A stretch of DNA of 64,000 nt. Origin: Apostichopus japonicus. Taxonomy: Eukaryota; Echinodermata; Holothuroidea; Aspidochirotida; Stichopodidae. Shown here piece after piece: positions 1 through 64,000 of the stretch. The translations under genes and the position numbers were made by a program. The notes beneath the pieces were generated by a model that saw nothing but the letters and a program-made list of their open reading frames with translations, was not told the DNA's origin and did no database searches. The DNA lies in NCBI RefSeq assembly GCF_037975245.1, contig NC_092577.1:26967398-27031397 (forward strand), given 5' to 3'. How positions within the stretch are numbered: position 1 is the stretch's first letter; each line of letters starts with the position of its first letter.

Positions 1-791
1 TTAATCAAGTTACAGTACTGTATCAGTATGGGCGACATGTGAAATTATCATCACTTCTGCTCAGTTTTGCTTACAAGTGTAAATTTGTTTCACGTTATTG
101 TAAATCTTGCGTCTGCAGACATTTTTCAATACTTTTTACAACCAAGCTAATCAAATGCCCTTTTATCTTAGATTCGAGCATACCAGTATATTGTGCAATT
201 TATGACAACTTACAATTTAATCAATGCAATATGCCATTTTACAACTGAATTGTCGTCTGACAAACAGTTTGAATAAATCCAGTGAAGCCAACAGAATCTT
301 CTCCCTTGTCTTTTGGAAATCATGAAAGGGAAAAAATTATTACTGTACAGAAACAAATTGACCACTCACAATGTTGATGTTGTAAATAGACAGATTGCAG
401 TAAGAACCAAAGCAAGTGGGATATCATGACTCAAACACTTGTATAGTTTTGCTTAAATAATTAACTCTTCCATGTGGATAACTTAACCAACACAGAGTAG
501 CATCTAAAGCAACAACAAATAGTACAGCACCATGACAAACTGTGGAAACAAGGTAGCAGTATTGTTAGTTTAACAACACAGTTACCCATACAAAGATAAA
601 TACATAAACACAGGGAATCCCACAGTTCAGTATTTATTTAAATCCTTTCAAATAAGCAGCACTTGATGCGTTAATAATACATACAAAAATGCCCTTAGTT
701 AAAAAATAATGATAATGATGATCATGATGATAATGATGATAATAATGATGATAATAATGAACGATAATGATATTCAGCATTGAGGAAAATA
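1..791. other. Left flank, no gene recognised
   Basis: This AT-rich stretch lies outside the large inverted-repeat element that begins at 792. A GATGAT/AATGATGAT-type microsatellite runs at about 705-767. No open reading frame with convincing splice sites or domain content was seen; the 69-codon frame at 39-248 has no features suggesting a protein. It may be intron or 3' flank of a gene outside the window. Confidence 0.4.
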
Positions 792-822
792 CAGTACTGA
801 TTTCGCTTAACTCCCGTTGAAA
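792..822 (+). repeat. Left terminal inverted repeat (31 bp) of the giant element
   Basis: It is identical over 31 bases to the reverse complement of 14394-14424, starts CAGTACTG and is preceded by TA. After position 822 strict identity stops, but an AT-rich region (about 823-980) follows with repeated ATCGAATTT/ATCGATTTT and CAACG words, similar in style to 14240-14393 at the other end. Confidence 0.85.
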
Positions 823-1713
823 TTCGTTAAAAAAAAAATAACCGAATTTCTTCGTTTTTTATCGAAATTCCCCGATTTTTATCGATTTTTATCGAATTTT
901 AACGATTGCATTTCTCAGTCATTTCCTTCGTGGAATTTTCAACGATGCGTTGAAATTCTTTTTTAAACGAAATAGAAGGTCAATATGTGGTTACGCGAAG
1001 CGTCGGAAAACGCGTAACTTCGTTCATTAGTATCGATTAGACTTTGGAACAGTCGTTTGCAAGTAAGAATATTCACTGAGCCATTCTCAACCTTGCGTGA
1101 GAACACACACTCAAAGAAACATGTAAGTTAAACTGACGGGGGACGTTTTCTAACTGTGAACCCCAAACACAGCGACATAAGTCTTAACTTCGCCAGGCCT
1201 CCGAAAAGGTTGCAGTACAAGCTATGTACCACGAGGCACCCTTCCAGATAAGTTGGAGTGCTGTTTAACCATTTAAATAACAATGAATGGACATATAAAC
1301 TTCGTTTACTTGCAGATTACGCAAAATAGTTATTTTTTAGAGATGTATATTTGGTTTTTTAGTAGAGATGAAGTATGAAACTTTGTTTCTGAGCGAAAAC
1401 ATGTTACTTGAAGCAAAATAAAGATGCCCCGCCCATTCTGCGAGGACGCTTCCATTTTTCAAAAAGGCGTTTTCTCTTTTTATTTTCTCTATTTTGTTTA
1501 ATATAGATTTGGCATGAGACATGTTACTCAGGTTAACTTTGATGGAATAATTTTATACCAGAAGTGGAAAAACTTTACAGTTATTACTTTCGTTTTGGAT
1601 CATTTCCGAACAAGATAACACACACACAAAAACGACCTTACTGAATGAAAATAAACTGAAAACCATATCGCAAAAACACAAAATCGCTTATAACTCGAAA
1701 ACGGAATGAGATA

Positions 1714-1845
1714 TCGACTTTTGTCGGCTGTATAGGGATTTCAAATACGTAATTTTCTTGCGCTCTTTCCGCCTACGTTATTTCTGAGTTTCTCCGACGT
1801 AAGCTGCAGAACATAATTTCATAATACCAGTTCCGCGAAATTGAT
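1714..1845 (+). repeat. Internal direct repeat, copy 1 (about 130 bp)
   Basis: This segment resembles 12661-12796 in the same orientation. Shared blocks include TCGACTTTTGTCGGC at the start, GACGTAAGCTGCAG in the middle and TACCAGTTCCGCGAAATT at the end, with several substitutions between. The two copies lie about 11 kb apart, one towards each end of the giant element. They may be an older dispersed repeat or part of the element's own structure. Confidence 0.6.
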
Positions 1846-3689
1846 TTATGCATTTAGATCTTTTATCCAGGTGCTGCATTTTGTTGCAAGTGTTTTAGTA
1901 CTTCATCTTTTTTGCCATTCTGTATCAACTCGAAGGTTTTTTTCTTATTTCTGGTTTCTCAAATTTTTGTACAGTTTTCTGTTCATATGTGATGAACTTT
2001 TGTTGTTTCTTTACACCGTTTTGTAGCATTGAAAAGACAATAAACTTAAACAGTATCAATTCCCTGGTTTGGACTATCGAGAAACATTCTAAATGGGCAA
2101 TATTGGGGCGTTGAACTGAGTAAAACATTTGCTGTGCCCTCCCCCTTGTAATGAGGTCTGTAAAACAGATAGGGTTGTGAATGTCCATTTAACCAAAAAT
2201 ATTGATGGACGCAAACCCGCGCAAGACGGTGGCGTCCGTCTTACAGTGTAACAGACATGTAGCCCCTCCAAAACGTTTGCCGCGGCCGCTTCAAACACCA
2301 CAGTCCGCCACTGGGCGCTAATCAAACAATAGAAAAATACTGGGACTGAAAATTTCGGGGCTTTTAATCCAGAAGGTATAGTAGTCCTAAAGCGTATTTG
2401 TTTTTTCTCTTTTGGTAACCTTTTCAAGAATTGGGAATGAGACCCATTTTCTTTTGCTAATCCCTTGCCCTGTCAAACAGTTAGAACTTGTTGATTCATT
2501 TTTTAGTTGATGTTAAAAAGATGTTACGAATTAACATAAAAGTGGGCAACACGGGAATGGGTCCACATACTGACACGTCTTTCTGGATAAAAAGACATGT
2601 AGTTTGGTGTCGTGGTGCTTGTGTATATCACTTTGTCACGTTCGCTCGTGGTCTTTGAATGACCTTCTCGAAAAAAAAAATCACATAAAACAAAATTATC
2701 AAATTGTGGAATAAGCGAAAAAATGTCAACAAATAATGAATAGTCTAAAAACAGAGAGAAAGAAAAAACACAATAACAATGATACATTTTATTTTCGTCC
2801 AAAATCGAACCTACGAAAAGAATAAAGTATGATCAAGAACTACAACTTCAGTAAGAATAAATGAACAAAAACTACAATTGGTTAACTAGAATGGACGCAC
2901 TTAATGTGGTTACTTTCCATCTCAAATGTGCTTCCAAACAACTCACTGACCGTTCTGAGATATGACGTTTACAAGTTATGGAGTTACACATACAAACTGG
3001 ACGATAAACACAGACAGCCACTTGTGCCGGACAGGCCGAGTTTTGTTAATTTGTTATCTTCTGTTTGACCTAGCTAATAAATTACCAGGATAATGCCTAG
3101 GTATACGTTAACAGCGGGAACTGAGTCTAGAGGCATGAATATTCATTTCTGCCAGGTCTTTCGTCATATTGTATGGAATGCATGTATGTAATAAAGCAGC
3201 CTTCGTAACATGATTATTTGGTATTTGCAGCACGTATTTTTTTTAAGTACACGTTATACAACTATTATATCATTCCAGCATGTTTAACTTAGGTAAAAAA
3301 GGAAGTGTCGCAAACTAAAACCCGAATGCGAAAATACTTTACTTTTAAAGAAAGTCAGAATTATTTCGCAGGTACCGTATGAGCATGACTGACATACTAT
3401 AATGCGCTGTTTAAGATGTAGCAAAAGAAAATGTAAAGTTGCTGAGATGGTTATAGCCTGACAAAGCATCACATCAGTAGGTTGCAAAAGAAAACAGTAT
3501 GATAGATGACGTTTGCTGACTTTTGGGTTTATTGTAGATCAACATGAGACAAGTCAAAGCTTCAAATCCTTAGATATTCTCCTAAAGCGTTTTCAGCCTG
3601 TCATACCTGTGGTACATCCACATACCCAATAAGACATGTCCATTTTCTCTTCTTCATATACATAAACGCCATTATGACAGTAAAGGTTT

Positions 3690-3822
3690 CTCATCGAAAT
3701 CGCTTTTTGAAATTGAGAAATGATCACCCTAGCCATACAGAATGTCACAATCAAGCTCAAGTATGGCTAGGGTGACCATTTCTCAATTTAAAAAAAGAGG
3801 ACTATATATTTTTTCGATGAGG
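3690..3822. repeat. Long inverted repeat / hairpin
   Basis: Two arms of about 35 bases, around 3704-3738 and 3761-3795, read GAAATTGAGAAATGATCACC and the reverse complement with few mismatches, separated by about 23 bases. Weaker pairing extends outward: TCTCATCGAAA near 3689-3699 faces TTTCGATGAGGA near 3812-3823. A transcript would fold into a hairpin of about 130 nucleotides. It lies downstream of the BEN gene stop within the giant element. It could be a small foldback MITE or a hairpin RNA source; the sequence alone does not decide. Confidence 0.6.
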
Positions 3823-4019
3823 AAGTGGTCGATGGCGATAGATTCGACGCGGGACAAAAAAGGATATCAGATGTCAAAAAGGGGCAGGAACAAAAGCGAC
3901 GATATATACAGGGAATTGATTAAAATACTGTATGTTTCACCACTTTAAAGCAGCGGAACAGTAAGCTATACTGGAACTTATTATCATGAGGTTCAACGGG
4001 TTAAAATAGATTTTAAAGA

Positions 4020-7000
4020 TTACTCCAAAGATTTGGATATTTTTTTCTTTTTGTACGATCTCATAGATCTCATTAGAGAGTCTATGGCGGTAGTCGCTTG
4101 TTTCCATACGAACGTCCTACGCGGTATCGGAGTCTGTGTTATCTTGAACAGCTCGTTGTATAGACAGGTCATACCGGATGATGGTAGGCGCGGCTTGCCG
4201 TGAGTGCCATTGCAATTACAGGATACCATTTCCTCCACGGTGAATATGGCTTTCGCTAGTTTACGTGCAAGTGTCGTAGGTTTGTCTGCATATATCCACA
4301 GAGACCGCAGAAATTCTTGTGGTAGGTTGGATGCTGTGGAGTGTTCGGTTGGTGACTTCGTATGGTTCAGTGATGTTGGAGATATGTGAGATGATGTATG
4401 GGGAGGTGATGTTAGTAGGGAAGATGATGTTATGGGTGGGGGAAGTGATGTTAAGGGAGGTGATGTTGGTAGGGAAGTTGATGTTAGGGGTTGGGGAAGT
4501 GATGTTAGGGGAGGTGATGTTGGAAGAAATGATGATGTTAGGGGTAGGGCAGGTGATGTTAGAGGAGGTGATGTTAGGGGAGGTGGTGTTGGTAGGAATG
4601 ATGATGTTAGGGGTAGGGGAGGTGATGTTAGGGAAGGTGATGTTGGTAGGGATGATGATGTTAGGGGCAGGGGAGGTGATGTTAGGGGAGGTGATATTGA
4701 TAAGGAAGATAAAGTTAGTGATGTTAGGGTTGGAGATGGTGATATTGATATTGGAAATGATGATGTTAGTGGAAGTGATGACGTTAGAGGTTGGGGAGAG
4801 GATGTTAGAGGTTGGGGAGAGGATGTTAGAGGTTGGGGAGATGATGTTAGAGGTAGGGGAGATGATGTTTGTGTGGGGTGTGAGATGGAAGATGTAGATG
4901 GCTCAAAGTAATCAAGTTCTGAAGACGTGAAAAAACTTTCTTCATCATGGAGAATGTTCATGCTGTCTGCAAACACATCACTTGCTTGTTCCGACTTATT
5001 CATCATCGACATGATAGTGGACACCATGCTTTTAATTTCATTCTGTCCACGAATGAAGTTGGACTCCATCCTTTCCATCCTCTGTTCGACCAGTTCCAGC
5101 CTTTGCCAGAGGTTCTGCTTCCCAACTTCCTCTGTCCTACCGACATCCACCGCTTCTTCTTCATGCCGTGTACAATCCACTTCATTAGAAGCGCTGGCTA
5201 TGACACCAACACTTCCTTGATCCCCAACGGTCTTTTCTTTCAAGGTTTGCTTTGCCTTTTTTATAGCGGCGCTGGAAACAGATGGCAGTTCCACTGTCCA
5301 ATTACTGTTGCTGTCAGAGACAGCGGCAGACTCTCCTATGCACAGCACTTTCGCTCCCTAGTGAAAAAAAAATGCGTAAGCAATCTCTTAATATATAAGG
5401 TGGGCAACACTTTTTACAAACTACACTTAAAATAAGAAATCAAAACAAACTCAAGTAATTCTGGGAACAACTCAGACTTCAAATATCAACCGTGGTGGTA
5501 TATTTCGGCTATATAACACAGACACAATACCATGCACTAACATGGCTTCATGGCTCATTTATGAATATTCATAGTTGCTGTATAACAAAAGGACACAAAA
5601 TTAGAAAAGCATCATATCAGACGTTTCAACGCATAATTCAGCTTTAAGCGGAAGACCCCAACCTGCCTTTTTTGTTTGTTGCTGGAGTTAAACATATCAA
5701 AGTAACGATAGGTCTTCTCTAGGCTTTTCTAAGATACCCCCATCCCCTAATAAGCCAACTAACCTTCTTCCTTACGTCTACTGTTGACCTTTTTTTCTGA
5801 CGAGGCTTCTTTGGGATGGTCAAATGTGCGACCTGAAACAATAATACAGTATTTGCTATAGAGGAGATTACATGCTTTAGACATGCTTATAGGACAACTC
5901 AAATTACTCAAGGTTCAAATTTAACATATATGTGACAGAATTAAAAACTACTCTTATTGATCCAACTCATATCTTGTTTGGTTGTTGAGATCTAAAACGT
6001 TAAAATGTATTCATGATTTGTTGTGATGGCATAAAGGAACAACATGTAAAATGGAAGGGTGCACGAACCACTCATTCCCTCCCCGCACCCATATACCGAC
6101 CAGCAAATTCCATTAGGTGCATAAAAACACAAAATGCAATGATGTGCTGCTATAGTTTCCGTGTATGGCAAGCCATATGGGACAAACACTGCATAATATA
6201 TCCGCGTATAAATTGGAATTTATACGCGTATTAATTGTAATATATACGCGTATATATTATGAGCCAATCATATGGCTTAAATATATCCGCGTATTAATTC
6301 GAATATATCCACGTATTAATTCGAATATATACACGTATTAATTCGAATATATACACGTATTAATTCGAATATATACACGTATTAAATAAAATACATATGG
6401 AGATTAAATCCAATATATGCACGGATTAATTAGAATATACATGCGAAAAAACATTTCCGCTCTTGCTGTGTACATATACCAACGATAAATGTTTTGGCGG
6501 GCTCGCGAGATCGCTTCAAAAAGCGAAACTTGTACAACACATGTGTATTTGAATTAATACGCGTATATATTCGAATTAATACGCGGATATATTATGCGGT
6601 GTTTGTCCCACATGGCTTGCCATATCCGTGCGGCACTCCCATTGATCACAGTCTACCCACCGTCCCACCTCGATAAAGAAAATAGTGCATTTTGTCCTTC
6701 CCCCTTTATCTACCCTTCACAGTGGTTTAAAAGTAAACTATCAACATCTTTTGGAAAACACTTACGTCATTAACAATATTCAAATGGTTATCTTCTACAA
6801 ATGATGGTGGTTGGGAAGGGGACGTTGGAGAGACATCGGTATCGGAGGAGTCTATGTAGTCAGTCAACAGTTCATAACGTATAGTCTGGTTGCAAGCTGT
6901 CACTATCTGTGAAACAAATGTTGCGGATCAATGTCAGCACCATACTGCAATATAGAGTAGTTTACCTACAGTTTTTGATTTATTCATTGATAGTACACCA

Positions 7001-8690
7001 ATTGGTACTGGAGCGAGCGCAGACAAGATCCCTCCAAAACGGAATAAGGCCATGTTAATAAAACCAGAAATACAACATTCAATGTGGTTCATTCGCCACT
7101 GTTTGGGATTTTTTTTTCTCATTGAGAAGTACAGTACGTTTGTGATAACCTCTCATCACTGTTTACGTACTCTGCATGCCAGTCTACACAGTGTGTCACA
7201 TTATCTATTCAAACCAACCTACTTAAGCTGAGCTTATGACCAGGTTCTAACCACAAATTTGATTGGACCCCTTCCTCCAAGAATATTTAATAAAGTAAAT
7301 CATTTGGGGTGGCAAACCATGCATATCCATATTGAACTTACAAATGCAGATTCTCACCAACCGTATGTGATATTGTAAGGTTCCCACCCATCATGACTAT
7401 GCATACATCATAATGGCACTACAAAAACATTATAGATCATTCCTGGATCATGTGCTATCATTGTAGTAAGTATCAACTTAAACTGATCTACGGTTCGTGA
7501 GATTTCGTTTTACAAGTTAAGGCGTCACATACAGTACTTACATACCCATATACACACAGTACATACTTTATATACATACATTCCATGCATACACATATAC
7601 GCGCCTACTCGAATGGGCCATGATGCCTCAGGCATAACTACAAAAAAGGGCATGGGCTTACATGGCCTCTGTATGGGTCGTTGATATGAACGGTTAGCCG
7701 ACCTCCCGTTGACCCATCGTTCCTTTTCACGGTTACGCTATCCGTACGCTGCAATTTGCTGGGATGCTTAGATACAGGCCAATCTTGTTTGCGTGGTTGT
7801 ACTCTTAAAGGCCTCTTAAGCAGGTGCTCCCTAACCTCATTGCGAGGCAACCAGGAAGTGGTAGAATAGCCTATCCATCTGTCACACGAATAAAATTAAA
7901 AAGTTTAGCCTAATTGTGAAAATATTAATTATTGAAATGTGTTCTTACATAAACTATAGTACGCAATCGAAAACAATATGAAAAGTTAATGCTAACTGGT
8001 AATTATATCGTCCAAATGATTTGTACACTAACATGACCTTACGGAGAAGTTTTCCTAAGTGTCACTTACAGGAATTATCGACCAATGAAAATAACACGTA
8101 CTTTGTATCAACTGTTAATTTACGTACTGCTTTGAGGAAAACAGTGAAGAGTTTTGATTTTAAAATTCAGGAGGGATTTTATATCACTCCCATTGCGTTG
8201 AAATTTTCAGTCGGCAAAAATTCAGAACACATCGCTGCTTTTGCAAATTAGGTAAATAACTTTCAATGATCGATCAGTGGGAGGAAAGGGGTGGGGGGGG
8301 GGGGGAGACCCAGAAAGCACTGGCAAGAAAAACATCCGTTGCCACACCACTATCAGAGAGTAAATATGTATGTTAACTGTTTCAAATATATTGTTTTTCT
8401 AGGATAAGCTATTAAAGGTACAGTATCAACGTAATATATATTAAATACTGTACTACGCAAAATCTTATTTACAATTGCACATTTTGATTTACAATGTGCG
8501 GGTCTACAGCACGTTATGATAACCGATAACCCTGATGTCTATGCCTGGTTATAGAAAGTAGAATGAGAGAAGAGCGAAACACAAGAAAAAAAATATTTAC
8601 TTACTTGACGTGCACTTCTCCATTTCTTTCTTCCAGTTTTTTACAAAACATCCAAATTCCGCTTGCTGTATCTAAACCCTGCAACTTCAT
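4020..8690 (-). CDS. BEN-domain protein with Tudor/chromo-barrel-like N-terminus, five exons, inside the giant element
   Basis: Exons (minus): 8605-8690, 7662-7878, 6766-6906, 5776-5832, 4020-5357. All junctions are GT-AG and phases agree (exon 1 ends in phase 2, the others in phase 0), giving 612 residues from ATG at 8690. The N-terminus (about 1-55, with VHVKWIGY and TTSWLP) resembles a Tudor-knot or chromo-barrel fold. A basic patch, PKKPRQKKR, lies near 155-163 and a coiled coil at about 249-290. Ser/Thr/Pro/Leu repeats (LTSSPPLPTS type) fill about 325-515. The C-terminal 515-600 (LARKLAKAIFTVEE, then CNGTHGKPRL) matches a BEN domain, a DNA- or protein-binding module of chromatin factors. 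The in-frame TAG just before 5357 confirms the acceptor. Intron 3 (5833-6765) holds a MITE. Its role in transposition or chromatin targeting is inference. It could instead be a host gene trapped inside the element. Confidence 0.75.
4390..4895 (-). repeat. Coding minisatellite in the BEN gene (Ser/Thr/Pro/Leu-rich)
   Basis: This is a degenerate array of units built on GGTGATGTTAGGGG (plus-strand reading), about 15-30 bases long and all in multiples of three, so the minus-strand BEN frame stays open. It encodes repeated LTSSPPLPTSP-like segments. The low-complexity linker joins the coiled coil to the BEN domain. Plus-strand open frames over the same bases are by-products of the repeat. Confidence 0.75.
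6166..6622. mobile_element. MITE with about 44-bp TIRs and TA duplication, in a BEN-gene intron
   Basis: The ends are inverted repeats starting TGGCAAGCCATATGGGACAA on the left, with the right end complementary over about 44 bases with two mismatches. TA flanks both ends (6164-6165 and 6623-6624). The interior contains iterated 22-bp units of the ATATACACGTATTAATTCG type and ATATATACGCG words, themselves partly self-complementary. There is no coding capacity. The TA target site and TIR point to a non-autonomous Tc1/mariner-type element nested in the giant element. Confidence 0.75.
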
Positions 8691-9677
8691 GTTGGTTCAA
8701 TTTTAACTTGCCGCGAAAGGAAACCTGCGTATCGCTGAAGTTTCTGGTTATGATTATCTTGTTGCAGTTAATTTACAACTTTGTGTTTCACTGATGCGCT
8801 TATACAGGACAGTCCTCGGACATTAAAATACTTTGCTCTAATATCGATTGCTGCAGGCTTATCAATATCAGACTTATCAGTAATATGGGTGGAAATATAC
8901 AAACGAAGACTTCATGAACAGAACAATTTACAACCTTGCAAGACCATGGCGAGTAATGCCGTTTCATTTTAAATTGCGCCCTTTTATCCCACTACCATCT
9001 CATATTCACCATCTGGGGGGAGGATTTTTTTTTTGGTTCTTTTGGCAGATCGCGGGAAAGTCGATCTTGACGACAGAATTACACTCCTTTGATGGCCTTG
9101 TTGAATAAAACAATCTTCATCTCCAAACCCAAATGAACCTGCGTGGGTGGTGTCTTGAAGTTTCTGGGAGTTGTAACCTATTAATTGCCTTATAATCGCT
9201 AATACAGTCTGCAGCTATAATTGATAACGTACGTTATCAATTTATATCCGTAATGAATCAACGTAATCACGATTACTACGCACCCTAAAGTTGCCATATT
9301 TTGGTCACATCGAATCCTTCGATGGTGCTATATGAAAACATCATAAGTCGTAAGGCTGTCAGCAAATAGCGCATGTATTATTGCTGGAGGTTATAAAAGT
9401 ACGCTCTTGATTACTCGTAATAAGACTTGAACCAGGAACATCGTAATTCGTAAGACAGCATGTGTTGTTGCTAGACGCTAAAAAAAAATACGCTCTTCGT
9501 TAAGAATCGCCCGAGGGCGGACAGAGGTCGTCATTCTCTACATCAATTCATTAAAAAGGGGCGGGTTTTAAATGATTAATATCGTCTGAATACAGGGAGG
9601 TCTGATGTTTCGATGAGAAAATTGGAAGTAATGCATTCAGCGAGTTACAATCACCAACTGAACTTCGTTCGCAGAAA
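8691..9677. promoter_or_regulatory. Divergent intergenic region between the BEN gene and the transposase gene
   Basis: This is 987 bases between two start codons facing away from each other, so both promoters should lie here. No clear TATA box was identified. A GGGGCGGG GC-box-like word lies at about 9558-9565 upstream of the transposase. Two imperfect copies of a 70-base segment (about 9340-9420 and 9440-9510, sharing CGTAAG and TACGCTCTT) precede it. The region could serve as a shared bidirectional promoter; that is inference. Confidence 0.35.
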
Positions 9678-10697
9678 ATGGCACGACTGTCGCTTACACT
9701 CCGGAGGGAAATTGTTACCTTATCTGGGCTCGGAAATAGTATTTCCAAGATAAGAGCAATTTTAGCTGAAAAGGGATATTTTGTCGACCCGAAAACAGTA
9801 AGAAATTTACTAGGAAAGTGGGAGACACATGGCACGATTAGGGATCTGCCTCGCCGCCGGCCACTTCCTAAGTTTGGTCCATTGCACTTGAGTGCAATGG
9901 ATAAACTCATTGATGCGAATCGTGAGATAACGTCCATTGGCATCCAGAGGAAGCTACGTGAGGAGAACTTAACGATCAGTACAAGTTCCATTCGGAGGGT
10001 TCGACAGAAAAAGCTAAACTGGGTGTGCACTAAGCCAAGATACGCTCAACTGATTCGCCGCGTTAACCAGACCGCTCGTCTAGAATACGCAATTCGTTGC
10101 ATTGAAAATAAGGAAACCTTCGCCAACGCAATCTTCACCGATGAATGTTCTGTGGAATTAGACCACACGGCCAAACTACAGTTCAGGAGGAAGGGGGAAG
10201 CTCCGGAACTGATCGGAAGACCAAAGCACCCAACCAAAGTTCACGTTTGGGCAGGTATATCTGTGAGAGGTGCCACAGATATCGTAATTTTTGACGGGAT
10301 CATGCGCAGCGAATTTTACTGCCAAGAACTTCTCCAGAATGGACTGCTGCCGTTCGTGAGAAAAGCCTTTCCGGATGGTGGTTATCGCTTCATTCAGGAT
10401 AACGACCCAAAACATACGAGTGGCTTCACAAAATCTTTCATGGTCGCAAACCAGATACCATGGTGGCCCACGCCAGCCGAGAGTCCTGACTTGAACCCCA
10501 TCGAGATGCTCTGGCATGAGCTGAAACACTGCCTGCGGTCGGAATTGAAGCCATACACACTAGACGATCTAAAGCGCATGATCACCTTTTTTTGGAAAGA
10601 TAGGGTTACCCCAGAAAAGTGTCAAAAGTACATCGGACACATCCAGAAGGTTCTGCCAGTTGTGCTGGAAGTCGAAGGGAAGGCCACGGGACATTAA
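9678..10697 (+). CDS. Tc1-like transposase, intact DD34E
   Basis: An uninterrupted 339-codon frame starts at ATG 9678. Residues 1-125 form the bipartite helix-turn-helix (paired-like) DNA-binding region, with an arginine-rich hinge RRRPLP near 59-64. The RNase H-like catalytic domain follows: Asp155 in TDECSVEL, Asp241 in QDNDPKHTS and Glu276 in PDLNPIE, with 34 residues between the last two, the Tc1 DD34E signature. The length is that of a full Tc1 transposase. The frame has no stop or frameshift and all catalytic residues are present, so the enzyme may be active. Local GC is higher than in the surroundings. No separate TIR pair closely flanking this gene was found, so it may serve the giant element's ends. 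It is followed by a histone-type 3' stem-loop. Confidence 0.93.
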   Translation: MARLSLTLRREIVTLSGLGNSISKIRAILAEKGYFVDPKTVRNLLGKWETHGTIRDLPRRRPLPKFGPLHLSAMDKLIDANREITSIGIQRKLREENLTISTSSIRRVRQKKLNWVCTKPRYAQLIRRVNQTARLEYAIRCIENKETFANAIFTDECSVELDHTAKLQFRRKGEAPELIGRPKHPTKVHVWAGISVRGATDIVIFDGIMRSEFYCQELLQNGLLPFVRKAFPDGGYRFIQDNDPKHTSGFTKSFMVANQIPWWPTPAESPDLNPIEMLWHELKHCLRSELKPYTLDDLKRMITFFWKDRVTPEKCQKYIGHIQKVLPVVLEVEGKATGH

Positions 10698-10730
10698 ACC
10701 ACCAGGAGCTCAACCCTCTATATATCAAAC

Positions 10731-10746
10731 GGCCCTTTTCAGGGCC
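10731..10746 (+). promoter_or_regulatory. Replication-dependent histone-type 3' stem-loop after the transposase gene
   Basis: GGCCCTTTTCAGGGCC is a six-base-pair stem with a TTTC four-base loop, matching the metazoan histone mRNA 3' consensus, including upstream AAAC and downstream ATCA flanks. It begins 33 bases after the transposase stop, as in real histone genes. A purine-rich word, CTGAAAGAGC at 10758-10767, lies 11 bases beyond the stem, where the U7 snRNP-binding histone downstream element is expected. In histone genes this signal is bound by SLBP and gives cleaved, non-polyadenylated S-phase mRNAs. No histone coding remnant is visible beside it. A conventional AATAAA also occurs near 11030, so polyadenylation cannot be excluded. 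Confidence 0.8.
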
Positions 10747-10769
10747 ATCAAATACTACTGAAAGAGCGA

Positions 10770-12660
10770 CTTTTTCTCCTCTCTAGAACATGCTTTGTGT
10801 CTTGTCGTTGTTGTAATGTTTTCTGTTTTGTGTCATGTAAAATCATAAGGGAAACGAATGATGGTTGTGATGGTGGAAGGGGCGGGGTTGTCAACTCGGA
10901 GAGGGACAGCTTTTGATCATTAAATTTGACGTACAGTATATTGCGAGAAAAAGTTTTATCCCCGTTTCCAAAGTGTTGAAAAAAAAAAAACAGTCACTCA
11001 TGTGTTGAAAATTTATTATTTACATAAATAAATACAACTTTTGTTGGTAGGCTACGTGTATATAAATAAACACAAGCTCTATTGTACTGTAGGTCTTCAC
11101 AAGTAATGTAAAGTATTATTATAGTATCAGAGAAAAAGAAACTACCGGTACATCAGCAAAACATGTACAAATCATGCTGAGATATGCTGAGAAATTAATC
11201 CTCTGAAATATATTTTTTGGGGGTGGGGGGGGGGGGCGAGTCCCCACCCGGGCATCGTTGTCATGACGCCACTTTCCATTGGTGCCATGGAAGTAAAACT
11301 TTATTTAACAAAAATTTAGTTCTTGTTGCAAACTATTAATTCGTACTAACAAAATAGGTTTTTACTACAAAGTAGACATTTTTACTTGCATAGGATTAAT
11401 ATGTTTCTATAATATCCTGCCCCATTTGTATATCAAAAAACTTAGGTGCTGTCCACACTGTTATGACTAAAATTTACATTTAGCTGACAGAATACTGTAA
11501 ATCTCACATCTGAACGTCTTTTGTTTTATGCGGGATGCCCCCCCCCCCCCCCCCGCCAAAAAAAAAAAAAATACACAAAACTAAACGCAGAGGCGGGTCA
11601 TAGAACAACCAACGAATGCGCCAAGTAAAACACGTATATGCATGGGCAGGTTATAGACAACGGGAAGCTGCTATATTCCCTGGACGGAACACAATGTCTT
11701 AACAAAACACCTGGTTACTTTATTTAAAAATTAAATTCCAAATATGCCACTATCAACGAAATTATTTGTCTTTGTATGTACAGTATATTCGAAGTTGCAA
11801 GGCCTAACCTTTAGTCCCGGTGGGGGCAAGGGGTGTTATAGTTACACTTTCCTAAGAAAATATTCTTAACAACCTCGATTTGATAGCTGACACGTTTGCT
11901 GTGTGCACATGCTGATTACGCGCTCATCATCAATTCATCATGATCACAGGCACTACTCTGTCGGCCATGATCCAATCATGACCGTTCACATGGAACAACG
12001 CGCCCTAGGTAGGGTCATGGTCGGATGACGGAGTCGTCATCAAGCGTGCACTGCAATGTTTGTCTAGAAAAGTGAAATGATTCTGTTCAAATGCAGTTAT
12101 CGCCCAATTGTTGATGACGCGCTCGCGATCGGTTGAATTGCCGTCCCTTGAAAGGATTATCTGGTGGCCATCTGTATGTACTTTTAAAAAAAAAGTATGT
12201 AATTTTTAGACTGTGCTGACAAACTTTGAAGGCAAAAAATTCCCGAATTATTGAGAAACGATTTATTAAATTTCTCGCTGAGAACTCTTTTCATATGATC
12301 AAGTGAAGTTAATCATGAGATGATCTCCGTTCATATGGAAAATAGGAAGACGGGGTATTCAAGAGCGTGTAACCCATGGGAACACATGAGTTATTTCACT
12401 GTTATAATCGACCCCAAGTGACATGATGTGTTTACTTTTTGGCAAACACCTCTTGTGAACTATTTTATATCAGGAAGGGGGTGGGGGACTATTAACAGCG
12501 TCCCGAAACTTTTGTGAAACTCAATAGATATGGAACTACGTCGAGTTTGTTATTCACTTCCATGTTAGATCCTTAACACATTCATTGTATTGTTTACGGA
12601 TTAGCGCTATCTGACAGTAGCGCTGAACTTCACACTTCTTGCAAGAACACAAGTACAGTT
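10770..12660. other. Element interior without recognised gene
   Basis: Non-coding sequence with G/C homopolymer runs near 11222-11237 and 11530-11554 and AATAAA words near 11030 and 11065. A fragment at about 12153-12300 begins AAAGGATTATCTGGTGGCC and resembles the left end of the element at 24276. A clustered set of palindromic TGATCA/CATGATC words lies at 11930-12020. No splice-supported coding sequence was found. Confidence 0.4.
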
Positions 12661-12796
12661 GTCGACTTTTGTCGGCAGGACGTGGATTTTCTAAAACTAA
12701 TTTTAATGCGCTCTATCCACCTGTGTCATTAATGAGCTTCTCTGACGTAAGCTGCAGTACGTAATTTCGCTATACCAGTTCCGCGAAATTTATTTA
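12661..12796 (+). repeat. Internal direct repeat, copy 2
   Basis: This is the partner of 1714-1845 in the same orientation, with the same three conserved blocks and scattered differences. It lies about 1.6 kb from the right end of the giant element, whereas copy 1 is about 0.9 kb from the left end. Confidence 0.6.
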
Positions 12797-13897
12797 CACA
12801 GTAAACATCGTTCATTATGTTTTCTTTCACAACGAATATTCAAAGTTGTGCTCCACACGCTTCACAGATATTTTATGTTGTTCATTTTCAATTCTACTTT
12901 AAAATTACATTTTCGAACGATGCATTGCACGCCTTATCAAACATTCCCGATTAGTAAAACTAAGGAAGGATATTCAAATATATATATGATTTTATGAGGT
13001 GTTCCACTTGAAAAACGATGATAAAACCGAAAAACAAAACATTTACTTCTCATGTGACGCATACCGGGAGATTCATAAAAACACCCCCTTCTCATTAAAT
13101 TAAATTTACATGCCGTCAGGCCATTTGAAAGCCCTCCCCAGTAATGTTTGATCAGCTCTTCCCAATATTCAATACTCAAATAAGCAATGAAAATATATTC
13201 ATTTTCCCCAGATTCTCCCCAACGGTGGGCCCCAAGTCACTGCTTTATTTTCTTAGTAACAATTGTTTGCAACTCTCTTGCTGGCCAGGTGTTTTCAAGT
13301 TTTATTAATAGCACGACTTCTGATTGGTTCATTCAAGATAAACTTTTTATCCCTGCTGGATTGTTCTACTTACATATATATGAATGAATATTTGGTTTTC
13401 AATTAACTTAGTTACAGGTTACATCCATTCCATTACGAACAGTAGGGGTAAAAAATGTTTGCTTCTAGAGGCAGCCAGACAAAGGTTCTGCAGTGCTAAA
13501 CCCCCACGAAGATAAATACTATGCTAAATAACAGATGGTAGGCGTGAATTTGACAAAACCAGGTTTCTGATTGGACTAAGCCTCTCAAAAAAGTTTTGTC
13601 GCTGGGGATATCCAGGGTAGGGAATTCACATGTAAGCAGCATACTGTAGGTGACCCAGAACCAGGCTGCGACCTTAATTACCAGGGCAGTCCATCTGCAT
13701 TCGCGGGCAACTTTGGGTTAGGGGGAAAATAACAGGATGTTTTTTATTTTGCGTGCATTGAAGCCGGTGGGAGATTTTTTGGACGGAATGCGCTCTCAGA
13801 AAAGTTTGAAAGTGAGCGCGGTTCGTAGTAAACGGCACTGTAGTTCGTCAGTAACACAGGAATTTATTGGAAATAAAAATCTCTTTGATATCCAGCT

Positions 13898-13958
13898 ATG
13901 ACTGCTTCATTGTGGATATTTTGTTTTTTATTTCGTTTTTCTGACGCTGCGTTCCTTG
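13898..13958 (+). CDS. Possible signal-peptide first exon near the right end of the giant element
   Basis: ATG at 13898 begins a 20-codon hydrophobic frame (MTASLWIFCFLFRF then SDAAFLG) that ends exactly at a consensus donor G|GTGAGT. It has the look of a secretory signal peptide exon. No matching downstream exon was found before the right TIR or beyond it, and such short frames arise by chance, so this is weakly supported. Confidence 0.18.
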
Positions 13959-14393
13959 GTGAGTTAACTTAAACTTATCTTAGTTAAATACTAGCCTATA
14001 ACTTAAGAGTCATAGAATGTGCTTGTTACGATCGATCAAGACCTATTTTTTATTATCCTAGCCAAATCATTTTTCAAACACCTAGTACAGAACTTACTCT
14101 ATCTACAGTACAATCAAACTTTTGTAACGTTTGTAATATTCCTCGGCAACTTCTGGTAGACTCTGAAAACGGCTGTAGTTACACTAAGGATTCAACGCAA
14201 GTCACAACCTTGATATGTCTAGAATTGCCTTTGCGGTTTTTTGATCGCGATAACTTTCGTGGAAATTTCGTTGAAACTTCGTTGACAACCGTGCCCGCAG
14301 TAGTCTAAATCTTGTCAACGAAATTATTCGTTTTTAACCGATTTTCAACTATTTTTATCGATTTTCAACGTTTGTTATCGATCGTTGATTTTT

Positions 14394-14424
14394 TTTCAAC
14401 GGGAGTTAAGCGAAATCAGTACTG
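14394..14424 (-). repeat. Right terminal inverted repeat (31 bp) of the giant element
   Basis: It is the exact reverse complement of 792-822 and ends CAGTACTG followed by TA. The preceding 150 bases contain several ATCGATTTTCAACG-like copies, probably subterminal motifs. The perfect match of both ends, in contrast to diverged older repeats nearby, suggests a fairly recent insertion. Confidence 0.85.
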
Positions 14425-14426
14425 TA

Positions 14427-15090
14427 TATGGTTTCATTCATGAGTTATTTAGTTGGTTTCTGAAAAATGAAGTCAACCCGATGTTGGGAAAGGCTGAAAA
14501 AGAAAATCCTAAACATGGGACTTTTCGCAAAAGGCGGTATTATGATCACGATCGATGATCAGGTGATTCACAGTGACCTGTGACTTCATTATTATGATGA
14601 AAAAGTGAGCTCGGTGTAGACTGTACTTCAGCTGTGTGCACAGACTGTGTTAGATTCTGATAGGTTGGAGGCCATGTTTTTTTTGGCGCAGTAGGCCAAC
14701 TTCAATGTATCAACAAATTTTGAGGCCAACTTTGAAACTCATGCGATACAGTCAACATTAACACTGCAACAAATATGGGTCTAAGCCAGACATGGGACAA
14801 TAAGCTCTCATCGATTTTTAAACATAACGCAAGTTATATAACATTGAAAGGGAAGAGAGGAGATTTGAATCACTGTGTGAGACATTCAACAGTCTAATTT
14901 TAATTAGGTGTTATTGATCCTGCTTTTTCTTGTTGATTAGTGAAGCCAATTGCCCCAATATAAATTATGGAAAATTTAAATTTACAGAATTACGGGGAAA
15001 AATGTGTATATCAGTGGTGAAGTTAATTATCTATTTAAGTCCTGAACATTACACCAGAAAATTAAACTAAAATAACATTTATGCTGACAT
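14427..15090. other. Right flank of the giant element, nothing recognised
   Basis: AT-rich sequence without coding signals. It separates the right end of the element from the 57-bp minisatellite. Confidence 0.4.
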
Positions 15091-15108
15091 GAAATGTACG
15101 CACAGCTC

Positions 15109-16712
15109 CATACTGTACAGTACACTACAGAAAATATCACCACAGTGATGTCATTCACTGATCTGAGTGCTGAACAGTACACTACAGAAAATATCATCAC
15201 AGTGATGTCATTCACTGATCTGAGTGCTGAACAGTACACTACAGAAAATATCATCACAGTGATGTCATTCACTGATCTGAGTGCTGATCAGTACACTACA
15301 GAAAATATCACCACAGTGATGTCATTCACTGATCTGAGTGCTGATCAGTACACTACAGAAAATATCATCATAGTGATGTCATTCACTGATCTGAGTGCTG
15401 AACAGTACACTACAGAAAATATCATCACAGTGATGTCATTCACTGATCTGAGTGCTGAACAGTGCACTACAGAAAATATCATTACAGTGATGTCATTCAC
15501 TGATCTGAGTGCTGAACAGTACACTACAGAAAATATCATTACAGTGATGTCATTCACTGATCTGAGTGCTGAACAGTACACTACAGAAAATATCATTACA
15601 GTGATGTCATTCACTGATCTGAGTGCTGAACAGTACACTACAGAAAATATCATTACAGTGATGTCATTCACTGATCTGAGTGCTGATCAGTACACTACAG
15701 AAAATATCATTACAGTGATGTCATTCACTGATCTGAGTGCTGAACAGTGCACTACAGAAAATATCATTACAGTGATGTCATTCACTGATCTGAGTGCTGA
15801 ACAGTACACTACAGAAAATATCACCACAGTGATGTCATTCACTGATCTGAGTGCTGAACAGTACACTACAGAAAATATCATCACAGTGATGTCATTCACT
15901 GATCTGAGTGCTGAACAGTGCACTACAGAAAATATCATTACAGTGATGTCATTCACTGATCTGAGTGCTGAACAGTGCACTACAGAAAATATCATTACAG
16001 TGATGTCATTCACTGATCTGAGTGCTGAACAGTACACTACAGAAAATATCATTACAGTGATGTCATTCACTGATCTGAGTGCTGATCAGTACACTACAGA
16101 AAATATCATTACAGTGATGTCATTCACTGATCTGAGTGCTGATCAGTACACTACAGAAAATATCATTACAGTGATGTCATTCACTGATCTGAGTGCTGAT
16201 CAGTACACTACAGAAAATATCATTACAGTGATGTCATTCACTGATCTGAGTGCTGATCAGTACACTACAGAAAATATCATTACAGTGATGTCATTCACTG
16301 ATCTGAGTGCTGATCAGTACACTACAGAAAATATCATTACAGTGATGTCATTCACTGATCTGAGTGCTGAACAGTACACTACAGAAAATATCATTACAGT
16401 GATGTCATTCACTGATCTGAGTGCTGAACAGTACACTACAGAAAATATCATTACAGTGATGTCATTCACTGATCTGAGTGCTGAACAGTGCACTACAGAA
16501 AATATCATTACAGTGATGTCATTCACTGATCTGAGTGCTGAACAGTACACTACAGAAAATATCATTACAGTGATGTCATTCACTGATCTGAGTGCTGAAC
16601 AGTACACTACAGATAATATCATCACAGTGATGTCATTCACTGATCTGAGTGCTGATCAGTACACTACAGAAAATATCATTACAGTGATGTCATTCACTGA
16701 CCTGAGTGCTGT
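15109..16712 (+). repeat. Minisatellite: 28 copies of an exact 57-bp unit, open as a 568-codon frame
   Basis: The phrase CAGTACACTACAG (or its CAGTGCACTACAG variant) recurs every 57 bases from 15118 to 16657 with no insertion or deletion. Because 57 is 3 x 19, a plus-strand frame (15094-16800) stays open and would encode 28 copies of MSFTDLSAEQYTTENIITV. Differences are point changes only: GAA/GAT, TAC/TGC and ATT/ATC/ACC in that frame. The minus strand is also largely open, which argues that openness comes from the repeat and not from selection. No domain, signal peptide or splice evidence supports a protein. Confidence 0.9.
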
Positions 16713-16796
16713 TACAAGGTCGTTGCAGTGTTTGCAAACTCCTAAATTTGTATCAATTACGGAGACGAAAAAACGATGTTTTAATGTTAAACTCAA

Positions 16797-17180
16797 ATGA
16801 CCTTTGCCTTCTACCAAATTCAATAGGGTTCCTCACCAAGCTGGATCTGCATAACAAGTATGATGTTCAACAAAGATGTACTTTTTTAGTTATCATGTTT
16901 ACAAGGTTTTCAGACAATGACCAAGATGTTAACTTTAAATGACCTCTGGCTTCGATCAATTTCAATAGGGTTCTTGGACTCACCAAGAAAGATCTACATA
17001 CCAAACTCAAATCATAACTATGATCAATGTACCTCTGAGTTACAGTTTAGAAGGTTTTCAGACTTGACCTCTGTTGACCCCAAATGACTATTGGCCTCAC
17101 ATAAATTAATGGGGGATGGATCCACATACCAAGCATTCAGTTAATCCACAATGAACTGTTTGAGTTACAGTCTATGCAAG
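16797..17180 (+). repeat. Dispersed repeat family with GACCTTTG / TTTACAAGG words, tandem units
   Basis: Two to three diverged units of about 150 bases share TGACCTNTG, CAATAGGGTTC, AGTTATCATGTTTACAAGG and TTTTCAGAC phrases. Similar text recurs at 18000-18390 and 38280-38690. It behaves as an old dispersed repeat family; there is no coding potential. Confidence 0.55.
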
Positions 17181-18000
17181 CAGGTGTGACATAAGTACAC
17201 ACATGCCATCACCATCACATAGATTCTTTTCACCTCCAGCAAGGAATAGAAATATACATATTGACAGAGGGGCTATCTGAAATTCTGAATGTTCCCAAAT
17301 GTCATAATCTAATGCTGTTTTGAGGTTTAACTCTACCATATACTACAGCCATAGTGCTACTATTGAAGCCTACAACAAGACCAACTAAAGTTACAATGTA
17401 GTCCTGTTTAACCTGTTGCGTTGTGGATTACAGTTTGATTGCAACAACTACCTGCATGCAAATAAAGGAAAACTAAGATTGGTGAGATTGTTACAACATT
17501 AGGACTATCCAGTCTTTCACCCTCCCATTATTGTAATTACTGTTTCCAGTTTGATCTGCATTCAAAACTGCTGACATATCCAATGTTGAGAGATTTATAC
17601 ATACAGTGGTTATGAGTGCATTCCCCTCCAACATTGCAACAATAGTGTGACAGAGGTGTGACATACCAAATGTTTCTTTCATGCCAATCATGTCATTATT
17701 TGCAGGATTACTCTAATGAAGCGGTTGTCTCTTCATCCAATCTTCTGAATATGTTGTGTTTAAGCACAGGCTTTGCATTATTAATTATCAGGGTTACTGT
17801 AGCCTGAGCAATACTGTCTGTGAACCTTATTATATTTTTGTACAGTTTTACCTACCACTGATCTGGCGATACACAATATATGGACTTTCAAATGAAACGC
17901 TAGACACCACAGGAGAGATTTAATTGTTTTGTTGGAAAGAGATTTCCTGATTATGTTATTGATCAGAAACTGCAGCAAGTAGGACTGTCACTAAATTAAA
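17181..18000. other. No gene recognised
   Basis: Non-coding sequence. The minus frames at 17491-17691 and 17781-17978 lack domain or splice support. Confidence 0.4.
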
Positions 18001-18395
18001 CAATACACGTTCAAGCATTGTGAAGTTAGGATTGGGTCCACATTCAAAGCATCAAATTCATCCAAGTTTTATGGGTGATGTCATTGGTTCACAAGGTATT
18101 CAGACTTCAAAAGCTTTTGACCTGATATAACCTTTGACCACCCAAAAATGATTAGGTTATTGAGCTACTGTACTGTACTGTTGTTAACTTGCATCCACAC
18201 ACTCAAATATGACTGTTAATCAAGGTTTACTTATGAGTTATCCAGTTTACAAACGACCTTTGACTTATTCCAAAAATAACAATAGTGTTATTTTTTAGTG
18301 TACTCACTAAAGTGGATCCTTGTACACCAAGTAATAACTTAAAACTACTGCAAACATTTGGTTTACAAGCCAAGGCTATAACACAGGCACACAAG
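18000..18395 (+). repeat. Second region of the GACCTTTGACC dispersed repeat
   Basis: It shares ACCTTTGACC, CCAAAAATGATTAGG, GTGTACTCACTAAAGTGGATCC and TTTACAAG phrases with 16797-17180 and 38280-38690. A short CA-rich microsatellite follows at 18390-18426. Confidence 0.5.
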
Positions 18396-18610
18396 CAGCC
18401 ACAACCACGCACACATACACACACATACGGTTACCATTGCAAAGATAAATGCCTTTGAAAAGGTATCAAAATTTGGAAAAGTTGGTCTTTTGTAAAATGA
18501 TGTGATACTGTGATCTTAGGTTAGATAATTAAAATTAAGATTTCTTTTAATGAAATATTAAAGTATACTGAGCTTGCACTTGAATATTAATTAATTGAAG
18601 ATGTTCTTAC

Positions 18611-18694
18611 CTTTTTAAAGTTGTACTCATTCAGTGATATGATCTCAGGGACATCGTCCACATCAAATTCATTCCCTCCAGACTGAACAGCCAT
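18611..18694 (-). CDS. Probable 5' coding exon of an unidentified minus-strand gene
   Basis: ATG at 18694 opens a 28-codon acidic frame (MAVQSGGNEFDVDDVPEIIS then LNEYNFKK) ending at a strong donor, AAG|GTAAGA. An upstream exon at 18769-18808 (acceptor TGTTTACAG, donor TTAG|GTATAT) contains a second ATG (MSEYDSL) but does not join this frame without a stop, so it is probably 5' UTR with an upstream frame. Downstream exons were not found and may lie beyond the left edge. In that case the 13.6-kb element would sit in an intron of this gene. Product unknown. Confidence 0.5.
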
Positions 18695-18768
18695 TTCAAG
18701 TTTAACCAAAGTTTAAATATTCTAGAGAGATATTCTGTGAAACTTGTTGATTGGATTAAAATATATAC

Positions 18769-18808
18769 CTAAACTGTCATACTCCGACATGATGAAAGCT
18801 GCACAAAC
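18769..18808 (-). other. Candidate 5' UTR exon upstream of the 18.6-kb exon
   Basis: It is bounded by acceptor TTTCTGTTTACAG and donor G|GTATAT and contains an ATG at 18790 that would start a short upstream frame. It is supported only by splice consensus and by its position just 5' of 18611-18694. The first exon and promoter could lie near 20.9-21.2 kb, where CpG-containing sequence is enriched. Confidence 0.35.
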
Positions 18809-18861
18809 CTGTAAACAGAAACAGACAATTTAAGCTATTGTCAAACTGTACAGATCAGTTG

Positions 18862-19150
18862 ATTCACTTTTTCTTCTTCTTCTTAAATTTTAATTTCCTT
18901 CTCCCCTTGTTTCCCCCCCCCCCCATTCACTCCTCCTCTCATAGCTCTCTTCCACCCTTTTTTCTCCACACCTTTCTTTCTTTGTCCTTCTCCAGTTTAT
19001 TTCCCACCCCCTTCCCTTAATCCTCTCTTTGTCCTTCCACTGTTTATCTCCTACCTCTTCTCTTTGCTCTGTTGGTTTCTTTCTTTCTTCTCTCCATCCC
19101 TGGTCTACTAATCCCCTTACATCTATCTCTTTGTGTTCACCATGCACATT
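18862..19150 (+). repeat. Pyrimidine-rich tract
   Basis: About 290 bases made mostly of C and T (CTTCTT, CCCTT and TTTCTT runs), with a run of C at 18915-18924. The purine-rich minus strand shows an 85-codon frame of Glu, Lys and Arg that only reflects composition. Long polypyrimidine tracts can form triplex structures. Confidence 0.6.
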
Positions 19151-21230
19151 AACCTGTCTGTATTCTGTGCGTGTTTTTGTCTCTTCTGTTACTGTTACTT
19201 GTCATTTAGCCGTTGAGAAGATCCTAGAACCGAAACGTCAGGCCAACTTACTTTTACACAGGCTCTCTAGTGGATAAGCAGTTTGCTAACAGTTTTATTT
19301 ATTTTTTTTATATCAAAAGAGCAGTAAGCTACAAGCATAAAATGTAAACTTGCCAACACTGCACTTAGAATATTAGCACACTACCTCATACCTACATCAC
19401 TGAGTTTTCAGTGTACTATACTTTCTGTACATTGGTATAAGAAATCTGCCATTCCAACGGAATCCATACATATGCCCTTTCATATTGAAATATACTTGAG
19501 ATATTAGCTACATAGGGATTTGAATTCAAATCCTGCACATGTCAAAAGTTGCCAAGACAGGATTTCCAGCATTAAATTTCAGCTCTCAGGTTCAATTAAA
19601 CTGACATTAATTAGGGTTGTAACTGTGTAGCCATTCATTGCTAAATGATACCATTTAGAACAAAAAACTTGCGATTATTTTTTAGATATGGCAACTTTAA
19701 TCCATCTTAACATCCTTTATATTTCCTTGTCAGTTTTTCCTTAAATGCAAAATGGATGAAGTTGAACAAATAATTGTGAGAATATTTTCAATATTTAAGC
19801 TTGAATCATGAACGAATATATACACTAGCTATATAACTATGAGAGCAAAGCACATGCTATGGACTAGCAGGGCTAGCTGCCTAATGATAACAAAGACACG
19901 TGCACTCGAAAAATGATAACCGAACACCACACTAAGTCAATGGGAAAATCTAGCCTAACCATCTGTGTATTCGTGGAAATTGTGTCACAGTTAGCTGGCA
20001 CTAAAACTATTCACTGAATACTTTGTTTCACTTTGGTCATTCCATTACAGCTTTGCAGATTAAACATGACAACAATGGCTATCAGTGCAATTACATACTA
20101 CCACCATCCTTCTTTTGCCAGAGATTTTGGCATAGAAAATGAACATCATAAATTATTGTGTAATTATAGTCGTTAACTACAGTTTGGTACCAAAACAAGT
20201 GTAGCATTAGAGATTGGAATGTTCATGTTTACAATGGAATGTACTATGAGGACCATGACTCTTCAGGCTTTAATAGAAACTCAGGGATTGTTAATGTTAT
20301 CATTGTCATATCTTTGGTTTCCTTTCAAGGATGTTGTAAAATTTCTTATCTATTTGCTAGGGAGTGAAATATGGGCTAGCAGCCGATCGATAGTCCTAGC
20401 ATGACAACACTGTGGTATTGTTACAGTTAACCACTCAGTCACTGTGCAAATCAAATTAGGCCTACGGTAGCCCCTAAGGCCTAGAATCAGCGGGGCTACT
20501 TACTTAGGGCCCAAAGGGCCAAATTAACTAAAGCTTAACTGACCCCTTAAAGTAGACCTAGACTTGTACAAGTATATTAGTTCTGCAGTATAGCTTGTTA
20601 AGTTAGGCCCTAGCCTAAATCATGTTCGTGATAGGCTTATGTTGACTAGTTATAATGTACTTTGTCAAGTACACCGGGCCTTGATGGTTAGCCTACTCTA
20701 ACTTTAAGTCTAACCTACAGTAGGCCTAGCTGAGGCTAGGCTTTGAACTAACGAGTAACGGTTCCATGGTTTAAGCAACTTGGAAGACAACATTATCAAA
20801 ACATAAGCCCTAACTAAATTGTTATTCTGAAGTCGTCAAATATCCATATAAAACTTGTCACATAGACCTAGCATAAGAAACGTAACCTCATCGACGCGGA
20901 TTAATCTCCTATTTAGTATAAGCGAAATACTTGTAAAATCATACCGTAATTACGTAAAGTGTAGGCGTAGTCGAACCTACCCTTATTTGTGTACGCCGTC
21001 GATCGTAGGTACGGTACACATACGTACGTAACATCGATCCAGCAGTAAGATGTATCTGCTCATATATGATGACTTGTTGATTAGAAATTAAAAATTTGGA
21101 AATTCCAAATAGAGGGCGCGTTGCCAAATTCATAATTGAGGTTTGCAAGTGAAGCGGGCATACGGGCAGAGCCATGACTCTGGCATCAGGGAGATGTTAC
21201 AGAACGCGCAGCCAGTGTTTCAACTTGGGT
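19151..21230. other. No gene recognised; GGCCTA-rich and CpG-containing stretches
   Basis: From about 20440 to 20760 the words TAGGCCTA, GCCTAG and AGGCTAG are strongly over-represented, a flavour I associate with echinoderm non-coding DNA. From 20930 to 21180 CpG dinucleotides are denser, which could mark a promoter for the minus-strand gene with exons at 18.6-18.8 kb. No open frame is supported. Confidence 0.35.
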
Positions 21231-21298
21231 CCCCCATTTTCGCTATCATGGTACAGACTTACCAAGAGCAAAGTAGTGTTACATTTCTATGTTAACTA

Positions 21299-21819
21299 AT
21301 GAGAAATAACCATATTCATAAGAGGGCTCAGGGTCAGGCTCAGATTCCTATTGACTGCCTAAGGAAGCCTCTGCGTAGGAGTCGGAACATGCACGATATG
21401 CATTTCTGCCAATTGTATGCCAGTACCAATTGCTATAAGTATAGTTTTCTTCCAAATACAATTAGGGATTGGAACAGTCTGCCTTCAGACCTCATTCAAG
21501 GGCGTAGGAACCGGGGGGGGCTGGGGGGCGCCAGCCCCCCAGTGAAAAATGTGGAGGGGCGGAAGTATCATTCCGCCCCCCCGGTTCGCAAGTCAGAAAA
21601 CCCCTTTTTCATTTCCAAATGAGAAAAAAAATCTCAATTGCATCTGAGGCCACCTGGAAATGCAAAAAATTCCAAAGGGGAGGGGGACACCCGGCTATTA
21701 GTCTTCAGCCCCCCCCCCCCCACTCAAAAGTACCTTCCTACGCCACTGACCTCATTAGTAGTTCCAGTGGTTCTGTGAATCCTGTCACTCATATCAGTAC
21801 TCGTGTCAGATATAACTAA
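21299..21819 (+). pseudogene. Fragment of a non-LTR retrotransposon (C-terminal ORF2 tail), split by a MITE
   Basis: The frame from 21299 contains YKYSFLPNTIRDWNSLP, the C-terminal signature of many LINE reverse transcriptase ORFs. After the 252-bp MITE at 21497-21748 and removal of one duplicated 8-base target, the frame resumes as SSSSGSVNPVTHISTRVRYN and ends with a natural stop at about 21819. Only the last 90 or so codons remain; an in-frame stop precedes 21299, so this is a 5'-truncated dead copy. The clade (CR1, L2 or Rex-like) cannot be fixed by eye. Confidence 0.75.
21497..21748. mobile_element. hAT-type MITE (252 bp) inserted in the LINE fragment
   Basis: The terminal inverted repeats share GGCGTAGGAA (CAAGGGCGTAGGAA at the left, CAGTGGCGTAGGAA read inward from the right). 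An 8-base target duplication, ACCTCATT, is perfect at 21489-21496 and 21749-21756, the hAT hallmark. The interior has GC-rich blocks with runs of G and C that can pair. Removing it restores the LINE reading frame. Confidence 0.85.
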
Positions 21820-22599
21820 TTACTCTCTTGACGTGTGTGTGGTGAGATATTGTCCCTTTTTGCGGATGTGTCACCGTAACGAAGACGAAGATGAAGAGGG
21901 CGCCTTAAGTAAATGAAAACCTGTATTACTGTGTTAAAATAAACTCTTCCAACCCGTCAAGAATGATCACCTGTAGCGTTCATCGTTCTGGATGGGTTTA
22001 TTTTAGATCACGTACAACTTGAAATTCTTACCTCGTTCTTTATAATGAACTGGTGAGTTACAACCCTAATTGACAGACTTATCATCTGGGAAATATCCCT
22101 AGGGTAGTTTAAAAGAATTTAAAGTAGTTTACAGTTTTAATTAAATGTTTTCCATACTACTACATGACAATTTAACAGACAAATGCACTCCCTTCCCGCG
22201 CCCTCTCCACACAAGCTACATATGAAATATGGACCCCTTAAGCACATTTTATAAGATTAAATCCAACGAAACATTATCTAACAATGGTGGTGCAATGTGC
22301 ATATAAGGGGATAGAAATTTGGACAATTTGGCTTCATGCTGTTTTCGTTTTGAAAACGAGACTACACAAATCTTTATTCCATGTCTGTCCGGATCTCGTT
22401 ATTAACGGACGTCGGTATCTTACGCCACCTGGTCCCACCCGCTCTCTATTTACATTTGCTCCCCACGTGCACCCTTCCGGTCATCCAACCTCAAATAACC
22501 CATATATTTATATAAATATATTCCCGGGTGGGAAATATTACTCTTAAAATATCCTGCTCATGGATACCATCCATTTTTAATGGAGGAAAGTTCTGATGT

Positions 22600-22773
22600 A
22601 TCCTAGCAACGAGTCACGCGATCGACATCTGTACTACTATACTGTAGCTGTGCATGTTTGTGCGTTTTAAGTTTAGTTTGATTTTCTAACTTCACACGTA
22701 CCGTATTAATTAATGTAATGAAACACACGAACATGCCAGTGAAGAGGAGAGGTGCAAAACGCGGTTGATATTG
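22600..22773 (+). other. Candidate 5' UTR exon and promoter region of the 23.9-34.1 kb gene
   Basis: A strong donor, ATTG|GTAAGCT, lies at 22773/22774. The preceding 170 bases have no acceptor-like tract and hold an 11-codon upstream frame (MPVKRRGAKRG, stop) at about 22734. The next exon starts at 23871 just before the main ATG. The transcription start was not located; the 22600 boundary is approximate. Confidence 0.4.
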
Positions 22774-23871
22774 GTAAGCTGAAATACGACCAAATGTTTA
22801 AATTAAACGTTATAAAATATATACATTTTCTTCTGCAATGACGTTATGAAACTTTAACAGCGATGGCAGGTTCCATTACTATAGCCTAACATTGTAATGT
22901 AGGTTCCCGTTCTGTAGGCCTAGCCTAAATGTAGGCCAAGGTTACTGTACCAGTTTCATGGTCACAAACTGACATGAGATACCGCTTGACTTTATTTGCT
23001 TAATTTTCATTTCAATTTCACATACCGAACGTAAGAACCCCCCCCCCCCAAGGCCTATAGCTCTTTTTGTGCACATCTTGTGACAGGATAACAAAGTTAA
23101 CTAAGTTTTAGGCTATAACTTAGTATAGCTGATAGTTTATACTGATAAGTGATAGTAGTACTACTAGGCTAGTAATAGTACATATCTTGAGAAATATTTT
23201 CCTCAACTAGCATTGTCTTTTCTATGTTATATCGATATAATGATCAATTAATAAGCTTCATGCTGAACTTATTGTCAGGTAAAGTTGTGTAGTCCTACTG
23301 CAACTAGGCCTAGTAAGTAGTAACAGACTATAAATCTAGTCTGATATGTACAAACCACAATGTATTGTGTTGTGGTGAAGCTTGGTGCAACATCACATGC
23401 TACTATTAGGCTTAGCATGGTCAATTAGTTAAGGCATCCAGTTAGGTGTGCACTACCCCTTCTCTTATACAATGCTGATTAATGTCACATCAAAAAATAT
23501 TTTGCTTGTACCATGTTAAACCAAACATTTTGTATGTAGCCTATGTGTAATCTTAACTTCCAGGACATTTTTTACATCATTTTCCAAATTTCTGAATTGC
23601 TTCATGAAACTTCAAATCAAACAGTTTCTTCAAATCAGACAGTTTCTTGATCAACCACTTCATTTGGTATCAAGTCGTTTCAGTGAAGCTAGAGACAACT
23701 ACAACAAAAACAAGGATGCTTTTGTAAGCAGTTAAGATTTAACAGGCTAATCGTATCTGTGTTGGTGGCTTGTTCATGACAGCACTATTATTCCCACCAA
23801 TGCAAGATATAGACAAGTTAAAGTAGTATTTATTGATACATATTCTGATTTTGTGACTAGGAAGTTGCAGT

Positions 23872-26800
23872 ATGACAGCCAATGGTACTGGCTCAGGAGG
23901 CACATCAGCTAACAGAAACCACCCAGTCCATGGATATCAATCTCTCATCAAAGATCAGCCAGCAATACAAAGTGCTGAAATCACAAAGTATCTCAAACAA
24001 AACTTTGTAGCACCAGAAAAAGGTAATTGGTTCTTATAAATTCAATACAAGGATCCTGTGACCATATAGGATATCATATTTCAACCTTGATCACTAGTAA
24101 CTTGTTGGCATAGTTGCAGCAGTACATACATAAGTAAACATTAGGTGCATTAGGTGCTATGTTTAGGTGCTATGTTTAGGTGATCCATACAGCAGGTGAC
24201 AAAGGCTGGCAGCATAGATCAGGAAACCTTAAAGGTTATCAGTATATTGGCATCCCACCACCACAGTATCTTTAAAAGGATTGTCTGGTGGCCCAAAGAA
24301 GTTACCTTAAAAAATAGTAAATAATTTTCCAAACATGTTGTCAAAGTATGAGAACGCTAATGTTGCGTTTGACAGAGAAACGATTTTTTAATCGTTATAG
24401 AGAGACATTTCAAATATGTTTTGAACAGTACAATACGTGACGTCAGCTCTGCCATAGCAGATTGCGTCATAACCCACCCTCCGCACAGTACCTATACGGT
24501 AATCACAACAAAAACAGCGTTTGTATACAGATAAATATCTTCCTTAATTTCCGGTGAAATTTCTTAAAAATTAGATATGTTTTCGAAAACTCCTTAAGCC
24601 GCCATGTACTTGATCGGTGGTTCCGTGGTCTTTGTGTAACACAAGGTAAATTTTAACAGCAGACTCTGAGTTGTTCAGGCTATACATCGCGCTATCCAAC
24701 TCCAACGCGAAAAATGTTCGCATGTAGGCTATACTCTAACGTTGGCAATCGGACAGTTCTGCGAAGCCTAAGCTTCTCAGTGCTACATTCTGCTCTGACA
24801 ACGATTCGGTCAATTTCTTCAATAATTTCCGGTGAAATTTCTTATAAATTAGATATGATTTAAAAAACTCCTTAAGCCGCCATATATGTAGTAGATCGGT
24901 GGTTTCGTGGTCTTTGTGTAACACAAGATAAGTTTTAACAGCAGGCTCTTCGTTGTTTATACATCGCGGTATCCAGCTCCAGCGCGAAGAATGTTCGCGT
25001 GTATAGAGTACTCTAACATTTACAATCGGACAGTTCTGCGATGACATCGATTCCGCCAAGTTTCATCTTTCGGTTTAACGAATACTTTACAAGTTTCCTT
25101 TTACTGTTAATTTGATCCGTGAATTTTATTTCAGCGATTTCGAAGAACAGTTAATGAAATGTGGTTTGAGTGTGAGTGCACTATGTGTAACGCTATACAA
25201 GTACACCAACTTAGCATCGTAGTATATACGTTCGCGAGTATGTACGTTATATATATGAGGCAATCCAATGTGCTTACACGTGAGTTTATTTGCTGCGGAA
25301 TTGGGAGTGCTAACTTCAAGTCGCCTGTTTTGCCTATCTGCAAGCACTACGTCAATCACCATATTGAAGCGTTCGAACAAACGGTACTTTTGGTGAGAAA
25401 CTGGTGAATTTGAAAACCAGATTTCTACAAGAAGAAAACGTCGAATGGGGACAATTTTTACATGGTTAGAAAGAGAAAAATAATAACTACAAGGACAATG
25501 TATCAAAATCTTCCACCAGACAATTCCTTTAAGCAAACACTATGGTTCCTACCAACCAGACCTCTTACAGTTGCAACTGTCTAACACTTGCTCAATTGCA
25601 CACTGGCAATATGAAGCATAACATATTTTGGCATCTGATTGTAATGATTTTTCATTTTGTTTGATTTTTTTACCATGCTTTTATTTTCTCCATTTTGTGG
25701 GAAATAGCTCCAACTCAGGTCCCAAAATATCCTTTTCAGATCGAAAGTACAGCCCAGAATATGTCACTCGCAAAACCAGTACTTCCAGAGTTCTCTCATT
25801 AGATAAAGAAAAATGGAGGACTCATTTTCAGCGAAGAAAAGGCCATTTCGAAAAAGGATTCTTTACTCCCAGTTACAAGTCCTACTCATCTGTTGGTTAT
25901 GTGGAACTGAACCCTCAACAACTTGTTCTTAATGTCTTTGATGACTGCTTGAATAAAAAGGTATGACATGTAGGTCAATGTAAACTTTGAACACATAGTC
26001 GTTTACTATTATTTGTTGTTTTCTAGCTCATTCCCAACCATTATGTTTTGAAAGTTTCTTTTTGCTTTTAGTTTAAGGTTTGCGTCCATCAGTTACTTTT
26101 TGTACTCTATACTTTCAAAGAGGATGTCCAATTTATTCACATTTTATAGGTATGAGTTAATAAGTCCTATAACGTGAAATTCCTCAAATCAAGATCCTCC
26201 TTTGCATTTCTTTGATAATGTAGAAGCCTATACCAGCCATTCTGACTGGTAAGCTGCCCGTCAGAACACCTCCATGTCAAGATATATTCAACAAAGACAA
26301 AAGAAAGGTAATCGTATATCTGATGTCAGTGTGAATCTAAGTGTTGAGGATGTTGAGAATAGTGATAAAGTGTTATATGGATATGTGTGTTATGGACATG
26401 ATATTGGCCATGGTGTAATAGTTTTGCACTTGGTATGTAGGATACTAAGGTTGTAGAATTGGACTATACATTCATGACATTATTTAAGGTTCATTGTTCA
26501 TATTAACCCTTGAACTCTTCCATGAACAGCTAGTACCATCAGTACATGTCCATCAGATTAAGATGAATAAACTGAGTAGAAGAAACTGTTTTTATTGAAC
26601 TTATATACATAATCCTCATAAGGAAACTTATGCTGATTGTGATTTGTTAACTCATTGGGTCAATTTATTACAATCTCTCATTTTGCGACTGTCCATGATT
26701 CACAATGAAAGAATATCAGAGAGAATATGACAAATTACTGGAGATGTTGCGATACATGAGCAATTTTAACTATCAATTTGTTGAGACTAAAACTTAACAC

Positions 26801-29800
26801 TGATATTTATGCAACAAAATTATGAATATTTATTTATTGTTCATCATCTCCTTAAATGATATGTATGATATAGATTAGCACAGATACAAAATACTCTACC
26901 TTTAGTTTTGATAATGCTAATGAATATTAGTAAGTGCCTTACTCAAATGTTGTATTACTAATTAGTAAGTTTATCATGTTATTATATCTGAACCATATCA
27001 TCACTAATCATCACTTTATTAATGTTATCCTTGACATTGGCTCTTCATCATGTTATGAAGTTGTTACTAATTGTTATGTTTATCATGTTAATTATGATTT
27101 GACATTTTATTAATTGGTATTAAATGTTAGTTTTCCCTTTTTCCTATATAGTCTCCTAGTCACTTTCACCGTAGTTCGACAGGAGGTCTTGACTTCAGTG
27201 ATGAGGAGGTGGATTCAGCAGGTTTCTCCTTCATAAAGAAGAGCTTAATGGACTCAGAGAAAGTAATGATTGCAAATAGAGGTGGACAGCCATATGATCA
27301 GTGCATGAGGGATATACAGGTGAGATATCCCTAAAGACATTTACCCATTGATGGGACGGTTATTTGATCAGTGCATGAGGGATATACAGGTGAGATATCC
27401 CTTAAGACATTAACACATTGATGGGACAGCCATATGATCAGTGCATGAGGGATATGCAGGTGAGATATCCCTAAAGACATTAACACATTGATGGGACAGC
27501 CATATGATCAGTGCATGAGGGATATACAGGTGAGATATCCCTTAAGACATTAACACATTGATGGGACAGCCATATGATCAGTGCATGAGGGATATACAGG
27601 TGAGATATCCCTTAAGACATTAACACATTGATGGGACAGCCATATGATCAGTGCATGAGGGATATACCTGTGAGATATCCCTAAAGACATTAACACATTG
27701 ATGGGACGGTAATTTGATCAGTCCATAAGGGATATACAGGTGAGATATCCCTAAAGACATTTACCCATTGATGGGACAGTTATTTGATCAGTACATGAGG
27801 GATATACAGGTGAGATATCCCTAAAGACATTAACACATTGATGGGACAGCCATTTGATCAGTACATGACAGTTATATAGGTGAGATATCCCTTAAGACAT
27901 TAACACATTGATGGGACAGCCATATGATCAGTGCATGAGGGATATACCTGTGAGATATCCCTAAAGACATTAACACATTTATGGGACGGTTATTTGATCA
28001 GTGCATGAGGGATATACAGGTGAGATATCCCTTAAGACATTAACACATTGATGGGATAGCCATTTGATCAGTACATGACAGTTATACAGGTGAGATATCC
28101 CTTAAGACATTACCACATTGATGGGACAGCCATATGATCAGTGCATGAGGGATATACCTGTGAGATATCCCTAAAGACATTAACACATTGATGGGACGGT
28201 TATTTGATCAGTGCATGAGGGATATACAGGTGAGATATCCCTTAAGACATTAACACATTGATGGGACGGTAATTTGATCAGTCCATAAGGGATATACAGG
28301 TGAGATATCCCTAAAGACATTAACACATTGATGGGACGGTTATTTGATCAGTGCATGAGGGATATACAGGTGAGATATCCCTTAAGACATTAACACATTG
28401 ATGGGACGGTAATTTGATCAGTCCATAAGGGATATACAGGTGAGATATCCCTAAAGACATTAACACATTGATGGGACAGCCATTTTATCAGCTATGATTA
28501 GTGTGTATACAGGTGTGTATAAGGAATATACCAGTGAGATACCTCTACACAACTAAACACATTGATGGAACAACCAATTGATTAGTGTATAAGAGATATA
28601 CCGGTGATATATATCTACAAACCTTAATCCATTGATGGGACAATCATTTTATCAGTACGTAAGAAATGTGTATTCATCTTTATAGTACTTTGATACTTAT
28701 GTTATTGATCAGTGCATAGTGATCAAATGATATATTTATCAGGGTTAAAGGGGTATTTGGATTACCCCAAAGCATGTCAGAAACATTTTATTAACCTATC
28801 AGTATGTAAATAAATTCACAGAGGATTAATTGCAAAGCAAATAAAACATCAGAAATATGACCCGAGACAATGAACACTGGAAGTAGCTCTTTATGATAGT
28901 CGAGGACAATCACTATCTTTGCAATCATGATTTTGTGTGTTTGTGTTTATATTGAGTATCTTAGATGGAATCTTATTCTTACTATGTGTGTTGGTTCCTT
29001 ATTGAGTATGAAAATTTTAGTTGTGTTTGAAGGTCCAAGGTATGCATGGGCCACAGGGCCCTGGTCAAAATATGGAAAGCCTGTTGCATGATTTTTCAAG
29101 AGTGAGGAAGAAAAGTAGATAACATTTTAGGTATGTTGATGACTTCTACTGTGACAATTGTTCAAGGTTGCCTTATTTTGGTTCTGATGATTTGAATAGA
29201 CTGCAATGAAATATGAAATGGTAAATAATATCTGTGCTTTATATGGCTTCATGTTCTGTATCCGTAAACAACATTCCAGGTTTATCTTATTCCTCCATAT
29301 AGGCAAAGAGAGAGCAGTCTCATGAAGATGAACAGCAGCAGTGTGCTGTCACCTTCCTGCCTCCAGCTCCAGAAGAACACATCCCCCTTGTGCCCACCAT
29401 GGATATATATGCAGTGCCAATTAGCACAGCTCCTGACCCAACTAGACCTTGTTCAAAGGCAAGGGCAGCTGAAGAAGATCGGGAAAGAGAACAAGAGAGG
29501 TATATATATATATTGTATAGTGTATATTGTATAGTATATAGGTGAAGCAACCTGACATAAATACACTATTTACCAAGGGAGTTACAAAGTCTGTCTCTCC
29601 AAGAGTTGTTGTAAACAATGAATGAAGTTGTTATTTAATACTGTTGTTGTTTCCAGGATGATTTTCAACCGATCCAAGAGGTTAATGCTGGAGAGATTGA
29701 AGATGATCCAGATGATACTCAATGCATTACATAATATGAAATCTAGAGACCTTCGATCTAGGGTACCACTTTCGACAGAGGTTGTCAAACATCTCTACAG

Positions 29801-32800
29801 AGATGTGGCTGATAAAACATTTGTCAGGTAAATATACTTGTAATCAAACTAACAGTTATATTGCAGATAACTACAGTGTAATGTTTCATGCCTGTTCATG
29901 GGAGTATACATAGGAGTAATGCTAAGCTTCACTACAGCACTTTATGTGCCTTTGGTATTCTTGGCAGAACACTTACTCAGGTTTCATGTACACTGATTAC
30001 AACCCTAAATCCAGTATGTGAAATAAATGCTGTCTTGTTTAAAACCTATGCTAACACTGCATTTAACACTGTTAATGGTATAACCTGTTGAAGAAATTAT
30101 TGAATCCATTTTGTTATATCTTGTTGTGCAACAATAACTACATAAGTTCACATTTTCAATAGAAATATCATAGCTAAGTGTGTACCTTTAACTTTATTCC
30201 AACAGACCAGTCAAGAACGAGGTTCATTATTCTTCCAATGACACTGTCAACTCTAATGAGAAGGCATCGGTCGCGGGCAGAACTTCAAAAACAGTAATCC
30301 CAAGTAAACTGTCTACCCTTGGCAGAAACGATGGCTTGGTTTCAACTACACCTACACCTACGTGGAGAAAGTTAGTATTTTGAACTTATTTCCATTACAA
30401 ATCTAGGATTTTGTTTGTTTCCTTGTTCAATTTGTCCTAGAAATATCTATTGATGCTTGTGATAATTTATGGTAGATCTCATCTGGCTATGTCCATGGAA
30501 TCTCATTTATTGTCATATAACATGAATTGTGATCAGAAATAAAGAATGGAATGTGCATAAGATGTTAATATTTGAACAGATTGTTAATGAATCATCCAAT
30601 CAGAGGTTGGTAAATCAAGTGCTGATAACTAAAACAATGATAGGTTTGTTAATTAATCTAAAATTGGTGCATGATTAATTATTACAATGTTCACAGTGAA
30701 GTCAAACCATGATGTAAAATTGCTAATGCTATGAATCATCACTATCCAGTACTTGTTTCGGTGGTAGTTTACAGTATGTAATTGAGACTCTGTTTGTGTC
30801 CACTGTGAAGAATGAGTGGGTTGGTCAAACGGTCTTGCCAGTTTGAAGCTTATAACTGAATCTTTCATGCTAAATCTTACTTCTTTTCTTTATGTTAGAC
30901 ACAGACAGAACATCATTCACCATAGAAAGGAACTTAGGGTGGAGACTTGGGAGGATTTAATCACTTTATCATCACCCTCTAATGTGGTTCACAGGAATAG
31001 TGTCTTTCCTAACGGTGAGATAGCTGTCTCCTGCAAAGGATAATTACAATGTCCTGTTTCTAATTCCTCTCTTGCAGTTTCACAAAAATTAGAACAGCTT
31101 AAATACTATTATTAACACAGTATTATTTTCTTTTTATATATTGGGCAGAGGAAATGGTTGAATTTAATCCAAACGAGAGTAGCAAGTGAAATATATATAT
31201 TACGCAGCAACTTTCATGCACTCAGTTATGGTCACCATGAATTTTTGTCAGGCTGTCATCACAGGGCCAGACAAAGAAATACAATTTACATAAAGTGTAA
31301 AATAGTACACTGGACAACCTTAGCAAAGAATTCAGGTTTCAATTCAAATTATTTTCTGCAAATCTTGTCCATGATCTGTCCTTTGCTATGATAACATTGC
31401 AGCATATAATAGTGTATCGTAAGCTGTTTGTAACACAGTCAAGAGTATTTGCTAGCGTCTAATACATAATACAATACTTAAATAAATATCCATTTTGGTT
31501 CATAAGACCTTAAAACCTATTTTGCCAACATGCAAACTTAGTTTATTCAGTTTCTTTTTCGGTTTACAGTCACCAACATGGTTGGAAGGTTACTTGGACC
31601 TCATCGTCATGGAGATTCTCAAAAGCTTCCTTTTTGGCAAGCGATAGGTCTGGTTAATGAGGACACAGGTGAGTTGCATCAGTGGTACTTTAACAGACAT
31701 ATAAACGTCAGTAGATATAGATTACCCATCTATAAGTAGATCAGGTTCTTATCAATTAATAACTATAAACTAAAGTAAGACAATGATTTGTTAGTGGGAC
31801 TACTATTCTTCATAACCTATCACCAGGTATCAAATTAACATGTTTGATAAATGTCGGGAAGACTCTTAAAAATCATAAGTCGTCAAGATGGTACACACAG
31901 GAGTATCTTCAGTTTACTGCACCAGTGAAACTACTTCAGCCCTGTTTGGCTAGTCCTTGTTTGCTTCATTTTGTTCCTAAATCTCCTAGACTTGAGACTC
32001 AAATGGTCACCAAGTACTGTCCTGTCTGTTTTAACCCATGTCAGTAGATGATAAGTAACTGCATAGACAGATAAAAGTGGATAAATAATAAATGTGACCA
32101 GCCGAGGGAGGTATTTTTTCTTGGTTTCAGTGGAAAGGCCACCTGTCACTCATAAGGGAAAGGGTGCATCATCTCGTAAGCATCCAGATCCAGAAAACAC
32201 CCTCAAGTCTCTGATTCAGAACTTCACTCGAGTTAAAAAGAAAATGGCCAGAGAAGTACAGAGTGATCTTGAAAAATTAATCAGGTATGAATGATTGCCC
32301 TTGAATTAAATATTTAATAACTCTCATGTAAAGAAGGATCTTCAATGTTCATGACAAATATTGGTAGCATAAGGTCTTCAGGCATGTTTTTTCTTGCCTT
32401 ATAAATTCAGTATTTTGGGGGTTGGACACCTTGGCATCACTTCATAATGCACAAGTTTGGGGGCAAATTATAACATTCGCTCGCTTTCTCATTTCCAGGG
32501 ATAGACACAGAACTTTCAGACAGAAGTTTCAATGCCTAAATAAAAGTCCACTGTTTGAGAAGACTGTGCAACACCTAAAGGGAGTGTCTACACAACCAAT
32601 GCCAATGATTGTTGAAGACACAAACACAGAGATAAAGCCCTCCAAATGGTGAGTAAAGTCTTACATGGCTAATGGTGATAGCAATTTGCTTACTGTAAGT
32701 TTACTTTCTCATAGACTTAAGTATAAAGAGTGTATGATAATTACTAAACCATTTAAGGGATACAACCTTGAACCTATACATCTTACAAAAATAATGTATA

Positions 32801-34088
32801 TCAAGCAACGATTTAATATGTTGTTTATCAAGAAGCAACTACAAGAGTTATCACCAAGTTTGTTTGTATGTTGTTGTCAACGCGAGACATGTTTCTTGCT
32901 TTCAAGTTACATGATGATATAATGCACTTATGTAGCACCACAAGATAATATTAACTATTGCTAAGCCTGTTTCCATATACCATGTTGTTCATGCGATACT
33001 TTTATGCAGCGTGCTTGCAGAAATTTGTTTGCATCGAAAATTTAGATTTGCACCATGATCAAAAGGAATTCACAGATATGTCCATCCCTTCTTCTGGTAA
33101 GAAATAAATGACACCGAAGTTAATTAATAACTGTATCACTGGTCATATTTCTTGATGGTGATCCTGCAAAAGTCAGTGTTCATGTTAAGTAATTCATGAT
33201 TACCTTCTTGATAACTGATTTGAAGGTTTTTAGACCTGAAGTCTGGAGCAGAGAATATTGTTGGAAAGGACGATAAAGAAGTCTGTTCAATGCTGCAGCA
33301 ACTCTCACGATTCTCTTATGAAGATGCAAAGTCTATACCAAATGCAAAAGTAAGAAACATAAACTCAAATTTTAAACAGTTTTTAGAATGGTTTTAGTCC
33401 TAGAAGGAGCACAGTACATCGTCTTTTCTCTGATTACATTCATGCAGATATTTTCTCTTTAGGTTTGTGTTGAGAACTCACATTTTTGTAATGTAATCAT
33501 ACCTTATTGATAACAAGGCTGTTTGATACTTTTACCAGCTTCATGTTTGGCACCATTGATATATTTAAACAGGCGTTTTTGAAAACTTTTCCAAACCTGT
33601 GCTATGCTCAAAATACGATTTAAAAGATCAAACTACGATATCCTTGTTAACGACATGAATATTAATGAGTACATGGTTTCATTAAAATTGATTCAGTTCA
33701 CATTTACTTGCCCATATTTGTTCATAACACTATTAGTTACTAGTTAAATGGAACATCATCTACTAGTTGTCATTACATGAATTGACTTTGCAGGCTAATG
33801 AACTACATTGTTATGAGATGTTGTATAACATTGAATATTGTAAAATTGAAGACAACAACTCTGAAGTGTATCTGACTTGATTTGTTGATTTGACAGGAGA
33901 AGCTTTGTCTGTTGGTGATGTCAATGCCAGCCAGTCATCTCTTGACTATCCCAGCACAGCAAGCATTGAAGTATGTATTAGATGAGATCCTCTGGGCATC
34001 ATCTGAATCTCTCTCCCAATGGCTAAACCACCGTAAAATACCACTCATCCTACAAGAACCATCATCATCATCATTCACAACACACTAG
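23872..34088 (+). CDS. Unrecognised conserved-looking 642-residue protein, 12 coding exons
   Basis: Exons: 23872-24022, 25719-25960, 27152-27319, 29303-29499, 29657-29827, 30206-30370, 30899-31014, 31570-31668, 32131-32284, 32499-32648, 33226-33349, 33897-34088. Every junction is GT-AG and phase-compatible, and the joined frame runs from ATG 23872 to TAG 34088. I see no signal peptide or membrane span. The protein is basic and polar, with a charged probable helix around 240-290 (EEDREREQER then KRLMLERLKM), a Lys/Arg-rich segment near 470-500 and a helical C-terminus (QALKYVLDEILW, LSQWLNHRKIP). A cytoplasmic or cytoskeletal role would fit, but I do not recognise the family. The acceptor at 33226 is weak; an alternative acceptor at 33234 would need another exon near 33.0 kb. 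Introns hold a TE and a donor-duplicating minisatellite. Confidence 0.75.
24274..25530. mobile_element. Putative non-autonomous DNA element in intron 1 of the 642-residue gene
   Basis: The ends read TTAAAAGGATTGTCTGGTGG and, inward from the right, TTAAAGGAATTGTCTGGTGG, so they are inverted repeats of about 20 bases with an outer TTAA on each side. TTAA target duplications are typical of piggyBac and Kolobok elements, but the one-base offset leaves the class uncertain. The interior includes a tandem duplication (24546-25046) and no transposase. A related end occurs at about 12153 inside the giant element, indicating a family. Confidence 0.6.
24546..25046 (+). repeat. Tandem duplication (about 225-bp copies, 278-bp spacing) inside the intronic element
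   Basis: Copy A starts at 24546 and copy B at 24824, both with AATTTCCGGTGAAATTTCTT. They share CTCCTTAAGCCGCCAT, GTGGTCTTTGTGTAACACAA and CAATCGGACAGTTCTGCGA, with scattered substitutions and a few indels. The copies share direction. Confidence 0.8.
27281..28490 (+). repeat. Minisatellite of 17 x 70 bp that multiplies an exon end and its splice donor
   Basis: The phrase TGAGATATCC recurs every 70 bases from 27321 to 28441 (17 copies). The first copy contains the last 38 or so coding bases of the exon at 27152-27319 plus its donor CAG|GTGAGA. Most later copies keep GGATATACAG|GTGAGATATC or a CCTGTGAGA variant, so the intron carries many decoy donors. Continuing past the first donor meets a stop (CCC TAA or CCT TAA), so use of a later donor would truncate the protein. 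Degenerate units continue to about 28650. Confidence 0.9.
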
Positions 34089-34225
34089 ATACACACCAGC
34101 AATCCAATCAAGAGTCCGAAAATAACTTGGTTTATCAATCAATTTATTGCAACTTTGTTGAAGCCAACCTTGAATTTGCATTGAACAGTTCTTTAAAATG
34201 TTAATTGTATATTGCAGAAGGTAAA

Positions 34226-34231
34226 AATAAA
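34226..34231 (+). terminator. Polyadenylation signal AATAAA of the 642-residue gene
   Basis: AATAAA lies 138 bases after the stop codon at 34088 and is the first one downstream; a T-rich stretch follows. Its position is appropriate for the 3' end of the gene. Confidence 0.55.
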
Positions 34232-34259
34232 GACTTTTTCAATTTGACAGCTAGTGAAT

Positions 34260-37030
34260 ACATTCCTTTCATGTGTAGTTCTTGATCTTTTCATTAACCA
34301 TACTCCATATCCCCCAAAACTTACTGGTTTGGGGATTTACAAGCGACGATACTTACCTGAATTTTAAACTTCTCCATCTTTTACATTATACTTGTATTTA
34401 AGGAACTGGATAACTCAAGATAACATTGAATGGAAGCTTCCAGCTATGCACAAGACTTGTGCATTTTCAAAAGTTAACCATAAGGAGATGTCAATGCATA
34501 ATGAGATGGGATTTGGGGTAAGATGATGACAATAGAGGTCAATTCATTAAGTAATAATCAGGTCAGAAACAAACATCTCCTTAACTCTAACATGGTTTAC
34601 ATTGACACCTAGTCCTTCTACTCTACCTCTATGGTAAATGAGAGCATACAATCACAATGAGCAATGAATTCATTATGAGAAACCTACAAACAAGTTAATA
34701 CTACTTTGAGCCACAGCAGCTTTCTTGATTAAACCTGCTTAGCCAGTGATATGCACTCTGACTATAATATGACCTCTCTTTGTAAAGTAACAAAACTTTT
34801 TTGGGTGAAAAAGAGCCCCACATTGTACTAATGTGATAGAAGAGGCTGCTGACTAGTAAGAGATCACAAAGGCCAAGATCAACACAAACTTGATTTCTTT
34901 TCTTGTTGTAAAAGAGGGCACACCATAACTTCCATAAACATACAGTATGTCTGAAGAAGCACATGTTGAAATATTGTTGTTAGTTTGAAGGAAAACATTG
35001 CCAAAAAAAAGAAAGCATTCATATCCCTCTTTTGACTTACAAATTAAATTGAATATAGGTGTTAAATTGTAGAAACTTTAGTCAGAGGAAATAAAATTAG
35101 GATGATCAGAAAGAGAACAACTGCCAAATGGTGGTTGTCTCTTAAAAGAGTGTTTTGGTTAAACCTTTGCTGAAATCTATTTAACACTATTAAGAGATAA
35201 CATCATTAGTAATCATTTAACTATTTAAATTTAAGCTATGCCCAACCAGAGTCCTGAAACGCTGATAGAAAAATCAAGTTGTCTGATTACAGGTCCAATC
35301 TGTGTAACAATTTCATGAAAGTTAGAAAATATAAAGAAACCAACAGAGATTACTTATTTAAACCAAATTAGACATTATTATAACATATGATTTACTTATT
35401 TTATTAGCAGTCAGTTGAACAGGCAAAACCTACTGGCAAGAATCTTGGTCTAAATTGACATATCACATTTCACTACAGTGGACATTGCTATTGTAGCAAC
35501 ATGTGTCTACTCTACCCAAGTTATTCCAGTAACCAGACTTGATTCAAGGGAAAACTTATTTGCAACTGATAACTATGACCAAAGACTTCCATATGCTATG
35601 CAGAAAATATGATTATATCAAGTATATAACTATATAAATAAAACTATAAACTACCAATCACCATTAATAGTTAAGTACTTTCTTAGAACACCAGAATCTC
35701 TGATGTGGGGTATGAGGGAGGAAATAACATCACTAAATATGCAAAGTGTAGTCTGTGTATGTCTCCCCCGGCCTGCATATTCCTCACTGGTGGAAACAAA
35801 TATCTTTGGTCAATTGTTTGCTTGGTTATAAAAGGAAGAGCAGTTCCAGAATTCAAAATTAATATGAGGGGTGGGGAGGGGGAGGGGGTAACTGTTGATT
35901 CTCTATACCCACTTACCAAGTGTGCTACCCATTCTCGTTAATGTTTCCATATTATCTGGGGGTGCAAGAGGGGGACAAGAGTCCTCCCAGCTGAACAACA
36001 GCAATATCAAAAGTTGGTACTTAATAACCTTTACTTCAAAACAGAGAGATGGCACACTTGCTATTCTGAAGTAAAGTAATCACTAACCTACAAATACTCA
36101 TGGTACATTGTTGACATTAAGCAGTGTACTGTATAGGGTCATTGAAAGGAATTGGTATTGTGAGTGATTTGTGACTATGAAAAACAAGATGGCAACATGG
36201 GCCTTTAAACAGGAAGCCAGTGTACATCCTTCATTCTATTACTAGCACCTCAAAATATATCAGCATAGAACAGTGCTACGTGTACATGAGCAGCCTTGAT
36301 ATCTTATACTAGTTAGTAAGCACACCATAAAATATATTAACGACTAATCAATGCATATTCAGGAAACATGAAATAATCATCTATAACAAGAAACTTTGAA
36401 AATAAAACTGGAAAATGTTTAACCATCTGCACCAGTTTGAATGTCATAATGCCCAAGTGATTGTTAATGATCTCTGTTGTAAATTAATGTCCCTTATGGG
36501 AGGGAGGGTAGGATTTAGTACATAGAATCTTAATATTGTGTACAAAACAAGCAGAATTATAGTAAGGAATAGGATATTAATACCCTCATGCAATATAAAA
36601 GTAGTGAATGCAATGCATACACCCAAAGCATCATCTGGCTTTTAGAAATGTGAATTTGTGAACCAGTTTTATTTTCCAATTTGAACACTTCCCAGTGTAG
36701 GTGACCAATCTGCATGTATGTACAGTATGTCAAAGGAAGACTAGTAGCAAAGTTTCCCTGATAAAATAGAGCAGGGTAAAGATGACCCAAACTGATGGAC
36801 TTCACATCCAGTTGCAATCCTGAGTCATTCCTTTGTTGCCAATAATAACTGACATCAAGACACACGTAGGTACATTTGAGTCCGACTCTCAAAACGGGAA
36901 AGTTCTACAACAATCTTCCTTTACCAAAGTTTTGCTACCTGAGATGTTTCTGTTACCAAATAATCACTTGGTAGTAAGTCCATGCAATCTTTGTGGTTCG
37001 TGATACCCTGCTTCACATATTTGGCTGATG
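34260..37030. other. Intergenic sequence between convergent genes
   Basis: No supported coding exon. The region separates the 3' end of the 642-residue gene from the 3' end of SLC25A51, whose 3' UTR should extend down from 37039. Open frames at 34701-34964, 35683-35941 and 36444-36892 have no splice or domain support. Confidence 0.4.
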
Positions 37031-37039
37031 AGACAGGCT

Positions 37040-40000
37040 TCAATCTTGCATAAAGCAATTCTTCAATATTTCATATGCTGCATTTATGATCCCCCATGAG
37101 ATCAATGCTCTGCTATAGTTCAAATGAACACCTAAAAACATATTCCTTAATCTGCAGTTCCTTTCTTTGTATATTTGTTTAAAAGTGTAAACAAATGACC
37201 TAAATTCCCCTCCAATTTTTGATTGCATCCTTGACTTGACAACATTGACTGGGTACCAGACGGTGCTTATAAATGCACCTGTCACTGCACCAGCCACAAA
37301 GTCATTTCTCACTTTTCTTGCTGAGGTTTTTGCCTCTGGTAACACAGAGTTAACTTTCCCTCTAAGACTAAAAAAGACAGCATTGCTAGGTCCATTGCGT
37401 AATAAGATGGCAGTTAATCCTCGATAATATTCACCTATACCATACATCCGCAGCACCCTGAAGGCATGAATTGTGTTTGAGAATCTATTAGCACGGCGCT
37501 GATCCTGCAATATTGTCTGGACTCTTTCAAAAGGAACCAAAATAGCCTCCGTTGTTCCTGCAAGATAGAATATGAGAAACTTTCAAATTCTGTTCCACAT
37601 TAAACAAGTAAACTATATACCACTTATGTCATATTAATTTCCAATGCTATGCACTACTTCTAACCACTATCGAAAAATACAAATGTATGCATAAAAGCTT
37701 CAAATAATACCTATTCATAGATAACACATGGGTTCATTACAGTTTCAAACCAAATCAGGTTCTGGGCAAATGAAGTACAGTACATTGATTGATTGATAAA
37801 GAGCTGATGGGTCAGCTCAACGTCAATCACTCGATATATGCAAGACCAGACTCAGTGCATTTCTCAGTCTGAGGTATTTGTCCTCTGACTCATAATGACT
37901 ACAGTAATTACACTTAGCCTCAGATATGAGGACTTGATGTCTGCAGGCAATTTAACAACCAACAGAGACTCAAACTTTTGGACATTGACTGATTTCTACT
38001 TTGGTTGAAATACGGTAGTTCTCAAAATCAACTCTACGTCAATTATCATACTAAGTCTTGTACAGAGTCTTAAAATGTGACTTCAGCAGAAGACATTTGC
38101 CTTTAGTTTCCAATCTGCTTCATATACCTTCATGAAACAATTGCTATACATATTATTGATAAACTACTGATACATGGAGATAATAGGCTTTCTGCACAAA
38201 GTGTGTCCAAATACCAGAAAGCCAACAGGCTTTGTGATACAGGCATTGCCAAATTTTACATGAGAACATCTAATGTAAAACTGCACACACCATTTTCCAA
38301 GTTTGACCTCACATGACCTTTGACCTCCACAGAAAATTATTAAGGGTTTTCATAATCACTAAGGTACTGTAGATCCACCTGCAGTACAAAGCATGAACTT
38401 CATCGAACCTTTACATTTGGAGTTATCTTGCTTACAAGGTTTCAGACTTCTGTTGACCTGAAATGGATTTTGAACTCCAAAGAAAAATATAGCGTTCTTG
38501 TACAGTCAATTGACAGGGGCAGATCTATGTGCAAAGTACATAAAGTGTTAAGTTCATCCAAACTTCACTTTTGAGTTATTACGTTTACAAAGTTTTGAGA
38601 CTTTGACCTCAAATTACCGTTGACCTTGACAAACCAAGATAGGGTTCTTGTACTAAATAAGGTGGATCCACATGCCAAGAAAATATGATGTTTATTGACC
38701 TCTAATTATTGTGGAGAATGAAGAGCAACCGAAGTGAAATGAAAATGCACAAAGGAGTAGAAAAAACTAAAATCGGGGCTAATTGGAAACTTCATAAAGA
38801 CTTAATGTACAAGGGCACAAAACCTAGCATACTGTAAGTTGCAAGAAAAAAGTACCTATGCATTCCATACATTTGTGAACAACTGTCACATGATCACTGC
38901 TGCAATAAAAGAATCTAGGAATTCATTGGGTGTACTGTACTCCTGGTTTTGCACTTGCCTTCCTCACACAAATGATTTGGAAACAAATGCAATGACTTGC
39001 TCAAGAAGTCATACTCAATACCTTAACTAATCCTCCACAGGACCAACAGGCTGATACGTCTTTGGTTTCAATTCAAACTTCGTAAAAAACAATCAAAATA
39101 TTGGCAAATAAGTTGTTTACTTTGGGCAGATTATACATGTTATACTTCAAGGAAAAACAAAACGTGGGTACTGCAGTGTAGCTTAAAAAAAGGTTTCTAT
39201 CACTTTCAAGATATTCACCTAGACACAATATGCTTAAACTCTGGAATGCCCACTTGAAGGCTTCAGAGATGATGACATCATCTCCTCCTCAATGCAGGCC
39301 TAGATGTGAATCTAAACCCATTGTTTCATGAATTTTAATCATAAAAACAAATCAAATATAATTTTGTGGAGTTGAATGGAATTAAACAAATAATGCCTGG
39401 ATGTGTCATTTCTGGCCATCTAGGTGTGGTTTTAATGAAATATTTCCTACTGTGTCCAACCATGGTTGGGCTGCATTGCAGTGTATACAGTGTCCTGGAA
39501 GTTTTCACCAATTTTTGGTAACGCTATGGTTGCCAAAAGAGTAGCACTAGACTTAACACTGCAATGCCGCAAAGATAGTAAAACTGAGGAAGGAATAGAC
39601 ACAGACATATTCTCAAACTAATATCTATATTGGCATAACTTAATGGCACTCTAGCCATGTGGAACTGTTCCACAAATTATTTTGCCACCCTCCCTCTTCC
39701 CCCACCCTCCCTCTTCCCCCACCCCCACGACTATAGGTATGTAATTCGACAGTCATGTATCTAGACAAAGCTTGAAGATGTGGACCAATGTGAGCCTTTT
39801 AAAATCCTCTGAAGTTCACATTTTCATCTTTAAACTTCAGTTTCGGGTTAAGGAATGTTATTTAACAATGTTTAAACTTTTTCTTTAAAACAAGAAGGTG
39901 TTACCTGACAAAATGGCAGCAGCATGAAGAGTTGCTGATTGAGGAATGAATGGACAGTTGCTACGTAGGATCCTTGAATATTGATCATATAAGCCAAACA

Positions 40001-40256
40001 TTAAAGAAACTGAAAATGTCTTCTGAAGAAGAGGAGGTAGGACTCCTCTGTACAGCTGACTCAAGCCCTCCTTCTTGACTTGCATAAAAGCACTGTTGCC
40101 AGAGATCCCAAAAACTTGCTGTCGAAATATGACTTTGTGAAGAGGGAAGGTGATAATGATATTGAAGAAAGCTGCGCCCCCTCCACAGGCATATTCCACC
40201 CAATCTGGTGAGTGATCCATCAAGGGAACTGTTACATCCTCTCTAGAAGACTCCAT
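37040..40256 (-). CDS. SLC25A51: SLC25A51-type mitochondrial NAD+ carrier
   Basis: Two coding exons, 39905-40256 and 37040-37557, join in phase 1 through GT-AG sites to give 289 residues, close to the roughly 297 of the vertebrate protein. Three mitochondrial-carrier repeats are visible with the degenerate signatures of this subfamily: PLHKVIFRQQ near 39-48, PFERVQTILQ near 126-135 and PVNVVKSRMQ near 221-230. GIGEYYRGL, NAVFFSLRG, SKIGGEF and HLNYSRALISWGIINA are highly specific to SLC25A51/52. The family imports NAD+ into the mitochondrial matrix across the inner membrane; the function here is inferred by homology. A 2.3-kb intron separates the exons and contains a dispersed repeat. A non-coding 5' exon is likely at 41145 and above. 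Confidence 0.93.
38280..38700 (+). repeat. GACCTTTGACC dispersed repeat in the SLC25A51 intron
   Basis: Three diverged units of about 140 bases share TTTGACCTC, TGACCTTTGACCTCC, AGTTATCTTGCTTACAAGG and GGTGGATCCACATGCCAAG phrases with the copies at 16797-17180 and 18000-18395. Confidence 0.55.
39665..39730 (+). repeat. Short CCCTCCCTCTTCCCCCA tandem repeat
   Basis: Two to three copies of a 17-base pyrimidine unit lie within the SLC25A51 intron. Confidence 0.6.
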
Positions 40257-41144
40257 TAAGACTTCAACAAACTGGCCAATTCACCCATAACTCTGAAAGA
40301 AATATAGCAGCATGGAATTGGGCATACCAAATGAAAAATAGACTTGAATTAAAATTGTATCTGTTAAAAGCCCATGACATGTGTCTAAGTTTAACCAAAA
40401 TGTGAAGGCTTTCACAGTGAATCCTTGCCAAATTCTATAGATGAGAACATTTAAAGCAAATCATGTATATACACTGCACACAAAGTTCTTACAGTACTTA
40501 ACAGGGTGGATCCATGTAACACTTGAGTGTGAACTTGATGTCCTCAAATTTTTTTGACCAAAGGCCAAGATTTAGAAGTACTCATAGGTCTACACATGAC
40601 CATACAGTAGTAATATACTGTAGGCCGAGAGAGTATTTCCAAAGCTATTATCAATCTGTCCGTTTTCATGCGATATTGATTCTTAACTTACGACTGGCCT
40701 ACCGACGATTATCTGTTGATAATGATACGAAATCGTGTGGAAGAAAAAAATAGAGGTAGCCTAGTTATCCAATAGCGCAACTGGTCCATGAACAATGTGC
40801 GTGTAGCGTTACAACGAGAAGTTGTATGTGTGGTGTGTACCTAGGTAGGCTAGTCCTTATAGCTTTATGGGGACACTCACCAATTGTTTTCAAGTAACTT
40901 TGATGAAAGCTTAAAATACAAATCACTTCTCAAATCTCTTCTTAGTGGATCGAGAGTTGCCCGTGCAGCTATGTATTTGTGGCCGTCACCCTTCTTGAGA
41001 AAGCTATGGTGTATCGTATTCTGTACCGTATACCACGATACGTGAAGGGAGCAGACAGAAGTGCAATGTGATACATACACTGCACCGACAGTACTCTAGC
41101 TCCTAGTACATCGAATTTAAAATGTATACGCCGATGTAACTTAC

Positions 41145-41300
41145 CAAAGAGTTTAGATTGATGACTCATATACCACTACTTCTTACACACAACAACGTGA
41201 GCCAATGCACGCATATGTACGGTTTGGACAAAAAAAGTTCGTATACACTAATGAACCCAACTTGCCAGCATCGACGACTGTTTCGTGAAACTGCTTCGAC
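41145..41300 (-). other. Candidate 5' UTR exon of SLC25A51
   Basis: A strong minus-strand donor, CTTTG|GTAAGTTAC, ends an exon at 41145, and the acceptor TTTCTTTCAG lies about 35 bases before the SLC25A51 ATG. The exon contains an ATG (MSHQSKLF) which, after joining, stops before the main ATG and so forms an upstream open frame. The exon start is not defined. Confidence 0.4.
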
Positions 41301-41390
41301 CTATATCTACGATAACGTTTCAGTCTTCTTCTTTTTTCGTTGGTCAGTACGGAAGCGTAGAAGGCACATGGTGATGAAAGAGAAACAAAC

Positions 41391-41722
41391 TCGTCAAAAA
41401 TGACAAATTCAGAAAAATGACGTTTTGCCGAGATACAACAACTCAAAACGTCAATTTTCAGATTTTTTTTCATTTTGACGAATTGTTGTATTTCGGCAAA
41501 ACGTCAATTTTCAAAATTTTATCATTTTGATGACTTGTTGTATCTCAGCAAAACGTTAATTTTCAAATTTTTGTCATTTTGACGACTTGTTTTATCTCGG
41601 CAAAACGTCAATTTTCAGATTTTTGTCATTTTGATGGGTTGCTGTATCTCAGCAAAACGTTCAGATTCAGATTTTTGTCAGTTTGACGACTTGTTGTAAC
41701 TCGGCAAAACGTTAAACACAGC
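41391..41722. repeat. Minisatellite of about 58-bp units with one inverted copy
   Basis: Five direct units carry the theme TTGTTGTATCTCGGCAAAAC followed by GTCAATTTTCA and TTTTTGTCATTTTGACGA. The first unit (41391-41442) is inverted, reading TTTTGCCGAGATACAACAA, so it can fold back on its neighbour. Confidence 0.75.
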
Positions 41723-43500
41723 CTTTTTTACCTTTTTTTTAACTATTTACCAAAAAGTATTGGAAATTTTCAATCGACATATTCTCGAACTTAGCACTAC
41801 ACTCTCAAACTTACTACACATTTATTATCGAATTTGAACTTTCTTATAAAACTGTCCACAAGCTTCCTATCCTCGAAGTTCGATTATCCAAGTCTCAAAA
41901 TGTCAACCTTTCAAAACTACATGTCAATTTCTACAAATATCTATTTCTTTACTTTGGCTTCAAATTTGACATTTGTGACAAAAGACGTGACGTCCTTTAG
42001 GAATGCAAACACTATGTAAAAACTAAAGGGGCCGGAAGAGGGGGGGGGTGCACTTTTGTCCCATATAAAAAGTTGCAATTTCGATGAAGGGTTTTGGAAT
42101 TTTCGACTTTCTATTTTGACATTCCTACAGTGTTTATCTTAAACTTTCGACAAATTTATTACTAAATATCATTTCTTTTCCTTTGAGCATTTATGGATGC
42201 TTTGTGTAGCCTATCGAAATATTGTTCGTTTTATCATTTCAGCTTTAGACTATTTTCTCAAAATGTCCACTATTTTATCATACAATTTCCATTAACTTCT
42301 ACTGACGACATGTACCGATACATACCGATATTTAGACATATTTCTCGATATTGCCAATTTTAATCTTAACATTTCCATTGTTTTTGATGAAAATAATAAG
42401 TGAAAGTTAGGATTGAAGTAGGACTAAGTAAGGTGGGTTGGTACTTCGTAGGGTAGGGGAGTTTAGGCAAGTCAGGGTAAGGAAGTCCACATCCATAAAC
42501 TGTTGAAATTGTCTGTGTTTGCTGCGAATGTGTTAGTAAGAATGCCGTAATGTTCAGAAGAAAGGTCAATATTGGGTAAAGACTAAAGTAACTTGACACA
42601 GATGCTTATCGTAGAGGCTCGATGTGTATGACTGTTGAACAATACGTTCGCGAAATTTCTTATTCCATCCAGGAGTTGAATATTCATTACAAATTATAGA
42701 TAATTTGAAACAGACTGTTCAAACTATCATATTATTTTTTTTGTTTATGCATTCACTAGCAATTATTGGAGGGAGTAAAATCTACCGTTGCCCCCTCCCC
42801 CTCCCCTAGTTTCCATCATTTAGGTTGAGGGGCGCTACCCCTTGGTCACTATGATCGATGCATCTGAACACAACCCCTGTCATTGTTGCACCATAGAGAG
42901 CTGCAGGGGCGCCAAACTTTATGTCTAGTCTACGGCACCCAAAGGATAAAGCAGCCCTTTTAGATAAAACATTACCGGAATATTTATAAAATGTAACGCA
43001 ACATATTTTCTTTAGCTTAATTATAATGAGAAGACAAAGGTTTTGAAAGAGCAACATATGACAAAAAGATGATTTTTCAAATAAATATAATTTTAAAAGA
43101 TATAAATAGCAAAGAACTGGTTTATAAGCAGCAAATGTCGGATTTCGTGTCTTTTCGATCTTATGAGATGAGTTATAACACAAGTCTTGTTTGTTTTCAA
43201 ACTTATCGCCCTCTTGTTTCTCGTCAACAATGGGTTTTACTCATCCATGATTCAACGCTCTGTCACAGGGCGTTGCTTTTTGCGATTGTTAAATATTTTA
43301 ACAATCTTTCAAAATATTCCTTCAGAATAGTGAGTTATTGACAGGAAAAAAAAGTACATCACATTCGTTTTTCTGATATTGCTTTCGACTTTCGACCACA
43401 ATTCGATAAGCTGTCACCCTTTGAAGTTAAACTCTATCGCTTAGAATGGCTTTGTAAGTTTGTGAAATCCTTCCTTTTGATTTAAATATTCAGAAAACAG
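41723..43500. other. No gene recognised
   Basis: AT-rich sequence with many TCGAAATTTT/TTTTCGAC words (41760-42370), similar in style to 47210-47400, and a GC-richer patch at 42790-42960 containing GGGGCGC blocks that may be an old MITE. No supported exon. Confidence 0.35.
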
Positions 43501-43575
43501 TATATTACTTCCTGGAGAGAATTATGAGTTATGCTGAAAAAACACAGAGGGCCTCATTCTCCTACGAAACAGTAA

Positions 43576-44260
43576 TTAGTCTCCGTTGTTTTGAATTTTC
43601 TTTCCAAAAACTTTTAATGATGAAACTGACTTCTCCAAAAACAGTTCCCATGGCAGCTGCGACCTCATCACCATCTTGCCATGATATTTCTCCGCACAGA
43701 AAGCAGTGCCGACCTCTAAGTCCATCTTGCTGTTGGCTTGTAAGAAGATGTAATTTCCGAGTTTTTCACTCTTGTAAAAAGCAACATTTAGATCACCAAC
43801 CAGTTGCTTCGATAGATCCTCGTCAAAGTGTTTCTTCAACATGAAGACGTTAGTATGGATCAGTTTTAAGTTGAGTGCGACCATGAGTTCTTCACTCGCC
43901 ATCGAATCATCGATGACGTCAGTTTGTGTCTCTGAGTCGACTAATTTAGATGGAGCAGCACTAGACTGATCTCCTATAGATGTGACGTCATCCGTACTAG
44001 CAATATTGTTGTTATTGATGACGTCACCAGATGCCCATTCTTTGGGCGTTTGACCAGTAAAATCGGCCATTGTTAGTTTTTTGCTTTCGTTAATGGAAGT
44101 GGCACATTCATCCATTGAACAGCCACGGTCCTTTCTCCCGGTGCGGCTCTGTTTGGCAGAGATGGTTTGTCGTCCAAACAAGTCCCGGGTAAACTTGTAA
44201 GAGAGAGCAGCGGTAGCAGCCACACCCAGACCAAACACCAGAAGCTGTTCACGACTGAAG
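43576..44260 (-). CDS. Last exon of an unrecognised protein with an N-proximal membrane segment
   Basis: An open frame of 227 codons after an acceptor at 44261 (TATTTAAG|C) runs to the stop at 43576. It starts FSREQLLVFGLGVAATAALS, a likely transmembrane or anchor helix, then YKFTRDLFG and a polar linker (Ser, Asp, Asn, Thr rich). A folded-looking C-terminal part (EELMVALNLKLIHTNVFMLK, and later KMDLEVGTAFCAEKYHGKM) follows. No known domain was recognised. Upstream exons were not found; the frame upstream of 44260 is intron read-through. A decayed inverted copy at 46261-46687 shows the same acceptor position, which supports this exon boundary. The acceptor lacks a strong pyrimidine tract. Confidence 0.6.
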
Positions 44261-46260
44261 CTTAAATATAAGAAGAAACATTGACAGGACCAATCAAATC
44301 GAAAGAGAAAATGACTGGTTGAGAACTTTTTGCTTTGGTCACCATCGGGTGACGAAATTATTATCCTTGAAAGCAAAGTTTAGAGGACAATTAATTGTTT
44401 ACATTTGAACGAGGAGCTTAATTTCAGAATCCTGGTAACATCTCTATATGCCGTATAAAATCATTGAAGTTTGAAAAGAACATGAATTTGATGCAAGCAT
44501 GGAGTGATTTCATATATAGATATGAATTGACAGAAAATATGTCATTCTTTCTTTTCTCTCTTTCTTTCCTTTTTGTCTTGACCATGGATTGGATAATCTT
44601 CCAACTTTTATTGCAATATTTGTGAAGCATATACAATATCAATGAATATAAGAGTATTCATGTTATGGTGCATCCCCTTTTAGATAGAAAACCGAATTCA
44701 AATTTTTGATTAGAAAAATAAACATTTGTATGAATAGTTGTGCATTAATGACATTACTCTTGTTTACTATATGAAACAAGTTCACTATTGGCAGTTGACG
44801 TACCGGTATAAACTTCAAATGATCATACCTCGAATACGGTAGACCTCTAAGTAAGTAAATGAATGGGTCGCAATCATGCTTAAATTAAATTCCTCTTTTA
44901 ACGAATATATCAAACAAAAATTTACATCGGAAGTATTCAATGTCAATCTATGTTACAAAACTTACCACATGATTATTTGAAGCTTGAAAGTACTTGTGTT
45001 GATGAAATCACAAAAGATATACACGTCCTGATTGTACACTATACAAGATAATATTAACGTTGTGTAAACAAATAAACTACCATCTCTACCATAGCGCGGC
45101 TGTGACGTCACGGAGAGACGCTCTGATATCTATGAACAAACGCGCGCAGGATTTTCAAAGTATGAAATATACTGTAGCTTATTGAAGTAGAAGGAAGTCA
45201 GTAAGGGAGAAATGTATTGCAAACGAGGCGCAAACTGCATGAATCTTGTAATTATAATTCACAAAACTATGAAGCCAGCATACGCGCGCTGTACGTGATT
45301 TGTTTACAGTGCCGGACAGAGACAGAGCCGGCTGTATATACGGTCCTGCTCTGACCATCGATATGTTACAGCGCGAAGGCGCTAAGATCTTGAATTCTTA
45401 CTGAAAGTGAAGCCTTACTGTAACATACGAAGGAACGCGCGTACGTGTGCAGATGTGCGCGTTCACTGGCTTCATGCGTTTGCGTGTAAGAAGTATGGGA
45501 GTCACCAATCTAGCTCCTTCGGCTCTGTAGAATATATCTTTGTTTCCGGGGTCTGCTATTGCCTTTTGTGGCTATAGGTACTTGACTTCTCATTGAAAGT
45601 GAAGTCCGTTCATGCATGGGGTTCCTTCTATGTGACGTAACAGCACCACTCATCCAAAAGTTTAGATTTAGTACTAACGTGTACAGTGTACACTCTGGAC
45701 GTTCTTGTTACTGATATTGCATCAATGCTATATATATTGAAACAAGTATTAACAACATTTGGTAATTTCTCTGTGCAGACCTAGATAGCATACCTACGAA
45801 ATCATATAGGGTCTGGTATCCTACTACTACTATAGCTTGAGAGATCGAGAATGTAGTACTGTTTAGCTACTCTTGTAGACTTACCACGTATATGGGATTC
45901 GTTTATTAAATATATCCTATTAAACCGTCTCGAGACGTGACATGAGGAATATTTCAAAGTCAACAGTCTCACAGTGTTTTGCATGCTAACTAAAAACAAT
46001 TAAACTTTAACTTTGACTGGCGATGTATTTTTGGAGTTGTTTCCCTGCAGCGCTAACAGAATATTGCTATAGCAACCAAAGTTAGTAAGGACAATACTTG
46101 GCTAAAATTATCCTTAAAAATACTTATAGAAGATCTAAAACAGTTCAGCGATAAATAAGTGATTATTATTTCCTTTTGAGAACGCATCAAGTCATAATCT
46201 CAATTCAATCTGCTTAAACCAGTATAAAGTTGTATTCTCATTGATTTTCAATATTTTCAG
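44261..46260. other. Spacer between the two inverted copies, no gene recognised
   Basis: The spacer holds the presumed upstream part of the minus-strand gene. CpG and GCGCGC words cluster at 45090-45470 (ACGCGCGC, GCGCGAAGG), which may be its promoter. No first exon could be fixed. Confidence 0.35.
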
Positions 46261-46687
46261 CTTCAGTCGTGATCAGCTTCTGGTGTTTGGTCTGAGTGTG
46301 ACTGCTACCGCTGCTCTCTCTTATAAGTCTACCCAGGTTGTTTGGACGACAAACCATCTCTACCAAAGAGAACCTTATCGGGAGTAGGGAGGATGGCTGT
46401 TCTGTGGATGGACGTGCCACTTCTATTAACGAAAGCAAAATACTAACAATGGCCGATTTACTGGAAAACGCCCAAAGAATGGGCATCTGGTGACGTCATC
46501 AATAACGATAACACAGATGACGTCACAAGCTAGCAGCAAGGTAGATTTAGAAGTCTGCACTTCTTTCTGTACGGAGAATTATCAAGGCGAGAAAGTGATG
46601 AGGTCGCATATGACATTGAAACGATTTCTGGAGAAGTCAGTGTCAACATACAAGTCTTTGGAGAGAAAACTCAGAGGATTAGCCTAA
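46261..46687 (+). pseudogene. Inverted pseudogene copy of the 43.6-44.3 kb exon
   Basis: The plus strand after an intact acceptor (ATATTTTCAG) reads CTTCAGTCGTGATCAGCTTC and follows the minus-strand exon 44260-43576 at high identity. It has lost two bases near 46330 (frameshift) and about 190 bases of the middle. An in-frame stop follows GCATCTGG, and the C-terminal part survives as SKVDLEVCTSFCTENYQG. Because the intron boundary is retained, this is a DNA-level inverted duplication and not a retrocopy. The two copies face each other across about 2 kb. Confidence 0.8.
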
Positions 46688-46699
46688 TTACTTTATTCG

Positions 46700-47720
46700 T
46701 AAGAGAATGAAAGTGATATTCATCTTGCTTGAATTTGTATACAAAACATCAAAACCAAAGGAAGTTACTTTGTAAATGAACACAGAAAGAAGTTGAACAC
46801 TGTAATTGCAAAATTAACAAAAGCAATTCAATTCAACAAAAACACATTTTAATTAACGCCATGAAAAGTAAATTGAATAAACACAGGCCATGAGCTTCCA
46901 AAACGAAGCTGTGAAACCAGTTATTGTGCAGAACGCAGAATCGGGAATATAGTTGTGTCGGAAGAGTAAATAATACGGACACAATTTGCACTAAGGGTTA
47001 TCAGGGCCCGATAAGTCCTGTTCCCTTTTCGTATAACCAGGGAAATAACACATCCCTGAAAGTCACATCGCAGATCAGCTATCAAAAAGTGGAAGAGATG
47101 GAAGGGAGGGGGGAGGGGGCGGGAGAAGCCGGTGGGCGTTTGGTTTCTTTTCCAAGAGAATTTTAGTTGTTAGATACGTTGGCCCAAACTGGACACTGGT
47201 AATTACAATTTTTTCATCTTTGAATTTCTACTTTATTTTTCAAACTTAGACTATATTCCCAAATCTCGATATTTTTTTTATCGAATTTCGACAATCTATA
47301 TCAATATTTCGACTACATTTATCACAAACAAATATTACTGAAACGTTCTCGAAATTTTAACCCTATGTCTTCAAATTTTGTCAATTTTCTCAAAATGTAG
47401 GAAATCTGTGAACGTCAGTTTAAAACCGCGAAAGAGGAGATACCAATACCAATTCTCTAAGTTGAACTGCTGTTTGACATCAATAAAGGTTCAGTTGTAA
47501 TAAACCAAAGAGAGACAACCGAAATTGTGTTGTTACTTCAACTTTATTGTTTAAGACAAGCTTATCGTAGTTTTTAGTAACTGCTCACATTTGATATTAA
47601 AATAGAGGCACATACTGCAATTCTCAAGAGATCGATTCAAGTAACAAGCCCAATGTCCTGTCTAAACGATATGATGCTTTCTCTCTACATCCAAAGAAGC
47701 CTAAGAGTAGATACATGTGT
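46700..47720. other. No gene recognised
   Basis: A GGGAGGGGG purine tract lies at 47103-47125, followed by AT-rich TCGAATTTCGAC-like text at 47260-47400 resembling 42050-42370. Confidence 0.35.
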
Positions 47721-47993
47721 CAGGCGCGTAGCCAGGAATTTGCCAAGGGAGAGGCGAAACTGTAGATTCGGCATTGAAAACTATCTAAGCGTAGCGCCAC
47801 CATGAGTTGGCGCGAAGCGTACAAGAAAATTTTGGCTTAGAATGCCTCCCAGATCGCTGGAAAAGGCACTTCCCAGGCCTTGTAAGTTGAATCTTAGCAT
47901 TTTCTCTTTGAAAATACTAGCGATATCATAAAAACATTAATAAAAAAAATATATATATGCTCAAGAGGGGGGCGGCTGCCCCCTACGTGCCTG
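47721..47993. mobile_element. hAT-type MITE (273 bp), copy 1
   Basis: It starts CAGGCGCGTAGCCAGG and ends with the imperfect complement (CCCCCTACGTGCCTG). The 8-base duplication ACATGTGT is perfect at 47713-47720 and 47994-48001. The interior matches the MITE at 50086-50386 in the opposite orientation. Confidence 0.88.
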
Positions 47994-48001
47994 ACATGTG
48001 T

Positions 48002-49621
48002 AAGCAGGCCTTGTGGAGGCTCAGGAGGGATACAACCTTTGGGCTCAGAGATAATAAGGGGCTGCAGAAATAAGGAGGCAAAATTGGAAATATGGGATAA
48101 AAAGGATAACATATTACCAATTTTGAAGAATACTTTGAGGAAAATGAAATGTGCATCGAGAGATCCCAGTGACATAACGTCCTCAGGCCCCGAACTAGCT
48201 TTTAACACATCTGTCAGTGTGTAGAACTAGGGATTTAAGAACTGACCAGTGGTATAATGTATTTGCTGAATACCTGTTGACATCAAGGCTAATAATGAAT
48301 GTGGTACCGAGGAGATGACAAGAGAATCAAATAACGACAATGGAAAACCATATTATAATGCATAACCTCATTAATATCTGAAATATGACTGTACAAGCCA
48401 GACAGACAGCAATCTCTAGATGATACCTCACTTATTCCTGACGAAAATCGTTTACACAAAATTTGGTTCTATTGTTATTCACAACATTGTATCACACTCA
48501 CATTAACTTAATACTGGCATGACTACTTGGTTTTAATACAATATTTGCCAGGTACTTTTACAAGCACACACCAGCGATTGATATCAAATATTTTTAAGAA
48601 CTTATACAGACCATGCCTTATTTTAGACTAATCTTTGGCAATTCAGCAGCCAATAAATGTTATTAGATACTAACCAGCAACCATACATAATAATACACAT
48701 TACATTTATTTTGTGGGTTGAACATTTTGTACATTGTAACAATTTCAAGTGGACATATAACTTGTCATGTCACCAAGTTGTTATTATAAATCATTTATAT
48801 TCAGTATCTTTCAACTGTTGTTTGGGAAGGATTCTAGTTAAAATGCCAAACACAAAGACTAAAGGTTTTCATGTTAAGTCATGAAACCTTTTTATTAAGT
48901 TGTCTTCTTCTTCTTTTACTTACAACCCTAACTAACTTCATATTAGGTCTGCAACTGACACAAACAGCTTTGAATCATTAATAACAAATGTCTAACTTCG
49001 TTAGGTCTGCAACTGACAGTAACAGCTTTGAATCATTTCTAACAAATGTCTAATATATGAGTTTTCATAACATCTATGAACATTAATGTCTGGGCACGTT
49101 CAATACAGAGAGCAGTATTGTTTGTTGGTGATAATTATTTACATATCAAATGATCAACATTTTGAAATGTAAGAAGCAGCAACACCCTATAGCTGTGTTG
49201 GAATAATAATAAAACAGATAACACACATGACTGTGTGAATTTACTTATATTAATCATGCTGGTAGCATAATAAGATATGTTACACACATGACTGTGTGAA
49301 TTTATCCACATTACTATTGCTGGTACCTACTCATTAATTAAGGAATTGTGACTTCAGTTGTACACATATACAATGTAATTCTTGTACATGTCAATTATTT
49401 TCCATACCTTCCTTTGTCCCTACCCCCCCCCTCACCCTCCTTAATTAAATAGAGTGCTCTCATATGAATGGATGCCAGGCTAACAAGGCAGCTTCCAAAG
49501 ACATTCAAGTTAAAGCTGAATGTCATGATATCAATGACGGCATTCTCTTGTAAAGTTAACACAAACTATATCACATCATTCATTTACTGAAAGTTCTTTT
49601 GGACATTTTGACCTTTGGAGC
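48002..49621. other. SDHA 3' flank, small local duplications
   Basis: No coding exon. Two short direct duplications are visible: AGGTCTGCAACTGACA with neighbours near 48945 and 49003, and ACACATGACTGTGTGAATTT near 49221 and 49282. The SDHA 3' UTR should occupy the upper part. A minus-strand AATAAA lies near 48888-48893. Confidence 0.4.
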
Positions 49622-63388
<13,767 letters not shown>

Positions 63389-64000
63389 ACTCGACGTACG
63401 ATATTAGATTAACACGTTCGCACGTGGATTAAACTTGTAATCCGTACACAAACATAAATGGGAGTTCCCCACTAATCCATGATGTTGGAATAGGGCAACC
63501 CCTTCAAGTTCAAAAGTTCACAATGAAAAGTTTTTAACTATCAACAAGTCACCACGTGTTTGGAACTTCAGACAATAAGAATGTTACATAGGGGCTACGC
63601 AAATACGGGATTATAAACTACATACATAAGAATAGTACAGATTTATTTATATCGTTAATCGGCTTTTGTTTACTCCAGAAAATATACTTTCAATACGTAC
63701 AATGTCAATCTTTCGTACAAAAGATCTTAAAAATTAAAAAAGTAGCGAAAGATAAATATAAATGACATCGTGGAACCCCCCGCATTAATAGACGAATCCA
63801 TTTCATTACAGCATCAAATCTCAAGTACTGAACTGCTGTGTGTACCTGTACCGTACCCTAGGCTATAATAATATACAGTCCCGTGCGAAGATGGATTTAA
63901 ACTGGATATACTCCCTGCGGTTTTGGCTCAAAATTGATTAAATCGTTATAATTATTATAACAAAATGAGGTGAAATGCATAAGAGTAAGATTTTGTACAT
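63389..64000. promoter_or_regulatory. SDHA 5' flank
   Basis: Sequence upstream of the SDHA ATG on the minus strand, which should contain the 5' UTR and promoter. No TATA box or other site could be assigned with confidence. Confidence 0.35.

Follow-up and report, generated by a model that had tools for sequence, protein, structure and literature searches.

The best explanation for the sequence described here, to which we assign a probability of roughly 80%, is that a Tc1/mariner lineage of the sea cucumber Apostichopus japonicus carries a complete histone-gene 3' end of its host, which would make the transposase mRNA histone-type, non-polyadenylated and coupled to replication. In the histone pathway, the stem-loop is bound by the stem-loop binding protein (SLBP) and the downstream element base-pairs with U7, after which CPSF73 cleaves some 5 nt past the stem; the resulting message has no poly(A) and is stable only during DNA replication. 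The window, i.e. the whole 64,000-nucleotide stretch analyzed, corresponds to C17:26967398-27031397 of a 671.6-Mb, 35-contig genome. Within it, the gene upstream of the signal encodes a DDE transposase, not a histone; the stem-loop lies 33 bases past the transposase TAA and the downstream element 11 bases past the stem. An earlier note on this DNA had reported a histone-type stem-loop and downstream element behind the transposase, and its coordinates and both spacings proved to be exact.

The histone-type 3' end and the transposon that encloses it

The features of the window are as follows.

790..14426, no strand: whole transposon of Tc1/mariner type, 13,637 bp with both terminal TAs counted, bounded by the match ends of many copies, a 33-bp perfect inverted repeat and a second copy
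790..822, plus strand: left terminal inverted repeat, TA + CAGTACTG..., 33-bp perfect repeat
4023..8690, minus strand: second gene, for a 616-aa protein predicted by NCBI that tblastn places in five pieces (8690-8604, 7880-7659, 6918-6760, 5832-5764, 5357-4023)
9678..10697, plus strand: transposase, 339 aa, DD34E, one uninterrupted frame (PF13358, E 7e-13; Sleeping Beauty catalytic domain 5cr4, E 8e-22)
10731..10746, plus strand: histone-type stem-loop GGCCCTTTTCAGGGCC, 6-bp stem and 4-nt loop TTTC (RF00032, covariation, covariance model)
10747..10751, plus strand: ATCAA flank, the putative site of histone-type cleavage, from alignment with host genes, which have ACCAA or ATCAA there
10758..10767, plus strand: histone downstream element CTGAAAGAGC, which relatives and host histone genes have as CCAGAAAGAG or a close variant
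10787..10793, plus strand: AACATGC box, common to host H2A and H1 genes (L013, L015, L018, L072) and most stem-loop-bearing transposase copies
11027..11070, plus strand: two AATAAA poly(A) signals (11027 and 11065; motif offsets 332 and 370), a possible alternative 3' end
14394..14426, minus strand: right terminal inverted repeat, 33-bp perfect repeat

The Rfam family RF00032 (Histone3) matched positions 10726-10772 with 35.6 bits against a gathering score of 34, covering 46 of 46 model positions (E 1.3e-6, scaled to 64 kb times 4227 families). This was the sole Rfam match above a gathering score within the 64-kb window, and it agrees with the earlier note, which had proposed this check. The stem has the GG/CC base and the TTTN-type 4-nt loop of histone 3' ends, and A/C-rich flanks are present (AAACGG...ATCA), with ATCA or ACCA in the host histone genes. 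The downstream element CTGAAAGAGC, 11 nt past the stem, is purine-rich and is mostly CCAGAAAGA in relatives and host histones. No credible U7 snRNA emerged from a search with RF00066, which yielded 45 matches, all below the cut-off; the ten that were read represent a repeat.

The transposase domain is DDE_3 and the stop codon is the TAA at 10695-10697. The catalytic triad D155, D241 and E276 (DD34E, with Tc1-type spacing) was invariant in 12 of 12 aligned proteins. The protein is 98% identical to a transposase already annotated in Apostichopus japonicus; seven of the 339 residues of the window copy, none of them beyond residue 73, differ from P0001, the transposase annotated earlier in A. japonicus. 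Relatives of the transposase are annotated as Tcb1/Tcb2, and transposases with 53-79% identity to it were also matched, for example in Holothuria leucospilota. A search for DNA relatives in further collections gave one match, of 35% identity, in a GTDB contig; no relative was confirmed in IMG/VR.

The bounds of the transposon come from comparing the window's first 16 kb with the genome at the DNA level, where 38 of 2086 first-look candidates were scored. Among the matches listed, which contain neither the window's own element nor the copy on C1, many partial copies stop at about 790 and 14426, the right-end part (12,662-13,051 to 14,341-14,434) is covered by at least 33 rows, and at no fewer than six places the left part (790-1850) directly adjoins the right part, giving derivatives of about 2.7 kb without the middle. 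The terminal repeats open with TA-CAGT, i.e. TA-CAGTACTG. A second full copy on C1 shares 99.93% identity with the window copy over the 7,002 bp compared, and its identical ends are 13,646 bp apart (13,637 bp in the window). Both copies have TA at both ends and the outer flanks differ; the same ends in different flanks suggest recent movement of the transposon. Inverted repeats sought within 8000-13000 of the window amounted to G/C runs and weak matches only, because the transposon ends sit at 790 and 14426. The bounded element and its second copy led us to set aside the idea that the transposase had been domesticated by the host. Elsewhere in the window, a tandem repeat at 15088-16797 holds a 570-aa frame of 19-residue units, with similar DNA on C10 and C20.

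No histone coding sequence was seen between the transposase and the stem-loop. Taken together with the bounded transposon around it, this indicates that the signal belongs to the element, in agreement with the earlier proposal that it had been acquired or evolved there and that no histone remnant is visible.

The transposase gene shows the DNA-level features of a histone-type gene, including a single uninterrupted frame. The second gene of the element contains introns, and RF00032 gave no match within 4023-8690. Its product has a weak BEN match at the C terminus (PF10523, E 0.003, under the Pfam threshold), and one 444-aa exon is 100% identical to the NCBI entry 'uncharacterized protein [Apostichopus japonicus]'; three pieces of the gene gave nothing against PHROGs. 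Its conserved N-terminal domain had one weak Agenet match (L046, E 0.08). This N-terminal part was found beside signal-bearing and signal-less transposases alike, downstream of the transposase and on the same strand in the signal-less L046 and L052, and divergent in the window, L042 and L043.

Recurrence and conservation of the signal

A genome search with the transposase gave 46 matches grouped into 25 places, 21 of which were read (the window and L040-L059). A covariance model comprising stem-loop, downstream element and ACATGC box drew on seven transposase ends, three histone ends and L016, 11 in total, and found 24 matches at 49.6-87.5 bits in 22 of 29 sources, the next best scoring 16.3 bits; ten of the 29 sources gave model rows, so the scores of those ten are not independent. 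The signal, consisting of stem-loop and downstream element and usually the ACATGC box too, scored at least 49.6 bits in 14 of 21 transposase loci: the window, L040, L041, L043, L044, L045, L047, L048, L049, L051, L053, L054, L057 and L059. Loci outside model building were L040, L044, L045, L051, L053, L057 and L059, some having close kin among the model rows (L044 and L045 are near L043, L051 is near L041, and L040 does not differ from the window). The stem starts 20, 21 or 33 nt past the stop in the ten loci measured, and the signal-bearing subfamilies have 47-68% protein identity. When whole loci were scanned with the covariance model, no signal was detected in the other seven (L042, L046, L050, L052, L055, L056 and L058), including L055, L056 and L058, in which the C-terminal gene end was unaligned. 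The absence from these loci, including the open-framed L042, indicates that the transposase has no need of the signal.

A 23-base stem-loop pattern, with at most one mismatch, had 839 matches in 671.6 Mb compared with one for a reversed control pattern; the first of the 839 places, which are those listed, are all on contig C1, mostly in its histone cluster. A related exact stem-loop pattern had no match in IMG/VR. In the genome search with RF00032, 75 of 107,999 first-look candidates were scored, which does not constitute a census. Among the matches listed, from which the window's own and those behind L040, L043 and others are absent, three of the four above the cut-off sit behind transposase copies (C16, the broken L051; C17, the broken L049; C1, the open L041) and the fourth is an H2A gene. 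Scores among these listed matches were 38.7-40.5 for transposase ends, 34.1 for the H2A gene, and 32.8 and 31.3 for the histone cluster. Across 14 control genomes RF00032 gave one weak match and none over the cut-off. A chance origin of the stem-loop is excluded. That the stem-loop in the window arose by chance or is left over from a dead histone gene next to the transposase is scarcely credible given the recurrence of the signal in 14 of 21 loci at 20-33 nt past the stop in the ten measured, its enclosure by the transposon boundaries, the single genome match of the reversed pattern and the lack of a visible histone coding sequence before the stem-loop; it is the other copies carrying the signal that refute this origin.

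Host histone genes were examined for the same arrangement. Pfam confirmed all four genes considered, H2A at L013 and L018 and H1 at L015 and L072, and in the C1 cluster 23 of 23 loci (L017-L039) encode the same H2A stretch. The order in the histone genes is AACGGCTCTTTTNAGGGCCAYCAAAT (ACAT in L072), then CCAGAAAGA (CCAGGAAAA in L013) and, about 20 nt on, AACATGC or ATACATGC. The transposase ends share this order of all three parts. We know of no described function for the AACATGC/ATACATGC box about 20 nt past the histone downstream element. Host histone 3' ends and transposase ends are about as similar as transposase ends are to each other, and no donor histone gene could be named from this comparison of 3' ends.

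Covariation was assessed in an alignment of 17 rows (13 transposase, 3 histone and L016). Stem cells were paired in 93.1% of cases, compared with 17.6-59.8% when the alignment was slid. At the third stem pair, 11 rows have C-G and six have U-A; the fourth is U-G, U-A or C-G. Three of five covariation measures beat all 500 shuffles, while the pairs changed on both sides (one) and the further pair types (five) were no better than the 500 shuffles. The six U-A rows all belong to one clade, suggesting that the change was probably a single event. The test named in the earlier note, retention of the stem-loop in further copies along with compensatory substitutions, supports its interpretation within limits: the stem-loop is kept in 14 of 21 loci and absent from seven, and the covariation is limited to one clade.

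Subfamilies resemble each other much more closely in the signal than at neutral sites. The window and L041 agree in 31 of 40 signal columns compared with 25 of 79 fourfold sites (Fisher p 2e-6), and for the window and L043 the values are 30 of 40 and 19 of 61 (Fisher p 2e-5). The signal is 75-80% identical between subfamilies, with fourfold sites that look saturated, at near random agreement. Saturation of the synonymous sites made dS not computable; dN between the window and L041 is 0.25. Stems are fully paired in three of three open-framed signal-bearing copies compared (window, L041 and L043), and also in L040. Fully paired stems were likewise found in 6 of 10 broken copies (Fisher p 0.50 against the three open-framed copies), and so decay after frame loss is not demonstrated. 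Much of the signal is kept even in broken copies.

In the transposase tree, for which L057 and L059 were too short, signal-bearing copies fall into two separate groups, the window with L041 and L043 with L053 (the latter a long branch), and the signal-less L042/L050, L046/L058 and L052 are nearer the window/L041 group. Three histories would account for this distribution: a single gain with later loss in some copies, two gains, or recapture of histone-gene ends on several occasions. Recapture could also yield the likeness described above, mimicking conservation. Passive capture, in which a histone 3' end was picked up once or repeatedly with little effect on the element, could draw on the abundance of host stem-loops (the 839 pattern matches), on histone and transposase 3' ends that are about as similar as transposase ends among themselves, and on broken copies that retain much of the signal. 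We nevertheless consider it improbable: the signal remains 75-80% identical where neutral divergence looks saturated, one stem pair has changed in both of its bases, and the placement is 20-33 nt past the stop across subfamilies of 47-68% protein identity. The transposase signal is very probably a selected, working 3' processing signal.

A second repeat with the same signal

A search with the 3' end of the window also matched L073 (C9:31087146), L074 (C2:7449075) and L075 (C21:11832890), which carry the stem-loop, downstream element and ACATGC signal at 69.6-69.8 bits in the covariance model. The signal lies 25 nt (L074) and 24 nt (L075) past the stop of a repeated hypothetical protein of the BSL78_00976 family, which has a relative in Holothuria leucospilota; no frame of this type was seen at L073. 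A further locus, L079, resembles another truncated copy of the repeat. The L073-L075 repeat is unrelated to the DD34E transposon. Directly downstream of the L074 signal is a 300-aa open frame (L080) with the motifs DKG..., YVLPKIHK... and GRPIISG, which resemble those of Penelope-like reverse transcriptases. Pfam and PDB searches with L080 gave no match, and the Penelope label is therefore a lead only. No match was obtained in PDB for P0121, nor in a plasmid tblastn search with L076. Stem-loops were also observed at L016 (C2:14175575) and L077 (C1:8143636). On reading by eye, both follow a stretch common to the two loci in which no reading frame is clear; it is possibly a third repeat family.

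Predicted processing and comparison with known systems

If the transposase end functions as a histone 3' end, SLBP and U7 snRNP/CPSF73 would cleave the transposase pre-mRNA about 5 nt past the stem, and the mRNA, without a poly(A) tail, would be translated and destroyed like histone mRNA. The message would be confined to S phase, possibly also being stored as histone-type mRNA in oocytes and cleaving embryos. Transposition would be placed in replicating cells, where cut-and-paste behind the fork can raise copy number, and would also be placed in the germ line and early embryo.

The signal probably gives S-phase coupling of the transposase, a claim we hold less firmly than that of a working processing signal. 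In place of S-phase timing, the signal may recruit SLBP so that the mRNA is exported, stored or translated in oocytes and early embryos, which is rather unlikely in our estimate. Nothing specific speaks against this role, and the sequence signals fit it and S-phase coupling alike. Somewhat short of an even chance is given to dual 3' ends, i.e. a stem-loop-ended mRNA in cycling cells together with an mRNA polyadenylated via a downstream AATAAA, as for H2A.X, a case of dual processing (PMC7807067). Consistent with dual ends, the window has AATAAA at 11027 and 11065, near the poly(A) site at 11030 named in the earlier note, and the motif also occurs within 700 nt behind L043, L044, L045, L047, L048, L051 and L054. 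However, AATAAA is absent within 700 nt behind the open-framed L041, which has one ATTAAA, and behind L049; the motif is common in A+T-rich DNA and is also present behind the signal-less L042 and L050. A histone-type, replication-coupled transposase mRNA remains our preferred reading.

Extending beyond one lineage, we lean slightly toward the view that elements of more than one class, namely the DD34E lineage and, independently, the Penelope-like-looking repeat, may have taken over host histone 3' processing, producing mRNAs without poly(A) under SLBP control and tying mobilization to S phase and to histone-type storage in egg and embryo. Two sources describe histone mRNAs as the only metazoan mRNAs that end in a stem-loop instead of poly(A) (PMC6303110; PMC12775136). 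In a literature search with most subscription journals outside its reach, no precedent was found for a histone stem-loop with a transposase or transposable element, and nothing was found pairing the stem-loop binding protein with non-histone mRNAs. According to this search, the transposon superfamily is known and the RNA signal is known, and the combination is without precedent found.

If true, no class of non-histone metazoan mRNAs with the histone stem-loop would precede these transcripts, and a transposon lineage keeping the full signal would break the histone-only rule for stem-loop mRNAs. They would offer a concrete route by which a DNA transposon times its activity to DNA replication, and the importance of each part of the signal, the ACATGC box among them, could be probed with a naturally diverged group of substrates that are not histone genes. 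Because RNA-seq after poly(A) selection would not capture these transcripts, similar cases in other animals may be overlooked.

The 3' end of the transposase gene resembles the metazoan replication-dependent histone 3' end (RF00032; SLBP/U7) in its stem, loop, flanks, purine-rich downstream element, short distance from the stop and single-frame gene and, as far as the histone genes of the sea cucumber host are concerned, in its ACATGC box. Unlike replication-dependent histone genes, the signal-bearing gene encodes a transposase and lies in a mobile element. The element itself is similar to Tc1/mariner (IS630-Tc1-mariner) DD34E transposons such as Sleeping Beauty, with a DDE_3 domain carrying D155/D241/E276, TA ends, inverted repeats starting with CAGT, and shortened derivatives. 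Tc1 elements are usually compact, single-gene and 1-3 kb in length. The sea cucumber transposon, in contrast, spans 13.6 kb, has another gene, with several exons, on its opposite strand, and carries a histone 3' end.
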